A stretch of DNA of 64,000 bases from Candidatus Saccharimonadota bacterium (GCA_017431725.1 JAFRKN010000014.1:1-64000); one strand, 5' to 3'; counted from the first letter of the stretch, positions 1 to 64,000 are shown. Translations and numbers: made by a program. Notes: generated by a model from the letters alone, not told the origin.

Positions 1-416
1 CCGTTTGAATCTAGGCCGGTTTCTACGCCGGTAGCATAATCGACTAGGTTGCTAATGATATGATTCGAAATAAGGTCAAATAGCCCAGTCTTTCGCATAA
101 AGATTTTATATTGCTCAATGGAGTAATTCATCTTGCTAAAGCTGTAGTTAAACTCGCCGTCCTCATCTATCGCGTAGATTTCATTAGCGCGAACTGCCAA
201 AAGAATAGGGATGCATTTTAGCGTTTCTGGATATTTAGCAATAAGCGCATCAAACTCTTGCTCGATATTCTGGGAGCCTACAAGCGCGTTTAAGATATTC
301 AATTCTACCTTAATAGCATCAACGTTTTTATGAATCTTAGGAAAGTCAATATAGTAGCCATAGTCGGCAATACTTTCTCGAAATTCTCCTAGCCACGTAT
401 TAAAATCTCTTTTCAT
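1..416 (-). CDS. DpnII/MboI-family type II restriction endonuclease (partial, 3' end outside window)
   Basis: This is the N-terminal 138 residues of a protein that continues beyond the left edge. The segments FRESIADYGYYIDFPKIH, VELNILNALVGSQNIEQEF, LKCIPILLAVRANEIYA and NHIISNLVDYATGVETGL match my memory of the R.DpnII/MboI family, which cleaves unmethylated GATC. The start at 416 follows an AAAGGAG ribosome site. The adjacent upstream gene on the same strand is a Dam-type adenine methylase ending 14 nt before this start, so the two form one restriction-modification operon. The catalytic C-terminal half is not in the window, so integrity of the enzyme cannot be judged. Confidence 0.85.
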   Translation of the reverse strand, partial: MKRDFNTWLGEFRESIADYGYYIDFPKIHKNVDAIKVELNILNALVGSQNIEQEFDALIAKYPETLKCIPILLAVRANEIYAIDEDGEFNYSFSKMNYSIEQYKIFMRKTGLFDLISNHIISNLVDYATGVETGLDSN

Positions 417-430
417 TTTTTACTCCTTTC

Positions 431-1495
431 TTAAAAATTTGATATTAATAATTCGTTTATTCTTCCGCGCTTATCGCTACTTCGGTTTATCATTCGCGTC
501 GCCGAAACACGTTTAATATTCTGTTTTGCGTAAGCATTGTCGAAAAAATCGTCATTTTCATTTGTGTTTTTTGGATCAGAATTACTTATCACTACCTTCG
601 CACCTTTATTATCTATTTGCTGGACAAAATTTGCAAGCTCTAGCTGTTTTCTATCGTCAAACAAGTTTTCAGTATATGAAGTGAAATTTGCCGTTGCTGT
701 TAATGGCCTATATGGCGGATCGAAATACACAAAGGTTTTATCATCAATAAAATCGGCAGATTCTTTATAATCCCCGCAGACTATTTTTACATTTTGCAAC
801 TTGTCGGATACTGCCTTCAGATTTTTTCCGTTACAGATGAGAGGATTTTTGTATGCGCCCATTGGGACATTGTATTCACCCTTACGGTTTACACGATACA
901 GACCATTAAAGCAAGTTTTGTTCAAAAATATCATTAAAGCCGCCAGTTCTACACCATTTTCTTTTTTACTTTTAAGCTCATTAAAACGTGTACGTTTCGT
1001 TAAATACACTTTTTTACGATCGCTATTACTTAATGATAGGTAATCGGTTTCAAATTGCTTTAAAACGTCTAATAATGCATCAATGTCATCGCGAATAATA
1101 GTATATGCATTTATCAGCTCGGCATTTATATCACTGACATATATTTCTTGAAGTTTAAATTTGTTTAATATATCAAAAAGAACTGCGCCACCGCCTACAA
1201 ATGGTTCTGCGTATTTTGTAATTTTGAGATCAGTACCAAAAGGGTAATACTTCTCGATTTCTTTCAATAATTGACCCTTTCCGCCAGCCCATTTTAAAAA
1301 TGGTTTCACATCGGTTTCTGCATTCTTGGCCTCTTTGGTCCTGGCATCAAGTGGTTTATTTGCCTTCTCAGGAATTACCCATGAGTTTCCAACTATCTGA
1401 GCGCCCGGTATTCTCCCTTCAGAACACAACACTATTACCCTGCGCTGAGTTATATCCCATTTTGCTGCCGCATCCTTTGCTGATATTAAATCCAT
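431..1495 (-). CDS. DNA adenine methyltransferase (Dam/DpnM type) with N-terminal helix-turn-helix domain
   Basis: This 354-residue protein methylates adenine, presumably in GATC, and protects the host from the nuclease encoded 14 nt downstream. Residues 65-75 (PFLKWAGGKGQ) are the SAM-binding motif I, residues 96-104 (EPFVGGGAV) are typical of Dam enzymes, and residues 259-262 (DPPY) are catalytic motif IV. The first ~55 residues (LISAKDAAAKWDITQRRV, then EGRIPGAQ) form an excisionase/MerR-like helix-turn-helix not needed in minimal Dam. It may help target DNA or autoregulate the operon (inference). A GAGG ribosome site precedes the ATG, and a minus-strand TATAAT lies at 1522-1527. Confidence 0.9.
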   Translation of the reverse strand: MDLISAKDAAAKWDITQRRVIVLCSEGRIPGAQIVGNSWVIPEKANKPLDARTKEAKNAETDVKPFLKWAGGKGQLLKEIEKYYPFGTDLKITKYAEPFVGGGAVLFDILNKFKLQEIYVSDINAELINAYTIIRDDIDALLDVLKQFETDYLSLSNSDRKKVYLTKRTRFNELKSKKENGVELAALMIFLNKTCFNGLYRVNRKGEYNVPMGAYKNPLICNGKNLKAVSDKLQNVKIVCGDYKESADFIDDKTFVYFDPPYRPLTATANFTSYTENLFDDRKQLELANFVQQIDNKGAKVVISNSDPKNTNENDDFFDNAYAKQNIKRVSATRMINRSSDKRGRINELLISNF

Positions 1496-1591
1496 ATTTA
1501 CCTCACTTTTGCTTAAATACTATTATATTCCAAAACAAGAATAATGCTAGATCTAATTTTCTTACTATTGATTCTTCCGTTAAAGAAGCTT

Positions 1592-1639
1592 ATTAGAGAA
1601 TTGGCGGGCTTGGCGGGGGAAGCCCGCCAATTCTCTAAT
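1592..1639. repeat. Perfect 20-bp inverted repeat with GGCGGGGG loop (hairpin 1)
   Basis: The arms 1592-1611 and 1620-1639 are exactly complementary and enclose the 8-nt loop GGCGGGGG. The stem is A/T-rich at its base and GC-rich near the loop. A second hairpin with the identical loop begins 9 nt further on. No T-tract follows directly on either strand, so a simple terminator role is not obvious. It lies between the methylase promoter and a convergent hypothetical gene. Confidence 0.9.
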
Positions 1640-1647
1640 CATAATCA

Positions 1648-1689
1648 GGATATTTCGCAGGCTGGGCGGGGGCAGCCTGCGAAATATCC
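1648..1689. repeat. Perfect 17-bp inverted repeat with the same GGCGGGGG loop (hairpin 2)
   Basis: The arms 1648-1664 and 1673-1689 are exactly complementary and again enclose GGCGGGGG. Near the loop both hairpins read GGCT-n-loop-n-AGCC, with n changing on both sides so that pairing is kept. The outer stems are unrelated in sequence. This is the pattern of a structured mobile or RNA element rather than a chance palindrome. Confidence 0.9.
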
Positions 1690-1762
1690 ATCATTTTTTC
1701 GAATTTGTAGTAAAATAGGTTCTAGCGGCATCATAAAGTCGCACCACTTCCGAACTTTTTGA

Positions 1763-1788
1763 AAAACACCCTCGTTTGAGGGTGTTTT
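1763..1788 (-). terminator. Rho-independent terminator
   Basis: An 11-bp stem (AAAACACCCTC / GAGGGTGTTTT) with a GTTT loop is followed on the minus strand by further T residues. It lies just past the stop of the minus-strand gene ending at 1806 and probably terminates it. Confidence 0.8.
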
Positions 1789-1805
1789 GTAATTAGGACG
1801 AAAGA

Positions 1806-2249
1806 TTAATTGAAAAAATTGGAAAATTCTTTTTGATTGGCCATTGTGATGATGGCAGGTTTTAATGGATCGAACCAGGAATAACATTTTTCAAGTAAAA
1901 TGTTGGTTGATTCTGAAGTTTTGTCGTCATTTTTAATAAAAACAATATCAATTCTGCACTGACTAGGATTTAAATTTTTTATTAAGAATGCAATTGCAAC
2001 TAGGTTTTGATTTTTATAACACAAAATCGTTTCGCAACAATTATTGAAATAAAAACCGACATTACCCTCTTCATCAAAATTAGAATAGACCAAAGCAAGC
2101 CAATCTAATGTTTCGTAACAACCGGCGATTTGTTCAAATAAACCAAACCTTGAACTAGGCCTAAACAGGGTTGAACCTTCAAAAAAAGTATAAGAAGGCC
2201 TTTTGTCTTTATACTTGATTATGCCGTGCCGTTTAACCAATTTTATCAC
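1806..2249 (-). CDS. Hypothetical protein (147 aa)
   Basis: I do not recognise this family. The GTG start at 2249 is supported by AAGGAG about 5 nt upstream. The second half (residues ~75-147) alternates hydrophobic strands with a helical segment (IDIVFIKNDD, then ILLEKCYSWF, then KPAIITM), which loosely recalls the acetyl-CoA-binding half of GNAT acetyltransferases. No decisive motif is visible, so this is only a fold-level guess. It is transcribed alone and ends at its own terminator. Confidence 0.55.
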   Translation of the reverse strand: MIKLVKRHGIIKYKDKRPSYTFFEGSTLFRPSSRFGLFEQIAGCYETLDWLALVYSNFDEEGNVGFYFNNCCETILCYKNQNLVAIAFLIKNLNPSQCRIDIVFIKNDDKTSESTNILLEKCYSWFDPLKPAIITMANQKEFSNFFN

Positions 2250-2354
2250 GCTCCTTAAAGTACTTTTACGGGTATCCGTCTCTATATATTATAACAAATT
2301 TGTGAAATATTGTAAAATCTGTTGTAATATAATTAAAGGTTTGAAAATCACCAG

Positions 2355-2383
2355 TTGATTTAATATTTTAAGATATATATAAT
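2355..2383 (+). promoter_or_regulatory. Sigma-70 promoter for DUF1653/MBL operon
   Basis: TTGATT at 2355-2360 and TATAAT at 2378-2383 are separated by 17 bp. The predicted transcription start is near 2390, which coincides with an upstream in-frame ATG. This makes the ATG at 2405, preceded by GGAAGGA, the likelier start of the next gene. Confidence 0.75.
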
Positions 2384-2404
2384 TATAGTATGGAAGGAAC
2401 TTTG

Positions 2405-2644
2405 ATGATTCATGGAGTGTATCGGCATTTTAAGGGTGATTTATATATTGTGGAAGATGTAGCGGAACATTCAGAAACGAGTGAGACGTTAGTTTTATAT
2501 CGGGCACTCTATGGCAAAGGAAAGTTATATGCACGGCCGGTAAAAATGTTTTTGAGTCCAGTGGACCGTGAAAAATATCCGAAAGCAAAGCAAAAATATC
2601 GGTTTGAATTAATAAAAATCAAAAAAGGCGAAATGAATTTATGA
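2405..2644 (+). CDS. DUF1653 family protein
   Basis: This small protein (79 aa from the ATG at 2405) begins MIHGVYRHFKGDLYIVEDVA and contains TLVLYRALYG, both typical of the DUF1653 family, whose function is unknown. An ATG at 2390 is also in frame but lies at the predicted transcription start. The 2405 start has a GGAAGGA ribosome site at 2392-2398. Its stop overlaps the next gene's start as ATGA, so it is translationally coupled to a metallo-beta-lactamase-fold protein. Confidence 0.8.
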   Translation: MIHGVYRHFKGDLYIVEDVAEHSETSETLVLYRALYGKGKLYARPVKMFLSPVDREKYPKAKQKYRFELIKIKKGEMNL

Positions 2645-3195
2645 AGATTGAGTATTTGGGACATGCGTGTTTTCGACTAGATGACAAACTGGTGGTTGAT
2701 CCATATAAGGATGGCTCGGTACCGGGATTATTGCCACTTAGGACGTCGGCCACAAAAGTGATTTGTTCGCATGGACATGCGGATCATAGTGGAGTGGAAT
2801 GCGTAAAGATAGTTGATGGTAATTGTGATTTTGAAATCATTGAAGTACCGAGTTTCCATGATGATATGAACGGAACACTGCGCGGGCCGAATACGATTTT
2901 TGTGATTACAAAAAACGGCGAAAAATTAGTGCATCTTGGAGATTTGGGGCATTTTCCAAATGATGAACAGCTCACAAAGATTTCGGATGCAGATTATTTA
3001 TTAATTCCGGTTGGAGGACATTTTACGATTGATGCGAAGATGGCAATTAGAATTTGTCTAGCTGCAAACCCAAAATGGATTATTCCAATGCATTATCGAA
3101 CGGTGAGTTCCGGGTATCCAGAGCTCGCAACGGTGGATGAGTTTTTGAAACTGGCAAAAGAAAAGGATATAGGCAATAAAATAAAAATTTATTAA
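2641..3195 (+). CDS. MBL-fold metal-dependent hydrolase (UlaG-like)
   Basis: This 184-residue protein has the metallo-beta-lactamase fold signature. It begins with YLGHACFRL, then has the zinc motif CSHGHADHSG (HxHxDH at ~residues 44-49), an HLGDLGH segment, and a C-terminal PMHYRT. The closest well-known group is the UlaG-like hydrolases; the substrate cannot be read from sequence. It overlaps the DUF1653 gene by four bases and shares its promoter. No other enzyme of ascorbate use is present, so a general hydrolase role is safer than UlaG itself. Confidence 0.85.
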   Translation: MKIEYLGHACFRLDDKLVVDPYKDGSVPGLLPLRTSATKVICSHGHADHSGVECVKIVDGNCDFEIIEVPSFHDDMNGTLRGPNTIFVITKNGEKLVHLGDLGHFPNDEQLTKISDADYLLIPVGGHFTIDAKMAIRICLAANPKWIIPMHYRTVSSGYPELATVDEFLKLAKEKDIGNKIKIY

Positions 3196-3291
3196 AAGTA
3201 AGCATAAGCTAAAAACAAAAAAGCTACTCTTAAGATTGGTTACTTAGCAAAATATAAATATTAAATTTTTTATGCTATAATCATAAACAGC

Positions 3292-4878
3292 ATGGGGAAA
3301 ATCGCAAAATATTTAAATCAATTAACGGTTGGAAATGTTTTTGATAACCCAGAAATTTTGGAACAATATTCGACCGATCGATCAGTTTTAAAAATCAAAC
3401 CAAAATTTGTTGCTTTTCCAGAATCTACTGAAGACATTCGGAAACTAATGCGATTTTTTAACCAGTTAGCCAATAAAGACATCAAAGTTGCACTAACGGC
3501 GAGGGGTTCAGGTATGAGCGAAGGTGGTGAAAGTTTAACTAATGGCTTGATTATATCTACAGAAAAATTGAATCAGATGTTAGAAATTGATACGCACGAA
3601 AGATTAGTTCGCGTGCAAGCTGGTATAACTCTAAAAGAATTAAATACTGCTCTTTCAGTTTCTGGTTTAACTATCCCAATTGACGGGCGAGATGGGGAAA
3701 CAATAGGCGGACTAATCTCGAATTATCCAAATGATGAAAGTGCGGGAAAATATGGCGGAATTTACAATTTTGTAGAAAGAGTCGAGGTAGTTTTAGCAAA
3801 TGGAGAGTGTTTGCAAACAAATCGTTTAAGAAAATATGCCGTAGCAAAAAAGGCAGCAGAAAAATCTTTTGAAGGAACGGTTTACCGTAAAATTACCAAA
3901 TTGATTCACGATAATGATAAATTACTAACTGAAATAAGTGAAAAAAATAGAGCTTTGGCTGGTTATACCACAATTTTAAAAACTACAAAACGGGAAACTT
4001 TGGATTTGATGCCATTATTTTTTGGCGCACAGGGGACGCTGGGTATTATTTCTGAAGTAATTTTGCGAGCTGTTCCACTAAAAAATCGCCCGGTAAGGAT
4101 AGTTGCGACTTTTAAAGAAATGCCTCAGACATTGAAATATCTTGAAAAAATTGGTGAAATGAAACCGCGCAAATTAAATCTTTATGATTTGAAGATTATT
4201 ATGAAGGCAAAAGAAGCGGGAAAGAATCTAGACGGAGTGATTAGAAAACTAGAAGATGGTTGGACGGTTTTAGCAAGTTTTGATGAAAAAGGGAATGGTT
4301 ATTTAAAAAAGATTATGTCTCTCCGTGAAGAATTCCCGCGCAATGCTAAATTTATTTTTGAGTCTGATGAAAATCGGTTGCTCTTAAACGAATTTGAAAA
4401 TTCTTTGGCTAATTATTTGAATTATGTTAAAAATGGAGAAAGAGTACCAATTTTAACTGATTTCTATTTACCGGCCTGGAACTTAAATAATTTTTTGCAA
4501 GATCTTGAAATTCTAAAGAAAAAATTAGATTTAGAATTAGAACTATTTGGTTCATATAGCTCGTCTATTTACAGTTTAAGACCAAAATTTGATCTAGAAG
4601 AAGCTGAAATAAACAAAAAGATAATGACTTTTTTGAGAGCGGGAGCATTTATTATAGAAAGACAAGGAGGAGAATTAACTGGCGGGACACCTGAAGGTCG
4701 TTTGAAAGCAGTTGTATCAAATATCAAAATGTCTGAACCAGAAAAAAACCTTTATCTTGAAATTAAAAAAATCTTTGACCAAAATGGAATTTTAAATCCT
4801 GATGTAAAATTAGGAGCTAATTCAAAGTTTACTTTGACTCATCTTCGCACTGTTAACCAACCTAAAATTATGATATAA
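3292..4878 (+). CDS. FAD-binding oxidoreductase (GlcD/FAD-linked oxidase family)
   Basis: This 528-residue protein has an N-terminal PCMH-type FAD-binding domain (ALTARGSGMSEGG at ~70 and IDGRDGETIGGLISNYPNDE at ~125) and a C-terminal FAD-linked oxidase region ending with GILNPDVKLG. These are hallmarks of D-lactate/glycolate-type dehydrogenases. The substrate is unknown and no Fe-S partner is encoded next to it. TATAAT at 3276-3281 ends 10 nt before the ATG and there is no ribosome site, so the mRNA is leaderless or nearly so. Confidence 0.85.
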   Translation: MGKIAKYLNQLTVGNVFDNPEILEQYSTDRSVLKIKPKFVAFPESTEDIRKLMRFFNQLANKDIKVALTARGSGMSEGGESLTNGLIISTEKLNQMLEIDTHERLVRVQAGITLKELNTALSVSGLTIPIDGRDGETIGGLISNYPNDESAGKYGGIYNFVERVEVVLANGECLQTNRLRKYAVAKKAAEKSFEGTVYRKITKLIHDNDKLLTEISEKNRALAGYTTILKTTKRETLDLMPLFFGAQGTLGIISEVILRAVPLKNRPVRIVATFKEMPQTLKYLEKIGEMKPRKLNLYDLKIIMKAKEAGKNLDGVIRKLEDGWTVLASFDEKGNGYLKKIMSLREEFPRNAKFIFESDENRLLLNEFENSLANYLNYVKNGERVPILTDFYLPAWNLNNFLQDLEILKKKLDLELELFGSYSSSIYSLRPKFDLEEAEINKKIMTFLRAGAFIIERQGGELTGGTPEGRLKAVVSNIKMSEPEKNLYLEIKKIFDQNGILNPDVKLGANSKFTLTHLRTVNQPKIMI

Positions 4879-4901
4879 TAAAATAAATAGAGGAGTTATT
4901 T

Positions 4902-6179
4902 ATGAAAACTACAGTGAAAAAACTGTCTGATTCACGCGTCCAAATTACGGTGACATTGGATGCTAAGGATTTAAAACCAGCACGAGAAAAGGCTTTGGAA
5001 AAATTAGCAAAAGAAGTTAAAGTTGAAGGGTTTAGAAAAGGAAAAGTTCCGGCCGAAGTAGCGGCAAAGTTTATCCCGGACAATGATTTAAATGCAGAAA
5101 CAATTGATATTGCAGTCCGAACCACAGTGATTGAAGCGTTTAAAAAGGAGGAGAAATCGCCACTTGTTTTGCCAAACGTGAATGTAACAAAATATGTACC
5201 AGGGGAGTTGGTAGAATATACTGCAGTAGCTGATATTATTCCAGAAATAAAATTGGGCGACTATAAAAAGCTTGATGTTAAAAAAGCCGAAATAAAAGTC
5301 GCGGAAAAAGAAGTGAAACAAATATTGGAAAATCTAGCAGAATCCTTTGGGGAAAAGAAGGTCACGCGGCGGTCGGCTGAAAAGGGCGATGAGGTAATTA
5401 TTGATTTTGTCGGCAAAAAAGACGGCGAAGCTTTTAAGGGTGGCTCGGCGAAAGATTATCATTTGAAGCTTGGTTCGGGGGCGTTTATACCGGGATTTGA
5501 AGACGGAATCGTGGGGCATGAACCAGGCGATAAATTTGACTTAAAATTAACTTTCCCGAAAGATTATGGAGTAAAAGATTTGGCAGGAGCAAAAACTGTT
5601 TTTGAAGTTCTTTTAAAACAAATTAATGAGATTAAAAAAGCAACGATTGATGACGAACTTGCTAAAAAATGTGGACCCTTTAAAACTTTGGAGGAGTTGA
5701 AAAAAGATATTAAGAAAAATCTTAAGGCTCAAGACGAACATAAAGTTACAGAAAAGTTTAAAGATGATTTGATTAATGCACTAGTAAAAAAATCGAAAAT
5801 ACCAGCACCAGAAATTTTGATTGATGACCAAATGAAAATGATAAAAGAAGATATGACTAGAAATGCGACTTCTCAGGGCATGAGTTTTGAAGAATATTTG
5901 GAAAGGAATAATGAAACCCTGGAAAATTGGGAAAAAGAGGCAAGAAAAATTGCGGAAACTAGAGTAAAAGCGTCGCTCGCTCTACAAACTCTGGCGGTTG
6001 AGCAAAAAATCACGGTTTCGGATGATTTAGTGGCGGCAAAAATCGAAGAATTGAAAGATGTTTATAAAAAATCGCCTGAAGCATTAAAAAATCTGAAACA
6101 GCCTAATGTAAAAATGGATATCAAAAATCGGATGATTATTGAAAAAACGTTAGACTTTTTGGTAAAAGCCAACAGCTAG
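4902..6179 (+). CDS. tig: Trigger factor, ribosome-associated peptidyl-prolyl isomerase
   Basis: This 425-residue protein carries the ribosome-binding signature GFRKGKVP at ~residues 46-53 in an N-terminal domain. A central FKBP-type isomerase domain (residues ~160-245, with DFVGKKDGEAF and FIPGFEDGIVGHEPGDKFD) and a helical C-terminal chaperone domain follow. It acts on nascent chains at the ribosome exit tunnel. The length is normal for the family. The -10 box (4874-4879) overlaps the stop of the preceding gene, and GAGGAG precedes the ATG. Confidence 0.95.
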   Translation: MKTTVKKLSDSRVQITVTLDAKDLKPAREKALEKLAKEVKVEGFRKGKVPAEVAAKFIPDNDLNAETIDIAVRTTVIEAFKKEEKSPLVLPNVNVTKYVPGELVEYTAVADIIPEIKLGDYKKLDVKKAEIKVAEKEVKQILENLAESFGEKKVTRRSAEKGDEVIIDFVGKKDGEAFKGGSAKDYHLKLGSGAFIPGFEDGIVGHEPGDKFDLKLTFPKDYGVKDLAGAKTVFEVLLKQINEIKKATIDDELAKKCGPFKTLEELKKDIKKNLKAQDEHKVTEKFKDDLINALVKKSKIPAPEILIDDQMKMIKEDMTRNATSQGMSFEEYLERNNETLENWEKEARKIAETRVKASLALQTLAVEQKITVSDDLVAAKIEELKDVYKKSPEALKNLKQPNVKMDIKNRMIIEKTLDFLVKANS

Positions 6180-6235
6180 CTACTATATGAAGATGCAATA
6201 TAAAATCGCCACCATATATTATATATAGCAAAAAC

Positions 6236-6264
6236 TGGACTTTTTGGGGCGGATGTGCTAAAAT
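6236..6264 (+). promoter_or_regulatory. Promoter of rpsL-rpsG
   Basis: TGGACT (6236-6241) and TAAAAT (6259-6264), with a TGC extension, are spaced by 17 bp. The leader that follows is about 75 nt and carries a hairpin. Confidence 0.65.
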
Positions 6265-6280
6265 TAGGGTAAGAGTTTCA

Positions 6281-6311
6281 GCTTGTTTGTTATTGCTGTA
6301 AGCAAACAGGC
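6281..6311 (+). promoter_or_regulatory. Leader hairpin upstream of rpsL
   Basis: GCTTGTTTG (6281-6289) pairs with CAAACAGGC (6303-6311) with one wobble. It lies between the promoter and the AGAGGAA ribosome site. It may bind a ribosomal protein for autoregulation (inference). Confidence 0.55.
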
Positions 6312-6343
6312 ACCATATATTAAATAATTAAGAGGAATTTTTA

Positions 6344-6757
6344 ATGCCAACGATTAATCAGTTGATTCGGAAGCCTCGCAAAAAGGCCGCCAAAAAATCA
6401 AAATCTCCGGCACTTGGTTCTATTATTAACACTCTAAAAACCAAGCGCTATGAGAAAGCTGCGCCATTGAAGCGTGGGGTATGTATTAAGGTGACTACAA
6501 AAACGCCGAAGAAGCCGAACTCGGCGATGCGAAAAGTAGCACGTGTGCGCTTAACTAATGGCCAAGAAGTTTGGGCCTATATTGGCGGCGAAGGGCACAA
6601 CCTTCAAGAACACGCTGTTGTATTAGTACGTGGAGGTCGTGTACCTGATCTTCCAGGTGTACGTTATCATGTCGTGCGTGGGACGCTTGATTTGCAAGGC
6701 GTGCAAAACCGCAAGCAGGGTCGCTCAAAATATGGGGCAAAGAAGGAGGGTAAGTAA
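6344..6757 (+). CDS. rpsL: 30S ribosomal protein uS12
   Basis: This 137-residue protein is clearly uS12 ([58 protein letters not shown]). It sits at the decoding centre of the small subunit. It carries the short insertion before KRGVC also seen in Bacillus. Oddly, the conserved lysine of the RVKDLPG loop (E. coli K88) is proline here (RVPDLPG, P101), at a position where substitutions alter streptomycin response and fidelity. It is followed after 2 nt by rpsG. Confidence 0.98.
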
Positions 6758-6759
6758 TT

Positions 6760-7236
6760 ATGCCACGCAAAACTACGAAATCATTAATTCGCAAAGTTAA
6801 TCCAGACCGCAAATATCAATCAATTTTGGTGCAACGATTAATTAATAAATCTATGTTGAATGGTAAAAAGCAGGTTGCAGAAAGAGCAGTTTATTCAGCA
6901 ATTGAAGGAGCGGCAAAAAAATTAAAATCTGAAAATCCGGTTGAAGTCTTAGAAAAAGCTATTGCTAATGTTTCGCCAGATTTCGAAGTGAAGTCGCGTC
7001 GAGTTGGGGGAGCCAACTACCAGATTCCTTTTCCAATTTCTGGACATCGGCAACTTCATTTTGCCTTTACTTGGCTAGTGCAATCAGCTAGAGCTAGAAG
7101 TGGTATGCCATATGCAAAACGTTTAGAAGCAGAAATTATTGATGCTTATAACGAGACTGGTGCCGCCTTTAAGAAGAAGGAAGATTGTCACCGTATGGCC
7201 GAAGCCAACAGAGCCTTTGCGCATTTTGCACGTTAA
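6760..7236 (+). CDS. rpsG: 30S ribosomal protein uS7
   Basis: This 158-residue protein begins MPRKTTKSLIRKVNPDRKYQ and contains VEVLEKAIANVSPDFEVKSRRVGGANYQIP and RMAEANRAFAHFA, diagnostic of uS7, the assembly initiator of the 30S head. It directly follows rpsL, as in the classic str operon. The usual next genes, fusA and tuf, are absent here and lie about 37 and 44 kb downstream. Confidence 0.98.
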   Translation: MPRKTTKSLIRKVNPDRKYQSILVQRLINKSMLNGKKQVAERAVYSAIEGAAKKLKSENPVEVLEKAIANVSPDFEVKSRRVGGANYQIPFPISGHRQLHFAFTWLVQSARARSGMPYAKRLEAEIIDAYNETGAAFKKKEDCHRMAEANRAFAHFAR

Positions 7237-7248
7237 TATCTTATATAT

Positions 7249-7409
7249 AAACAAAAATCTATTTTATTCGCAATGACCGCGCGCCATGTTAATTTTTACA
7301 ACATTTCGCTCAATCCTCGCCTCGATCTCAGGTTACTCGTCTCGGATGAGGAAATGTTAGTAAAAATTAATTGGGCTTGTCATATGCTCATAAAATAGAT
7401 TTTTTGTTT
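7249..7409. repeat. Long imperfect palindrome (about 160 bp) in rpsG-gap intergenic region
   Basis: The outer arms 7249-7267 and 7390-7409 match except for one extra T. The inner arms near 7289-7308 and 7350-7370 (TTAATTTTTAC.ACATTTC against GAAATGTT.GTAAAAATTAA) also pair, and a third pair (CTCAATCC/GGATGAG) closes toward the apex. The segment between outer and inner arms is partly complementary too. The whole interval can fold into one long hairpin. The right arm ends in T6 and may also terminate rpsG transcripts. Confidence 0.75.
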
Positions 7410-7459
7410 GCCTAATATATTATGTGATATAATAGGCATAAGTAGAATTAGGAGGCAAA

Positions 7460-8464
7460 ATGGTAAAGGTGGCGATAAACGGCTTTGGCAGAATTGGCCG
7501 GAACGCACTAAAAATATTATTAGATAGGCGCGATGTGCAGGTTGTGGCGATAAATGATATTACTGATGCAAAAACTTTGGCTCATCTTTTAAAATATGAT
7601 TCTTCTTATGGGACTTATGATAAAAAAGTTTCTGCTACCGAAAACGCTTTAATAGTAAATACAAGAGAAATTCCAGTTTTTGCAGAAAAAGATCCCGCTA
7701 AGCTACCATGGAAAAAATTAGGGGTTGATGTAGTCATTGAATCTACTGGGTTTTTTACTAAACCAGAAGATGCTAAAGCACATCTCACGGCTGGCGCAAA
7801 AAGGGTAGTAATTTCGGCACCAGCCAAAGGCGAAGGTGCTAAAACAGTAGTTTTGGGCGTGAATGAAGATGTTGTAGAAAAAACGGATAAAATAATTTCG
7901 AACGCCTCCTGCACAACTAATTGCATCGCACCAATTATGAAAATTTTGGAAGATGAATATGGAATTGAAAAAGCCATGATGACAACCGTGCACTCTTATA
8001 CTGGTTCGCAAAGAATTCTTGATGCGCCAGCAAAAGATTTGCGCGAAGCGCGTTCGGCAGCAGAAAATATTGTGCCAACTTCAACTGGAGCTTCTAAGGC
8101 AGCTGCTTTAACTATTCCGACTTTGGTTGGAAAGTTTAATGGTCTTTCGGTAAGAGTGCCGACTCCAGTGGTCTCATTATCTGATATTACGGCAGTTTTA
8201 AAGCAAAATACGACTAAGGAAGAGTTGGTGCAATTATTTAAAAAAGCTGCTAAGGAACCCTATTATGAAGGGATTCTCAGCGTGACCGAAGAGGAATTAG
8301 TCTCGTCAGATTTTATTGGCGATCCACATTCTTGTATTATCGATTTGCCCTTGATTGATGTAGTGGGAGGGAATATGATAAAGGTAGTGGCTTGGTACGA
8401 TAATGAATGGGGGTATTCAAATCGGTTAGTGGAACTTACAGTAGATTTTGGAAAAGAGGATTAA
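7460..8464 (+). CDS. gap: Glyceraldehyde-3-phosphate dehydrogenase
   Basis: This 334-residue NAD(P)-dependent enzyme oxidises glyceraldehyde-3-phosphate to 1,3-bisphosphoglycerate. The Rossmann motif INGFGRIGRNALKI is at residues 6-19, the catalytic cysteine is C151 in SNASCTTNCIAP, and H178 is in TTVHSYTGSQ. WYDNEWGYSNRLVE closes the protein. It opens a tightly packed carbon cluster; its stop overlaps the next start as TAATG. TATAAT at 7428-7433 and AGGAGG precede it. Confidence 0.97.
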   Translation: MVKVAINGFGRIGRNALKILLDRRDVQVVAINDITDAKTLAHLLKYDSSYGTYDKKVSATENALIVNTREIPVFAEKDPAKLPWKKLGVDVVIESTGFFTKPEDAKAHLTAGAKRVVISAPAKGEGAKTVVLGVNEDVVEKTDKIISNASCTTNCIAPIMKILEDEYGIEKAMMTTVHSYTGSQRILDAPAKDLREARSAAENIVPTSTGASKAAALTIPTLVGKFNGLSVRVPTPVVSLSDITAVLKQNTTKEELVQLFKKAAKEPYYEGILSVTEEELVSSDFIGDPHSCIIDLPLIDVVGGNMIKVVAWYDNEWGYSNRLVELTVDFGKED

Positions 8465-8913
8465 TGGAAATTTATATCGGAGCAGATTATCGTGGTTTCG
8501 AAAAAAAGCAAAAGGTATTGGAGTTTTTGGCGCAAGAAAATCACAAGGTGATAGATGAAGGCGCCTATACTTATTCTGAAGGGGATGATTTCAATGATCC
8601 AGCAATCGCTGTAGCTAAATCAGTACGAGAAAATAGAGGTTCGCGCGGAATATTGATTTGCGATTCGGCGCACGGTGTGACAATGCAGGCAAATCGTTTT
8701 AAAGGAGTTCGGGCGGCACATTGTGAAAATGTAGAGTCGGCAAGGTTAGCTAGAGAACATGATGATGCTAATGTTTTGTGTTTGTCGGCACACTTTTTGA
8801 ATGATGAGATAATAAATGAAATTATCAAAGTTTTTCTTGAAACAGATTTTAAAAATATCGAGCGCCGAGTAAGGCGAATTAATCGTTTAGACGAAAGAGA
8901 GGATTATGATTAG
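8464..8913 (+). CDS. rpiB: Ribose-5-phosphate isomerase B family protein (RpiB/LacA/LacB)
   Basis: This protein (149 aa from the ATG at 8464, which shares a base with the gap stop) should interconvert ribose-5-phosphate and ribulose-5-phosphate. It begins IYIGADYRGFEKK and contains ILICDSAHGVTMQANRFKGVRAAHC and LAREHDDANVLCLSA. The cysteine of LICD aligns with the catalytic Cys of RpiB. The usual CGTGIG phosphate loop is changed to CDSAHG, so exact substrate use is not assured. The gene overlaps the downstream epimerase by 8 nt. Confidence 0.85.
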   Translation: MEIYIGADYRGFEKKQKVLEFLAQENHKVIDEGAYTYSEGDDFNDPAIAVAKSVRENRGSRGILICDSAHGVTMQANRFKGVRAAHCENVESARLAREHDDANVLCLSAHFLNDEIINEIIKVFLETDFKNIERRVRRINRLDEREDYD

Positions 8914-9562
8914 GACAGTTTCAATTGTGCCAACAATACTGACCGATAATAAACAAGACTATCGGGAACAAGCCGAAAAAATCAACGTTTTTACTAGGCG
9001 TGTGCAAATTGATATTACCGATGGGGTGTTTGCTCCTGTCGAAACACTTGATATTACTAATGTTTGGTGGCCAAAAAATTGGGAGGCGGATTTGCATCTA
9101 ATGGTAGCTAATCCGTCAGAACATCTAGATACAGTTTTGAAGCTAGGGCCGTCGCTCTGTATTTTGCATGCGGAAGCAAATGAAGATTTAACACCGTCTT
9201 TTAATGCCTTACATGAAGCTGGGATTAAAGTTGGGGTAGCGCTACTTCCGTCAACTTTTCCAGGTGCAGTAAAAAACTACATCGACATGGCAGACCATGT
9301 TTTGATTTTTGCGGGGCAACTTGGAGTGCAGGGGAGTCCAGCTGATTTGATGCAGATGGAAAAAATCCCACTAGTTAGAAATATGAAGCCAGAAGTAGAA
9401 ATTGGGTGGGATGGAGGAGCCAACATGACTAACGTACGGGCTTTGGCGCATGCGGATCTTGACGTAATTAACGTTGGTTCGGCAATTTCGATGGCAGATG
9501 ATCCAGCAGAAGCTTTCCAACAGTTAGTAGCAGAAATTGACAAAAATGGAGTAGTTTTATAA
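8906..9562 (+). CDS. rpe: Ribulose-phosphate 3-epimerase family protein
   Basis: This 218-residue TIM-barrel protein resembles Rpe, which interconverts ribulose-5-phosphate and xylulose-5-phosphate. IVPTILT opens the barrel, VQIDITDGVF carries the metal-binding aspartate, DLHLMVANP matches the family's D-x-H-LMV motif, and IGWDGGANMTNV holds the second metal aspartate. It lies between rpiB and a sugar kinase with overlapping ends, so the genes probably act in one pentose-phosphate route. It would supply xylulose-5-phosphate to the split phosphoketolase at 33.8 kb. Confidence 0.85.
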   Translation: MIRTVSIVPTILTDNKQDYREQAEKINVFTRRVQIDITDGVFAPVETLDITNVWWPKNWEADLHLMVANPSEHLDTVLKLGPSLCILHAEANEDLTPSFNALHEAGIKVGVALLPSTFPGAVKNYIDMADHVLIFAGQLGVQGSPADLMQMEKIPLVRNMKPEVEIGWDGGANMTNVRALAHADLDVINVGSAISMADDPAEAFQQLVAEIDKNGVVL

Positions 9563-10525
9563 ATGGCTAGGATAGTATCGCTGGGGTCAGCATTACAAGA
9601 TATTTATTTGATTGACCATGACGATTTAGCGCCTACCGACATAGGAGGTGCAGCAATTTTGGGAAAAATATTAGTGGGATCCAAAGTTGATATTGATAAA
9701 ATTTCTTATGAAGTTGGTGGGGGCGGCGTTAATTCGGCTATTACATTTGCGCGGCATGGGCATGAAACTATTTTTATTGGTAATGTTTCGAATGATTCAG
9801 CCGGCACAGCAATTATTAAGGTTTTGAATCGTGAAGGAATCGATAGCAGCTATGTTAATTTTTTGGAACGCAAGACCACCGGGACTTCTATAGTTTTGCT
9901 TGATGCAAAAAGCGGAGAACGTACGATTTTGACTTATAGGGGAGCTTCGGAACAATTTGGTAATTTTTCTGAAAAAGATTTAGATTTGATTTATCCAGAT
10001 TGGCTTTATGTGACCACACTGAGAGGCGACCTAGACACTTTGGAGAGGTTTTTTAAATATGCTAAAAAATTAAATATTAAAATTATGTTTAATCCTGGTA
10101 TTAAGGAACTAGAAGAGCCCAAGAAATTAACTAGCCTTTTAAAATACGTTGATATATTAAACGTTAACAAATCTGAGGCGGCAAAAATTGTACCTGGCAC
10201 AGTTCTGACGGAATTACTATATCGGTTGAATAATTATGTTGAGACTGTAATAATTACAGACGGAGCGATGGGCGGAATTGCTGGAAATGGTAAAGAAATT
10301 TATCGGTTTGGAATTTATGAAGACACTAAGATTAAAGATGCGACTGGAGCTGGAGATGCTTTTGGGTCAGGTTTTTTGGCGCATTTAGCAGCAGGAAAAT
10401 CTTTTAAAGCTGCTTTGATTTTTGCCTCGGCTAATTCAACTGCGGTGGTTTCTAAACTTGGTGCAAACAAAGGAATCCTAAATGGACGAGAACAACTGCA
10501 TCCGATGCCAATCCAAAAAATATAA
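9563..10525 (+). CDS. PfkB-family carbohydrate kinase
   Basis: This 320-residue ribokinase-fold protein has the N-terminal GGGGVNSAITFARHG motif, and the C-terminal PfkB signature DATGAGDAFGSGFLAHLAAG carrying the catalytic Asp and anion hole. It phosphorylates a sugar, nucleoside or sugar phosphate; which one cannot be read directly. Its place between rpe and a LOG-type phosphoribohydrolase suggests ribose or a nucleoside (inference). It starts immediately after the rpe stop with no gap. Confidence 0.85.
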   Translation: MARIVSLGSALQDIYLIDHDDLAPTDIGGAAILGKILVGSKVDIDKISYEVGGGGVNSAITFARHGHETIFIGNVSNDSAGTAIIKVLNREGIDSSYVNFLERKTTGTSIVLLDAKSGERTILTYRGASEQFGNFSEKDLDLIYPDWLYVTTLRGDLDTLERFFKYAKKLNIKIMFNPGIKELEEPKKLTSLLKYVDILNVNKSEAAKIVPGTVLTELLYRLNNYVETVIITDGAMGGIAGNGKEIYRFGIYEDTKIKDATGAGDAFGSGFLAHLAAGKSFKAALIFASANSTAVVSKLGANKGILNGREQLHPMPIQKI

Positions 10526-10534
10526 AGGAGAAAT

Positions 10535-11245
10535 ATGTTAAAACTAGAGGAAGAGCTTCTCAAAAAATTATCAGTTGCAGACTTGGAAAGAGCAAATGCT
10601 TATGCTAAAGATTTAGGTAGGGGATTACAAATTATACGATCTTTTCCACAGGGAGTAACGATTTTTGGGTCAGCGAGATTACCGCAAGATGATAAATATT
10701 GTCAACTTTCTTACAAATTAGGTGGCTTATTGGCACAAAATGGTCACGCTGTAGTAACTGGTGGGGGACCTGGTATTATGGAGGCGGCCAGCCACGGAGC
10801 TTACGAAATCGGAGGGAGAACAATTGGGCTAAATATTACTTTAAAACACGAACAACAGCCTAACCCATATTTAACCGATTGCTTGACTTTTGAATATTTT
10901 TTCGCTCGCAAGGTTTCTCTTGCGATGGCTTCAAAAGTATTTGTATTTTTTCCGGGTGGATTCGGCACGATGGACGAACTTTCAGAAATTTTATGTTTAA
11001 TGCAAGAAGAAAAAATGCCAAAGATGCCAGTATTCTTGATTGGTAAATCATACTGGAAAGCTTTTGACAAAATAATTGGCAAAATGCTAGTAATGAAATT
11101 AATTAATATAAAAGACACCGAAATTTTTACTATTACTGATGATTTAAATGCTGTGATAGAGGCCGCCAATAAAATTGGGCATCCAAAAATTTCTGAGAAT
11201 TTTTACGATGGTTTTCGCGAAGCTTCGTCCATAGCGACAAAATAA
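10535..11245 (+). CDS. LOG family nucleoside 5'-monophosphate phosphoribohydrolase-like protein
   Basis: This 236-residue protein has the LOG/lysine-decarboxylase-like signatures TGGGPGIMEAASHGA and PGGFGTMDELSE. Family members hydrolyse nucleoside monophosphates such as AMP (or cytokinin nucleotides) to base plus ribose-5-phosphate. In this operon the ribose-5-phosphate produced could enter RpiB and Rpe directly. AAAGGAG precedes the ATG, 10 nt after the kinase stop. Assignment to the family is firm; the nucleotide substrate is inferred. Confidence 0.85.
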   Translation: MLKLEEELLKKLSVADLERANAYAKDLGRGLQIIRSFPQGVTIFGSARLPQDDKYCQLSYKLGGLLAQNGHAVVTGGGPGIMEAASHGAYEIGGRTIGLNITLKHEQQPNPYLTDCLTFEYFFARKVSLAMASKVFVFFPGGFGTMDELSEILCLMQEEKMPKMPVFLIGKSYWKAFDKIIGKMLVMKLINIKDTEIFTITDDLNAVIEAANKIGHPKISENFYDGFREASSIATK

Positions 11246-11249
11246 ATAT

Positions 11250-12530
11250 CTAAAAGGGGTTCGCTAAACCCAGTCTGGAATTACTTTCCGCAATACGAAT
11301 TAGCTCATTATATTTTGCAATGCGTTCGGAACGAGAAAGAGAACCGGTTTTAATTTGACCAGTGCCTAAACCTACGGCAAGATGGGTAATGGATACGTCT
11401 TCGGTTTCACCAGAACGATGAGACATAATGGTTTTATACCCAGCCCTTTTAGCCATCAAAACGGTGTCGATAGTTTCGCTGAGTGTGCCAATTTGATTCG
11501 GTTTAATTAAAATAGCATTAGCTATACCGTCTTGGATGCCACGCTCCAAGAGTTTTGTATTAGTAACAAAAAGGTCGTCACCAACTAGCTGAATTCTGGA
11601 TCCAAGTTTTGTGGTCATGATTTTCCAGTTGGCCCAGTCATCCTCAGCTAAGCCGTCTTCAATTGAAACTACTGGATAATTAGAAATAATCCAATCATAC
11701 CAATTAATTAAATCATCGGCTGATTTCCAGTCACCATTGGTTTTTAGTACATAATGATCTTGATCATAAAATTCGCTAGCGGCAATGTCCATAGCGATGG
11801 CAATATCTTCACCTAACTTATAACCAGTTTTTTGAACAGCTAATTTAATGCATTCTAGGGGTTCGTTATCGCCCTCTCGCACTTTGGGGGCATAACCTCC
11901 TTCGTCACCAACAGTAGTGGGGTAATCTCTTTCGGCTAAAACTTTTTTGAGAGCGTGAAAAACTTCGGCGCCCATTTTGACGGCATGAGAAATATGCCCA
12001 GCTGAGCGAGGAATGATCATATATTCCTGAAAATCGGTTGCCCACGCAGCGTGTTCTCCACCATTCATCACATTCATCATAGGCATAGGTATAGACATCT
12101 GTTCTTTCGTGCCAGCTAATTCGGCAATATGTTGGTAAAAAGGGAGTTTTCTAGCTTTGGCATTGGCTTTGGCATTGGCCAACGAAACGGCCAAGATAGC
12201 GTTAGCACCTAGTGCGGATTTGTTTTCAGTGCCGTCTAATTCTAACATTATTTGGTCAACAGTGCGTTGATCGGAAGTATTGTCAACTAGAACATCGCGT
12301 ATTTTGGAATTAACATTCCAGACGGCTTTTAATACGCCTTTGCCATCATAATCGGTCTTGTCGCCATCGCGCAGTTCTAAGGCTTCTTTTGAACCAGTTG
12401 AAGCGCCTGAAGGAACGATGGCTCTACCAAAACCACCATTTTCTAGATAAACTTCGGCCTCTACGGTTGGATTGCCCCTAGAATCAAGCACTTGCCTGGC
12501 TTTAATATCACTAATTATAAAATTATCCAT
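11250..12530 (-). CDS. eno: Enolase
   Basis: This protein (426 aa from 12530) converts 2-phosphoglycerate to phosphoenolpyruvate. It contains ARQVLDSRGNPTVEAEV, PSGASTGSKEALELRDG, GDEGGYAP, SIEDGLAEDDW, LVGDDLFVTN, LIKPNQIGTLSET and SHRSGETED. An in-frame ATG at 12536 directly abuts the minus-strand TATAAT (12537-12542), so transcription should start at or near the second ATG at 12530. That gives a leaderless mRNA beginning MDNFIISD. It is convergent with the LOG gene, 4 nt between stops. Confidence 0.97.
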   Translation of the reverse strand: MDNFIISDIKARQVLDSRGNPTVEAEVYLENGGFGRAIVPSGASTGSKEALELRDGDKTDYDGKGVLKAVWNVNSKIRDVLVDNTSDQRTVDQIMLELDGTENKSALGANAILAVSLANAKANAKARKLPFYQHIAELAGTKEQMSIPMPMMNVMNGGEHAAWATDFQEYMIIPRSAGHISHAVKMGAEVFHALKKVLAERDYPTTVGDEGGYAPKVREGDNEPLECIKLAVQKTGYKLGEDIAIAMDIAASEFYDQDHYVLKTNGDWKSADDLINWYDWIISNYPVVSIEDGLAEDDWANWKIMTTKLGSRIQLVGDDLFVTNTKLLERGIQDGIANAILIKPNQIGTLSETIDTVLMAKRAGYKTIMSHRSGETEDVSITHLAVGLGTGQIKTGSLSRSERIAKYNELIRIAESNSRLGLANPF

Positions 12531-12599
12531 AACCATATTATACCAAAATCAAAAAACTTGTGTTAAAATGAAATAAGACATTAACTAAAGGAGTTATTT

Positions 12600-13949
12600 A
12601 TGAACGAAAATTCTGGGGAAACACCAAATCCCTTGAACCCGAATCCTGGTATGAACAGCGGAGTTAATCCAGGTCCGTTAGACGCTAACCCGTCTGAGCC
12701 GGTCATGCCAACCGCTGAGCCAGCTGGCATAAATCCTGGCCAAATGGCGCCAAATACCGAAATGGTAGCGGCTAGTCAACCAGTAGCCCCAACCGGAAAG
12801 AAAAAAACTGGTTTGATTGTAGGAATGTTGGTAGCGCTGTTTTTGGCAGTAGGTTGCGGAGTCGCGGCAGTATTGATGAATATGAATGCAAATAGTGGCG
12901 ATCCAGTAGCAATGGCAGTGAATAAAATTATGAACGGGGAAGCGCCAAACAACGTAGCCGCTAAAGGCGCGATTGACATTGCAATAAATGATGACGAATC
13001 TCCTGTAACTAATTTGAAAATTGATTTAGACTCAGAAATAATCATGAGTTCTTTGATTAATAATTCAAAAGCTACTCTTACGGCGACTTTTAAGGATGCT
13101 GGGGACGTGACTGTAGAAATCGATGAGATGCGAGCGGCGGACGGCGATTTATATTTGAAGGTCGAAGGGCTGATGGACGCGCTAGAAAATCCTAAATTAC
13201 TCAAAACTATGTTTTATGGCGAGACTGAGGCAAGTGATGTTGTAGTGGACTGCACGGAAGAAGAAGGTTGCGTTGAAGATGTGGTATTAGAAGAAGAGGA
13301 AGAAGTAGTGTTAGATGATTCAGACGCAACGGCAGATGATGCCGTCTTGTCACAATATGCTGCCTATTTAGCTAACTCTTTAGAGATTGTAGACGGAGAG
13401 TGGGTCAAAGTTTCCTTAGAAGAAATTAATGAAATGATGAATAGCTCAGAGACCAATACAAATAGTTGTTTGGTTGATTTAATTAGCGATGTGAATCAAA
13501 ACCGTAATTCTTTTGCTAGCATTTACAGCAAAAATGCCTTTATAGGCTCTGCTACTGGTGAAGTTTCAGTAGTTAAGAAAAATGATCCAATTTATCGAGT
13601 AGCCTTTGATAAAGAAAATATGCTGAGTTTTATGTCTGAGTTAGACAACTCTGAAATAATAAAAACTTTTAATGAATGCCAAGTAGAAAACGATGAAGAT
13701 TCTATTAGCATAGTAGAAAATCAAGATTCAATCATCGAAGCTCTGTCTAAGTTGCCGGCCATTTTTGTGGAAGTCAATAAAGATTATAATATCACGAGAT
13801 TATATTCTACTTTGAGCTCTGATGAAATATCAATCACAGTGGATTTAGGGTTTTCTTATCCTGAAAATGTAAATGTTTCAGAACCAAATGAATACAAGAA
13901 TTTAACAGATGTGATGCAACAACTTTTTACGAGCGTTTATGAAGATTAA
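12600..13949 (+). CDS. Membrane-anchored acidic extracytoplasmic protein, Pro-rich N-terminus
   Basis: I do not recognise a named family. The first ~65 residues are low-complexity, rich in Pro, Asn and Gly, and should lie in the cytoplasm. Residues ~68-93 form one membrane segment after a KKK stop, and the remaining ~355 residues are external and acidic, including a run of glutamates near residue 235. Several cysteines in the outer part could form disulfides. The layout recalls lipoprotein-like extracytoplasmic sensor or binding proteins. The gene is divergent from eno and preceded by AAAGGAG. Confidence 0.7.
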   Translation: MNENSGETPNPLNPNPGMNSGVNPGPLDANPSEPVMPTAEPAGINPGQMAPNTEMVAASQPVAPTGKKKTGLIVGMLVALFLAVGCGVAAVLMNMNANSGDPVAMAVNKIMNGEAPNNVAAKGAIDIAINDDESPVTNLKIDLDSEIIMSSLINNSKATLTATFKDAGDVTVEIDEMRAADGDLYLKVEGLMDALENPKLLKTMFYGETEASDVVVDCTEEEGCVEDVVLEEEEEVVLDDSDATADDAVLSQYAAYLANSLEIVDGEWVKVSLEEINEMMNSSETNTNSCLVDLISDVNQNRNSFASIYSKNAFIGSATGEVSVVKKNDPIYRVAFDKENMLSFMSELDNSEIIKTFNECQVENDEDSISIVENQDSIIEALSKLPAIFVEVNKDYNITRLYSTLSSDEISITVDLGFSYPENVNVSEPNEYKNLTDVMQQLFTSVYED

Positions 13950-13950
13950 C

Positions 13951-13979
13951 TTGACTTTTTTGGTAAAGTGTGCTATAAT
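13951..13979 (+). promoter_or_regulatory. Promoter of uvrC, leaderless
   Basis: TTGACT (13951-13956), a 17-bp spacer and TATAAT (13974-13979) with a TGC extension. The ATG of uvrC is at 13986, exactly where transcription should start. Confidence 0.85.
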
Positions 13980-13985
13980 TAAAAA

Positions 13986-15332
13986 ATGAATGCCGCGTTG
14001 AAACAAAAATTAAATAAACTTCCGGTGGAACCGGGAGTTTATTTTCATAAAAATGTGTCTGGGGAAATTATTTATGTGGGAAAAGCGGCGGTCTTGAAAA
14101 ATCGGGTGAAGCAATATTTTCAAAAATCAGAAAAAGATGCAAAAACTGCGGCGCTAGTTGCAGAAATTTTTGACACGGATTGGATTACAGTTGATACGGA
14201 AATGGACGCTTTATTTTTGGAATCCGAGATGATTAAAAGATATAAACCAAAGTGGAATATTCTATTGAGAGATGATAAAACAGTGTCTTATGTGAGAATT
14301 AACCTAAAAGACGAAATACCGTATGTTAGTTTTACAAGAAATCCAATTGACGATAAAGCGACTTATATTGGGCCGTTTTACGGCAAGAAAGCAGTAGAAA
14401 GAGCGGTACGGTCGCTTCGGCGAATTTTTCCATATTATGACAAACCTTATACTGGGAGAAAAACCTTAAATACAGATCTGGGCTTGACACCTGGAATTGA
14501 AATAGGAAGATGCACAGCAAGGGATTATAAACGCAATTTACGTAAGTTTATGCGCTATCTGGGGGGTGATCGGAAAAAATTATTGAAAGATTTAGAAAAA
14601 ACTATGAAAGAAGAAGCGGGGAAAGGTAATTTTGAATTGGCGGCTGAGGCGAGAGATCAATTGTTTGGATTGAAGGAGCTTAAGAAAAAAATTATTTTTT
14701 CGGATAAAGAATTTTTGGATATTTCTTCGGACCAAGCGTTGAAACAACTGCAAGAATTGTTAAAATTATCTAGCCCTCCGCGCAGAATAGAAGGTTATGA
14801 TATATCGCATCAATCGGGTGAAAATGCGGTTGGTAGTATGGTGGTGTTTTTGAATGGGGTGGCAGCGCGAAGTGAATATCGAAAATTCAGATTAAAAACC
14901 AGTAGCAATGATGATTTAAAAAGTATGAGAGAAGTGATTACGCGGCGTCTTAAACATCAAGAGTGGGGGCTGCCGGATTTAATGATTTTAGACGGTGGGG
15001 CAACGCAAGTTGGAGCAATACTACCTTTAGTAGAACCATATAATATACCCTTGGTTGGACGCGATAAATCAGGTGATCATAGTAAGTCGGCTGGAGTAAC
15101 ATTAATAATTCCAAATATTCCAAATCGAGGGGATTCGGAGCCTAGTAAGGCGAAGACAGGTACTGAAACTACTGTGGCGACAGGAATTTCAGACGCATCC
15201 CGAGATTGGAATCATTTGGAATTACCAACTGGTTCACACATTGCACGCTTGATTGCTAGGGTGGACGAAGAAGCACATCGCTTTGCAATTACTTATCATT
15301 CTTTACTCAAAAGAAAAAATATGCTAAAGTAA
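13986..15332 (+). CDS. uvrC: UvrC-like excinuclease subunit lacking the C-terminal HhH domain
   Basis: This 448-residue protein makes the incisions in nucleotide excision repair with UvrA and UvrB. It has the GIY-YIG domain (PGVYFHKN, IIYVGKA at residues ~16-33), a UVR motif near residue 210, and the RNase H-like nuclease part (IEGYDISHQSGENAVGSMVV, PDLMILDGGATQVGA, EEAHRFAITYH). Typical UvrC is about 600 residues; this one stops after the nuclease domain and lacks the helix-hairpin-helix tail. A ~45-residue in-frame insertion encoded by a palindrome lies at 15107-15223. The mRNA appears leaderless. Confidence 0.9.
   Translation: MNAALKQKLNKLPVEPGVYFHKNVSGEIIYVGKAAVLKNRVKQYFQKSEKDAKTAALVAEIFDTDWITVDTEMDALFLESEMIKRYKPKWNILLRDDKTVSYVRINLKDEIPYVSFTRNPIDDKATYIGPFYGKKAVERAVRSLRRIFPYYDKPYTGRKTLNTDLGLTPGIEIGRCTARDYKRNLRKFMRYLGGDRKKLLKDLEKTMKEEAGKGNFELAAEARDQLFGLKELKKKIIFSDKEFLDISSDQALKQLQELLKLSSPPRRIEGYDISHQSGENAVGSMVVFLNGVAARSEYRKFRLKTSSNDDLKSMREVITRRLKHQEWGLPDLMILDGGATQVGAILPLVEPYNIPLVGRDKSGDHSKSAGVTLIIPNIPNRGDSEPSKAKTGTETTVATGISDASRDWNHLELPTGSHIARLIARVDEEAHRFAITYHSLLKRKNMLK
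15107..15223. repeat. In-frame palindromic insertion in uvrC (~117 bp)
   Basis: The left arm 15107-15136 and right arm 15195-15223 are near-perfect inverted copies with a few single-base gaps. They encode residues between the DGGATQVG motif and EEAHRFA, where other UvrC proteins have a shorter connection. The reading frame stays open through it. Confidence 0.7.
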
Positions 15333-15349
15333 TTGTAGGAGTTATTTTT

Positions 15350-15577
15350 ATGCAAATAGGAAGCTTTTTAGAAGTATTAACGTTTGTTTCAGCAATTTTG
15401 GCAATTGTTTTAATTCTGTTACAGCAACGAGGTGCGTCACTAGGCGCGGGATTTGGTAGCTCGGGCGAATTATACACAACGAGACGAGGATTAGAAAAAT
15501 CACTATTTGTGGCAACGATTGTTTTTGTGGTAATATTCGTTTTATCAATCTTAGGGTTATTATTAATTCCGGCATAA
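15350..15577 (+). CDS. secG: Preprotein translocase subunit SecG
   Basis: This 75-residue protein has two membrane helices (residues ~6-24 and ~52-73) separated by LLQQRGASLGAGFGSSGELYTTRRGLEK, matching the SecG loop (QQGKGA.LG..FG, then R.G..K). It is the accessory subunit of the SecYEG channel. TAGGAG precedes the start. The next gene begins 1 nt after its stop, so the two are co-expressed. Confidence 0.9.
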   Translation: MQIGSFLEVLTFVSAILAIVLILLQQRGASLGAGFGSSGELYTTRRGLEKSLFVATIVFVVIFVLSILGLLLIPA

Positions 15578-15578
15578 T

Positions 15579-17315
15579 ATGGTAAGTTCTCTCAAAAAGC
15601 GTGGGCAAAAAATAATTCGAAACTTTTCGCGAGCTTCTATAAGGGTAAGTGAAGAGGGCAAGGAGCATATTAAAGAAAATTTGGTGGAAAGAATTTCTCA
15701 TATTGAGAATATCCGGCTCCTCATTTTTGAATGGGCACTGCTGGTGGTAGCTTTAATTATGCTAGCTGTAACACAAGCCTTTTGGTTTGGAGATTCTTAT
15801 GCGGGCAATTATTTTACTACGGGAGGAACCTATACAGAAGCGACACTTGGGGGAGTTAATTCGATGAATCCATTATTTGCGACGACGAATAGCGAAAAAG
15901 TTTTAAGTCGTTTGATGTTTGCTACAATTTCTACAGTTGATTACTCTGGGCATCCTGGTATCGGCTTAGCAGAGTCAATTTTGCCTAGCGAAAATGGAAA
16001 AATTTGGACAATTAAATTGCGTGATGGCCTAAAATGGTCGGATGGCGAGCCAATCACTAATGAAGACGTGATTTTTACAGCTGAATTAATTAAAAATCCC
16101 GCCGTTAACTCAGTTTATGACATAAATCTCTCAAAAGTTAAAATTTCTGAAAATGAAAAGGGCGAAATTGTTTTTAATTTGCCCTCTGCTTACGCAGATT
16201 TTATTTCTGCTCTCAATATTCCGGTTTTGCCAAAGCATGTATTAAAAGATGCGGATCCAAAAACTCTGGTAGAAAACAGCTTTTCGACCTCACCGGTGAC
16301 TTCAGGAGCTTTTTCCTTTAATGCTATACAAACTACCCCAACAAGTGAAGAAAAAACGATTTATTTATCTTCTAATGATAATTATTACAAAGGCAAAACT
16401 ATGTTAAATAGTTTTGCCGTGCACGCTTACGATAATAAAGAAGCAATTATAAGCGCCTTAAATGCGGGTTCGGTGACGGGGACGGCAGAACTTTCGGACG
16501 CTGATGCAGAAACAATCACTTCTGGGCAAATCATTCAAAAAGATTCGAGTCTAAATGCTGGTGCCTTTATTTTCTTTAATACCACAAGTGAAAAATTGAA
16601 TAATGCAACGCTAAGGAGAGCTATCAGAGAGGGAATTAGTGTCGAAAACCTTCGTGAAGTGGCACCAGAAACTCTTCCGCTAAATTATCCACTACTTGAA
16701 TCACAAATTACATTGACAAAATATCCAGACATCCCAGCTTATAATTTTGAAGCGGCAAAAGAAAAAATCGCTGCATTGGTGGGAGAAGAACCACCCGTGT
16801 TGAAAATAGCAACTGTCAATTCGGGTTATTTGCCAGTAGTAACAAATGTTTTAGCTAGTCAGCTTGAGATGTTGGGACTAAAAGTAGATGTATCCATTAG
16901 CGAAGAGGATCAAGAATTTATTACTAACGTGATTACAAAAAGAAATTATGATTTGCTAGTTTACGAAATAGAGTTAGGAGCTGATCCAGATTTGTTGCCA
17001 TATTATCATTCATCACAAGCTTCTACCTCGGGTTTAAATCTATCTAATTATCGTAATATGTTAGTTGATGATTTGTTGCTTGGAGCGCGTGACACCATAG
17101 ACATGACTTTAAGAACCAAAAAATATGAAACTTTTCTGGAATATTGGGTTAACGAGGTTCCGGCCATTGCTTTATATCGGCCAAATTTGACATATTATTA
17201 TAATAAAAATGTTCGGACTTTTGGGAATGATGTAAGATTAGTGACGGCTCTGGATCGGTTTTCAGATATAAATAATTGGGCGACAGTAAAAACGACAAAA
17301 AATAAGACTCCGTAA
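15579..17315 (+). CDS. Membrane-anchored ABC-type peptide/solute-binding protein, family 5
   Basis: This 578-residue protein has a ~45-residue basic cytoplasmic head, one membrane segment (~residues 47-68) and a large external family-5 (OppA/DppA-like) binding domain. The domain is recognised by NSMNPLFA, WTIKLRDGLKWSDGEPITNEDVIFTAELI, ILPKHVLKD-type spacing and NKEAIISALNAG. It should bind peptides or similar solutes outside the membrane. No permease or ATPase lies nearby, and it is coupled to secG by a 1-nt gap. Retention as an uncleaved membrane anchor rather than a lipoprotein is unusual for the family. Confidence 0.85.
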   Translation: MVSSLKKRGQKIIRNFSRASIRVSEEGKEHIKENLVERISHIENIRLLIFEWALLVVALIMLAVTQAFWFGDSYAGNYFTTGGTYTEATLGGVNSMNPLFATTNSEKVLSRLMFATISTVDYSGHPGIGLAESILPSENGKIWTIKLRDGLKWSDGEPITNEDVIFTAELIKNPAVNSVYDINLSKVKISENEKGEIVFNLPSAYADFISALNIPVLPKHVLKDADPKTLVENSFSTSPVTSGAFSFNAIQTTPTSEEKTIYLSSNDNYYKGKTMLNSFAVHAYDNKEAIISALNAGSVTGTAELSDADAETITSGQIIQKDSSLNAGAFIFFNTTSEKLNNATLRRAIREGISVENLREVAPETLPLNYPLLESQITLTKYPDIPAYNFEAAKEKIAALVGEEPPVLKIATVNSGYLPVVTNVLASQLEMLGLKVDVSISEEDQEFITNVITKRNYDLLVYEIELGADPDLLPYYHSSQASTSGLNLSNYRNMLVDDLLLGARDTIDMTLRTKKYETFLEYWVNEVPAIALYRPNLTYYYNKNVRTFGNDVRLVTALDRFSDINNWATVKTTKNKTP

Positions 17316-17330
17316 TTATACCATGAGAAA

Positions 17331-17362
17331 AATAAATAAGACCCTGCGGGTCTTCTTTATTT
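17331..17362. terminator. Terminator between binding-protein gene and tRNA-Leu
   Basis: AAGACCC (17338-17344), TGC loop, GGGTCTT (17348-17354), flanked by A-rich and T-rich tracts that extend the stem. It can serve the plus-strand operon and also the minus-strand tRNA. Confidence 0.8.
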
Positions 17363-17364
17363 TT

Positions 17365-17455
17365 TGGTGCGCCTGACTAGACTCGAACTAGCACAGCCGT
17401 AAATATGGCCACTACCACCTCAAGGTAGCGTGTCTACCAATTCCACCACAGGCGC
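17365..17455 (-). tRNA. tRNA-Leu (anticodon GAG)
   Basis: On the minus strand the acceptor GCGCCTG pairs with CAGGCGC, followed by discriminator A and an encoded CCA. The anticodon loop TTGAGGT sits in a CTACC/GGTAG stem and gives anticodon GAG. A long variable arm (class II) and a T-arm with AGTTCGAGT follow, as expected for tRNA-Leu. A minus-strand TATAAT at 17464-17469 lies 8 nt upstream. Confidence 0.93.
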
Positions 17456-17545
17456 ATATAGCTATTATAACATATTTTACTTCTAAATTTATATTTTAGA
17501 AATATTAGAATCATGCTATAATAAAGTGAGAAATAAAGGAGGTAG

Positions 17546-18535
17546 ATGAAAAAAAATATTTTGAGAGTTTTATTGTTTAGTGTAATTTTGAGTTTTGGCT
17601 TTTTGATAATTAATGTTTACGCAGACGAGGAAACTACTACAGTGCAGTCAGGAACCAGCATCAGTTTGATGCCAGTCAGCCAAACGTTTCAGCTCTCTTC
17701 TAATTCTACTTACGAAAGCAGTTTTAAAGTAACCAATGATGGTGAGTCCGAAATGAAAATTAATGTCTATGTAGCACCTTATTCTTATGTTTATTCTAAT
17801 GAAGAAGATTTATACAAACTTGGTTATAACAACGAAAACAATTACACCCAAATTACAAGATGGATTACCATAAAAGATGAAGCGGGAAATTATGTGGAAG
17901 AGCCAATTTTTACAATTCCCGCTAATAGCTCCCTAGAAATTTTTTACCGGGTAACAACACCGAGTAATATACCGGATGGAGGCCAATATGCGGTGATTTT
18001 TGCTCATACTTTAAGTGGAATAATGTTGGATAGTGGCATTAGAACGGAAGCTAGCCCTGGAATGGTAATTTATGGGCGTTCGGTTGAGGGAGAGACGATA
18101 AGGTCGGCCGAGATTTATGACCTCAAAATAAATAGAAGTATAACCGAAAACAATACAACGAGAAATAACTTCTTTGCAACTGCAAGAGTAAAAAATACTG
18201 GGAATGTTGACTTTAATGCAAGAGGTGTCTTAAAAGTGGAAAGTATCGTCGGTTTTGGTTCATATGAAACACCCGAAACTACTGGAATTATTTCTGTAAT
18301 ACCGGAATCAGAACGAATTATTTCGGATGAGTGGGCTGAGACACCTAGTTTCGGTCTGTATAAGGTAACTTGGTCTGTGACGGTAGGAGAACAAACCGAG
18401 TTAATTGAGCGAATGGTTTTTATGATTTCTCCTTTAGTCATAATTGTAACCATAATAGTATTGACAATTTTAGTGATTTGGATTATAATTAGGGTTAGGA
18501 AGCGTAAAGAACGCCGTTCTAGATTGGCAGTCTAG
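17546..18535 (+). CDS. Secreted, C-terminally membrane-anchored DUF916-like protein
   Basis: This 329-residue protein has a signal peptide (residues 1-26), then an immunoglobulin-like region (ISLMPVSQTFQLSSNSTYES, FKVTNDGESEMKINVYVAPY) that resembles the DUF916/WxL-interacting N-domain. A C-terminal membrane helix (~residues 293-316) is followed by a strongly basic tail. DUF916 proteins in Firmicutes work with cell-wall WxL proteins; none is seen here. TGCTATAAT (-10 at 17517-17522) and AAGGAGG precede the ATG. The gene is followed by another secreted protein. Confidence 0.7.
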   Translation: MKKNILRVLLFSVILSFGFLIINVYADEETTTVQSGTSISLMPVSQTFQLSSNSTYESSFKVTNDGESEMKINVYVAPYSYVYSNEEDLYKLGYNNENNYTQITRWITIKDEAGNYVEEPIFTIPANSSLEIFYRVTTPSNIPDGGQYAVIFAHTLSGIMLDSGIRTEASPGMVIYGRSVEGETIRSAEIYDLKINRSITENNTTRNNFFATARVKNTGNVDFNARGVLKVESIVGFGSYETPETTGIISVIPESERIISDEWAETPSFGLYKVTWSVTVGEQTELIERMVFMISPLVIIVTIIVLTILVIWIIIRVRKRKERRSRLAV

Positions 18536-18607
18536 GATAGCACTCGTTGCGAGCGAGCATCTTTACAAAACCAAAATAAACATCAAATATAAACAAGAGT
18601 GTAGAGT

Positions 18608-19513
18608 ATGAGAAAAACACAAAAGAAAGTTCTTGGGCTCTTTGGATTGTTTTTGGTGGCCGCAATGACGGTTTTTGCGGCATCTTTACCAAGTCCAAAT
18701 GCCTTAGCAGAAACCACAGGCGTGGTAGATACTATTGTTATTAGGGTAATTGGAGATAGCCCTAATGTTTATTTTATAGATCCTCCTAGTGGATCATTTG
18801 TGGAGCCCAACCAGACTTTTAGTTTTAATTACGAAAAGATTGAGGAAGCAAGAATCAGCATGACTTATAATGGCACGCCTTATTCTCTTGGGACTATCAC
18901 AACATCTGAAGATTCTGGTATTTGGCCAATAAATATCAACTTATCAGACTATGGTTATGGAGAATATACTATTACTGTAGTCGGAGAAGGATACGGTGGA
19001 GTAACGGATCCGGACACAATTTCGTTTTCGTATTATCCTATTACATCAACAGTAGAACAAAATGCTGAAAATGGTGATCCTACGGTAATTTTAAATTATG
19101 ACGATAATAACATTGATATAGATAGGATCGTGATAAATGTCTATGATGAATATGGAAATTTAGTAGGAGCTTTATCGCCAGTGACAGTGATACCGGATAA
19201 TAAAAATGTACTTTTGCCATTCGCCGAAAAAAATATACCAGCTGGTAAATATACGATTGCTACGACCGCTTATAATGCTGGTGGAGATCCGCTCTATCAG
19301 GCCTACGATACAATTTTTACTTACAAACCAGATGTGCAACCAGCTCCTGATGATGAAGAAGATGAGGATATCGTAGTACCTAATACGGGTGGATTATTCG
19401 AGAGCCTTAATATATCTCAAAGCGATTATCTGATTACTGGGCTGATTATCTTCTTTGTTGTAGGGGTAGGCGGAGCAATCTTTATTGCAAAGAGCAAAAA
19501 TTACAAACGCTAA
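18608..19513 (+). CDS. Secreted beta-rich protein with VPNTG C-terminal sorting-like signal
   Basis: This 301-residue protein has a signal peptide ending near AEA/AET (residue ~35). Two or three Ig-like beta domains follow (FIDPPSGSFVEPNQTFSF; YDEYGNLVGALSPV), then an acidic Pro-rich linker. At the end are VPNTG (residues 257-261), a membrane helix (~275-294) and a basic tail. This tail layout matches sortase substrates except that ~13 residues separate the motif from the helix. The 1282-residue adhesin at 47.5-51.3 kb has the same VPNTG tail. Function is presumably surface display. Confidence 0.7.
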   Translation: MRKTQKKVLGLFGLFLVAAMTVFAASLPSPNALAETTGVVDTIVIRVIGDSPNVYFIDPPSGSFVEPNQTFSFNYEKIEEARISMTYNGTPYSLGTITTSEDSGIWPININLSDYGYGEYTITVVGEGYGGVTDPDTISFSYYPITSTVEQNAENGDPTVILNYDDNNIDIDRIVINVYDEYGNLVGALSPVTVIPDNKNVLLPFAEKNIPAGKYTIATTAYNAGGDPLYQAYDTIFTYKPDVQPAPDDEEDEDIVVPNTGGLFESLNISQSDYLITGLIIFFVVGVGGAIFIAKSKNYKR

Positions 19514-19530
19514 TTAACTCATACTCAATA

Positions 19531-19565
19531 AAAATGGGCGCCGTAACTGCGAGGGCGCCCATTTT
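19531..19565. terminator. Bidirectional terminator
   Basis: A 12-bp stem (AAAATGGGCGCC 19531-19542 / GGCGCCCATTTT 19554-19565) lies between two convergent genes and carries A/T tracts on both sides. Confidence 0.85.
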
Positions 19566-19575
19566 AAAATTAAAA

Positions 19576-19905
19576 TTATTTTTCGGATTTGGCCTTTTTT
19601 TCGGCAGCTTTTTTAGCTTTTTTGGCCTTATTTTCTAGAGAAGCTTTGAGGGCCTCCGCTTTTTTGGCACGAGCCTTAAAGCGATCAACACGACCTTCGG
19701 TATCGATAATCTTTTCTTCGCCAGTAAAGAAGGGGTGGCTAGCGGAAGAAATCTGTATCTTTACTAATGGATATTCGTTACCATCTTGCCATTTGATGGT
19801 TTCTTCGCTTTTTGCAGTAGACTTAGTTAAAAATGAAAAGTTAGCTGCTTCGTCAGAAAAAACGACATAGCGATAATCTTTAGGGTGTAATTCTTTTTTA
19901 CTCAT
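19576..19905 (-). CDS. rpmE: 50S ribosomal protein bL31, type B
   Basis: This 109-residue protein shows [48 protein letters not shown] and [15 protein letters not shown], diagnostic of bL31 type B, the zinc-free form without CxxC. A long Lys/Ala-rich C-terminal tail (~30 residues) extends beyond the usual end. It is transcribed divergently from rpsB from an overlapping promoter pair. Confidence 0.93.
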
Positions 19906-19916
19906 AACTGCCGGTT

Positions 19917-19958
19917 ATTATATCAGAGATTGACTTTTTTGTAAAGGTGTGATATAAT
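19917..19958. promoter_or_regulatory. Interleaved divergent promoters of rpmE (-) and rpsB (+)
   Basis: Plus strand: TTGACT (19930-19935), 17 bp, TATAAT (19953-19958). Minus strand: TATAAT (plus 19917-19922), 17 bp, TTTACA (plus 19940-19945). The two -35 boxes lie inside the opposite spacer, so both polymerases cannot bind at once. Confidence 0.8.
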
Positions 19959-19986
19959 GGAAGTATCTTATTATTAAACGAAACAG

Positions 19987-20016
19987 CTATGGGAGGTTTC
20001 CTGAGTAAACCCATAG
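19987..20016 (+). promoter_or_regulatory. Leader hairpin upstream of rpsB
   Basis: CTATGGG (19987-19993) pairs with CCCATAG (20010-20016), with TTT/AAA continuing inside. It lies in the ~70-nt leader ahead of the AAAGGAA site, a plausible autoregulatory target for uS2. Confidence 0.6.
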
Positions 20017-20034
20017 TAAAGGAAAGGAAATCAT

Positions 20035-20721
20035 ATGACAGTAAATGTTGATATGAAAGCTTTGCTGGAAGCGGGTGCACATTTTGGGCACAAAACCAGT
20101 AGATGGCATCCTAAAATGGCGCCATATATTCATTCAAAACGCCAAGATGCCCATATTATTAATTTAGAGAAAACCGTTGAAGGGCTCGAAAAGGCTTTGC
20201 CAAAAGTCACAGAAATTGTGAAGGGCGGAAAGAAAATTTTATTCGTAGGTACAAAAAAGCAAATGAAAGATTTGGTCCGCGAAATGGCAGAATCGGTAGA
20301 GATGCCTTATGTAACGGTGCGTTGGGTTGGTGGAACTTTGACTAACGTTGAGACGGTAAATCGCCAAATTAAAAAATTGAAAGACCTAGAACGCCGAATG
20401 GCTTCGGGAGAATTGGAAAATCGTTATTCTAAGTTGGAAGTTCAAAGATTTCAGGAAGAAATCGATTTATTGAATGAACGTTACGGCGGAATTAAAGACA
20501 TGACGGATCAACCAGCGGCTTTAATTGTGGTTGATGCGAATGAAGATAAAAATGCGGTGAAGGAAGCCAATGGGCTAAAGATTCCAGTATTCGCAATTAC
20601 CGATAGCAATGTTGACCCAACTAATATTGATTATGTGATCCCGGCAAATGATGACGCGGTGAAAGCAACAAAATTAATCTTAGAATATTTTGTTGAAGCA
20701 ATTAAAGAAGGTAAAAAATAA
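20035..20721 (+). CDS. rpsB: 30S ribosomal protein uS2
   Basis: This 228-residue protein contains LLEAGAHFGHKTSRWHPKM, KKILFVGTKKQ, WVGGTLTN and ALIVVDANEDKNAVKEA, diagnostic of uS2. It opens the conserved rpsB-tsf cluster. The leader carries a hairpin, which separates this gene from the many leaderless genes in the window. Confidence 0.98.
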   Translation: MTVNVDMKALLEAGAHFGHKTSRWHPKMAPYIHSKRQDAHIINLEKTVEGLEKALPKVTEIVKGGKKILFVGTKKQMKDLVREMAESVEMPYVTVRWVGGTLTNVETVNRQIKKLKDLERRMASGELENRYSKLEVQRFQEEIDLLNERYGGIKDMTDQPAALIVVDANEDKNAVKEANGLKIPVFAITDSNVDPTNIDYVIPANDDAVKATKLILEYFVEAIKEGKK

Positions 20722-20734
20722 TTGAGGAGGCAAA

Positions 20735-21331
20735 ATGGCAAAAAACGAAGTAACAATTGAACAAATTAAAAAATTAAAAGAACTTTCGGGAGCAGGGTTG
20801 ACCGATGCAAAACAAGCCTTAGTTGAAGCAAAAGGGGATTTTGATAAAGCACTTGAAGCGATGCGGAAAAAAGGTTTAACTAAGGCGGAAAAACGTGGTG
20901 ATCGCGAGACACGTGAAGGGCTAATTGATGCTTATGTACATGATGGTAGGCTTGGAGCGATTGTGGAAGTAAACTGTGAAACTTCTTTTGTAGCGAAAAC
21001 TGACGAATTTAAAACTTTAGCGCATCAAATTGCTATGCAAGTTGCTTCGATGAACCCACTTTATGTTTCGGAAGAAGATATTCCGGAAGAGGTGCGCAAA
21101 GCAAAGATAAAGGAACTTGAAGCAAACTTTAAAGGTCCAGAAAATATGAAAGAAAAAATTCTGGAAGGACAAGCTAAAAAGGCCTTTTCTGATAAGGTTT
21201 TGATGAACCAACCTTATATTTTAGATGATTCTAAAACAGTTGAACAATTCATTAAGGAAGCGATTGCTAAAACTGGTGAGAATATTACTATTCGGCAATT
21301 TAAACGTATTGAATTAGGCGTGACTGAATAA
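20735..21331 (+). CDS. tsf: Elongation factor Ts (short form)
   Basis: This 198-residue nucleotide-exchange factor for EF-Tu begins with the UBA-like helix (IKKLKELSGAGLTDAKQALVEA) and contains GRLGAIVEVNCETSFVAKTDEF. E. coli EF-Ts is about 280 residues; the present length resembles the short Thermus-type form with one dimerisation subdomain. GAGGAGG precedes the start, 14 nt after rpsB. Confidence 0.96.
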   Translation: MAKNEVTIEQIKKLKELSGAGLTDAKQALVEAKGDFDKALEAMRKKGLTKAEKRGDRETREGLIDAYVHDGRLGAIVEVNCETSFVAKTDEFKTLAHQIAMQVASMNPLYVSEEDIPEEVRKAKIKELEANFKGPENMKEKILEGQAKKAFSDKVLMNQPYILDDSKTVEQFIKEAIAKTGENITIRQFKRIELGVTE

Positions 21332-21360
21332 TCAGCTAAATCGTTATCTCTTCGAAGCGA

Positions 21361-21392
21361 TAAACCAGCTAAATTATTATTTAGCTGGTTTA
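21361..21392 (+). terminator. Hairpin between tsf and frr (terminator or attenuator)
   Basis: A perfect 14-bp stem (21361-21374 / 21379-21392) with a TATT loop is followed by TTTCG, a weak T-tract. An upstream copy of CAGCTAAAT (from about 21334) could pair with the right arm instead, allowing an alternative fold. The frr -10 box (21404-21409) follows directly. Confidence 0.6.
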
Positions 21393-21433
21393 TTTCGTTA
21401 TGATATAATTAAGGCATAATATAAGGAGTTTTT

Positions 21434-21979
21434 ATGTTCGACACCAAAGAAGATCGCAAGAAGATGGAAAGCGTCGTAGAACGATTTAATAGCGAGATGA
21501 AAAAGGTGCGTACTGGAAGGGCGCATCCAGATATGTTAGCGGGTATAAAAGTAGAAGTTTATGGGCAGTTTATGCCATTAAATCAAGCAGCAAATGTAAC
21601 CGCAGCCGATGCGACCTTGTTAGTTGTGACTCCTTTTGATCCAACCAACATCAAATCTATCAGCGAAGCAATTCGTGGCGATCAATCTTTGGGGCTAAAT
21701 CCAGCTGATGATGGGCGAGTTATTCGTGTGCCAATTCCAATGCTAACTGAGGAACGGCGAAAGGAAATCGTGAAAAATGCTTCGGCAAAAGTTGAGGAAG
21801 CAAAAGTGGCATTACGAAACATTCGCGAAGATGCTAGAAAAGCTGTAAAAATTGCTGCGGAGATGGGAGAGGACGCCAAAAAGCGAGCCGAAAAAGAGAT
21901 AGATGAGCTGACTAAAGAATTTAATAATAAGATTGATATTGAATTTAAATCAAAATCTGATGAGATAATGAAAATATAA
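21434..21979 (+). CDS. frr: Ribosome recycling factor
   Basis: This 181-residue protein contains VRTGRAHPDMLAGIKVEVYG, the DPTNIKSISEAIR segment, RVPIPMLTEERRKEIVKNA and NIREDARK, diagnostic of RRF. With EF-G it splits the post-termination ribosome. pyrH, which normally sits between tsf and frr, is absent. It has its own promoter and an AAGGAG site. Confidence 0.97.
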   Translation: MFDTKEDRKKMESVVERFNSEMKKVRTGRAHPDMLAGIKVEVYGQFMPLNQAANVTAADATLLVVTPFDPTNIKSISEAIRGDQSLGLNPADDGRVIRVPIPMLTEERRKEIVKNASAKVEEAKVALRNIREDARKAVKIAAEMGEDAKKRAEKEIDELTKEFNNKIDIEFKSKSDEIMKI

Positions 21980-21983
21980 CTCT

Positions 21984-22012
21984 ATTATATCATATAATAA
22001 GGAAAATGTCAA
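21984..22012 (-). promoter_or_regulatory. Consensus promoter antisense to frr
   Basis: On the minus strand TTGACA (plus 22007-22012), 17 bp and TATAAT (plus 21984-21989) with a TGA extension form an exact sigma-70 consensus. No minus-strand gene follows; the predicted start (~21977) falls at the frr stop codon. Confidence 0.55.
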
Positions 22013-22683
22013 TGAGTTTGCAGCATTTAGGAATTATTGCCGATGGAAATCGGCGGTGGGCAAAAGAAAATGGTTTGCCCAAAATCGAAGGGCACAAACA
22101 GGGTCTAAAAACAATTGAGACTTTGGTGGTGGCGGCAGCCAAGGCTGAAATTCCTTTTATAACCTTTTATGTGTTTAGCACCGAAAACTGGGGGAGAGAA
22201 GAAGCGGAAGTTTCTTATATCATGAAGCTCGCTGAGACCAAAATTATGTCAATGGCAAAAAAAATGGCCAAAAATAATGTAAGATTATTGATTTTGGGAA
22301 CACGTGGCAAAGTTAATCCAACTTTAACTTCTTTGGGAGAGAAAGCCGAAAAAATTACAGCGGATTGCACTGGGACTACGGTATGTTTTTGCTTTAATTA
22401 TGGTGGGGAACAGGAAATTGCGGACGCTGCTAATATTGCGTTAGAAACTGATAATAAAATTACTCCAGAGACAATTCGAAAGCATTTATACCATCCGGAA
22501 GTGCCAGATTTGGATATGATTGTGAGGACCAGTGGAGAAGAAAGAATTTCGGGATTTATGCTTTGGCGGGCAGCTTATGCGGAATTATTCTTTATTAAAA
22601 AATATTTTCCGGATATGACTGCCGAAGATATGAAAAAAATTCTTGAAGAATACGAAAAGCGTAATCGTAGATTTGGAAAATAG
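22012..22683 (+). CDS. uppS: Isoprenyl (undecaprenyl) diphosphate synthase
   Basis: This ~223-residue cis-prenyltransferase makes the C55 lipid carrier for cell wall. It has IIADGNRRWAKENG (catalytic Asp), YVFSTENWGR and DMIVRTSGEERISGFMLWRAAYAE with the substrate arginines. An ATG at 22006 is in frame, but the ATG at 22012 has better spacing (8 nt) from AAGGA. Isoprenoid precursors must come from elsewhere, since no MEP-pathway gene (dxr) is in the cluster. Confidence 0.95.
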   Translation: MSLQHLGIIADGNRRWAKENGLPKIEGHKQGLKTIETLVVAAAKAEIPFITFYVFSTENWGREEAEVSYIMKLAETKIMSMAKKMAKNNVRLLILGTRGKVNPTLTSLGEKAEKITADCTGTTVCFCFNYGGEQEIADAANIALETDNKITPETIRKHLYHPEVPDLDMIVRTSGEERISGFMLWRAAYAELFFIKKYFPDMTAEDMKKILEEYEKRNRRFGK

Positions 22684-22698
22684 TGCTATAATATTTTT

Positions 22699-23955
22699 AT
22701 GAATATATTTTTAGGTGTTGTAGTTGGTTTGTTGGTTTTAATGTTTCTGGTGACGGCTCATGAATTTGGGCATTTTGTAGCCGCTAGAAGAAACGGTGTA
22801 CGAGTTCTAGAATTTGGAATTGGCTTTCCGCCTAAAGCAATTGCTTGGGTAAAAGATCCTGAAACTAAAAAGTGGAAAAGGTTAGCTAAAAAAGATTGGA
22901 AAAAACCTCAGAAAGGTTTGATTTTTAGTCTTAATTGGTTGCCAATTGGTGGTTTTTGCCAGATGGATGGGGAATCGGCTGAAGACGAGCGTAAAGGCAC
23001 TTTTGGACATGCGGGTTTCTGGGCAAAAACCAAAATTTTCTTCGCCGGTGTAGCGATGAACTGGTTAGTAGCCTTTATTATTTTTACAATTTTGGCTTGG
23101 ACGGGTATGCCAGAATTTTTAGATGGGCAATTTAAAATCCCCGCCGATACTAAAACCGAATTTACACCAGTAGAGATTGCCGTAGTTGCGGAAGATTCTC
23201 CGGCGGAAAGAGCTGGTTTGGAGGCTGGAGATTTGATTTTGGCTGTGGATGGGAATGAATTTTTACACGCAAGCGAAATCACTGATTATAATGAGCTACA
23301 TGCGGGTGAAGAAATAACTTATACTATCAAAAGAATAACACCTGAGTGTAATTGTTCGGAAGACACAACGTGCGACTGTTCAGGTGATCTAATTGGAATG
23401 ACTTTTGATACAAAAATAACTCTCAATCCAGCCGATGCAGAATATTTGCTTGGCGTTTCGATGGCCACTACCCAAGCTTTGTCTTATTCGACCTGGTCGG
23501 CGCCAATCGTAGGAGCGGGATTAACTCTGCAATTGACTGGTGAAACTTTTAAAGGTGTAGGGATTATGCTTTGGAATTTGGTTTCTGGAATAGGTTCGCA
23601 ATTTAGTTTTGATGCCGATGTGCGAGAAACAGGACAAGAGGCAATTTCGTCGGTTGGAGATTCGGTTTCTGGACCAGTTGGAATTATTGGAGTTTTGTTC
23701 CCGGCTTTTACATCAGCGGGGCCGAATAATTTGGCCTTTCTCGCAGCTTTGATTTCGGTATCTCTTGCTTGCATGAATGTTTTACCAATTCCAGCTCTCG
23801 ATGGTGGAAGATGGCTCCTCATTGCGATTTACAAAGTAAGAAAAAAGAAATTAACAAAAGAAGTAGAGGAAAAAATTGTCTCAAGAGCATTTATGGTGCT
23901 GCTTGCGCTCATCTTTATTGTGACAATCTTAGATATTATTAGGATAGCAAATTGA
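22699..23955 (+). CDS. rseP: Site-2 protease RseP family, membrane-embedded zinc protease
   Basis: This 418-residue protein has the HExxH zinc motif in its first helix (TAHEFGHFVAARR, residues ~20-32). A PDZ domain follows (VVAEDSPAERAGLEAGDLILAV-type, ~residues 153-180), and a C-terminal membrane part carries NVLPIPALDGGRW, the second zinc-ligand motif. It cleaves membrane-bound regulators. An insert with CNCSEDTTCDCSG near residue 220 is cysteine-rich and unusual. TATAAT (22687-22692) ends 6 nt before the ATG with no ribosome site, so the mRNA looks leaderless. Confidence 0.93.
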   Translation: MNIFLGVVVGLLVLMFLVTAHEFGHFVAARRNGVRVLEFGIGFPPKAIAWVKDPETKKWKRLAKKDWKKPQKGLIFSLNWLPIGGFCQMDGESAEDERKGTFGHAGFWAKTKIFFAGVAMNWLVAFIIFTILAWTGMPEFLDGQFKIPADTKTEFTPVEIAVVAEDSPAERAGLEAGDLILAVDGNEFLHASEITDYNELHAGEEITYTIKRITPECNCSEDTTCDCSGDLIGMTFDTKITLNPADAEYLLGVSMATTQALSYSTWSAPIVGAGLTLQLTGETFKGVGIMLWNLVSGIGSQFSFDADVRETGQEAISSVGDSVSGPVGIIGVLFPAFTSAGPNNLAFLAALISVSLACMNVLPIPALDGGRWLLIAIYKVRKKKLTKEVEEKIVSRAFMVLLALIFIVTILDIIRIAN

Positions 23956-24797
23956 TGAAAAAGAGCGAAAAAATTTTAAAAAAGGAAAAAAGTGGAGCGC
24001 GTGGGTTTGTCCCGAAAAAACAGAGAGGGAAGCTGATTTTGAGAGCATTTTTTTTACTGGTTTGGACAGGAGCTTCAATCATTTTTTCTCAACTAGTAAT
24101 TGGCTACGCTTTAATTTGGATAATTGGAAGAGAAAATTTTAACCAACCCGTTTGGACGGGCGTTTATGCGATTTTGTCTTATACTCTAGCGTTTTTGCTC
24201 ATAGTTTTTGTGCCTTTTTTGCTACTAAATAAAATAAATAAAAAACAGAAAAAATATGCAGAGGAAGAAAAAGAATTCAAAGCAGGAGTTAGCCGCTCGG
24301 AATTAGGGCTTTCTGGCCTTCCTACCTGGATGGATATTGGTCTAGCTCCAATCGGATTAATTGTTTCGCTATTTCTAGCGTGGATTTTAGTAACAATTTT
24401 TAGCCAATTCAGTTGGTTTGACCCAACACAAACTCAAGAAATCGGTTTTAATCTTTATGCTACTGGGTTTGACCGAATAATTGCTTTTGTGAGTTTGATT
24501 GTGGTGGCGCCAGTAGCGGAAGAAATGATCTTTCGGGGATGGCTTTATCAGCGACTAAAAAACCTGTTTCGGAAAAAAATATCTAATAAAGTTACAATTA
24601 TTTTGTCTACATTTTTAGTATCTCTGCTCTTTGCATTGATTCACGGACAATGGAATGTAGGCGTGAATGTTTTTGCGATGTCGATTGTTTTGTGTGGATT
24701 ACGGGAAATTACTGGGACGATTTATGCGGGAATTTTGATGCACATGCTAAAAAATGGCATAGCTTTTTATCTATTATTTGTGCTAGGTATTGGCTAA
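23955..24797 (+). CDS. CPBP-family intramembrane glutamic endopeptidase
   Basis: This ~280-residue protein has about six membrane helices and the CPBP (Abi/Rce1-like) motifs: VVAPVAEEMIFRGWLYQ with the catalytic EE near residue 190, then FALIHGQWN (FxxxH). Relatives process prenylated proteins or bacteriocins. Its ATG shares a base with the rseP stop (TGATG), so two membrane proteases are translated together. The N-terminus is strongly basic. Confidence 0.88.
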   Translation: MKKSEKILKKEKSGARGFVPKKQRGKLILRAFFLLVWTGASIIFSQLVIGYALIWIIGRENFNQPVWTGVYAILSYTLAFLLIVFVPFLLLNKINKKQKKYAEEEKEFKAGVSRSELGLSGLPTWMDIGLAPIGLIVSLFLAWILVTIFSQFSWFDPTQTQEIGFNLYATGFDRIIAFVSLIVVAPVAEEMIFRGWLYQRLKNLFRKKISNKVTIILSTFLVSLLFALIHGQWNVGVNVFAMSIVLCGLREITGTIYAGILMHMLKNGIAFYLLFVLGIG

Positions 24798-24818
24798 ATA
24801 TGATATAATAGCCATATC

Positions 24819-26048
24819 ATGAGATTATCAAAAACATTTATCAAGACCTTAAGAGAGGCCCCGAAGGACGAAATATCAAAAAACGGGGCACTTCTGACTA
24901 GGGCGGGTTATATTCACAAAGTAATGGCGGGGGTGTATGATTATTTGCCTTTTGGTATGCGCGTAATTGAAAATATTAAAACAATTGTACGTGAAGAATT
25001 AAATAAGATTGGCTGCGAGGAAGTTTTGCTTTCAACGCTCCAGAATCCAGAGCCTTGGGAGAAAACTGGTAGGTTTTCGGACCAAGAAGTAGATATTTGG
25101 TTTAAGACAGAACTAGCGAGCGGCGGAGAGTTAGGGCTAGCACCAACGCATGAAGAGCCAATTATCACGATGTTAAAGTCATACATTTCAAGTTATAAAG
25201 ATTTACCGCTTTATCTTTATCAGTTTCAGACAAAATTCCGTAATGAAAAGAGAGCAAAGTCTGGGATTTTGAGAGGCCGAGAATTTTTAATGAAGGACCT
25301 TTATAGCTTCCATACTTCAGAAGAGGATTTAAACCGTTTTTATGATGAAGTAATTGTGGCTTATGATAAAATCTTTAAACGATTAGGGCTCGGCGATGAT
25401 ACTTACACAACTTTTGCGTCAGGCGGAATTTTTTCAAAATATTCTCACGAATTTCAGACTTTCTTGCCGGTAGGAGAAGACACGGTTTACTATAACAAAG
25501 ATAAGTCGGTAGTTTTGAATAAAGAAGTGTTTGAGCCGGATGTTCTAGAAGATTTGGGTATTTCTAAAGAAGAGCTGTCTGAAACGACAGCAGCCGAAGT
25601 CGGGAATATCTTTAAATTGAAAATTAAATATTCCGAACCTTTAGGATTAAAGTTTATTGACGAAAACAATAAACAAAATGTAGTCTATATGGGTTGTTAT
25701 GGCATTGGTATCTCTAGAGTAATGGGGGTGATTGCGGAAAAGTTTGCGGATGAAAAAGGTTTGGTATGGCCGGAGGCGGTTGCACCTTTTAAATATTATT
25801 TGGTAGGAATTGATGAAAAAGGGATAAAGGAAGCAGAAAAATTATATGAGGGGCATGAGGAAGAAATATTATTTGACGACCGAGACTGCCGACCGGGTGA
25901 AAAATTTGCGGACGCAGAGTTAATTGGAGTTCCTTACCGCGTAGTAATTTCAGATAAAACCTTGATGAAAAAATCAGCCGAAGTAACAGATCGGATGACT
26001 GGAAAAACTAAATTAGTGCCTTTAGCAGAATTAAAAAAATCTTTCTAA
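24819..26048 (+). CDS. proS: Prolyl-tRNA synthetase, short form without editing insertion
   Basis: This 409-residue class II synthetase charges tRNA-Pro. Motifs seen: LLTRAGYIHKVMAGVYDYLPFGMRV, PTHEEPI, FRNEKRAKSGILRGREFLMKDLYSFH (motif 2), GCYGIGISRVMGVIAE (motif 3), and the anticodon-binding part with DDRDCRPGEKFADAELIGVPYR. Typical bacterial ProRS is ~570 residues with a cis-editing INS domain between motifs 2 and 3; here the two are close together and INS is missing. TATAAT (24804-24809) is 9 nt before the ATG. Confidence 0.95.
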   Translation: MRLSKTFIKTLREAPKDEISKNGALLTRAGYIHKVMAGVYDYLPFGMRVIENIKTIVREELNKIGCEEVLLSTLQNPEPWEKTGRFSDQEVDIWFKTELASGGELGLAPTHEEPIITMLKSYISSYKDLPLYLYQFQTKFRNEKRAKSGILRGREFLMKDLYSFHTSEEDLNRFYDEVIVAYDKIFKRLGLGDDTYTTFASGGIFSKYSHEFQTFLPVGEDTVYYNKDKSVVLNKEVFEPDVLEDLGISKEELSETTAAEVGNIFKLKIKYSEPLGLKFIDENNKQNVVYMGCYGIGISRVMGVIAEKFADEKGLVWPEAVAPFKYYLVGIDEKGIKEAEKLYEGHEEEILFDDRDCRPGEKFADAELIGVPYRVVISDKTLMKKSAEVTDRMTGKTKLVPLAELKKSF

Positions 26049-26112
26049 AAAAGGGTTGACGCCTAACATTTTTTCAGGTAAACTATACTAAGCTTAAACT
26101 GGAGTTTTGGTT

Positions 26113-26559
26113 ATGATAAAGAAAAGTATTAGTTTGACCGCAGAAGGCAAAAAAGAATTAGAAGAAGAATTGAAGGAATTAATAAAGGGTAGGCCAGCGA
26201 TTGCGGAAAAAATTGCAACGGCAAGATCTTTTGGTGATTTATCAGAAAACGAAGAATATAGTTCGGCTAGAAATGAACAAAAGATGGCCGAAAGTCGGAT
26301 TTTGGAAATTCAAGAAATTTTGAAAAATGCAAAATTGATTCGGGGCGGGAAAAAAGATAAGGCCGATCTTGGAGCAATCGTAAAATTAGACATGGGTGGA
26401 AATGAAGTTGAATATACCTTAGTTGGCCCGACTGAGGCTAATCCTTTGGAAGGGAAAATTTCGAACGAATCACCGATTGGGAAGGCATTACTCGGACGAA
26501 AAGCTGGTGAAAGTTTTGAGTTTAATGGACGAACCGTAAAAATCAAAGAGCTAAAATAA
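26113..26559 (+). CDS. greA: Transcription elongation factor GreA
   Basis: This ~148-residue protein has the N-terminal coiled coil (LTAEGKKELEEELKEL, GDLSENEEYSSARNEQ with the acidic tip) and the FKBP-like C-terminus (VEYTLVGPTEANP, ISNESPIGKALLGRKAGE). It rescues stalled RNA polymerase. An in-frame TTG lies 6 nt upstream, but the ATG at 26113 is spaced 8 nt from GGAG and is preferred. Confidence 0.96.
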   Translation: MIKKSISLTAEGKKELEEELKELIKGRPAIAEKIATARSFGDLSENEEYSSARNEQKMAESRILEIQEILKNAKLIRGGKKDKADLGAIVKLDMGGNEVEYTLVGPTEANPLEGKISNESPIGKALLGRKAGESFEFNGRTVKIKELK

Positions 26560-26626
26560 GTAAAGTTGCGCTCAAGGCCATTATATAGTATAATATAATG
26601 AATCCATAAGAGAGGAGGGGTCAGAA

Positions 26627-27382
26627 GTGGATCGGACTTTTACTGATAGTTTTTATTGGGTTAAAGCGGATAAGCGAGCTAAGCTTTTGGTGCTGACAGA
26701 TCTTCATTTTAATGAGAATGTTAGTATGGGGATTTTGTTTAAAATCATTCTGGAAGTTGAGTTTAATTTTTGCGATTATATTTTGATTGCGGGCGATTTG
26801 ATTGATGACAATTCTTATCTTGATGATAAGAAAAATTATGAAGTTTTAAAATGGTTTTTGAAAGAACTTTCTAGAACGACTCCAGTAATCATGGTTTTAG
26901 GCGAATGCGACACAAAATGGACAAAAAAGCCGCATGCGTTTGAATCGGAACCATTAGTTCGAATGATTGATGAGCTAGAAAACGTATATCTCCTAGATGG
27001 TAGGTTCTTTGAAGACAAAAAGATCAGGATTTTCGGAGTATCCCCTACAGACGAGCCAACTGAACTTTACGATGCATTAATGTCGAAAGATAATACAAAA
27101 AAGACCACTATTTTGCTCGTGCATTCGAATGAGGCAATACGAGATCAGCGTTACAGAAGAGAGCTGGAAAGGCGTTTTGATTTAGTGATTTCGGGGCATG
27201 AGCATAATTGGAGATTGCCGGATTGGCTATTTAGAATTGCGTTGAAAATACGTGGCTTTGAACCAAATTATCAGGGAAATTTGTGGTCGATTGTTTGTAG
27301 GCCACTGACAGTTTTCCCGAACCATCCATTATTCCAAAAACTATTTAGAAGAGGCTATACGATTGTGATGTTGTCGAAATAA
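26627..27382 (+). CDS. Calcineurin-like metallophosphoesterase
   Basis: This 251-residue protein starts at a GTG with GAGAGGAGG upstream. Metal-binding motifs are LTDLHF (D-x-H, residues ~23-28), AGDLIDD (GD), LLVHS and ISGHEHNW (GHxH). The usual GNHD/E is replaced by GECD (residue ~91), losing the Asn ligand, so activity may be altered. The substrate is unknown. It is monocistronic, ending in a terminator. Confidence 0.85.
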   Translation: MDRTFTDSFYWVKADKRAKLLVLTDLHFNENVSMGILFKIILEVEFNFCDYILIAGDLIDDNSYLDDKKNYEVLKWFLKELSRTTPVIMVLGECDTKWTKKPHAFESEPLVRMIDELENVYLLDGRFFEDKKIRIFGVSPTDEPTELYDALMSKDNTKKTTILLVHSNEAIRDQRYRRELERRFDLVISGHEHNWRLPDWLFRIALKIRGFEPNYQGNLWSIVCRPLTVFPNHPLFQKLFRRGYTIVMLSK

Positions 27383-27386
27383 CCTA

Positions 27387-27411
27387 AAAAGTCGGGCTTT
27401 GCTCGACTTTT
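27387..27411 (+). terminator. Rho-independent terminator after phosphoesterase gene
   Basis: AAAAGTCGGGC (27387-27397), TTT loop, GCTCGACTTTT (27401-27411) followed by more T, with one wobble pair. Confidence 0.85.
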
Positions 27412-27454
27412 TTAAAATTAGGTTAATTCTGGATTTTATGTTATAATTAGTTTT

Positions 27455-28933
27455 ATGTTACTTGAAGATTATAGAAATGAAAGGCTTCGAAAATTGGAGG
27501 AAATTCGGGCGCGAGGAATCGATCCGTATCCAGCGAAGTCAAACCGTAATACCAAAATTATTGATGTGATAAATCATTTTGACGAGAAAAAAGGTCAAGA
27601 AGTCGTGGTGGTCGGAAGGGTTGTGGCGATTCGGTCGTTCGGAAAATTAGTATTTATTAAATTAAGGGATTATACTGGCGATGTACAGATTTTTATGAAG
27701 ACTTCGAACGAGCAAAAAGAGGGGCTATTTGGTGCAAAAGATATTAAATTGCTCGATGCTGGTGATTTTATTGAAGCGAAGGGCATAGTTGACAAAACTC
27801 AGACTGGAGAAATTTCGGTTTTTACAGATTTTGTCCGATTGCTCACGAAATCACTTCGACCTTTGCCAGAAAAGTTTGAAAATAAAGAGGAACGCTACCG
27901 CCGACGCTATGTCGATATGAATGTGAATCCGGAAGTGCGAGAGAGATTAGTTAGGCGGTCGAAATTCTGGCAGGCAACGCGTGATTTTATGAATGCGCAT
28001 GGATTTATCGAGATCAACATTCCAGTCTTAGAGCATACGACTGGTGGAGCGGACGCAACGCCGTTTGTAACGCATATGAATGCGTTGGATGAGGATTTTT
28101 ATCTGAGGATTTCGCATGAATTACCTTTAAAGCGTTTGCTCGGGGGCGGTTTTGAGAAGGTTTATGATATTGGGGCGAGGTTTAGAAATGAAGGAGTAGA
28201 TGACGAGCATTTGCCAGAACATATCGCGTTTGAATCTTATGCGGCCTACGAGGATTATGAAGACGGGATGGAACTTTACGAAGAAATGATTAAATATGTA
28301 GCAAAAGAAACTTGGGGAACGTTAAAATTTAAGGTGAATGGGTTTGATATTGATCTTGACTGTAAGTGGCCACGTTATAAATATGCGGATTTGTTACGCG
28401 AGAAGTTTGACGTAGATGTCTTTAACCCAGATCGCGAGCAATTAATAAAAATATTATTTGAAAATTGGGAAGCAAAAGATTTAAGCAAAGATGCGTTTAA
28501 GAAAAAATTAAATAATACCTCGACACCACATTTAATTGATGATGTTTGGAAATTAATCCGCAAAACTTCGGCGGGGCCGTATTGGTTAATTGAAGAGCCT
28601 TTAAGCTTATCGCCGTTAGCAAAGAAATCGCCGGAAAATCCGTTAGTGACTGAGAGGTTCCATCCGGTAATTGCGGGAACCGAAATGGGAAATGGGTTTT
28701 CAGAATTAAATGATCCTTTGGACCAGTTGGAGAGATTTGAAGAACAACAGGCGGCGCGAGATGCGGGGGACGAAGAAGCGCAGATGATGGATATGGATTT
28801 TGTTGAGATGCTAGAGTATGGCATGCCGCCAGCCTGCGGTTGGGGTAATTCAGAACGAAATTTCTGGCTACTTGAAGGAGTGCCGGGCAGAGAAGCAGTG
28901 CCATTTCCAACCATGAAATCAAAAGAAGACTAA
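27455..28933 (+). CDS. lysS: Lysyl-tRNA synthetase, class II (divergent motif 3)
   Basis: This 492-residue protein has an OB-fold anticodon domain (VVGRVVAIRSFGKLVFIKLRD) and a class II core (ERYRRRYVDM, TTGGADATPFVTH, FRNEGVDDEHLPEHIAFE as motif 2, MGNGFSELNDPLDQLERF). The last is characteristic of LysRS. Motif 3 is unusual: after YGMPPACGWG, the common GIDR is SER followed by NFWLLEG, apparently one residue shorter. The overall assignment stands, but lysine specificity is inferred. TATAAT (27442-27447) is 7 nt before the ATG with no ribosome site. Confidence 0.88.
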   Translation: MLLEDYRNERLRKLEEIRARGIDPYPAKSNRNTKIIDVINHFDEKKGQEVVVVGRVVAIRSFGKLVFIKLRDYTGDVQIFMKTSNEQKEGLFGAKDIKLLDAGDFIEAKGIVDKTQTGEISVFTDFVRLLTKSLRPLPEKFENKEERYRRRYVDMNVNPEVRERLVRRSKFWQATRDFMNAHGFIEINIPVLEHTTGGADATPFVTHMNALDEDFYLRISHELPLKRLLGGGFEKVYDIGARFRNEGVDDEHLPEHIAFESYAAYEDYEDGMELYEEMIKYVAKETWGTLKFKVNGFDIDLDCKWPRYKYADLLREKFDVDVFNPDREQLIKILFENWEAKDLSKDAFKKKLNNTSTPHLIDDVWKLIRKTSAGPYWLIEEPLSLSPLAKKSPENPLVTERFHPVIAGTEMGNGFSELNDPLDQLERFEEQQAARDAGDEEAQMMDMDFVEMLEYGMPPACGWGNSERNFWLLEGVPGREAVPFPTMKSKED

Positions 28934-29145
28934 AATTCAATTTGTTTGGTATGTGATTTTTGACCACGAGTAATTTTAATGGTAGTTTTTGGGACGTCAA
29001 AATGTTTGGAAAGAAGTTTAATGAGGGCGTCATTAGCTGCGCCGTCGTGGGGTTTAGCACGTAGATAAATTGTCAGTTCGCCCGAGGCGGTTTTGATGAT
29101 TTTTTCCTGAGAACTACCAGGTTTAACCGTGACTTTATATTTCAT
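28930..29145 (-). CDS. DUF167 (YggU) family protein
   Basis: This 71-residue protein contains [10 protein letters not shown] and [22 protein letters not shown], the DUF167 signature; the function is unknown. Its 3' end overlaps lysS by 4 nt on the opposite strand. The minus-strand TATAAT (plus 29152-29157) is 6 nt from the ATG, so it too appears leaderless. It is divergent from uvrB. Confidence 0.9.
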
Positions 29146-29186
29146 ATATATATTATATAATAATTTGGCGTGATATAATAATAGAT

Positions 29187-31163
29187 ATGCCTAAGTTTAA
29201 GTTAGTATCAAAATATCAACCAACTGGCGACCAGCCGGAAGCAATAAAGAAGCTGACGGAGGGTATTAATAAGGGTGTCCATGAACAGACTCTGCTTGGT
29301 GTGACGGGCTCAGGTAAGACTTTTACGATGGCAAATATTATTCAAAACGTTCAGAGACCGACTTTGGTTTTGGCACATAACAAAACTTTGGCGGCACAGC
29401 TTTATGCCGAGTTTCGAGATTTTTTTCCAGAAAATGAAGTACATTATTTTGTGTCTTATTTTGATTATTACCAGCCAGAGGCCTACATTGCCTCAACTGA
29501 TACTTATATCGAAAAGGATTCGGCAATTAACGACGAGATTGACCGCCTAAGGCATGCGGCAACGGAAGCACTATTAACGAGGCGAGATTGTATTGTGGTG
29601 GCGTCGGTTTCATGCATCTATGGAATTGGTTCACCGGAACATTATCTTGAAATGTCGTTTGAAGTTAAACACGGGACGGCTTTATCGCAATTTGAATTTA
29701 TTCGAAAGTTGGTCAATATTCAGTATCATCGCAATGATTTAGCGTTTGAACGGGGTAATTTCCGAGTAATGGGAGATACGATTGATCTTTATCCAGCCAA
29801 TGGAGAATTTGCCTATCGGTTTGAGTTTGGGTTTGACACCCTGGAAGATATAAAAATTGTTGATCCTTTAACTTTTGAAGTACGAGAAAAGCCAGACTAT
29901 GTCCATATTTTTCCGAATACCCATTATGCAACGCCAGAAGATCAGCTTGAACGAGCTTTGGAAAGTATCCGGATGGAGTTCGAGGATAGATTAAAATATT
30001 TTGAAAAACACCAAAAATACTTAGAAGCGCAAAGATTAAGCCAAAGAACCAAATATGATTTAGAAATGTTAAAGGAAACCGGATTTGTGAAAGGAATTGA
30101 AAATTATTCTCGGCATCTTGAAGGAAGAAAACCAGGCGTGCCACCTTCTACTTTACTAGATTTTTTCCCAAAAGATTGGCTACTGATTGTAGATGAGTCG
30201 CACATGACTTTGCCGCAGGTTAGAGGGATGTATAACGGCGACCATGCAAGGAAATCTACTTTGGTTGAGTATGGATTTAGGTTGCCAAGTGCGCTAGATA
30301 ATCGACCGCTGACCTACGGAGAATTTAATGCAAAAATTAATCAGGCGCTCTATGTTTCGGCGACGCCGGGTGAATATGAATTAGAACATTCACCAAAGCC
30401 AATTGAACAAGTAATTCGCCCGACGGGGTTGCTAGACCCGGAAATTGAAGTGCGTAGCCCGGAGGGGCAAATTGATGATTTGATGGAAGAAATTGACCAA
30501 AGAATTGTAAAAGGACAGAGAACTTTAATTACGACTTTAACAAAACGCATGGCGGAAGATTTAACCGATCATCTAAAAGAGCGGGGAGTTAAGACCGCCT
30601 ATCTACATTCCGATATTGATACTTTGGAAAGAGGAGATATTCTAAGAGATTTACGAGCAGGGGTTTATGATGTCCTGGTGGGGATTAATCTTCTGCGCGA
30701 GGGGTTGGATTTGCCGGAAGTGTCACTAGTAGCAATTTTAGATGCGGACAAGGAAGGATTCCTGCGTTCAGAATCGGCTTTAATTCAAACGATTGGACGG
30801 GCGGCGAGGCATGAAGAGGGGAAAGTCATCATGTATGCGGATTTTATTACCGAAAGTATGGAAAAAGCGATTTCGGAGACAAACAGGCGGCGGGAAATCC
30901 AGAAAGAATATAATAAAAAACATCATATTACGCCACATTCAATTCAAAAAGAGGTTGGAATAGGATTGCGGGCAATTGTGCCAGAGAAAGAAAAAGTCAA
31001 TAAGCTCGATATTAAACGTATTCCGAAAGACGAGCTACCGGCTCTAATCAAACAGCTCTCCTCAGAAATGCAACTTGCGGCAGCGAATTTAGAGTTTGAA
31101 AAGGCCGCCTTGCTTAGGGATGAAATTGAAAAGATAAAAGATTTTATTGAGGGGAAGAAATAA
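29187..31163 (+). CDS. uvrB: UvrABC excinuclease subunit B
   Basis: This 658-residue helicase-like protein loads on damaged DNA. Walker A GVTGSGKT is near residue 39, the beta-hairpin region [11 protein letters not shown] near residue 92, the DESHMTLPQ helicase motif near residue 338, and [19 protein letters not shown] follows. A C-terminal UVR domain ([15 protein letters not shown]) ends the protein. Length is normal. TATAAT (29174-29179) is 7 nt from the ATG. Its partner uvrC is 15 kb upstream. Confidence 0.98.
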
Positions 31164-31182
31164 AATAATAAAAACATGCAAT

Positions 31183-31230
31183 AAAAAAGTGGCTCTTGGC
31201 CTCCCGCTATGCAGCACAAGGTCGAACCAC
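31183..31230 (-). terminator. Structured terminator of the toxin-like gene
   Basis: On the minus strand GTGGTTC (plus 31224-31230) pairs with GAGCCAC (plus 31189-31195) and is followed by T6. Nested short stems (CCT/AGG and GCT/AGC) fill the loop. It starts right at the stop of the minus-strand gene. Confidence 0.7.
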
Positions 31231-31650
31231 CTACGGTTTTATATTATCAAATTTACCTTTAATGGTCAATAGATTTCCAGTTTTATCTATGACTAACAAA
31301 GTTTTAATTATATTGGTTCTACTACGTTTTTTAAGATTTTTGATGTAGAAAGTCTCGCTTCTTTTATTTAGCCTTCTCAAATCAAAAATAATATGTTTTG
31401 ATTGTTTCTCTGCCGTTTTAAAATTATCTTCAAAAGACGAATTACTAAATGTTATTGGACTTTTGGTTTCCCATATTTTACCAGCCATTTCAAAATCTGG
31501 GCTCTTTGAACCTTTAATGTTACTCGGCCTTAAAAAAACAACATCTAGTCCTTTATCAGCAAAATATTCTGCGGTATCTATTTCATGGAGCTCTGGAGCC
31601 TTTTTTAGAACACTATAATCTACTTTCCCTCTTTTTATACTTGTTGACAC
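31231..31650 (-). CDS. Small PD-(D/E)xK nuclease-like protein (CdiA C-terminal tRNase-like)
   Basis: This 139-residue protein contains HEIDTAEYFADKGLDVVFLR, then GSKSPDFEMAGKIWETK. That is a PD-x8-ExK arrangement (P51 D52, E61 K63), followed by KQSKHIIFDLRR. This pattern recalls the CdiA C-terminal tRNase domain and related standalone phage/ICE proteins. As a free-standing gene it could be a toxin-like effector, a remnant, or a housekeeping nuclease. The start is GTG with only a weak AGGA upstream; TATAAT lies at plus 31701-31706. No immunity gene is evident next to it. Confidence 0.65.
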   Translation of the reverse strand: MSTSIKRGKVDYSVLKKAPELHEIDTAEYFADKGLDVVFLRPSNIKGSKSPDFEMAGKIWETKSPITFSNSSFEDNFKTAEKQSKHIIFDLRRLNKRSETFYIKNLKKRSRTNIIKTLLVIDKTGNLLTIKGKFDNIKP

Positions 31651-31879
31651 GAAAAACTATCCTGTTTAAACTAATAATTTTCCATCCTTCGTTAAAAGCG
31701 ATTATAACATATGGCAGAAGGGTTTGTTAATTTTTTTTACCTTCTACACCTATAAAATTCTCCAAAAAACAGCCATTTTTGGGAAGTTTAGCCTCATTAA
31801 TTGTAAAAATCGTATTGGCCTCCCTAAAGAGCCTTAACGGCCCTTAGAAGCCTAAACCATTTTAACCTTTCAGGGGGAA

Positions 31880-33736
31880 CTAACTACCCACTAAACACCT
31901 AATAGAGTAGCCGTAGCCCTTACTGTTGACATACGTACCTGGGTAGATATGCGTGCTATCCAGACCCAGGTAGTAGCTACTGTGGTTATAATCCGCAGTA
32001 GACGACCAATAGTACCCATCGAAGCCCCTAATACCCACTGACGACCCATAGGCGTAGCCAGAGTAGAGAAAGTTGTTTGGGTAAGTTCTATATATTTTAG
32101 ACATATCTGCACCAGTAGGAGTGGTACTAGAAGTTGCATTTGTTCCTGTACCACCAAGTTGAATATCTAAATAAGAAAATCCGCCAGTAGCAGCTCCTTT
32201 ACCAGAACTTCTACCATATGGTAATTTCCAGCCAGTAGGACATAGCGAGGTATTAGCGGCTTCTGAAGGAGTAAAACCATTAGCGTCAGTTGTAGTAGTA
32301 TTGTAATATTTAGTATTAGCCATAGCTGCTGCCCAAGTGTAATAGTTGCCATAGGAATAGATGTTTTGGCCAGTGCTAGTCATGTTATTAGTATTTACAT
32401 TGGGGTTAATGGTGCTATTAGTATTAGTATTGTCGTTACGGTATCTAGGCATGCGATAACCTGGAGAGTTAGTAGTGCCGATATCAGAAAGGGTAGCACC
32501 ATTAACTCCAGCGATGTCACCACTCCCGTCAGATTTATACAGAGTGTTAGCGGTAGTGACATTGGAGAAGTTCGCGGTTTCCGGTTGAGCTAGGCCAGAG
32601 AAGACTCCACCAAAGGCTCCATTATTATTTTGGGTGTTCATTGGGGAGATATTGGCGGTATAGTCTAATCTGAGGTTCTCTATCATCCAACAATTACCAT
32701 CAGCTAGTTTAGCTACGGCGTAGGTATTTTCATCACGAATATCAGTAAGGGCGGTAACTTGGCCGCTATTTAGGCCAGCACAGCCAGACCAGTTTTGGAG
32801 ATAACCGATAGATTTAACCCAAATAGCATAAAGAGGCATGCCAGCAGAGGAAAGAGCGGAGAAGGTGATATCTTCGTTCGGGCCATAGCTAGTGCCAGAA
32901 TAGTCGTATTCTGTATTCCAACCGGCAAAGCCGTAACCTGGTCTTTTAAAGTTGGAAGCCCAAAGGGTAGTAGAAGTGGCGGAAGTACCCACGTTTTGAT
33001 CGCCCATAGTGTCGGTAACGCCACTAGCATTAGGAACGTAACAAATGAGACCAGCAGCGCAGTTGGTAATGGGTGCGACTGGCGCACTAGAAGAAGGGTG
33101 AACAAGAGTGTATTTGACCTTGCCGCTATAAATGTCGGCGGTTTGGGTGGGAGAAACATAAACGGCATAGGTGGTTTCGAGCTGAGAACCGGTGGTAGTA
33201 TCAGTAGCAGAAGGATAAGAAGCAACTTTGGTAGAAGTAGATGGCACGGCGTGATAGGCTGTGAAATTATTCGGGTTGGTACTTTCAATAACTGGAACAT
33301 AGCTAGAACCAGCAGAAGTAAGTTTCATGGCCCAATTGGAATTAGCACCATTTATGGCTGTGCCGGTAGCGATAGTTTGGCCAGTATTAATACCATTTAA
33401 AGTTGTAGTGCCATAAGTATTGTTAGTATAACCAACAGCATAAATGGCATAACCGGAGGAATCATTGCAAACTACTTTTAGAGTGGTTTTGCCAATGCCG
33501 TTGGGATAATAGCTATTACTGCCGGAATAAATACCATTGGGAACGGTGCCGGTGTGTGGAGTATTAACGATGCCAGAAACAGTGCAAGCGTCGGCAACAG
33601 TGACAGAAGCGGTGGCAGTAACCGTAGTGTCGGCTTGGACCCTAGCCGAAGACAAAAAAGTGAAGGAAAATATACTAAAAATAACTAAACTGGCTGCGAT
33701 GCAAACAGACGCATTAACTCTAAATAATCTAAGCAT
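31880..33736 (-). CDS. Secreted FISUMP-domain surface protein with InlB-type repeat
   Basis: This 618-residue protein has a signal peptide (~residues 1-36) and an N-terminal beta-rich region with Thr/Ser-rich stretches (~37-215). One InlB_B/Listeria-Bacteroides-type repeat follows (FKRPGYGFAGWNTEYDYSG, ~262-308). The C-terminal FISUMP-like domain (~311-618) shows AKLADGNCWMIENLRLDY, SLCPTGWKLPYG, YYWSSTAD and GYSIRCLVG. Such domains are found in secreted, often adhesive or carbohydrate-associated proteins. GAGGA precedes the ATG and TGCTATAAT (-10 at plus 33768-33773) lies upstream. No anchor is visible at the C-terminus. Confidence 0.8.
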   Translation of the reverse strand: MLRLFRVNASVCIAASLVIFSIFSFTFLSSARVQADTTVTATASVTVADACTVSGIVNTPHTGTVPNGIYSGSNSYYPNGIGKTTLKVVCNDSSGYAIYAVGYTNNTYGTTTLNGINTGQTIATGTAINGANSNWAMKLTSAGSSYVPVIESTNPNNFTAYHAVPSTSTKVASYPSATDTTTGSQLETTYAVYVSPTQTADIYSGKVKYTLVHPSSSAPVAPITNCAAGLICYVPNASGVTDTMGDQNVGTSATSTTLWASNFKRPGYGFAGWNTEYDYSGTSYGPNEDITFSALSSAGMPLYAIWVKSIGYLQNWSGCAGLNSGQVTALTDIRDENTYAVAKLADGNCWMIENLRLDYTANISPMNTQNNNGAFGGVFSGLAQPETANFSNVTTANTLYKSDGSGDIAGVNGATLSDIGTTNSPGYRMPRYRNDNTNTNSTINPNVNTNNMTSTGQNIYSYGNYYTWAAAMANTKYYNTTTTDANGFTPSEAANTSLCPTGWKLPYGRSSGKGAATGGFSYLDIQLGGTGTNATSSTTPTGADMSKIYRTYPNNFLYSGYAYGSSVGIRGFDGYYWSSTADYNHSSYYLGLDSTHIYPGTYVNSKGYGYSIRCLVGS

Positions 33737-33830
33737 TTTTATTTATCCTCATCGTGATTATGTATTTATTATAGCACAATTATTTTGGATGAAAATAGTT
33801 TTAGTAAGAAAAATATGCTACAATTTAAGT

Positions 33831-34757
33831 ATGGGTGGGGCTGATACTATTGAAAAAATCCGGAAAAGAATCAGGGCCTGCGATTATCTTGCAACCGCAC
33901 AGCTTTTTTTGCAAGATAATTTTTTGTTGGAACGACCTTTGGAATTTCATGATATAAATCCGCGATTGCTAGGACACTGGGGGACTTGTCACGGAATTAA
34001 CGTGGCTTATGCAAATTTAAAAAATCATTTTAAAGATGATGTGGATTTTACTTTGGTAGTGGGGCCAGGTCATGGCTTCCCGGCACTCCAGGCAAATTTA
34101 TTTATTGATGGGGAATTAAAAAGGTTTGAGCCCGGTTTGACTTTAAATGAAAAAGGAATAAGATATCTTTGCCGGAACTTTTCTTGGCCAGATGGGTTTC
34201 CGAGCCATGCTAGCCCTTTGACACCAGGCGTGATTACAGAGGGTGGGGAGCTTGGCTATGCGCTAGCAAACGCTTACGGATTGGTTTTGGGGCACCCAGA
34301 AAAAACAGTGGCAGTTTTGATTGGTGACGGAGAGTTGGAGACTGCAACGGCCCTAGATTCTTTGAATTTGAAAAATTTACTAACGGGAGCTAAAAATGGT
34401 CGGGTGCTACCAATTTTGCATTTAAATGGTTATAAAATTTCGGCGCCGACGATCTATGCGCGAAAATCGGAGAGGGAATTAAACGAGCTCATCCGCGGAT
34501 TTGGGTTTACGCCAGTTTTAATTGATGGCGAAGAGACCGAAAAATTTCAAGAGCTTCTAAATGCGGAGATTGAAGCGCCGTTTTATATTCTAAAAACCGA
34601 AAAAGGTTTTGGAGGGCCGAACCGTTTTCAGATGTCGCACCAGATTCCGTTAAAAAATCCGAAAACGGATGAAAAGGAGCTGAAGGCTTTGGAGAGTTGG
34701 CTGAGATCTTATAATTTTGCAGAATTATTTGATAAGGTGAAAGGATTTAGATGGTAG
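33831..34757 (+). CDS. Phosphoketolase, N-terminal (thiamine pyrophosphate-binding) subunit
   Basis: This 308-residue protein matches the first domain of xylulose-5-phosphate/fructose-6-phosphate phosphoketolase: GHWGTCHGINVAYANL, VVGPGHGFPALQANLF, SHASPLTPG, ITEGGELGYALANAYG, the ThDP motif GDGELETATALDSLNLKN, and ILHLNGYKISAPTI. The enzyme cleaves xylulose-5-phosphate with phosphate to acetyl phosphate and glyceraldehyde-3-phosphate. Usual phosphoketolase is one ~800-residue chain; here it stops at the inter-domain linker. TACAAT (33819-33824) with TGC is 6 nt before the ATG (leaderless). Longer frames starting near 33537 are not supported. Confidence 0.9.
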   Translation: MGGADTIEKIRKRIRACDYLATAQLFLQDNFLLERPLEFHDINPRLLGHWGTCHGINVAYANLKNHFKDDVDFTLVVGPGHGFPALQANLFIDGELKRFEPGLTLNEKGIRYLCRNFSWPDGFPSHASPLTPGVITEGGELGYALANAYGLVLGHPEKTVAVLIGDGELETATALDSLNLKNLLTGAKNGRVLPILHLNGYKISAPTIYARKSERELNELIRGFGFTPVLIDGEETEKFQELLNAEIEAPFYILKTEKGFGGPNRFQMSHQIPLKNPKTDEKELKALESWLRSYNFAELFDKVKGFRW

Positions 34758-35923
34758 TAGAACGCGTCACGGAACCTGGTAAAGAAAAATTTTCGCCGGC
34801 GGAAAAAATCGGAGAATTATTGGCAGCAGAATTTAAAAAAGACCCGCATTTTTACTTTTTTTCACCAGACGAAACCACGTCGAATAAATTTGACCAAATT
34901 TTTGAAGTAGAAAAAAGAGCTTGGGCGCTGGAAACGGAAAGTTGGGATTTGCCAGAAAGCGAAAATGGGCGAATCGTAGAAATGCTATCGGAAAATGTTT
35001 TGTTTTCGGTAATGACAGGGCATTTGATGAATGGCGAGCAAGCGATGATGGGGAGTTATGAAGCGTTTTTCTCAATTATTTTGGCACAAATTTTACAACA
35101 AATGAAATTTATAAAACAAGCGAAAAGAGTGGCTTGGCGTAAGGCTTTACCAGCGGTAAATTTACTTTCCACCTCAACTTGTTGGCGGCAGGATCATAAC
35201 GGTTTTACACATCAATCGCCGGCTTTAATTTCGGCACTACTTGGTGTGCCATCAAATTTGGTAAATTGCCTTTTCCCGGTGGATGACGTGGCAGCAGAAG
35301 AAGCGTTTAAATTTATGTTGAATTCAAAGGATGTTGTAAATCTTACAACATTTAATAAAAACGAAATGCCGAGATATATCGATTCGCACCATGCAAATTT
35401 CCAATTTGTAAACGGAGGGGCGTCAATCTATGAATTTGTGTCAGACAAAAACCCAGATTATGTCTTAGCAGCAGCGGGAGATATTGTAACGCATGAAACG
35501 ATTCAGGCAATCAAGATTTTGAAAGAAGATCTGCCAGAAATTAAATTGCGCTTTGTGGGAATTAATAGTTTGTCTTATCGCGCCATTGGTACAACAAAGA
35601 ATAAATTGACTAAGGAAAAATTTGGGGAATTATTTACCAAAGATAAGCCAATTTTAGCGAATTTTCATGGTTATCCAGAAACTTTGGAAAATATTTTGGA
35701 AAATTATACGGAAAGAAGAAGGTTGAGAGTGCATGGTTTTAATGAAGAGGGGTCCACTACCACACCATTTGAAATGTTGAGAAAAAATATGGCGTCGAGA
35801 TATGATCTTGCGATTGATATTGCGAGAGTGGAAAAAAGAGAAGATTTAGTATCGAAATACCAAGCCATTCTAGAGCAGAATCATTTACATGCTCTAGAAT
35901 ATGGCGAGGATTTAGTTAAATAA
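34751..35923 (+). CDS. Phosphoketolase, pyrimidine-binding and C-terminal subunit
   Basis: This 390-residue protein supplies the second and third domains of phosphoketolase: FFSPDETTSNKFDQIFEV, GRIVEMLSENVL, GSYEAFFSII, TCWRQDHNGFTHQSPALIS, then FHGYPETLENIL, LRVHGFNEEGSTTTPFEML and YDLAIDIARVE. The ATG overlaps the end of the first gene (ATGGTAG), so the halves are translated together and should assemble as a heteromer. No residues appear lost except for a shorter linker. It ends 1 nt before the convergent PBP gene. Confidence 0.9.
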   Translation: MVVERVTEPGKEKFSPAEKIGELLAAEFKKDPHFYFFSPDETTSNKFDQIFEVEKRAWALETESWDLPESENGRIVEMLSENVLFSVMTGHLMNGEQAMMGSYEAFFSIILAQILQQMKFIKQAKRVAWRKALPAVNLLSTSTCWRQDHNGFTHQSPALISALLGVPSNLVNCLFPVDDVAAEEAFKFMLNSKDVVNLTTFNKNEMPRYIDSHHANFQFVNGGASIYEFVSDKNPDYVLAAAGDIVTHETIQAIKILKEDLPEIKLRFVGINSLSYRAIGTTKNKLTKEKFGELFTKDKPILANFHGYPETLENILENYTERRRLRVHGFNEEGSTTTPFEMLRKNMASRYDLAIDIARVEKREDLVSKYQAILEQNHLHALEYGEDLVK

Positions 35924-38632
35924 CTATTCGTCGTCTTCATCTTGGTTTTGGCTGGGGGCAAAAGTCATTTCGGCAGAAGCCATGTAGCCGGCGGTGTCGG
36001 AAATGGTAAATTTGATGGAACTATCAGTGTTTTTAAGGGTGTAGCCGCTGATGACGCCATCACTACCTAACGAGATGCCACTTTGTTCGACGCCGTTAAC
36101 ATAGAGAGTATAGCCGGCGATATCATAGGTGCCACGTTTGATGGTGGCGATAATGCTTTTACCACTAAAGGAAAGAGAGAGACGCGGTGGTTCGTAATCA
36201 CAAGTATCGCTAGTGTCGCGATCATAAGGCTCGGGTACGTTGTAAACGTCGTTGCCAGTCATAGGATCGGTGACTTTGGTGACTTCGACTTCGATTTTGT
36301 ACTCTTCTGGCGTACAAGAAGAAGCGAGGAGGTGATTATAGCGGTTGAAAGTAAGGGTTTCTTTAGCAATACCAGAATTTTTGGAAACATTATACCAACT
36401 TGGCCAAATGTCGGTTTTACCATTAACGGTTAGAGTTTTGAGGCCGGCTGGTCGAATTGGAGTATCGCCAGTTTTCCATTTGCCATCTTGGGCATAAACG
36501 TCTTTGTGGACGGATTCCATATAATTATTGACAACGCGACGGACAATGGTGTTGTCGGAGTTTCTGAGACCGGAACCATCGTGATTACCATTCCAAACTA
36601 CTGTAGAAATAGCGGATGAGAAACTAATCATGAGAGAATCTTTAGTAACGTTGGAATTAGCGGTGGTGGTGGTACCGGTTTTGGAGGCAGTTTCAACACC
36701 TGGCACGATAAAGCCGAAGGCGTAAGATTGAGAGCCCCAAACGAGTGAAGCCCGAGCCACTGGATCGTGAAGAATATCCCAAATCATGTAAGCAACTTGG
36801 TCGTCTACAACGCGTTCGCCTTCATCGTCGGTCCAACTTTCGATAACGTCGCCAGCACTATTTTTGAGCTCAAGAACATAAGTAAGTTCTTTGAAGGAGC
36901 CACCACGTGCAATGGAAGCATAGGCATTGGCGTGTTCGGTGAGGCGGATATTACAACCGGAACCAATGGCGATAGAAAGACCATAACCTTCGCGGTCGTC
37001 GCAATAGGATTTTTCGCCGAGTTTGTGGGCAATTTCAAGGGAATTGTCTATACCATTGATATAAAGGGCTTTGACGGCGGGAATATTAAGGGAATTGGAA
37101 AGGGCTTGGCGAATGGTAACATTGCCATAAAATCTGCCGGTGTAATTATTAAGACGACAAGAGCTGGTATTACCAGCACAATAGATGCTATTAATATTTT
37201 CATCTTTTAGAACGGTGCCTGGCGCGTAATTGATACCTTCGCGTTGCATAAAGAGCGGGGTGTAGTCGAGAATTGGCTTGATGGTGGAGCCGGGTTCGAG
37301 AAGAGAGTTGGCGGCATTGTAGGAGCCGTAGGTAGCATTGTTAAAATCTACGGAGCCAACCATAGCAATAACTTGAGAGGTTTCAACATCAAGTGAAGTA
37401 AGGGCAATATTGTCGGAGCCGTTGATATAAAATAGGCTGGAGCCAGCAGCAACGGCAGCTTCGGCGGCTTGCTGAGCACGGTAGTCGAGAGTAGTAGTGA
37501 TAGTCCAACCGCCCGCGCGCATCGTAGAAATACCGTATTTTTCTTCTAGCTGAGATTTAACTTCGAGCACAAAATGAGGAGCTAATAAATTGGCATATTG
37601 ACTGGATTCGGGTTGAATGGTGTCGAGAATGGCCACCTCTTTGGCTTCGGCGGCTTCTTCTTTGGTAATATAACCCATCGAAACCATGTCGTCGAGAACT
37701 TTGTGCTGACGTTCGATTAGCATTTCGTTGCCATAGACATTGTAGGGATTGAGGACGCCTGGATTATTAGGAATGGCGGCAAGGAGTGCAGACTCGGCTA
37801 AATTTAAATCTTTAGCGGATTTGCCAAAATAGGTCTTGGCGGCAGACTCAACCCCATTGCGCCGACCACCATAAGGTGATTGATTGAGATACATGGTAAT
37901 AATTTGCTCTTTGGAATACATCCGTTCAAGCTCAATGGCCAGAATCAACTCTTTGATTTTGCGGTTGAGACCGCCACGATTGGCGCTGGAGGCCTCATCG
38001 GAGAAATAAACCTGTTTGATGAGCTGCTGGGTGAGGGTGGAGCCACCTTGAACACCTTTGCCAGAAAGGGTGGCAAGCGTAGCACGCACCAGAGCGCCAA
38101 AATCAACGCCCATGTGGTTGTAGAAATTTTTGTCTTCGATAGCAACGGTAGCTTCATACATATATTCGGAAATATCATCCTTGTCGACGACGAGACGATA
38201 ATCTTCGGTGCCAGTGTCTTTCCAAAGCACTACGCCGTTGCGGTCTAAGTAGGTATTAACGGTTTCGGAAATGGACATTTCATCGAGACGAATTTGATCA
38301 AGATCTTTTTTATAATAAAGGAAGAGGCCGCCAATAAAAATAATTAAAAGCAAGAAACAAGCGGCAAAAAACTTAAGAATGGCTTTTTGACCGCGCCAAG
38401 AAAACCACCATTTAAAAACGCGCTTAGGATGAAGTCTGGCAAAAAAGCGCTTAACTGGCTCTTTGGGTAGTTTGGCCAGCTCTTCGGCTCGACGACGCGA
38501 GTCGGCTTCCTTCTTTACTCGATGATTATAAGCTAAACTTGAGTAAAGATTCATATTTTTAGTCGCAGTTTTTTTTGAGGTTTTTTTGGCTTTTTTGAAC
38601 GGCAAAATAACCTCAGATTTCTTTTTCTCCAT
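35924..38632 (-). CDS. Class A penicillin-binding protein (glycosyltransferase/transpeptidase)
   Basis: This 902-residue protein has a basic cytoplasmic N-terminus and a membrane helix (~residues 84-106). A GT51 domain follows (ATVAIEDKNFYNHMGVDFGA with catalytic Glu, QGGSTLTQQLIKQ). The transpeptidase domain has the active-site EPGSTIKP (SxxK), SNSLN (SxN) and SKTGTTT (KTG), and a long C-terminal extension with beta-rich segments ends in an acidic tail. It polymerises and cross-links peptidoglycan outside the membrane. The minus-strand TATAAT (plus 38639-38644) is 6 nt from the ATG. It is divergent from murJ. Confidence 0.95.
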   Translation of the reverse strand: MEKKKSEVILPFKKAKKTSKKTATKNMNLYSSLAYNHRVKKEADSRRRAEELAKLPKEPVKRFFARLHPKRVFKWWFSWRGQKAILKFFAACFLLLIIFIGGLFLYYKKDLDQIRLDEMSISETVNTYLDRNGVVLWKDTGTEDYRLVVDKDDISEYMYEATVAIEDKNFYNHMGVDFGALVRATLATLSGKGVQGGSTLTQQLIKQVYFSDEASSANRGGLNRKIKELILAIELERMYSKEQIITMYLNQSPYGGRRNGVESAAKTYFGKSAKDLNLAESALLAAIPNNPGVLNPYNVYGNEMLIERQHKVLDDMVSMGYITKEEAAEAKEVAILDTIQPESSQYANLLAPHFVLEVKSQLEEKYGISTMRAGGWTITTTLDYRAQQAAEAAVAAGSSLFYINGSDNIALTSLDVETSQVIAMVGSVDFNNATYGSYNAANSLLEPGSTIKPILDYTPLFMQREGINYAPGTVLKDENINSIYCAGNTSSCRLNNYTGRFYGNVTIRQALSNSLNIPAVKALYINGIDNSLEIAHKLGEKSYCDDREGYGLSIAIGSGCNIRLTEHANAYASIARGGSFKELTYVLELKNSAGDVIESWTDDEGERVVDDQVAYMIWDILHDPVARASLVWGSQSYAFGFIVPGVETASKTGTTTTANSNVTKDSLMISFSSAISTVVWNGNHDGSGLRNSDNTIVRRVVNNYMESVHKDVYAQDGKWKTGDTPIRPAGLKTLTVNGKTDIWPSWYNVSKNSGIAKETLTFNRYNHLLASSCTPEEYKIEVEVTKVTDPMTGNDVYNVPEPYDRDTSDTCDYEPPRLSLSFSGKSIIATIKRGTYDIAGYTLYVNGVEQSGISLGSDGVISGYTLKNTDSSIKFTISDTAGYMASAEMTFAPSQNQDEDDE

Positions 38633-38719
38633 ATAGTTATTATAGCATTATTATTTTATAAATGGAAATTTTTATAATGTCAGTTAATTTATAATAAAAT
38701 AGTATGTTAAAATGAAAAT

Positions 38720-40366
38720 ATGCGACGGTTTAGATTTAGATTTAGGTCGGTAGTGCAACTAGCGAATATTAAATTGTCGGTAAAGTCGGCGGCAATTGTG
38801 CTGGCTAGTTCAACTTTAATTTCAGCACTTCTAGGATTATTTCGAGACCGTTTATTAAATTCTTATTATCTTGGGACTTATCCAACGGGGATTGATGCTT
38901 ACACAGCGGCTTTTACCATCCCAGATTTTATGTTTTTCATTTTGACATCGGGAGCACTAGCGGTTTCTTTTATACCAGTTTTTAATCAACGTTTGGCAGC
39001 AGGAAATAAAAAATCAGCTTGGGAACTTTCATCGAGTTTATTAAACCTTTTTGCTCTTTTGACGCTCCTTACCAGTATACTAATTATGATTTTTGCAGAT
39101 CCGCTGATTAGATATATTGTAAGCCCAGGCTTAGATGAATCTGGAATGGTGCTAGCCATTAATATGACTCGGGTGATTGCAATCAATCCATTTTTGTTTT
39201 CGATTGCAACGGTTTTAACTTCGGTGCAACAGGCAGTAGGGCGATTTGTGTTTTATGCTTTCGCGCCGGCGATTTATAATATTGGTATTATCATTGGCAT
39301 TACTTGGTTTACAGGGGGAATAAATTTGTTTGGATTGCAAATTTTTGAAGGGGGGATTATGGGGGTGGCGATTGGGGTAATTTTGGGAGCAGTGATGCAA
39401 TTAATTGTGGCCCTCATTGGACTGTTTGGGCTGGGAATGGATTATGAATTTAAAATTTATTGGAAAAATCAGGGATTTCGTTCGATTTTGAAATTACTCC
39501 CGGCACGGTCTTTGGATCAGGGGATCGATTATATTAACGGAATTGTCAACACTAATCTTTCATCGAGAATGGGCGTGGGGGCGGTGCGGTCGTTTAACCA
39601 AGCTTCGGCCCTGCATCAAATGCCAATCAATTTAATTGGGGTGGCGATTTCGACAGCTTTTTTTCCGAAATTAACAGAAGAACTCGGCGGCGGAGACAAA
39701 AGAGAATTTTATAATACTTTTAGGCAAGCTCTCAGAACGATTATTTGGATTGCTTTGCCGGTAGCAGTAATTTCGTTTTTTGCACGAGGTTATGTGGTAA
39801 GCTTTATTTCTAATATTGGCAATAACGACAGTAATGGAACAATTGCTTCTATACTTGGGATGTTAACTATTGCGATTTTTGCAAGATCAATTTTCCATAT
39901 CGCTTCACGCGGTTTTTATGCTTTTCAGGACACTAAAACACCGTTTATAATTTCGATCGTGGCGGTGGGTTTGACGATTTTGATGTCAATCATATTTTAT
40001 TTGGCGGGTTGGGGGGTGGATGGGCTAGATATTGCGCAATCGATTGGAGCGTTGATTGAAATTATAATATTATTATATATATTACAGAAGCGTTCAGGAA
40101 ATGAACTACTAGATGAAGGGTTTTGGCGGGCCTTTCTAAGAATGCTTTTTGCGACGGTAATTACGGGATGCGTAGCATTTTCGATGACAAAATTTGTGCC
40201 ATTAATGATTACCGATACTTCACTCGTGATTACGATTCCAAAATTCTTGCTAATTGCTACAGTCTCGACGGTGGCTTATCTTTTGGCAAGTTATTTTTTG
40301 AATTTAAAAGAGTCCAAGCCAATTTTTAGATATTTCAAAAAAATACTCTTTAAAAATGTAAAATAA
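38720..40366 (+). CDS. murJ: Lipid II flippase MurJ
   Basis: This 548-residue polytopic membrane protein has the MurJ/MviN features: an Arg-rich start, LLGLFRDRLLNSYYLG, AYTAAFTIPDF, SGALAVSFIPVFN, and LLPARSLDQGIDYINGIVNT. About 14 helices are expected. It moves lipid II across the membrane for the PBP encoded divergently. TAAAAT (38708-38713) with a TGT extension is 6 nt before the ATG, with no ribosome site. Confidence 0.93.
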   Translation: MRRFRFRFRSVVQLANIKLSVKSAAIVLASSTLISALLGLFRDRLLNSYYLGTYPTGIDAYTAAFTIPDFMFFILTSGALAVSFIPVFNQRLAAGNKKSAWELSSSLLNLFALLTLLTSILIMIFADPLIRYIVSPGLDESGMVLAINMTRVIAINPFLFSIATVLTSVQQAVGRFVFYAFAPAIYNIGIIIGITWFTGGINLFGLQIFEGGIMGVAIGVILGAVMQLIVALIGLFGLGMDYEFKIYWKNQGFRSILKLLPARSLDQGIDYINGIVNTNLSSRMGVGAVRSFNQASALHQMPINLIGVAISTAFFPKLTEELGGGDKREFYNTFRQALRTIIWIALPVAVISFFARGYVVSFISNIGNNDSNGTIASILGMLTIAIFARSIFHIASRGFYAFQDTKTPFIISIVAVGLTILMSIIFYLAGWGVDGLDIAQSIGALIEIIILLYILQKRSGNELLDEGFWRAFLRMLFATVITGCVAFSMTKFVPLMITDTSLVITIPKFLLIATVSTVAYLLASYFLNLKESKPIFRYFKKILFKNVK

Positions 40367-40384
40367 CTGATATAATAAATAAAT

Positions 40385-40672
40385 ATGGAGATAAAACGCG
40401 AGGACATAATACATCTGGCTGAACTCTCAAATTTTTCGTTGTCGGAAAAAGAAATTGAGGGGTTGGGAAAAGACTTACAGGAAATTATTAAATACATTTC
40501 TCAATTAGACCAGTTAGACACGAACAATATTGAGCCGACTTATCAGGTGTTTGACTTGGAAAATGTTTGGCGTGAAGATGAAATTGTTGAACAAGAAGCA
40601 ACGCGCGAGGAACTATTAGCTCTAACAGTAGAGCAAAAAGATCATCAAATTAAAGTGCCAAAGGTTTTATAA
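40385..40672 (+). CDS. gatC: Asp/Glu-tRNA(Asn/Gln) amidotransferase subunit C
   Basis: This 95-residue protein begins IKREDIIHLAELSNFSLSEKEIEGL and contains LDTNNIEPTYQVFDLENVWREDE, typical of GatC, which stabilises GatA-GatB. TATAAT (40371-40376) is 8 nt before the ATG. Its stop shares a base with the gatA start. Confidence 0.94.
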   Translation: MEIKREDIIHLAELSNFSLSEKEIEGLGKDLQEIIKYISQLDQLDTNNIEPTYQVFDLENVWREDEIVEQEATREELLALTVEQKDHQIKVPKVL

Positions 40673-42051
40673 TGAAAGTCGCGAATAAAAAGGTTACAGC
40701 CGAAAGATTAGTGAGGGACGCTTTAGAAAAAGCCAAGTATTTTTCGGATTATCATATTTTTACATTTTTGAATGAAGAAGTGGCAATCAAGAAGGCAAAA
40801 GAAATTGATAAACGAATCGCGAAAGGTGAGAAAGTTGGAAAATTAGCGGGCGTGCCTTATGCTTTAAAGGATAATTTTTTAAGTCCAGAGGGAGAAACAA
40901 CGGCTTCGGCGCATATTTTGGAAGGATTCACCGCCCCAGTAACGGCAACCGCAGTAGCTAAATTGGAAGCCGAGGGAGCAATCATGATTGGACGAACCAA
41001 TCTTGATGCTTTTGCACATGGTTCGACAACGGAAAACTCCTATTTTGGGCCGACTTTAAATTCTCATGATAAAACGAGGGTGGCGGGAGGTTCGTCTGGG
41101 GGTTCGGCAGTAGCGGTAGCGTTAGATATTGTGGAATTTGCCACCGGAACAGATACAGGCGGTTCAATTCGTCAGCCAGCTTCCTTTAACGGAGTATATG
41201 GCCTGAAGCCAACTTTTGGCACAGTTTCGCGCTATGGAGTGGTAGCGATGGCCTCATCGACGGATTGCATTGGCTTTTTTACTAAAACGCCGGATGATAT
41301 GAATCTTTTGATGTCAATTGCGGCTGGGCAAGATCCGAAAGATATGACGACGTTACCAGATTATTATGATGAATCTGAGACAAAATCCCAGAAGGATAGT
41401 TTGCGAATCGGTGTGATAAAAGAATTCGACAACGATTCGGTTAGTCCGGAAATTCGAGAGGCGCTGAAAAAGAAGGTTGAATTATTAAAAGCGAAGGGGC
41501 ATGAGATAGTTGAGGTAAAGATGCCGAGTCTAAAATATGCTTTGGCGGCTTATTATATTATTGTGCCGGCAGAAGTAGCGTCAAACTTATCACGACATGA
41601 TGGAGTGCGTTATGGTTTTCGCTCGGATAAATCGGCAGATTTGAAAAATTTGTATGAAAATACGCGAAATGAAGGATTTATGCCGGAAAATAAACGGCGC
41701 ATTATGATTGGAAATTTCGTGCTATCATCTGGATTTTATGATGCATATTTCTTAAAAGCAGCAAAGGCACGAACCCTAATCGTAAAAGAATACGAAAAAG
41801 CGTTTTCGAAATGTGATTTTCTCTTGGCGCCAGTAACACCAAATCCGGCCTTTAAATTGGGCGAAAAAATTGGCGACCCAGTGGCGATGTATCTTGAGGA
41901 CATGATGACAGTTTCATTAAATCTCGCAGGAGTACCAGGCTTAACTATTCCGGCGGGGGAAACGAAGGAAGGCATAGCATTGGGATTGCAATTGATTGGG
42001 CCGAGACAAAGTGATAAAAACTTAATTCAATTTGCAAAGGAATTAGCATAA
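40672..42051 (+). CDS. gatA: Asp/Glu-tRNA(Asn/Gln) amidotransferase subunit A
   Basis: This 459-residue amidase releases ammonia from glutamine to convert mischarged Glu-tRNA(Gln) or Asp-tRNA(Asn). The amidase signature is complete: catalytic Lys in VPYALKDNF, then TENSYFGPTLN, and GGSSGGSAVAVA with the Ser pair, followed by GTDTGGSIRQPASFNGVYGLKPT carrying the nucleophile Ser. It is coupled by one-base overlaps (TAATG) on both sides. Confidence 0.97.
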   Translation: MKVANKKVTAERLVRDALEKAKYFSDYHIFTFLNEEVAIKKAKEIDKRIAKGEKVGKLAGVPYALKDNFLSPEGETTASAHILEGFTAPVTATAVAKLEAEGAIMIGRTNLDAFAHGSTTENSYFGPTLNSHDKTRVAGGSSGGSAVAVALDIVEFATGTDTGGSIRQPASFNGVYGLKPTFGTVSRYGVVAMASSTDCIGFFTKTPDDMNLLMSIAAGQDPKDMTTLPDYYDESETKSQKDSLRIGVIKEFDNDSVSPEIREALKKKVELLKAKGHEIVEVKMPSLKYALAAYYIIVPAEVASNLSRHDGVRYGFRSDKSADLKNLYENTRNEGFMPENKRRIMIGNFVLSSGFYDAYFLKAAKARTLIVKEYEKAFSKCDFLLAPVTPNPAFKLGEKIGDPVAMYLEDMMTVSLNLAGVPGLTIPAGETKEGIALGLQLIGPRQSDKNLIQFAKELA

Positions 42052-42470
42052 TGGATGGTGGCGTAGTAGCTTTTATTGTGGCTATATTGATTGTAGCTGT
42101 GTTAATTTTTGTAGCAATATTATTAACAGGAAAACGTGGTTATCACTTTAATGTTGAGGCATACCAAACGCGATTTTTGACAATTGAAAATAGCTTGAAA
42201 CAAGAAAATAAAGCTAGCTTTATGACAACAATTATTGAGGCAGATAAATTACTTGATAAGGCGATGGTGGAAATGGGCGTACCGGGAAAAACTATGGGAG
42301 ATAGACTTAAAAAAGCTGGGGGAAGATTTTCGAATTTAAATGGCGTATGGCGTGTGCATAAACTCCGCAATGCAATTGCGCACGAAACTGATTTGGAGAT
42401 TAGTTATAAACAAGCTAGTAATGCTTTGGTGATTTATAAACAGGCCTTAAAAGATTTAGGAGCAATCTAA
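42051..42470 (+). CDS. Membrane-anchored HEPN-like small protein within the gatCAB operon
   Basis: This 139-residue protein has one N-terminal membrane helix (residues ~5-26) and a helical cytoplasmic domain. KLRNAIAH (R106-x4-H111) matches the R-x4-6-H signature of HEPN domains, and the C-terminal SYKQASNALVIYKQALKDL helix fits the fold. HEPN proteins are often RNases, but many close relatives are non-catalytic. It is joined to gatA and gatB by one-base overlaps, so it is made with the amidotransferase. The name and function are unknown to me. Confidence 0.65.
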   Translation: MDGGVVAFIVAILIVAVLIFVAILLTGKRGYHFNVEAYQTRFLTIENSLKQENKASFMTTIIEADKLLDKAMVEMGVPGKTMGDRLKKAGGRFSNLNGVWRVHKLRNAIAHETDLEISYKQASNALVIYKQALKDLGAI

Positions 42471-43987
42471 TGAAATATTATCCAACTATTGGTATAGAGT
42501 GTCACGTACAGTTAGCGACCAAAACTAAGTTGTTTTCGGAAGTAGATAATGACGCGAGAGGGAAAGAGCCAAATTCTTGTGTTTCGCCGGTAGATTATGC
42601 TTTGCCAGGGATGTTGCCAAGATTAAATGGTGAAGCGATTAAATTAGCAATTCGGGCAGGAAAAGCAATGAATTGTAAGATTAACGCTGCTTCGAGGTTT
42701 GACCGAAAACATTATTTTTATCCAGATTCGCCAAAGGGTTACCAGATTACGCAGTTTTATCATCCGATTATTGGACCGGGGTTTGTGGAGCTGGCAAATG
42801 GCACGAAAATTAGAGTTGAACATGCACACCTCGAGGGAGATGCGGGAAAATTAACACATTTTGATACTTATTCTCTAGTCGATTTAAACCGAGTTGATAC
42901 GCCACTAATCGAGATTGTTTCGGAGCCGGATATTCATTCGGCAAAGGATGCACACGATTATTGTAAAGAATTGTGGCGATTGATGATTTTTGCGGGCGTT
43001 TCTTATGGCGATTTGTATAATGGGAATATGCGGTTTGACGTAAATATTTCTCTAGCGCCGGAAGGAGTAAAAAAATTAGGAACACGGGTAGAAATTAAAA
43101 ATTTGAATTCGTTTAGATCGGTTGAGCGAGCGGCGGAATATGAGATTACAAGACAGGCGAAATTGCTTGATAACGGCGAAAAAATTATTCAGGAAACACG
43201 GGGATGGAGTGATGAAACTGGTAAAACTACAGCGCAGCGCTCTAAGGAAGAAGCGAAAGATTATCGTTATATGCCAGAATCAGATTTACCACCACTGAAT
43301 CTTAGTGCTGAATTTATTGAGGCTGAGTCGGCTAAATTGCCTTTGATGCCAGCGGATTATCGCCAAATATTTGGTAATGCTATCCCAAATGATACACTCG
43401 AAATTTTACTCGATTATCCTACCCTGATGCAAAAAATAGGAGAAGTGGGCGCTAAGACGTTCTCTCTCGACCTCGTTCACTCGCGCCCGTCTTCACGGGG
43501 CTCGTTCACTTCGCTCGGGCAGCAGCCCTCGCGGGACACGGTCTCGAGAGAATCGTCTGGCGCGCTCAAACTAATTGCTAATTTATTTGCATCGGTACTA
43601 CTAGCTGAAGAAAAGTCGGCGGAATATCTGAATGATTTACCTCTAGCGAAAGATTTGGCTGAACTGGCAGAGATGAACGAGAAAAAAGAGTTGTCTTCTA
43701 CTGCGACAAAAGAGGTATTTTTGCGCTTATTTGATCCGCAAATGAAGGGGCGAGGAGCAAAAAATATTGCGAAAGAATTGGGGCTAATTCAGGAAAATGA
43801 TTTGGGGGCGCTGGAAGCGATTGTTGACACAGTATTAGCAAAACCAGAAACAAAGAAAGCTCAGGATGATTTTAGAGCAGGGGAAGAAAAAGTGATTGGA
43901 TTTTTGGTCGGGCAGGTGATGAAAGAATCACATGGTAAGGCAAATCCGAGCGCTGTGCAAGAGATTTTGAGAAAAAAATTAGCCTAA
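42470..43987 (+). CDS. gatB: Asp/Glu-tRNA(Asn/Gln) amidotransferase subunit B
   Basis: This 505-residue protein binds the mischarged tRNA and performs the kinase/amidation step. It has YPTIGIECHVQLATKTKLFSE, the PGMLPRLN and KHYFYPDSPKGYQITQF motifs, EIVSEPDI, MRFDVNISL and ETRGWSDETG. The C-terminal YqeY-like tail is present (AKNIAKELGLIQ, GFLVGQVMKESHGKANP). An extra ~35 residues after EVGAKT, encoded by a GC-rich palindrome (43447-43564), interrupt the helical domain. The frame stays open. Confidence 0.95.
   Translation: MKYYPTIGIECHVQLATKTKLFSEVDNDARGKEPNSCVSPVDYALPGMLPRLNGEAIKLAIRAGKAMNCKINAASRFDRKHYFYPDSPKGYQITQFYHPIIGPGFVELANGTKIRVEHAHLEGDAGKLTHFDTYSLVDLNRVDTPLIEIVSEPDIHSAKDAHDYCKELWRLMIFAGVSYGDLYNGNMRFDVNISLAPEGVKKLGTRVEIKNLNSFRSVERAAEYEITRQAKLLDNGEKIIQETRGWSDETGKTTAQRSKEEAKDYRYMPESDLPPLNLSAEFIEAESAKLPLMPADYRQIFGNAIPNDTLEILLDYPTLMQKIGEVGAKTFSLDLVHSRPSSRGSFTSLGQQPSRDTVSRESSGALKLIANLFASVLLAEEKSAEYLNDLPLAKDLAELAEMNEKKELSSTATKEVFLRLFDPQMKGRGAKNIAKELGLIQENDLGALEAIVDTVLAKPETKKAQDDFRAGEEKVIGFLVGQVMKESHGKANPSAVQEILRKKLA
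43447..43564. repeat. GC-rich in-frame palindromic insertion in gatB (~118 bp)
   Basis: Arms near 43447-43473 and 43540-43564 are imperfect inverted copies (GCGC..AGACG.TTCTCTC on one side, its complement on the other). The interior holds two direct CTCGTTCACT copies and a CCCGTCTTCACGGG hairpin. GC content is far above the surrounding gene. It encodes residues absent from typical GatB. Confidence 0.7.
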
Positions 43988-44002
43988 ACGGCCGATATTC
44001 TC

Positions 44003-44031
44003 ATTATATCACACATTTTATGAAATGTCAA
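44003..44031 (-). promoter_or_regulatory. Consensus promoter antisense to gatB
   Basis: On the minus strand TTGACA (plus 44026-44031), 17 bp and TATAAT (plus 44003-44008) with TGA extension. The predicted start (~43996) lies 9 nt beyond the gatB stop, pointing into gatB. No minus-strand gene follows. Confidence 0.6.
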
Positions 44032-44088
44032 GTTTTAATTCTGGGAGGGTCTTTTCTTTTTGATTAATTTGTGATAGAATGAAAAAAA

Positions 44089-44120
44089 TCTGTCTTCTTT
44101 TTGAGTGTGAGCTCGGCAGA
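44089..44120 (+). promoter_or_regulatory. Leader hairpin upstream of fusA
   Basis: TCTGTC (44089-44094) pairs with GGCAGA (44115-44120), one wobble. A TGATAGAAT -10 lies upstream (~44072-44080), and AAAGGAG precedes the ATG at 44146. Confidence 0.45.
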
Positions 44121-44145
44121 AAACAATAATAAAATAAAGGAGCAT

Positions 44146-46245
44146 ATGGCTACTGACATTAAGGATTTAAGTAAGCTGCGAAATATCGGGATTATTGCTC
44201 ATATTGACGCAGGGAAAACTACGACTTCTGAGGCGATTTTGTATCGCACAGGTTTAAAACATAAGATTGATTTAGTAAAAGGGGGAACTGGTGGTGCTGA
44301 TACTGACTGGATGGAACAGGAAAAGGAACGTGGAATTACCATTACTTCAGCGGCCGTAACAGTTTATTGGAAGAATCATCAAATTAATATTATTGACACT
44401 CCGGGCCATATTGATTTTACGGCGGAGGTGGAGCGGTCTCTGCGCGTGTTGGATGGCGCAGTAGTAGTTTTTGACGGAAAAATGGGAGTAGAGGCGCAGT
44501 CCGAGACGGTTTGGCGCCAAGCGACCAAATATGGCGTGCCACGTATCTGTTTTGTAAATAAAATTAATCAGATTGGTGGAGATTTTTATAAATCACTTGA
44601 TTCTATCCATAAGCGTTTATCGAAAAATGCAGTGGCCATCCATCTTCCGATTGGTTTTGAAAAAGACATTTGTGGAGTAGTTGATTTAATTGATATGAAG
44701 GCTTACACCTATAAAGATTACGCCGATCATGAATTGACTGTGGGTGAAATTCCAGCTGATATGGTAGAAAAGGCCAAAAATGCGCGTTCGATGTTGATTG
44801 AAGAAGCAGTGCAAGCGGACGAAGCTTTGATGGATAAGTTCTTTAGCGAAGGTGAAGATTCAATTACGGTAGATGAATTAAAAGCAGCACTTCGAAAACG
44901 GGTTCTAGACGGTGATTTCTTCTTGGTGACCGGTGGAGATGGACGCGGAGTGATTGTGGAGAAGGTACTTGACCTTATGACCGATTATTTGCCATCACCG
45001 CTCGATCGTGATCAGGGACAAACCGTCGGAACGAATCCAAAAACTGGCGACCAGGTGGTCCGTAAAGCGGATAATTCTGAGCCTTTGACGGCATTGGCCT
45101 TTAAAATTGCGACGGATCCATTTGTAGGTAAGTTGATTTTTATTCGCGTTTATGCAGGGAAATTAAAGTCTGGCGATACTATTTTGAATGCTTCGACTGG
45201 TGATAAAGAACGAATTGGACGTTTAGTTCGGATGCATGCCAATGACCGAAAGGATATTTCGGAAATCGGGGCGGGGGACATTGCGGCAGTAGTAGGATTA
45301 AAGAATTGTACAACTGGGACGACTTTGTGTGATCCAGCACATCCGATTTTGTTGGAGTCAATTGACTTTCCCGATCCACCGGTATCGATTGCTGTAGAAC
45401 CTAAAACTAAAGCTGATCAGGAAAAAATGGGGATTGGGCTATCGAAAATGGCTGAGGAAGACCCAACTTTCCGCGTGCATACCGATGAGGAAACGGGACA
45501 GACGATTATTTCGGGTATGGGCGAGCTGCATCTTGAGATTATTATTGACCGCTTGAAACGCGAACACAATGTTGAGGCCAATACGGGTGCGCCACAGGTA
45601 GCTTATCGTGAAACGATTAAGGGAACGGCAGAAGCTCAGGGTAAACATATTAAGCAGTCTGGTGGACGTGGTCAGTATGGTGATGTTTGGATTAAGTTTG
45701 AGCCAAATGAGGCGGGAAAGGGCTTTGAGTTTATTGATCAAATTAAGGGTGGTGTGGTGCCACAAGAATATCGTAAACCAGTCCAGAAAGGCGTTGAAGA
45801 TACGCTTGCTGGTGGTGTCATTGCTGGTTATCCAGTGGTTGACGTCAAGGCAACTCTTTACGATGGCTCCTACCACGACGTAGACTCCTCTGAGCTCGCC
45901 TTTACCCTCGCTGGTAGTTTGGCAACCCGTGAAGGCATCAAAAAGGCTAATCCAGTATTACTTGAGCCGGTTATGAAGATGGAAATTACCACGCCAGAAG
46001 ATTTCATGGGTGACGTGATTGGTGATATCAACTCGAGACGGGGACGTATTGACGAGATGGAAGATTTGAATGGTGGAGCGAAATTAATTAAAGCATTTTG
46101 TCCGTTGGCTAATTTGTTTGGTTATACTGGGGATTTGCGTGGAATGACGCAAGGGCGGGCGGCTTCTTCGATGGAACTCTATGCCTATGAGGAAGTTCCA
46201 CCGAACGTAGCTCAAGAAATTATTGAAAAGCGGAATTCGAAATAA
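44146..46245 (+). CDS. fusA: Elongation factor G
   Basis: This translocation GTPase is 699 residues from the ATG at 44146, where AAAGGAG supports the start; a frame opening at 44101 runs through the leader and is rejected. Motifs: AHIDAGKTT (G1), [10 protein letters not shown] (G2), DTPGHIDF (G3), NKIN (G4), then domains II-V ([38 protein letters not shown]). The usual NKxD is NKIN here. It ends in a strong terminator. In most bacteria it follows rpsG directly. Confidence 0.98.
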
Positions 46246-46247
46246 TC

Positions 46248-46274
46248 AAAAAGACCTCTTTAGGAGGTCTTTTT
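46248..46274 (+). terminator. Rho-independent terminator after fusA
   Basis: AAAAAGACCTC (46248-46258) and GAGGTCTTTTT (46264-46274) form an 11-bp stem followed by further T. Confidence 0.9.
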
Positions 46275-46316
46275 TTGTGGTAAAATGAATTTATAGTATA
46301 AACAATTGAGGTAAAG

Positions 46317-47147
46317 ATGAAAAATTTTAATAAACTAGGTGAGAGCGGAAATACAGAACGAGAGACTGAGAAGGACGAGTTTCAATATGACTCTAAGGAA
46401 GAAGCTAGGCAAGAAGCGATTTATCATTCAAGTGAAATAAAAGATTCTGAATTTTCATTCGCAAAAAGACTGATGAAGTTAGAAGAAACAGAGGGAAAAA
46501 TGAGCGAAAAAGAACTTGAACGATGGGAAGATATACTTGCCGGCGAATACAAAAGAATGGAGGAAAATTTAGAGTTGGGTGAAATACGTGGTACTGAAGC
46601 GCGAACTGAAGTGTTACAACATATGGTTGCATATCCTGGAGAGGGGAAAGAAAAAGATTTAAGAAATACAATCGAAGCCAGATCTGGTGATTTTTTCTAC
46701 GAAAGAAGGGAGGCACTCAAAAAGGCGGCTGATGATCCAGGAGTAGATAAGAAGAAAAAAAGTGAAGTCAATGATCTTCTTAATAAATTTGTGAGTGTGG
46801 TTTATGAACACATCGATTTAAAATATATGGATAAACAAGATATTCGTGAACAATATGGAGATGATGGGCATATGTACGAATATACAAGACGCACGATTCA
46901 TAATAATGCCATAAAATATCTTAATGAATTAAATAATTTAGCAAAAGAATTAAACGTTCGCCCTTTTACTCCTCGTAATTTTTTGCCATCGGATTTAGTG
47001 GATGAAAAACACCAAACTGGGGCGGAAAAAATTGTTTTTAGATATGATAGAGATATTGTAGAAGAATATTATGCTTTTGCATTTCCTAGTGCTACAAGAA
47101 AAGCTCAGGCCATAGCAGATCAAAAGCAACGATTCGGGATTTATTAA
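46317..47147 (+). CDS. Hypothetical charged cytoplasmic protein (276 aa)
   Basis: I do not recognise this protein with confidence. It is hydrophilic and helical, rich in Glu and Lys, with no signal peptide or membrane segment. The C-terminal part (RRTIHNNAIKYLNELNNLAK, then FLPSDLVDE and VFRYDRDIVEEYYAFAF) looks like a folded domain and vaguely recalls DUF3232-type proteins. GAGG precedes the ATG. It stands alone between the fusA terminator and a minus-strand small gene. Confidence 0.6.
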   Translation: MKNFNKLGESGNTERETEKDEFQYDSKEEARQEAIYHSSEIKDSEFSFAKRLMKLEETEGKMSEKELERWEDILAGEYKRMEENLELGEIRGTEARTEVLQHMVAYPGEGKEKDLRNTIEARSGDFFYERREALKKAADDPGVDKKKKSEVNDLLNKFVSVVYEHIDLKYMDKQDIREQYGDDGHMYEYTRRTIHNNAIKYLNELNNLAKELNVRPFTPRNFLPSDLVDEKHQTGAEKIVFRYDRDIVEEYYAFAFPSATRKAQAIADQKQRFGIY

Positions 47148-47155
47148 GGAAAATG

Positions 47156-47177
47156 GCCCCCTGTAATAAGGGAGCCT
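47156..47177 (-). terminator. Terminator of the minus-strand 81-aa gene
   Basis: On the minus strand GGCTCCCT and AGGGGGCC pair with one wobble and are followed by ATTTTCC. On the plus strand the same stem has a mismatch. Confidence 0.6.
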
Positions 47178-47183
47178 CACATC

Positions 47184-47429
47184 CTATTGATAAATTGATG
47201 CCCTTGCGGCGATAGCTTCTGCAATTTCCAAAAGATCCATTTCTTCGTCAATGTAGATATTGTTTTCCTTTAAGGATTGAAGAAGAGTAGATTTTTCTTC
47301 TTCGGTCAAACTATTATACCCGAAGTTGAAAAATTGTGCATACTCTTTTGTACTGGCTACTTCCCGCAAAAGATTATGAAAATCTCCTTTAGACATCTCA
47401 AATATTTTGCGTTTAAAATAACCATCCAT
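47184..47429 (-). CDS. Hypothetical small protein (81 aa)
   Basis: This small acidic helical protein (GDFHNLLREVASTKEYAQFF, LTEEEKSTLLQSLKENNI, EIAEAIAARAS) is unknown to me. A promoter (TTGACA-N17-TAAAAT, plus 47465-47493) and a terminator frame it, which supports a real gene. GGTGGG lies 8 nt before the ATG. Confidence 0.6.
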   Translation of the reverse strand: MDGYFKRKIFEMSKGDFHNLLREVASTKEYAQFFNFGYNSLTEEEKSTLLQSLKENNIYIDEEMDLLEIAEAIAARASIYQ

Positions 47430-47464
47430 ATCTATCGCCCACCTTTCAATATTGGATTCTTCTT

Positions 47465-47493
47465 ATTTTATCATATTTTATTTAAAATGTCAA
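47465..47493 (-). promoter_or_regulatory. Promoter of the 81-aa gene
   Basis: On the minus strand TTGACA (plus 47488-47493), 17 bp and TAAAAT (plus 47465-47470) with a TGA extension; the predicted 5' leader is about 30 nt. Confidence 0.8.
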
Positions 47494-47500
47494 TACTTTT

Positions 47501-50500
47501 TTATTTACGGGAGAAGGAAACTTTGGAAATTTTTCTGTAGATGATGTAGCCAATGATGCCAACTGCAAAGGCAGAACAGGCAACGAGAACAATATTAAAT
47601 GACTCACTAATATGATTATTATTTTCATTAATTTTACCGGTATTTGGGACGGGGATTAAATCGGGGACTGGCTCTGGAGTAGGAAGTGGAGTTTCTACGT
47701 GGACGGTTTGATCGACATTATAGAGATTGTTGTGCTCGAGAACTAGTTGCTCATCTTGATAGAGATTCTCAAAGATCACCAGCTCGGCGCCAGCTAAATC
47801 TTTCGTATTGAGGGTGAAGCTCATTTCAACCTGGCCACAACATTCGGCAGGAGTAAAAGTAAGTTCGTCTTCTACTGGAGCATCATCGACTAGGAGTTTA
47901 TCGCCAGTACTTTTATCCATAATAGTCCCCTCTAGGGTATATTCTAAATCTGTTTTTAGGCAATATTCTACTTCGTCTACAATTTCTACCTCTTGATTTA
48001 GCGGGAGGATTTTCTTTTTGGTGGAGCGGTTGGTGGCAAAAGTTCTCAGGAAAAGAACCGTGAGCGTTTGATCGGTGTCATTAAGATCACTATGCTCTAA
48101 AACTAGAGTATCTTGATAGAAGAGCTTTTCGAAGACAACAATATCTTGACCGCCGAGACTACTGGAATCAAATTCAAATTCCATCTCAATTTCGCCACAT
48201 TCGGTGGTTGCATTAAGCGGAATGGAACTTTTGACTGGGTTGCCGTCAATAAGTAGTTCTTCACCAGTGTTTTTATCCATCAAAGTCCCTTCTAAAACAA
48301 AATCTACACCCGGGACGACACAATAACTGACCGTATCGACAATTTTTGCGATGTTTTCGGCTTCGACAAATTTATCATCGTCTTTGCTGTCAACGGCAAC
48401 TGTGCCTAAACTTTGAGCAACAAAGCGATTTTCAAAAGTTTTGGTAATAGTTTCGGCTGCTTCCGAAATCGTGGCAAGTTGGGTTGTAGGAGTAATTGGA
48501 ATATAACCAAAGCTTGGCTGCTCGGTAATTTCATAATCGCCGTAAGGGAGATTTTCGAAAGTAATTTGACAAATACCATCAGAGAGCGTTTGAGTCATAA
48601 TGACATCGTTATTTTGAATGGCTTGGCCAGCATGATAAACTAAGCCCCCTGTCTTATTGGTTAAAGTAAAGCTGGTGCCATCTAGCGGGAAATTGCCATT
48701 ATAGGGAGTGCAAGAATTGGTGTCGGCATCAATTTTATTAACAATAATCTGGCCTTTTTTGGCGGTATTGGTAAAAGTAATTTCGGCAGCTTCGGGAGAA
48801 GAAAGCGTCACGGTTTGAGCAGCGCCACCATTATATCCATTGGATGGTGTTTCGGAGATTTGGTAGGTACCATAAGGGAGGTTTTCGAAAGTAACTTCAC
48901 AACTACCAGACGAAAGGGTTTTGGTATCAACAACACTATTAGGAGCAAAAACGGTATTATTGTAATAAATTGAATTGGTAGATTTATTGATTAATTGGAA
49001 AGTGGTGCCATTAAAACTATTGTTACCCACCGTAGTACAACTGTTGGTCTCGGCGTCACGTTTGTTAACTCTGATGCTAGTTTTTTTGATGGTGTTATTA
49101 AAATAAATAATTCCATAGTTTTCTATGCCTCCGGGGGCGAGAAAAAAGCGATGAGGATCGGGATCGGCTACTTCTGATTTACACGTTTCCGATGATAGAT
49201 TATAAAAGGCATTATTGGCGACGGCTTCCTTTACGTAGTATGTTTGTCCAGCTACCAAATCTGAGAAAGTAACCGATGAATCACCATTGGATAAGGTATG
49301 GGTAGCAATCAATGTGCCTTCGCAGCTACCACTATATAAGGAAAATGTAATTCCGTCAAAAGTGCCATTACCTTGTGTATCTGAAGGTGCATTTGTACAA
49401 TCTCGGCTGAGTTCGGCATCACATTTATTGACTTTGATTTTACCAATGGGTTCATTCACGAAGGTGGCAGTAGCAAAAGTTTCCGTGCCATTAACGGTAG
49501 CAGCGACAGATTTACAGCCGGTATCGGTTTCGTAATAATTTGTATTAGTGCCGATGGACTCTTTGATATAATAAGTCTCGTCTGCTTCTAGATTAGTATC
49601 AAATATTACACTGGTATCGTTGTCTGAAAGGGTTTTAGTAGAAATTGGAGTGCCAGAGCAGTTGCTACTACTATAAACGCTGAATTGAATACCAGCGAAA
49701 GACGGAGTATAAGTGCTGGAGCTACTTTGTTTGATGGCTTTGACTTTGCCTGGGATAATTGGGTTATTGGTAAAGGTTACTGTGGCGGAGGATTCGGTGC
49801 CATTCTCTGTGGCAGTGACAGATTTACAACTGGTATCGGTTTCGTAATAATTTGTATTGGTACCGATGGACTCTTTGATATAGTAAGTGGTTCCTTCCGT
49901 AAGATTAGTGTTAAATATTACGCTGCTGTTGCTACCAGAGAGAGTTTTAGTGTCAATCGGGGTACCAGAACAACTACTGCTACTATAAATACTAAATTGA
50001 ATTCCCGCAAAGGATGGGGTATAGGTATTGGAGCTACTCTTCTTCACTGCAGTAACTTTGCCAGGTATGATGGGATCATTGGTAAAAGTAGCGGTAGCAG
50101 AAGAGGTAGTGCCACTGGCGGTTGCAGTTACAGATTTACAGCTAGTATCAGTAAGGTAATAATTGGAGTTGGTTGCAGTCTCTTTGATATAGTAAGTATC
50201 ACCGACTTCTATATCTTCGTCGAAAACCACCCTGTCGCTAGAGCCAGAAATAGTTTTTGTATCAATTGCAGTGCCAGTGCAACTACTTCTCGTATAAAGA
50301 CTAAATTTAATACCGGAGAAAGACGGAGTGTGCGTACTAGAACTACTTTGTTTAATCGCCCTAACTTTACCTGGATTGGATTGTGGTATAGGTTCGTTGG
50401 TAAAGGTCGCAGTGGCGGACGATCCTGTGCCTGTAGTAGTTGCAGTAACAGATTTACAACTGGTATCAGTAAGATAATAATTGGAGTTGGTTGCAGTTTC

Positions 50501-51349
50501 TTTGATATAGTAAGTCTCACCTGCTTCTATGTCTTCATCAAAGACTACTCTATCGCTAGAGCCAGAAATAGTTTTTGTATCAATTGCAGTGCCAGTGCAA
50601 CTACTTCTCGTATAAAGACTAAATTCGATACCAGCGAAAGACGGCTCATCGGTGCTAGAGCTACTTTCTTTAATTGCTCTGACTTTACCTGGAGTTGGAG
50701 TAGGGGTCGGGGTAGCATTTTGTTCAATCCAAATCAAAGCTTGTCTTTCTGAAGTATCCGCAATTCTGTAGAGACTGTAATTTTTTGATTCTATATAAGC
50801 AGAACCATTTGAATTAATATAATTGCTTAGGCCATTAATGATGGCAGTAGCTTGTGAACTGCCTTGACTGCTGAGATAGCTGCGATCATTCGCATACATT
50901 GCTCCGATGGCAATATGCGTTAAGACATATCGCATCGTGCTATTACCTTTGTCCGAACCAAAAAGAGTAGTCATGATGCTATCGCTGGAGTGGGCACTGT
51001 AACCAACTGTACTTAAATAAATTAGCAGTCTCATAGAATCGTAATAACCGGAGGGGGCGGAACCTATAGTATAATAACCGGTGTTAAGCCCGAGTTTGCT
51101 AGGGTTTGCACAATAAGCGTTGATGCTCCCTCTGACTTTGTATTGATCGGTTTGAGCAGTGCTCGAGCCATTGCCATAAACACCATAAGAAGCGTAGTTT
51201 CCATCGCCTGTAACGTAGACTTCGGCTGCGTTAGCATACTTTTGAATAGTTTTAACAACGCCAAAAACCGAAATTGATAATATTAAAATGAATAAGAAGC
51301 TAAAAAATAGCTTGCGAAAAATAATTTTTTTCTCGTACAAAACCAACAT
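47501..51349 (-). CDS. Giant surface adhesin: thioester-like domain, CnaB/SpaA-type repeats, two VaFE-type domains, VPNTG anchor
   Basis: This 1282-residue protein has an uncleaved or cleaved signal helix (~13-34). An N-terminal domain (~43-212) follows, in which Cys80 (INAYCANPS) and Gln203 (RQALIW) match the Cys-Gln pair of TQXA thioester domains. After a Thr-Pro stretch come four near-identical ~104-residue CnaB/SpaA-like repeats (221-635) and three diverged ones (636-974). Two VaFE-type domains (~980-1098, ~1105-1219) contain VVFEKL/VIFENL, and their Q1094 and Q1214 are in DQT. A PT-rich linker, VPNTG (1234-1238), a membrane helix (~1252-1271) and a basic tail finish it. Gram-positive proteins of this design bind host surfaces covalently. 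Domain calls are by eye. Confidence 0.8.
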   Translation of the reverse strand: MLVLYEKKIIFRKLFFSFLFILILSISVFGVVKTIQKYANAAEVYVTGDGNYASYGVYGNGSSTAQTDQYKVRGSINAYCANPSKLGLNTGYYTIGSAPSGYYDSMRLLIYLSTVGYSAHSSDSIMTTLFGSDKGNSTMRYVLTHIAIGAMYANDRSYLSSQGSSQATAIINGLSNYINSNGSAYIESKNYSLYRIADTSERQALIWIEQNATPTPTPTPGKVRAIKESSSSTDEPSFAGIEFSLYTRSSCTGTAIDTKTISGSSDRVVFDEDIEAGETYYIKETATNSNYYLTDTSCKSVTATTTGTGSSATATFTNEPIPQSNPGKVRAIKQSSSSTHTPSFSGIKFSLYTRSSCTGTAIDTKTISGSSDRVVFDEDIEVGDTYYIKETATNSNYYLTDTSCKSVTATASGTTSSATATFTNDPIIPGKVTAVKKSSSNTYTPSFAGIQFSIYSSSSCSGTPIDTKTLSGSNSSVIFNTNLTEGTTYYIKESIGTNTNYYETDTSCKSVTATENGTESSATVTFTNNPIIPGKVKAIKQSSSSTYTPSFAGIQFSVYSSSNCSGTPISTKTLSDNDTSVIFDTNLEADETYYIKESIGTNTNYYETDTGCKSVAATVNGTETFATATFVNEPIGKIKVNKCDAELSRDCTNAPSDTQGNGTFDGITFSLYSGSCEGTLIATHTLSNGDSSVTFSDLVAGQTYYVKEAVANNAFYNLSSETCKSEVADPDPHRFFLAPGGIENYGIIYFNNTIKKTSIRVNKRDAETNSCTTVGNNSFNGTTFQLINKSTNSIYYNNTVFAPNSVVDTKTLSSGSCEVTFENLPYGTYQISETPSNGYNGGAAQTVTLSSPEAAEITFTNTAKKGQIIVNKIDADTNSCTPYNGNFPLDGTSFTLTNKTGGLVYHAGQAIQNNDVIMTQTLSDGICQITFENLPYGDYEITEQPSFGYIPITPTTQLATISEAAETITKTFENRFVAQSLGTVAVDSKDDDKFVEAENIAKIVDTVSYCVVPGVDFVLEGTLMDKNTGEELLIDGNPVKSSIPLNATTECGEIEMEFEFDSSSLGGQDIVVFEKLFYQDTLVLEHSDLNDTDQTLTVLFLRTFATNRSTKKKILPLNQEVEIVDEVEYCLKTDLEYTLEGTIMDKSTGDKLLVDDAPVEDELTFTPAECCGQVEMSFTLNTKDLAGAELVIFENLYQDEQLVLEHNNLYNVDQTVHVETPLPTPEPVPDLIPVPNTGKINENNNHISESFNIVLVACSAFAVGIIGYIIYRKISKVSFSRK
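49445..50689 (-). repeat. Four tandem ~310-bp coding repeats in the adhesin
   Basis: Units begin at residues 221, 327, 430 and 534 (GKVxAxK), 318, 309 and 312 bp apart. Units 1-2 are nearly identical and units 3-4 form a second close pair, suggesting duplication of a two-unit block or pairwise duplication. Each unit keeps two cysteines (SSCTGT; TSCKSV). Confidence 0.9.
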
Positions 51350-51418
51350 TTTTACTCTTTTTGTTTAATTGTTAATATTTTTATATTTAGTCTGTGTATA
51401 ACTCTAACTCTGATTTTA

Positions 51419-51447
51419 AATATAATGCTTATTTTAAAAAAAGTCAA
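51419..51447 (-). promoter_or_regulatory. Promoter of the adhesin gene
   Basis: On the minus strand TTGACT (plus 51442-51447), 17 bp and TATATT (plus 51419-51424). The leader is about 63 nt, with AAAGAG near the ATG. Confidence 0.7.
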
Positions 51448-51518
51448 CATTTTTTTATGTTAATTTTAATAATAAAATTCCCTTATGGTTAGTTTTTCAC
51501 TTGTTCTTATTTTACCTC

Positions 51519-51547
51519 TTTACAATTCTTGAAAAATAGTCTAAAAT
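51519..51547 (+). promoter_or_regulatory. Promoter of tuf
   Basis: TTTACA (51519-51524), 17 bp, TAAAAT (51542-51547). Leader about 62 nt. Confidence 0.75.
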
Positions 51548-51560
51548 AGTATGGTAGAGT

Positions 51561-51590
51561 TTTGGAGCTGGTTTTTATTAGCGCTCCAAA
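51561..51590 (+). promoter_or_regulatory. Leader hairpin upstream of tuf
   Basis: TTTGGAGC (51561-51568) pairs with GCTCCAAA (51583-51590), a perfect 8-bp stem ahead of AAAGGAG. Confidence 0.6.
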
Positions 51591-51615
51591 CATTAATAAT
51601 ATAAAAGGAGAAAGA

Positions 51616-52800
51616 ATGGCAAATTTTGACCGTTCCAAGCCGCACATTAATGTCGGCACCATGGGTCATGTCGACCATGGGAAAACTACTTTAACGGCTG
51701 CGATTACGAGCGTTCTTGCGAAGAGGCTCCCTTCGGACGTTAATAAACCAGTCGCTTATGATCAAATCGATAACGCCCCTGAGGAAAAGGCGCGTGGTAT
51801 TACCATCGCTACTTCTCACCAGGAGTATGAATCCGAAAAGCGTCACTACGCCCACGTTGATATGCCGGGCCACGCTGACTACATTAAAAACATGATTACC
51901 GGCGCTGCACAGGTTGATGGTGCTATCCTCGTTGTTGCGGCAAACGATGGTCCATTACCACAGACCCGTGAGCATGTGCTTCTTGCTCACCAGGTAAACG
52001 TACCGAAGATTATTGTCTTCTTGAATAAGATGGATCTTGCGGATCCTGAACTCGTTGAACTCGTCGAAATGGACGTTCGCGAATTATTGAACAAATATGG
52101 TTTCGATGGCGATAATGCTCCTATTATCAAGGGTTCTGCTACTAAGGCTCTTGAGGGCGATAAAGAGAATGAAGACGCTATCATGGAACTCGTCAAGGCG
52201 ATGGACGAATACTTTGATATTCCAGAGCATGATCTTGATAAACCATTCCTGATGCCAATTGAGGATGTCTTCTCGATTAAAGGTCGTGGCACTGTCGCAA
52301 CTGGTCGTATCGAACAAGGTGTGGTCAAGTTGAACGACGAAGTTGAAATCGTTGGTCTTAAAGACACTCAGAAATCAGTTGTAACTGGTATTGAGGCCTT
52401 CCACAAGACTCTCGATCAAGGTCAAGCTGGCGATAACGCTGGGTTACTACTTCGTGGTATCGAGCGTGATCAAATTGAACGTGGGCAAGTGATTGCAAAA
52501 CCAGGTTCAATTACTCCACACACCGAATTTGAGGCACAAGTTTATATCCTTAAAAAAGAGGAGGGCGGACGCAACACACCATTTTCTAAGGGTTATAAGC
52601 CGCAATTCTACTTCCGCACTACGGATGTTACTGGTGAGGTTGAGCTCCCAGCTGACAAGGAAATTGTCATGCCTGGTGACCAAGTAACCTTTAAGGTTAA
52701 ACTCTTAGCTCCAGTTGCTATGAACGAGCAGGATCGCTTCGCTATCCGCGAAGGCGGTAAGACGGTTGGTTCTGGTGTGATTACTAAGGTTATCAAGTAA
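51616..52800 (+). CDS. tuf: Elongation factor Tu
   Basis: This GTPase (394 aa from the ATG at 51616, with AAAGGAG upstream) delivers aminoacyl-tRNA. It shows GHVDHGKT (18-25), [53 protein letters not shown] and [11 protein letters not shown]. The common DCPGH is DMPGH here. Codon use is more GC-rich than its neighbours, as expected for a highly expressed gene. A frame opening at 51562 runs through the leader hairpin and is rejected. Confidence 0.98.
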
Positions 52801-52815
52801 TATCGACTTGTTTAC

Positions 52816-52843
52816 AAAAAATCTCCCATTTGGGAGATTTTTT
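52816..52843 (+). terminator. Rho-independent terminator after tuf
   Basis: A 12-bp stem (AAAAAATCTCCC / GGGAGATTTTTT) with ATTT loop. Confidence 0.92.
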
Positions 52844-52873
52844 GTGTTAAAATATAAAACATAAGGAAAATAC

Positions 52874-53164
52874 GTGATAACGAAGAAAAATATTTATAAT
52901 TTAAGCGTTGAAGAGATGAGAAAATTACTCCGAGCTTTTTCTAAAACTTTATATGGGCGAACTGTCTTTTTCTTAGCTTATTTTGCACCGATGATGTCGT
53001 TTCTCGTCATGTTAGGGCTAGTTTTGGCAGAAATTATAGCTCCAAAAGAACAATTATTCTACCCAATTATGGGAACATTCTTCCTCTTTATTGGTCTCTT
53101 TATAGCTGGAAATATCTACTATTATAATGAATTAAGGATGTTTGCCGAAAAAACATTAAAATAG
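52874..53164 (+). CDS. Small two-helix membrane protein (96 aa)
   Basis: This unrecognised protein starts at GTG, with AAGGAA upstream. Two membrane helices (residues ~29-56 and ~63-83) are joined by a short loop, and both ends are basic. It may have its own TGTTAAAAT promoter between the tuf terminator and the start. No function can be assigned. Confidence 0.6.
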   Translation: MITKKNIYNLSVEEMRKLLRAFSKTLYGRTVFFLAYFAPMMSFLVMLGLVLAEIIAPKEQLFYPIMGTFFLFIGLFIAGNIYYYNELRMFAEKTLK

Positions 53165-53167
53165 TTT

Positions 53168-54037
53168 TTAATGTAGTTCTGGCATTTCGATTTTTTCTGA
53201 GGCGGGTTTTTCGAGCTCCTTAGGATGAGACAAGAAATATTGTAATAGGTCGGCGGATTTGGCAAAATAATAGCCATCAGCGATACGTTCATCAAAATTC
53301 ATGCCCCATTCACAAATTTTGCGAATTACTTTTTTGCCATCAATGATAATTTCTTCGTCTTTGATTTCGCCCATGGTGAGTAAGGAAGAAGAGTTGCCGA
53401 AGTCGGTAATGTTATGAAAAATCGCGCCACAGCCAATTGAACCAAGATTCGACACAATCATAGTACTATAATAAAGATTGTCTTCTGCGAGAGAAGCCGG
53501 AAGTAAACCTTTTTTATCGGCCCATTTTAAAGTTCCGACTAGGGGAACACGAATAAAATTTGGTAATCTTCCAAAAACATCAATAGCGGAGTTGGCGCCT
53601 TTTTTATTAACATCGTTGGAGCCTTCTTTGCGAAAACTATCGAGCTTTTCTCGTACTTTTTTGGCAATTTTGTAAATATCATCATTTTTTTCTATTGGTA
53701 TCATCACCATCATCTCTTCGGAGTGGTCGTCAAAATTAACTTTGGCAACGAATGATAAAACAATTTTGTCGTGCTCCCAAATATGACGATTGGCCACAAA
53801 ATAATTGAGTTTGGGGCGATTGTAAACTGTTTTACCAATGGCGGCAAGAAAAGCGTGGAAGTAGGTGAGATTTTCACCAGATTTTTTCTTTTTTTCAATA
53901 TAATCTGATAATTCAGTAAGATCCATTTTTTGGTTAATAAAAACATCACTTACGCTACGATTTGGTTTTAAATCGATGCTAATCTGTGCCATTCCTGTGA
54001 CATTTTTTACTCTTTTGGCTCCACCATATTTTTTCAT
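53168..54037 (-). CDS. 2-oxoacid dehydrogenase E2-type acyltransferase domain protein lacking catalytic His
   Basis: This ~289-residue protein has only the CAT/E2 catalytic fold: YFHAFLAAIGKTVYNRPKLNYFV, MMVMIPIEKNDDIYKIAKKVRE, STMIVSNLGSIGC, TMGEIKDEEIIIDGK and NFDERIADGYYFAK. The last normally reads DHRxxDG; here His is Glu (codon at 53288-53290), so the classical acyltransfer base is missing. No lipoyl or E1-binding domain is present. The ATG at 54037 is 5 nt after AGGAG; an upstream GTG abuts the AGGAG and is less likely. The role is unknown, perhaps a CoA or lipid acyl-binding protein. Confidence 0.8.
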   Translation of the reverse strand: MKKYGGAKRVKNVTGMAQISIDLKPNRSVSDVFINQKMDLTELSDYIEKKKKSGENLTYFHAFLAAIGKTVYNRPKLNYFVANRHIWEHDKIVLSFVAKVNFDDHSEEMMVMIPIEKNDDIYKIAKKVREKLDSFRKEGSNDVNKKGANSAIDVFGRLPNFIRVPLVGTLKWADKKGLLPASLAEDNLYYSTMIVSNLGSIGCGAIFHNITDFGNSSSLLTMGEIKDEEIIIDGKKVIRKICEWGMNFDERIADGYYFAKSADLLQYFLSHPKELEKPASEKIEMPELH

Positions 54038-54131
54038 TTTCACTCCTATTTTTTTAAATTATATCATATATAAAACCCTCTATATTTCACAATACCATTA
54101 ACTTAAGCTGCCTAGCTAGTAAATCTTGAGG

Positions 54132-54160
54132 TTGACTTTTAGCAAAATCTGTGATATAAT
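54132..54160 (+). promoter_or_regulatory. Promoter of rpsJ
   Basis: TTGACT (54132-54137), 17 bp, TATAAT (54155-54160) with TGA extension; leader ~68 nt. Confidence 0.85.
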
Positions 54161-54186
54161 GGTATTACGTTAATATTAATTATCAA

Positions 54187-54221
54187 TCCCGAAAAACTCG
54201 TGTCTTGAGAGGTTATCGGGG
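54187..54221 (+). promoter_or_regulatory. Leader hairpin upstream of rpsJ
   Basis: CCCGA (54188-54192) pairs with TCGGG (54216-54220), with one more wobble pair outside and ACTC/GAG inside. It precedes an AAAGGG ribosome site. Confidence 0.5.
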
Positions 54222-54234
54222 AAGAAAGGGTAAA

Positions 54235-54561
54235 ATGCCAGAAACTAAAAAAGATGAAGGACTAAAAATCCGTATTCGTTTGAAGGCCTATGATCACCGA
54301 GTGATTGACCAAAGTGCTAGACAAATTGTCGATACGGCAATTAGAACAGGAGCTACGATTAGTGGTCCGATTCCTTTGCCAACCAAAAAAAGTACTTTTA
54401 CAGTGGTAAAATCTCCACATGTTTATAAAACTGGTGGCGAAGCTTTTGAGATGAAAGTACATAAGCGTTTAATTGATATCTCTAACGCTAACCCAAAAAC
54501 GATCGAGAGCTTGCAAAATCTCTCACTCCCAGCTGGGGTTGATGCAGAAATAAAAATGTAA
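54235..54561 (+). CDS. rpsJ: 30S ribosomal protein uS10
   Basis: This ~108-residue protein contains [48 protein letters not shown] and [33 protein letters not shown], diagnostic of uS10/NusE, a ribosomal protein that also joins antitermination complexes. A TTG-initiated extension from 54205 runs through the leader hairpin and is rejected. It is not followed by the S10-operon genes (rplC etc.) but by a cell-wall operon. Confidence 0.96.
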
Positions 54562-54587
54562 TTATCAACTGTGCTATAATTACTAAT

Positions 54588-55859
54588 ATGAGCTTTAATA
54601 AGTTTAAGAAGCGTTTTTATTTCGTTGCAGCAAAATATTTTAGACATTTTGCAGACAGAGTTTTGAAACGATGGAACCCGCGCGTCATTGCTATTACTGG
54701 TTCGGCTGGCAAAACAACGATGCTAAACTTGGTTGAGCATGAAATGGGGAAAAAAGCCCATTATTCGCATGATGCTAACTCGGCATTTGGAATTTCTTTT
54801 GATTTGTTAGGTCTGAAAGGGATTCGAGGATCAAAAGTTAAATGGTTATATCTTTTGATGGCGGCACCTGTTAAATCAATTTTTAAAAACTACAAAGAAA
54901 AATTTTACGTCGTAGAAATTGACGGGGAGCGGCCACATGAAGCAGAGTTTTTAGCAGAGTGGTTAAAACCAGAGGTGACGATCTGGGTTTCGATTGGCAG
55001 ATCGCATGCAGTGCAATTTGAACATGAGGTAGAAAATGGTAGATTTGATAGTCTTGAGGAGGCAATTACGGCAGAATTTGCCACTTTGCCACAAAATACT
55101 AAAAAAATTGTCTATATTGATGCTGACTCAAAGGTGATGAGGTCTGCCACTAAAGGAATTACTGCTAAAGTGATCCCGATTAAGAAAAATGAAATCAAAA
55201 AATATGTAGTTTATCCCGATTCAACAGATTTTACTTATGGGGATACGACTTTTCATTTTAATCATCCTGAGCCAAAAGATATTGCTTTTCATCTTTTGGT
55301 TTTACAAGATTTAATGCGCTATTTAAAATTACCATTTAGAGCAGATTTTTCGGATATTCGGATGGCGCCGGGCAGAAGTTCTTATTTTAAAGGTCAAAAA
55401 GGAATCAATATTATCGATAGTAGTTATAATGCACATATTATTTCGATGGCTTCGATTTTGGATATGGCTGAAAGAATGCATGCCGAGCACAAGTGGCTAG
55501 TGATAGGAGATATCGTAGAACAGGGTTCAATTACGGGTGAAGAGCATAAGAAGTTGGCTAAATTAATCGCGGACGTAAATCCCGAGAAAGTCATTCTGGT
55601 GGGAAAAAGGACAAAAAAATGGACAGTGCCGGAACTGAAAAAAATGGGAATTTCGGCAGTAGCAACGCTTGACCCCAGAAAAGCTTTGGAATATATAGAA
55701 AATCACATTAGAGGAAATGAGACGCTGATTTTTAAAGGTAGTCATTATTTGGAATGGATTATAGAAAAATTATTAATAAATCCAAAAGATGCGAAAAAAC
55801 TCTGCAGAAGAGAAAAAGCAGCAGTGAAGAGGCGTCAAAGTTGGGGGCTAGATTCATGA
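54588..55859 (+). CDS. Mur ligase family protein (MurF-like)
   Basis: This 423-residue ATP-dependent ligase has the P-loop AITGSAGKTT (residues ~34-43), the SAFGISFDLLGL and VVEIDGERPHEAEF regions, and MAPGRSSYFKGQKGINIIDSSYNAH, which resembles the MurF GRM..DDSYNANP motif. A C-terminal domain with LVIGDIVEQGSITGEEH follows. The usual ~80-residue UDP-sugar-binding N-domain is replaced by a short basic helix, so it may act on a substrate other than UDP-MurNAc-peptide. TATAAT (54575-54580) is 7 nt before the ATG. It leads a five-gene operon. Confidence 0.8.
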   Translation: MSFNKFKKRFYFVAAKYFRHFADRVLKRWNPRVIAITGSAGKTTMLNLVEHEMGKKAHYSHDANSAFGISFDLLGLKGIRGSKVKWLYLLMAAPVKSIFKNYKEKFYVVEIDGERPHEAEFLAEWLKPEVTIWVSIGRSHAVQFEHEVENGRFDSLEEAITAEFATLPQNTKKIVYIDADSKVMRSATKGITAKVIPIKKNEIKKYVVYPDSTDFTYGDTTFHFNHPEPKDIAFHLLVLQDLMRYLKLPFRADFSDIRMAPGRSSYFKGQKGINIIDSSYNAHIISMASILDMAERMHAEHKWLVIGDIVEQGSITGEEHKKLAKLIADVNPEKVILVGKRTKKWTVPELKKMGISAVATLDPRKALEYIENHIRGNETLIFKGSHYLEWIIEKLLINPKDAKKLCRREKAAVKRRQSWGLDS

Positions 55860-55874
55860 AAAAAGGAGGGCAAA

Positions 55875-56555
55875 ATGGCTGATTTATATATAATTCATGG
55901 TTGGACCTACACAATAGAGCCTTGGCGGGAAACCTTGGCTTTGATACGAGAAGCCGGATTAAGCGTAAAGATGTTATGCGTGCCGGGATTGACAGAGCCA
56001 TCAAACAAAGTTTTTACGATTGAAGATTATGTAAAATGGGCAGATAAAAATATCCCGGATGGGGCGATAGCTTTAGGACATTCTAACGGAGGAAGAATTT
56101 TATTAAATTTGTGCGCAAAAAAACCAGACAAATTAAAATATCTGATTTTACTTGATGCAGCGGGGGTGTATGAACCATCAGTAAAGAAAAAAGTAGTTGA
56201 AGGATTGGCAAAAATGGGGAAGCCTTTAAAAAAGGTTCCTCTAATAGATAAAATTTTTCATAAAATTACAGGGTCAACAGATTATTCAAAGGCGCCAGAA
56301 AACATGAAAAAGACTCTAACTAATATGTTGGAGTCGGATAAGAATTTAAATTATAAAGATATCACAACAAAAACTTTTATTCTTTGGGGCAAAAAAGACA
56401 CGACAACGCCGCCGCGTCAAGCTACAACAATGTACGAAAAGTTGCCAAATGCAGAGTTAAAATTTTATGCTAATTGGACCCATGCCCCCTATATTTCTAA
56501 TCCAGATGAATTATCACGAGCATTAGTCACTTTAATCAAAAGGATAAAGGCGTGA
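55875..56555 (+). CDS. Alpha/beta hydrolase
   Basis: This 226-residue protein has the oxyanion segment LYIIHGWT, the nucleophile elbow GHSNGG (Ser ~residue 69), the acid region LWGKKDTTTPP and the catalytic His in NWTHAPY. The substrate is unknown. AAAGGAGGG precedes the ATG. Its stop overlaps the next start (GTGA), placing it inside the cell-wall operon, where a peptidase or esterase role is possible (inference). Confidence 0.85.
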   Translation: MADLYIIHGWTYTIEPWRETLALIREAGLSVKMLCVPGLTEPSNKVFTIEDYVKWADKNIPDGAIALGHSNGGRILLNLCAKKPDKLKYLILLDAAGVYEPSVKKKVVEGLAKMGKPLKKVPLIDKIFHKITGSTDYSKAPENMKKTLTNMLESDKNLNYKDITTKTFILWGKKDTTTPPRQATTMYEKLPNAELKFYANWTHAPYISNPDELSRALVTLIKRIKA

Positions 56556-57733
56556 GACACTACTTTTTAGGAGCGGCAGCAAATTATTCAAGAAAACAAA
56601 GATTGTTGCATACTTTTACAATTGGTAGAAAAAAAGATTGTAGCGCTTTGAAAGATTTTTTGTTAAAAAAATATTCTGGGAATGAGGTATTTTTAACCAA
56701 AAATGGGCGCTCGGCTTTGGCGTTAGCTTTGAAGGCAAATTTCGACAAAGGTGATGGGATTATTGTGAATGGGTTTACTTGTTATGCGGTATATGAGGCG
56801 ATTCGAGCCGCTGGGATGGTACCAATATTCACCGATATTGATAAAAGTAGTTTAAATTTTAATAATGAAACTTTGAGTATGATTCTTGCGACAGCGTGTC
56901 CTTCGGACAATAGCCCCCAAGCCACTCAGGTTAAATCTTCAAATTCCGTAGAATGTTTCACCGCGAAGGCCATACCCAAAGGTATTATTATTCAGAATTC
57001 TTTTGGGAATGCGGTGGATATTGAGGCGATAGAGAGACTAACGAAGAAGTATGGACTGACAATTATTGAGGATTTGGCGCATTCAGCGGGGGTGAAATAT
57101 GCTGATGGGAGAGAAGTAGGAACGGTTGGAGCAGCAACGATGTTGTCATTTGGGAAAGATAAGGCAATTGATACAATTTCTGGTGGAGCGGTAGTTTTTC
57201 GTCACCCCTGTAAAAATAAAGTTGAAGCGCCTAGCAAAATTCCGAAATTATCTGATCATCTGAGAGCGAGGTTTTACCCTTTGTTTGGAGCGATTTCAAG
57301 AGGATTATCTTATGTTTATTTAGGTGGAGTTTGGATGCGGATGCTAATAAAAATGCGTTGGGTAGAAAAATCAGCCGATAACAAGTTGGATTTGGAGCGA
57401 AAAATCAGCAAGTTTGAAGCGAAATTAGCATTAAAACAACTAAAAAACTTGAAAAAAGCGGGGGAAGGGAAAATAAGAGAGTTTTATCTGGTAAATAATA
57501 GAGAAGAATTACTGGCTAAATTAAAAAAGGCGGGTTATTATTTTGACGGATTTTGGTATGAAAAGCCCGTTTCGCCGGAAAGATATTATAAGAGGGTGCA
57601 TTTCCCGGAAGAAGCCTGCCCGACAGCGGTTGAAATTTCGAAAAAAATTATTAATTTTCCGACATACTATAAAAAACAAGATTTAAAAAAAGCTTATGAA
57701 ATATTGAAGGATTATGAGGAGTCGTTTAAATGA
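56552..57733 (+). CDS. DegT/DnrJ/EryC1-type PLP-dependent aminotransferase-like protein
   Basis: This 393-residue PLP enzyme starts at GTG overlapping the hydrolase stop. It has LTKNGRSALALALKA, GDGIIVNGFTCYAVYEAIRAAGMVPIFTDID, IIEDLAHSAG (PLP Asp) and LSFGKDKAIDTISGG with the Schiff-base Lys. The family usually transaminates nucleotide sugars; here it sits with Mur-ligase and FemAB genes. A Cys/Pro/Ser-rich insertion around 56871-56981 (residues ~107-143) is encoded by an imperfect palindrome and breaks a normally continuous strand-helix region. Confidence 0.8.
   Translation: MRHYFLGAAANYSRKQRLLHTFTIGRKKDCSALKDFLLKKYSGNEVFLTKNGRSALALALKANFDKGDGIIVNGFTCYAVYEAIRAAGMVPIFTDIDKSSLNFNNETLSMILATACPSDNSPQATQVKSSNSVECFTAKAIPKGIIIQNSFGNAVDIEAIERLTKKYGLTIIEDLAHSAGVKYADGREVGTVGAATMLSFGKDKAIDTISGGAVVFRHPCKNKVEAPSKIPKLSDHLRARFYPLFGAISRGLSYVYLGGVWMRMLIKMRWVEKSADNKLDLERKISKFEAKLALKQLKNLKKAGEGKIREFYLVNNREELLAKLKKAGYYFDGFWYEKPVSPERYYKRVHFPEEACPTAVEISKKIINFPTYYKKQDLKKAYEILKDYEESFK
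56871..56981. repeat. In-frame palindromic insertion in the PLP-enzyme gene (~111 bp)
   Basis: CTTTGAGTATG.. at 56871 and ..CATACCCAAAG ending at 56981 are inverted copies with a few mismatches, continuing inward for ~25 nt (CTTgCG against CGCGAAG). The encoded ACPSDNSPQATQVKS segment does not fit the family. Confidence 0.55.
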
Positions 57734-58704
57734 AGTGGAATGAAGTCGTAAAGAAGTTTCCAGAGGCAAATTTTTTGCAAGCTCCAGCCTATGGAAAAAT
57801 GAATGAACTTTTGGGGTTCAAGGTGATTACGGAAGACTTTGACGAAAATGGATGGGTTTTGATGATTATCCGAGATGCAAAGAGAGGAAGATATTTAGAA
57901 ATTCCGTGCGGTCCTCTCATTAATTGGGAAGATAAAAAAATAATTAAAGCAGTTTTTGCAAGAATTGCAGAAGTCGCCAAAAAGGAAAAATGCGTGTTTG
58001 TACGATTAAGACCGCAACTAATGGCTAATGAAAAAAATTTGAAGCTTTTAGAATCTTTAGGGCTAAAAAAATCACCGATGCATCTTGCGGCAGAACACAC
58101 AGTAATGATTGATTTATTAAAAAGCGAAGAAGATCTTTTGAAAAATATGCGTCGACAAACAAGATACGAAGTGCGGCGAGCGGAAAAATTAGGCATAAAG
58201 GTCAGAAAAGATTGTTCGAGAGAAATTTTTGATGAGTTCCACCAAGAGCAAGTAAAAACCGCGAAAAGACAAAATTTTATTCCGCCAGATTTAAAAACTT
58301 TATTAGCAGAACGGGAAGCCTTTGGGAATAACATTGAGGTTTATGTAGCTGAAACTGCTGAAAACCAAAAAATTGCTTATGGCTTAATTATTAAAGATGG
58401 GCGCGAGGGGGATTATTATGAGGCGGCCTCAACTGAATTAAATCGTAAATTACCTGGTGCTTATGCATTACTTTGGCGGGCGATGAGAGATTTAAAAGAA
58501 GAAGGCTATGAAAGGTTTAACCTTTGGGGAATTGCGCCGGCGGGACAGCCGAATCATCGTTATGCCGGAGTAACGACCTTTAAAACTGGGTTTGGGGGTG
58601 AAATAGTTGAATATGTACCAGCGCACGATTTAGTTATCTCTAAACCAAAATATTTGAAAAATTTAATAGTTGAGACAGCCAGAAAGAAAAGGAGACATTT
58701 ATGA
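57730..58704 (+). CDS. FemAB-like peptidoglycan bridge aminoacyltransferase (1)
   Basis: This 324-residue protein has the tandem GNAT-like FemABX fold: ANFLQAPAYGKMNELLGF, RGRYLEIPCGPLINWED, LLKNMRRQTRYEVRRAEKLGI, PGAYALLWRAMRDLKEEGYERFNLWGI, and GVTTFKTGFGGEIVEY. FemABX enzymes add amino acids from aminoacyl-tRNA to the lipid II stem peptide. The start overlaps the preceding stop as ATGA. It shares ~40% by-eye similarity with the next gene, suggesting a tandem duplication. Confidence 0.88.
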   Translation: MKWNEVVKKFPEANFLQAPAYGKMNELLGFKVITEDFDENGWVLMIIRDAKRGRYLEIPCGPLINWEDKKIIKAVFARIAEVAKKEKCVFVRLRPQLMANEKNLKLLESLGLKKSPMHLAAEHTVMIDLLKSEEDLLKNMRRQTRYEVRRAEKLGIKVRKDCSREIFDEFHQEQVKTAKRQNFIPPDLKTLLAEREAFGNNIEVYVAETAENQKIAYGLIIKDGREGDYYEAASTELNRKLPGAYALLWRAMRDLKEEGYERFNLWGIAPAGQPNHRYAGVTTFKTGFGGEIVEYVPAHDLVISKPKYLKNLIVETARKKRRHL

Positions 58705-59714
58705 TTACCGAGGCGGAAAACCGTGCAGATTGGGATGAATTTATTAAATCACATTTAGAAGCAAATTTTTTGCAATCGTGGGATTTTTATGAATTTCACA
58801 AAGCACGAGGAAAACAGATTGTGCGACGGATATTAACTCGGGACGGGAAGATTATAGCAGCTTATGCCGGAGTGGTAGAAACAGCCAAAAGAGGGACCTA
58901 TCTTGCTATAGCGGGTGGTCCGATTTTAGATTGGAAAAATGAAAAGATTGTACAAGAAGTTTTTACGGATATAAAAGAAGTGGGGAAGCGTAAAAAATGT
59001 GCATTTGTAAGAGTACGGCCACAACTCCCTTTGTCGGATGAGTCTTTAAAATTGATGCGAATTCTTGGACTAGTGAAAGCGCCAATGTATCTATCGGTAG
59101 AATACGCGGGGATTTTAGATTTAAAAAAATCTGAAGAAGAAATTTTGGCAGGAGCGTCACAAGGGTTCCGGAGAAAATTGAGAAAAGCTGAAAAAAATGA
59201 AATCGAAATTACAGCTGAAACTAGCAATGAAGCAATTAAAGAATTCTGCAGGCTAGAAAAATTGCACGCCGAGAGGCAAAAATACGTAGCTTTTTCAGCT
59301 GCATTTTTGACTAAACAATTTGAAGCCTTTCGAGAAAATGATGAAGTGATTATTTACACGGCACGGAAAGACGGGGAAACTTTGGCGCAAAATTTCATAA
59401 TTTTTTACGGGCCAGAGGCAAGTTATCACTATGGCGTGTCGTCGGAGCTTGGGACTAAATATTCAGCGGCGCCACTACTTCATTTAAAGGCGATGGAAGA
59501 AGCAAGACAGAGGGGTTGTATTAGATATAATTTGTGGGGAATTGTTGAAACAAACGAAACTTCACACCGCTTTTATGGCGTAAGCGAATTTAAGCGCTCA
59601 TTTGGATGTGAGGAACTAAAATACACCCCTGCGCACGATTTAATTTTAAATCCGTTGAAATATCAGGTGACAAAACTAGTAGAAAAAGCGAGAAAAAAAG
59701 TCCGCCACGTTTGA
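58701..59714 (+). CDS. FemAB-like peptidoglycan bridge aminoacyltransferase (2)
   Basis: This 337-residue paralogue of the preceding gene has ANFLQSWDFYEFHKARGKQIV, RGTYLAIAGGPILDWKNEK, AGASQGFRRKLRKAEKNEI, AAPLLHLKAMEEARQRGCIRYNLWGIV and GVSEFKRSFGCEELKYTPAHDL. It overlaps gene 1 as ATGA. Two copies with different substrate loops suggest that two residues are added in turn, as in FemA and FemB of Staphylococcus (inference). It ends the operon. Confidence 0.88.
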   Translation: MITEAENRADWDEFIKSHLEANFLQSWDFYEFHKARGKQIVRRILTRDGKIIAAYAGVVETAKRGTYLAIAGGPILDWKNEKIVQEVFTDIKEVGKRKKCAFVRVRPQLPLSDESLKLMRILGLVKAPMYLSVEYAGILDLKKSEEEILAGASQGFRRKLRKAEKNEIEITAETSNEAIKEFCRLEKLHAERQKYVAFSAAFLTKQFEAFRENDEVIIYTARKDGETLAQNFIIFYGPEASYHYGVSSELGTKYSAAPLLHLKAMEEARQRGCIRYNLWGIVETNETSHRFYGVSEFKRSFGCEELKYTPAHDLILNPLKYQVTKLVEKARKKVRHV

Positions 59715-59728
59715 CGGCATATATTTTT

Positions 59729-59757
59729 ATTATATCACAGATTGCTAAAAATGTCAA
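59729..59757 (-). promoter_or_regulatory. Consensus promoter antisense to FemAB-like gene
   Basis: On the minus strand TTGACA (plus 59752-59757), 17 bp and TATAAT (plus 59729-59734) with TGA extension. The predicted start (~59722) lies 8 nt past the FemAB-like stop, pointing into that gene; no minus-strand gene follows. Confidence 0.6.
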
Positions 59758-59794
59758 GATATGCTAAAATAAGCATAAGTAATAAAGGAAAAAT

Positions 59795-60388
59795 ATGGCG
59801 CATATTAATCGAAAATATATTGACAAACACTGGTCGGTTTTTATCGTTAGGGGAGCGATAGCTGCACTCTTTGGTTTATTAATTTTGTTTGGAGGGTCAA
59901 CAAATATTGAGATGGTAGTTTCAATGATTAGTGTATTTTTGTTGTCTCTTGGAGTAATAGATTCGGTAAGTGCTCTTTATAATTCGACCAAGAAACGCGG
60001 TTGGATAAACTCAATTATCGATGCGGCGGTTGATGTAGTAGCAGCTTTGGCTCTTTTATTTTTTGCGCGAGCCGATTTAGTTGCCAGTTTGATTATTATC
60101 TCAGTTTATACTTTTGTTTCTGGAATTATTGATATTTTGCATGGATTTATTTCTACCGTCGATCCCACCGATAGATTTATTAGAATTTTGGCAGGAATTT
60201 GTGGCTGTATTATGGGGGCAGTGATTTTGAACGCTGGGAATTTTGAAATCATGACCTTTATTCGTTTCTTTGGGGTTTATATGCTGATTGTAGGTCTAAC
60301 TAGCGCAATTTATGGCGTACATAACAGAGCACAAAATATTGAAGACAAAATCGCCAGAAAGCAAGCCAATAAAACAAAGAAACGCTGA
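59795..60388 (+). CDS. HdeD/DUF308 family membrane protein
   Basis: This 197-residue protein has about six membrane helices (from ~residue 15 to ~180) with WSVFIVRGAIAALFGLLILF and a repeated three-helix pattern like that of HdeD/DUF308 proteins. A basic C-terminal tail ends it. The function is unknown; HdeD is linked to acid stress in E. coli, but nothing here shows that role. TGCTAAAAT and AAAGGA precede it. Confidence 0.75.
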   Translation: MAHINRKYIDKHWSVFIVRGAIAALFGLLILFGGSTNIEMVVSMISVFLLSLGVIDSVSALYNSTKKRGWINSIIDAAVDVVAALALLFFARADLVASLIIISVYTFVSGIIDILHGFISTVDPTDRFIRILAGICGCIMGAVILNAGNFEIMTFIRFFGVYMLIVGLTSAIYGVHNRAQNIEDKIARKQANKTKKR

Positions 60389-60468
60389 TAAATGGTTGAA
60401 TTTAAGATAAGCTGAAGAATACTAGGTTTTGTTTTTTCGTGCTATAATCTTATTAAGGAGATTTATAT

Positions 60469-61335
60469 ATGAAGGCAATTATTACAGATGCGGGGTTTGC
60501 GAGCCGCTATCTACCAATCACCAAAACCATTCCGAAGGCGATGATTCCAATTGGAGCAAAGCCAGTAATGCAACTTTGCGTGGAAGAGTGCGTGAAGGCA
60601 GGTATTGAAGAAATTATTATCGTGGCAACGCCAAATTCTAAATCAAAAGAAATTTATGAAGATTATTTTCACAATAAGGCAGAAAATGTGAAGGCTCTGC
60701 TAGACAAACAGGGGAAGAGTGAGCGTTTTAAACCAGTGGAAGAAATTTTGGAATTTCCAAAAATTACCGTCATAGAGCAAGATGCTAGTTTGCCTTACGG
60801 CAATGGCTCACCGATAGTTTCGGCTAAAGATTTTGTTAAAGACGATGAGGCTTTTGTGGTATTATATAGTGATGATTTGATTCTTGGACAGGGAGATGTT
60901 GAAACCTTGGTCGAGGAGTATAAGAAAAATCCAGATGTAAAAGCGGTGATTGCGGCACAAGAAATGCCGGAAGCAGTTTGGCATAAATATGGCATGATTG
61001 CTCTAAAAGAAAATGGGACTTTGAGCCATATCGTTGAAAAACCTAAAACTCCAGATTTATCTCCGAGTAATTTGACTTCATATGGACGCTATTTGTTAAC
61101 ACCTGAAATATTTGATTATTTAATTCCGTCTAATACTGGACTAGACGGTGAACTTTGGACGGTAGATGCTATCACTAAATTGGCTGAAAACGGGGATGTA
61201 ATTGTGGCCAAAAGTAGAGGGAAGTGGATTACGACGGGTGACCCAAAAAATTATTTCTTGGCCCATCTTGAGTATGTTTTGTCGGAAACTGACTATGGTG
61301 AAGATATCAAAAAAATCGTCGAGGCAAAGCGATAA
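60469..61335 (+). CDS. galU: UTP-glucose-1-phosphate uridylyltransferase-like nucleotidyltransferase
   Basis: This 288-residue nucleotidyltransferase should make UDP-glucose for glycan synthesis. It has the GalU-type layout: RYLPITKTIPKAMIPIGAKPVMQ with the signature Lys, ECVKAGIEEIIIVA, SDDLILGQ, KYGMIAL, VEKP and GRYLLTPEIF, DGELWTVDAI. The N-terminal GxGxR loop is changed to DAGFASR, so the nucleotide or sugar could differ. TATAAT (60443-60448) and AAGGAG precede it. Confidence 0.85.
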   Translation: MKAIITDAGFASRYLPITKTIPKAMIPIGAKPVMQLCVEECVKAGIEEIIIVATPNSKSKEIYEDYFHNKAENVKALLDKQGKSERFKPVEEILEFPKITVIEQDASLPYGNGSPIVSAKDFVKDDEAFVVLYSDDLILGQGDVETLVEEYKKNPDVKAVIAAQEMPEAVWHKYGMIALKENGTLSHIVEKPKTPDLSPSNLTSYGRYLLTPEIFDYLIPSNTGLDGELWTVDAITKLAENGDVIVAKSRGKWITTGDPKNYFLAHLEYVLSETDYGEDIKKIVEAKR

Positions 61336-61370
61336 GAGATGTGTTATAATGGATTTAAGGAGAAAATAAT

Positions 61371-61676
61371 ATGAACACAGCCGAATGGATATTAGTAGCA
61401 ATATTGAGTATTACACTTTTGATATTTTTGATTGTTGGGATTGTTTTAGTTATTAAATTAATTGGCGTAAGTAAAGAAATTAAAAAGGTCGTGATTGAGG
61501 GGCAGGATATTGCGAAAAATACTAACGGGATTGTTTCCAATGTGAAAGGAATGACTGCAATCGGTGGAACAGTGGAGATGTTTGTTGATAAGTACATCAA
61601 TCCGAAACTTAAAGACAAACTTAAAGAAAAGATGAAAGAAAGGAGCGAAAATGGCGGAAAAAACGGAGAAAAATAA
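61371..61676 (+). CDS. Small single-helix membrane protein (DUF948-like)
   Basis: This 101-residue protein has an N-terminal membrane helix (residues ~6-31) and a charged helical remainder (KEIKKVVIEGQDIAKNTNGIVSN), a layout like DUF948 proteins of Gram-positives. AAGGAG precedes it and a TGTTATAAT lies just upstream. It overlaps the next gene by 26 nt. Confidence 0.65.
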   Translation: MNTAEWILVAILSITLLIFLIVGIVLVIKLIGVSKEIKKVVIEGQDIAKNTNGIVSNVKGMTAIGGTVEMFVDKYINPKLKDKLKEKMKERSENGGKNGEK

Positions 61677-61911
61677 AAGTGGGGCAGGAAAATTCTTTCT
61701 AGGGGCTTTGCTCGGTGGCATTGCGGGAGCGATAGCCGGGAGATTTATTACTACCAAAGCCGACGAAGATGATTCAGAATGTGAAGAAAAATTAGGTTGC
61801 GATAAGAAAGGGTGCCCATGTAAGAAGGGTGCCGAAGATGCAGAAATAGAGGAAGTAAAAAAACCCGTTGGTAAAAGCTCTCCTGAAAAGAAAACTGCTG
61901 AGAAAAAATGA
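61651..61911 (+). CDS. Small glycine-zipper protein with Cys cluster (YtxH-like)
   Basis: This 86-residue protein has a Gly-rich short helix (FFLGALLGGIAGAIAGRF, residues ~15-32) like YtxH-type proteins, then CEEKLGCDKKGCPC, which could bind a metal, and a Lys/Glu-rich tail. It starts within the preceding gene and its stop overlaps the dnaE start (ATGA). Confidence 0.6.
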   Translation: MAEKTEKNKSGAGKFFLGALLGGIAGAIAGRFITTKADEDDSECEEKLGCDKKGCPCKKGAEDAEIEEVKKPVGKSSPEKKTAEKK

Positions 61912-64000
61912 AATTGAGCCCAAGTGATTTTGTTCACTTACATAACCATACGCATTATTCGTTGCTGGATGGTTTGACAAAGGTTCCCGAATTAGTAAAT
62001 TTTGTCAAAAAAGACGGTATGGAAGCAGTCGCTGTGACTGACCATGGGACAATGTCGGGGTTAGTTGAGCTTTATAAATGTTGTAACGATGCTGGCATTA
62101 AACCAATATTAGGGCTTGAAGCCTATGTGGCAGCACGCAAAATGACGGATAAAGATCCGGCGCATGATAAGCAGAGATTTCATATTACCTTATTAGCGAT
62201 GAATAATAAGGGCTTTGAAAATCTTTGCCGAATTATGAGCAATTCTGAAGAACATGGTAAATATTATAAGCCACGCACTGATCACGAAGAGCTGAAAAAA
62301 TATAATGAAGGAATTATTTGTCTGTCTGGTTGTATGGGGTCAGAAATTTCGGAAGCGATTCGAGCAGGGGATGACAAACGGGCGCTGGAACTGATTGATT
62401 GGTATAGTAAAGTTTTTAAAGACCGTTTTTACTTGGAAATGCAGGATCATGGTCATCCAAAATCTTCGACACATTCGGAAGAGCAAAAGAGAGTAAATGA
62501 TTGGCATATGGCCCATGCGAAAAAACTAGGGTTACCACTAGTGGTGACTTGTGATGCACATTATTTGAATCATGAAGATCAAGATGCGCATGAAGTATTG
62601 CTTTGTATTGGTACAGCGGCAAATTTGTCTGACACTAATCGGATGACTTTAAAAGATTTTGATTTACACGTAGTTTCGGCAAAAGAAATCATTGAACACT
62701 GGGAAGAAACTTGTCCAGAGGCAATTTTAAATACTAAAAAGATTGCGGATTCGTGCAATGTTGATTTGCAACTGGGACGGATTTTGATTCCAAAATTTCC
62801 AGTACCAGATGGGGAAGACGAAAAATCTTATCTTGATAAGTTGGTTTTTCAGGGTTTGGTTTATAGATATGGTGGCAAAAAATTAGAAGAAGCTAGCAAG
62901 ATGGCAGTTGTTGAATGTCGCAAAATTCTGGAGAAGGTCGATCAAGACCGTGATGAGGATTATAAAATTTTGCCCAGAATTGATTATGAGCTTTCGGTCG
63001 TAGATAAGATGGGATATAATGGCTATTTCTTGATTGTGCAGGATTTTATTAACTGGGGAAAATCTCAGCGGATTGTTTATGGGCCAGGACGAGGTTCGGC
63101 AGCTGGTTCAATTTTAGCTTATGCTCTTCGGATTACAGAACTAGACCCGTTGAAATATGATTTACTATTTGAGAGATTTTTAAACCCGGATAGAATTTCG
63201 ATGCCGGATATTGATACCGATATTCAAGATACTAGGCGCGATGAAGTGATCGAATATTGTTCGCACAAATATGGTTATGAGCGAGTTTCTAATATTGTGA
63301 CTTTTGGTAAAATGATGGCGAAAAATGCGGTGAGAGATGTTGCGCGGGTACTCGAAGTGCCTTATGCGGAAGCGGACAGATTAGCGAAAATGGTGCCGGA
63401 TCCAGTGCAAGGACATCATGTGCATCTTACTGATGCTATTCGCGAGGTGCCGGATCTCAAAAATGAATATGAAACTAATCCGACCGCGAAAGAAGTGATT
63501 GATTTTGCGGCGAGACTCGAAGGAACGATTCGTAATCACGGCGTACATGCTTGCGGGGTAATTATCGCGCCAGATGATTTAGTAAAATTTTTACCTCTAG
63601 AGGTTTCGGCAAAAGGGCCGATTGCGGCACAGTTTCCGATGGGGCAAGTTGAAGAATTAGGCCTGCTCAAAATGGATTTTCTAGGGCTTTCCAACTTATC
63701 AGTAATCAATAATGCGCTAAGAATGATCCGAAAAGTCTATCATGATGATATTGATTTAGCGAATTTACCATTAGATGATAAAAAAACTTTTGAACTATTA
63801 CAACGGGCAGAGACTACTGGGGTATTCCAGCTAGAGTCAGCAGGGATGAAAAGATATTTACGTGATTTGAAGGCTTCGTCTTTTGAGGATATTATCGCTA
63901 TGGTAGCCTTATACCGACCAGGACCAATGCAATTCATCGATTCATTTATTCGACGCAAACACGGTCAAGAAAAAATTACTTATCTTCATCCAGGCCTAGA
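61908..64000 (+). CDS. dnaE: DNA polymerase III subunit alpha (partial, 3' end outside window)
   Basis: The first ~697 residues of the replicative polymerase are present. The PHP domain opens with FVHLHNHTHYSLLDG and VTDHGTMSGLVE. The polymerase core follows with YGPGRGSAAGSILAYAL, PDIDTDIQD (catalytic Asp pair), HACGVIIAPDD and ALYRPGPMQF. The ATG at 61908 overlaps the stop of the small upstream gene, so it is translated with it. The C-terminal part lies beyond the window. Confidence 0.97.
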   Translation, partial: MKLSPSDFVHLHNHTHYSLLDGLTKVPELVNFVKKDGMEAVAVTDHGTMSGLVELYKCCNDAGIKPILGLEAYVAARKMTDKDPAHDKQRFHITLLAMNNKGFENLCRIMSNSEEHGKYYKPRTDHEELKKYNEGIICLSGCMGSEISEAIRAGDDKRALELIDWYSKVFKDRFYLEMQDHGHPKSSTHSEEQKRVNDWHMAHAKKLGLPLVVTCDAHYLNHEDQDAHEVLLCIGTAANLSDTNRMTLKDFDLHVVSAKEIIEHWEETCPEAILNTKKIADSCNVDLQLGRILIPKFPVPDGEDEKSYLDKLVFQGLVYRYGGKKLEEASKMAVVECRKILEKVDQDRDEDYKILPRIDYELSVVDKMGYNGYFLIVQDFINWGKSQRIVYGPGRGSAAGSILAYALRITELDPLKYDLLFERFLNPDRISMPDIDTDIQDTRRDEVIEYCSHKYGYERVSNIVTFGKMMAKNAVRDVARVLEVPYAEADRLAKMVPDPVQGHHVHLTDAIREVPDLKNEYETNPTAKEVIDFAARLEGTIRNHGVHACGVIIAPDDLVKFLPLEVSAKGPIAAQFPMGQVEELGLLKMDFLGLSNLSVINNALRMIRKVYHDDIDLANLPLDDKKTFELLQRAETTGVFQLESAGMKRYLRDLKASSFEDIIAMVALYRPGPMQFIDSFIRRKHGQEKITYLHPGL

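Follow-up and report, generated by a model that had tools for sequence, protein, structure and literature searches.

A predicted thioester-isopeptide-ester adhesin in a Saccharibacteria genus, encoded at the variable fusA-tuf locus

A 1282-residue protein encoded in a 64,000-nucleotide stretch of a Candidatus Saccharimonadota genome (GCA_017431725.1, JAFRKN010000014.1:1-64000; hereafter the window) is best explained as a sortase-anchored adhesin of the thioester-isopeptide-ester (TIE) type whose most likely partner is a bacterial host, a reading to which, taken whole, we assign a probability of about 0.6. The domains predicted from its sequence confirm the TIE arrangement known from covalent adhesins of Gram-positive bacteria, and the protein very probably acts as an adhesin. 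Walden et al. found TIE adhesins in Gram-positive bacteria only (PMC4450167). A search of the open-access literature, with subscription journals and database annotations outside its scope, returned no report of TIE proteins (thioester, isopeptide or VaFE) in Saccharibacteria or Patescibacteria, and within that searchable, itself incomplete, literature the view of the initial annotation that such a protein is undescribed in Saccharibacteria holds. In the passages searched, work on how Saccharibacteria bind their hosts points to type IV pili and to other adhesins, with thioester or covalent binding unmentioned; a part for type IV pili is shown, and further adhesins acting at close range are proposed with no chemistry specified (PMC12206443, PMC10633639).

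Results

Domain architecture

The reading frame is free of internal stops. It opens with a signal peptide and a predicted thioester domain, continues with seven CnaB/SpaA units and a pair of T-Q ester (VaFE) domains, and closes with a VPNTG sorting signal:

47501-51349, minus strand: gene for the TIE-type surface protein, 1282 aa (open reading frame and domain matches)
51227-51349, minus strand: signal peptide, residues 1-41, with basic start, hydrophobic core and Ala-Asn-Ala/Ala end (hydropathy; cleavage site by eye)
50714-51223, minus strand: predicted thioester domain (TED_2), residues 43-212 (PF20610, head alignment, AlphaFold2 model, PDB fold matches)
51110-51112, minus strand: Cys80, predicted thioester cysteine, in INAYCANPS (invariant in 26/26 heads, sole head cysteine in 25/26)
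50915-50917, minus strand: His145, an invariant residue of the central helix, at a place like that of TQxA in known thioester domains (alignment; putative TQxA equivalent)
50741-50743, minus strand: Gln203, predicted thioester glutamine, in ERQALIW (invariant in 26/26 heads)
48410-50689, minus strand: seven CnaB/SpaA units, residues 221-980 (Pfam SpaA, alignment)
48050-48409, minus strand: T-Q ester (VaFE) domain 1, residues 981-1100 (T983, D1005, E1074, H1086, D1091, Q1094)
47690-48049, minus strand: T-Q ester (VaFE) domain 2, residues 1101-1220 (T1103, D1125, E1194, H1206, Q1214)
47501-47650, minus strand: sorting signal, VPNTG (residues 1234-1238), hydrophobic segment, basic tail and stop (sequence inspection)

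The hydrophobic core of the signal peptide begins at about residue 8 and Ala-Asn-Ala/Ala lies close to residue 41, as judged by hydropathy only. Behind this signal peptide, the thioester domain, recognized by its TED_2 score and fold matches, occupies the N-terminal place that it has in TIE proteins.

The predicted thioester head

Cys80 and Gln203 had been proposed in the initial annotation as the Cys-Gln pair of a TQXA thioester domain, and both positions were borne out by an alignment of the window head with 25 related heads, all from one Saccharibacteria genus. At a mean column identity of 27%, only five columns of this alignment are invariant (Cys80, Pro83, His145, Gln203 and Trp207 in protein numbering), and a second cysteine is absent from 25 of the 26 heads. 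Since Cys80 and Gln203 are kept without exception among heads this divergent, their conservation exceeds chance.

The prediction of a thioester domain was likewise supported, although not its assignment to the TQXA family. Scanned alone against Pfam, the head matched TED_2 (PF20610), the sister thioester family of PF08341, with 31.8 bits against a cut-off of 27 (E=1.6e-7), a match that was missed in the scan of the whole protein and surfaced with the isolated N-terminal domain; 24 of the 26 heads of the genus match TED_2 at E<=0.01. The complete lack of a thioester-domain match, which the initial annotation had named as fatal to its proposal, did not occur. PF08341 has zero matches in the window genome and none among the 26 heads at E<=0.01, and the TQxxPhiW/TQxA motif of the central helix is absent from the 26-head alignment, the window head reading THIAIGAMY and its relatives mostly [TVSI]HAxIG at this site; the invariant His motif would be the positional counterpart of TQxA. 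Among NCBIfam models the head of the window protein has no match, and one relative reaches NF012162 ('thioester-forming surface-anchored protein') at E=0.025.

An AlphaFold2 model of residues 43-212 (pLDDT 92.3, pTM 0.89) was compared with solved structures along the lines suggested beforehand. The six PDB chains closest to it in fold all belong to thioester-domain structures, from four entries (5a0n, 6fwy, 6fwv, 6fx6). Beyond the top six the E-values climb above 1, leaving thioester domains as the sole credible matches, with TM-scores to known thioester domains that are modest (0.34-0.48). Searching PDB sequences with a profile of the heads gave no credible match, and the solved heads of SfbI, FbaB and Cpa showed no sequence match to the window head; sequence identity among genuine thioester domains is very low (Walden et al., PMC4450167). 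A likeness of the head to intelectin (phmmer E~0.001) was rejected because it covers only the N-terminal 70 residues and no intelectin is among the fold matches shown.

The Cys-Gln spacing in the window head is 123, compared with 129-153 in class I thioester domains and with Cys138-Gln267 in CpTIE (PMC4450167), and by this measure the head resembles class I rather than class II, in which a sandwich is inserted. The sequence YCAN around Cys80 conforms to the [YFL]C-hydrophobic-hydrophilic cysteine motif. The weak consensus of the glutamine motif fits most relatives; the window sequence RQALI departs from it and fits loosely. We consider it highly likely that Cys80 and Gln203 form an internal thioester.

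Stalk domains

The counts of seven CnaB/SpaA-like units and two VaFE-type domains in the initial annotation were confirmed. Pfam SpaA matches the protein in six stretches (E=1.2e-37), with units starting at residues 221, 327, 430, 534, 636, 757 and 866, and unit 6 matches the PDB CnaB chain 7k1u (E=8.4e-07). The isopeptide element of the TIE architecture is present throughout, the Lys-Glu-Asn triad being kept in all seven units of the alignment (Lys/Glu/Asn 227/284/318, 333/390/424, 436/493/528, 540/597/632, 642/708/752, 763/833/861 and 872/943/974 in units 1 to 7). So is the ester element, with the Thr-Asp-Glu-His-Gln set kept in both VaFE domains, which are matched by NF033903 (E=1.4e-52) and PF18202 (E=3.7e-44); a profile of these domains finds PDB entries 4mkm and 4ni6 (Cpe0147) and other solved ester-bond adhesin domains, the regions around His and Gln being matched in the alignments. 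In ester domain 2, N1211 replaces the Asp at the position of Cpe0147 Asp577, a change that is likely tolerable since the D577A mutant of Cpe0147 retained 86% of cross-linking (PMC12679949).

Each ester domain also contains a pair of cysteines (C1010/C1051 in domain 1, C1130/C1171 in domain 2). All 25 terminal ester domains compared within the genus keep these two extra cysteines, which Cpe0147 lacks at the aligned positions; paired cysteines are present in the CnaB units as well. It is possible that the pairs form disulfides, which in the ester domains would come on top of the ester bonds. VKOR, which would serve disulfide formation, was not found in the genome.

Anchoring and the question of a pilus

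The VPNTG tail, followed by its hydrophobic segment and basic residues, is as initially described. This LPxTG-type signal is accompanied by two sortase genes in the genome (G000:C9:71797 and C8:73248), the nearer of which lies about 20 kb from the adhesin gene and scores 80 bits as class C sortase against a cut-off of 160. The initial annotation had taken the architecture for that of a pilus-tip adhesin; all sequence parts of a covalent TIE adhesin are indeed there, but the pilus tip is not supported. Inspection by eye revealed no pilin-type gene adjoining either sortase gene, and in place of a pilin cluster with a dedicated class C sortase, the gene stands between fusA and tuf. The architecture is that of a stand-alone TIE adhesin, and nothing points to a pilus tip.

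A variable islet between fusA and tuf

The flanks of the adhesin gene are conserved:

44101-46245, plus strand: fusA, conserved islet flank (Pfam, synteny)
51562-52800, plus strand: tuf, conserved islet flank (Pfam, synteny)

Two small genes lie between fusA and the adhesin gene (46317-47147, plus strand; 47184-47429, minus strand), neither with a Pfam or NCBIfam match. In 20 of 20 other genomes with a thioester-domain gene beside fusA (12 from the first search and 8 from a follow-up set), this gene runs opposite to fusA and precedes tuf where the contig reaches that far, two contigs stopping short of it. At this shared locus identity to the window flanks is 93-98% for fusA and 92-98% for tuf, and the heads of the relatives share 21-37% with the window head. 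Contamination or mis-binning was rejected as the origin of the adhesin gene, since it lies between Saccharibacteria fusA and tuf genes whose relatives at the same place are this similar. A check of GC content for recent transfer revealed no sign.

The follow-up set comprised 40 further genus members picked for lack of a head in the first search, and as a non-random sample it yields counts that are not population frequencies. Of these 40, 8 carry a thioester-domain gene in the fusA-tuf interval, 1 carries an anchored protein lacking such a domain and 22 carry other ORFs; the interval is empty in 7, with tuf within about 260 bp, and in 2 tuf does not follow fusA. Three heads (L026, L027, L033) sit outside the islet. 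Mean identity is 30% for the head vs 46% for the terminal ester domain, and the head is the less conserved in 97% of pairs, as expected of a target-specific part. Judged from these sequence comparisons, fusA-tuf is a variable islet in which the putative target-facing part diverges fast.

Further arrangements were seen in sister species. Tandem pairs of thioester adhesin genes with unlike heads occupy the same islet at two loci (L025, 5354-9799 and 9876-12905; L035, 4708-7095 and 7187-10489), and at L058 (3108-7372) part of it holds two large genes, one ending in repeats that by eye are InlB-type-like. Near tuf, several sister species encode a protein of about 460 residues with an xPxTG-type tail, perhaps a second anchored surface protein (L029 13358-14743, L035 1663-3021, L038 5779-7152, L040 6470-7867, L057 7552-8943, L058 8730-10085, L066 7059-8444), which is absent from the tuf flank of the window.

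Distribution in the class

Among 393 genomes from the class, 32 matched the head profile, all within one of the 151 genera sampled, and T-Q ester domains showed nearly the same limit, being found in 31 members of this genus, plus two weak matches. The window-type TIE family thus appears, from profile matches, to be confined to one genus. Thioester domains as such are not unique to it, because PF08341 matches occur in two other genera (G010 and G006) and sub-threshold PF20610 matches in two other genera; the G006 match is the weaker one, in a fragmented assembly where contamination is possible. At L111 (G010:C1:170112-170420), a canonical PF08341 thioester domain with a TQLAIW motif is followed by repeats in another Saccharibacteria genus. 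The head matched no plasmid sequence.

A contig profile search with a four-row subset of the head alignment found four named relatives, all of which are Candidatus Saccharibacteria MAGs; three come from the ruminant gut (caecum of water buffalo, jejunum and omasum of sheep). Within the genus the gene is patchy, and therefore no universal attachment device. Giant relatives are encoded on other contigs of sister species (G134:C8, G163:C7/C15, G255:C1, G287:C1, G213:C17 and G269:C2; loci L107-L110), with ORFs of 1600-2029 residues that match the head weakly and contain as many as about 11 ester domains.

Discussion

Following the logic of TIE proteins (PMC4450167, PMC6194298), the N-terminal head would close its internal Cys80-Gln203 thioester after export, and sortase would anchor the protein to the cell wall through its VPNTG signal. 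The seven CnaB units with Lys-Asn isopeptide bonds and the two ester domains with Thr-Gln bonds would form a rigid, force-resistant stalk holding the head off the wall, and once docked on the partner, the head would pass its Gln acyl group to a nucleophile, a Lys amine or a sugar hydroxyl, leaving a permanent tether. Bond formation, thioester reactivity and a host bacterium as target are what we infer from this architecture. Cultivated Saccharibacteria are episymbionts dependent on bacterial hosts (PMC12206443), so the likeliest partner is a surface molecule of the bacterial host, and by this analogy we lean towards a bacterium as the target. The wider proposal that one episymbiotic genus attaches to its bacterial hosts by thioester bonding, with target-specific heads of the chromosomal fusA-tuf islet diversifying, being swapped or vanishing, is tentative, and we place it somewhat short of even odds.

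The same protein could instead bind animal mucus, epithelium or plant fibre and so hold the cell in its gut habitat. Known reactive thioester domains do aim at animal proteins, as SfbI does at fibrinogen (PMC4450167), three of the four named relatives are gut MAGs, and the restriction of heads to one of 151 genera is more in keeping with a niche than with a need of the whole class; however, the gene is patchy inside that genus too, the cultivated members of the group need bacterial hosts (PMC12206443), and TIEpLS20 of a Bacillus subtilis plasmid shows that bacterial targets occur. We regard a gut-tissue or fibre target as unlikely. The function of TIEpLS20 also suggests an adhesin for mating or aggregation, joining Saccharibacteria to one another or to any neighbour for DNA exchange, but no conjugation genes were seen adjoining the gene, which lies with two small genes between fusA and tuf, and this reading is very improbable.

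A head with the thioester-domain fold but without a reactive thioester, binding non-covalently or serving as a mere structural cap, might be read from the His-containing motif in place of TQxA. The TQxA residues are, however, dispensable for the thioester bond and incompletely conserved among thioester domains (Walden et al., PMC4450167), and Cys and Gln make up two of the five invariant columns in 26 divergent heads from which other cysteines are absent; a non-reactive head is accordingly very unlikely in our view.

If true, a covalent adhesin in which one domain and two residues do the binding would offer a concrete mechanism for host fixation, which is largely unexplained in Saccharibacteria, and would extend TIE adhesins from Gram-positive bacteria to an ultrasmall lineage. 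The thioester domain would carry a 17-Da mass signature, making the proposal testable, and the variable fusA-tuf locus would be a place at which the genome may reveal the host-specific part.

Comparison with known systems

The window protein shares with the Gram-positive TIE proteins BaTIE, SaTIE, EfmTIE86, PnTIE and CpTIE the succession of signal peptide, thioester domain, isopeptide and/or ester stalk and sorting signal, and the first four of these are the top fold matches of its head. It differs from them in its ultrasmall Saccharibacteria lineage, in a TED_2 head without TQxA, in a shorter Cys-Gln spacing and in the Cys pairs of its stalk modules. SfbI, FbaB and Cpa of Streptococcus pyogenes likewise have class I thioester heads with similar Cys-Gln spacing, SfbI and FbaB bonding covalently to fibrinogen (PMC4450167), but they have an animal host target and other stalks, and Cpa sits on a pilus. 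In the ester domains, the Thr, His and Gln and the buried Asp/Glu positions of the Cpe0147-type domains of Clostridium perfringens are kept (roles: PMC12679949), whereas Cpe0147 is without the two extra cysteines. Within the class, the PF08341 domains of G010 and G006 are likewise located close to the N-terminal end of a large protein with repeats, that of G010 differing from the window head as a canonical thioester domain with TQLAIW.

The closest functional parallel is TIEpLS20, the product of gene 34 on pLS20, a conjugative plasmid of B. subtilis. This thioester adhesin works between bacterial cells and also has a single head cysteine. It promotes mating contact in Bacillus conjugation, and its C68S mutant is non-functional (PMC8092201). 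Unlike the window protein, TIEpLS20 has a class II head (Cys68-Gln256), three Cna-like domains and no sortase anchor, and it serves plasmid conjugation rather than episymbiosis; as a precedent, it makes covalent attachment of the window protein to a bacterial host plausible.
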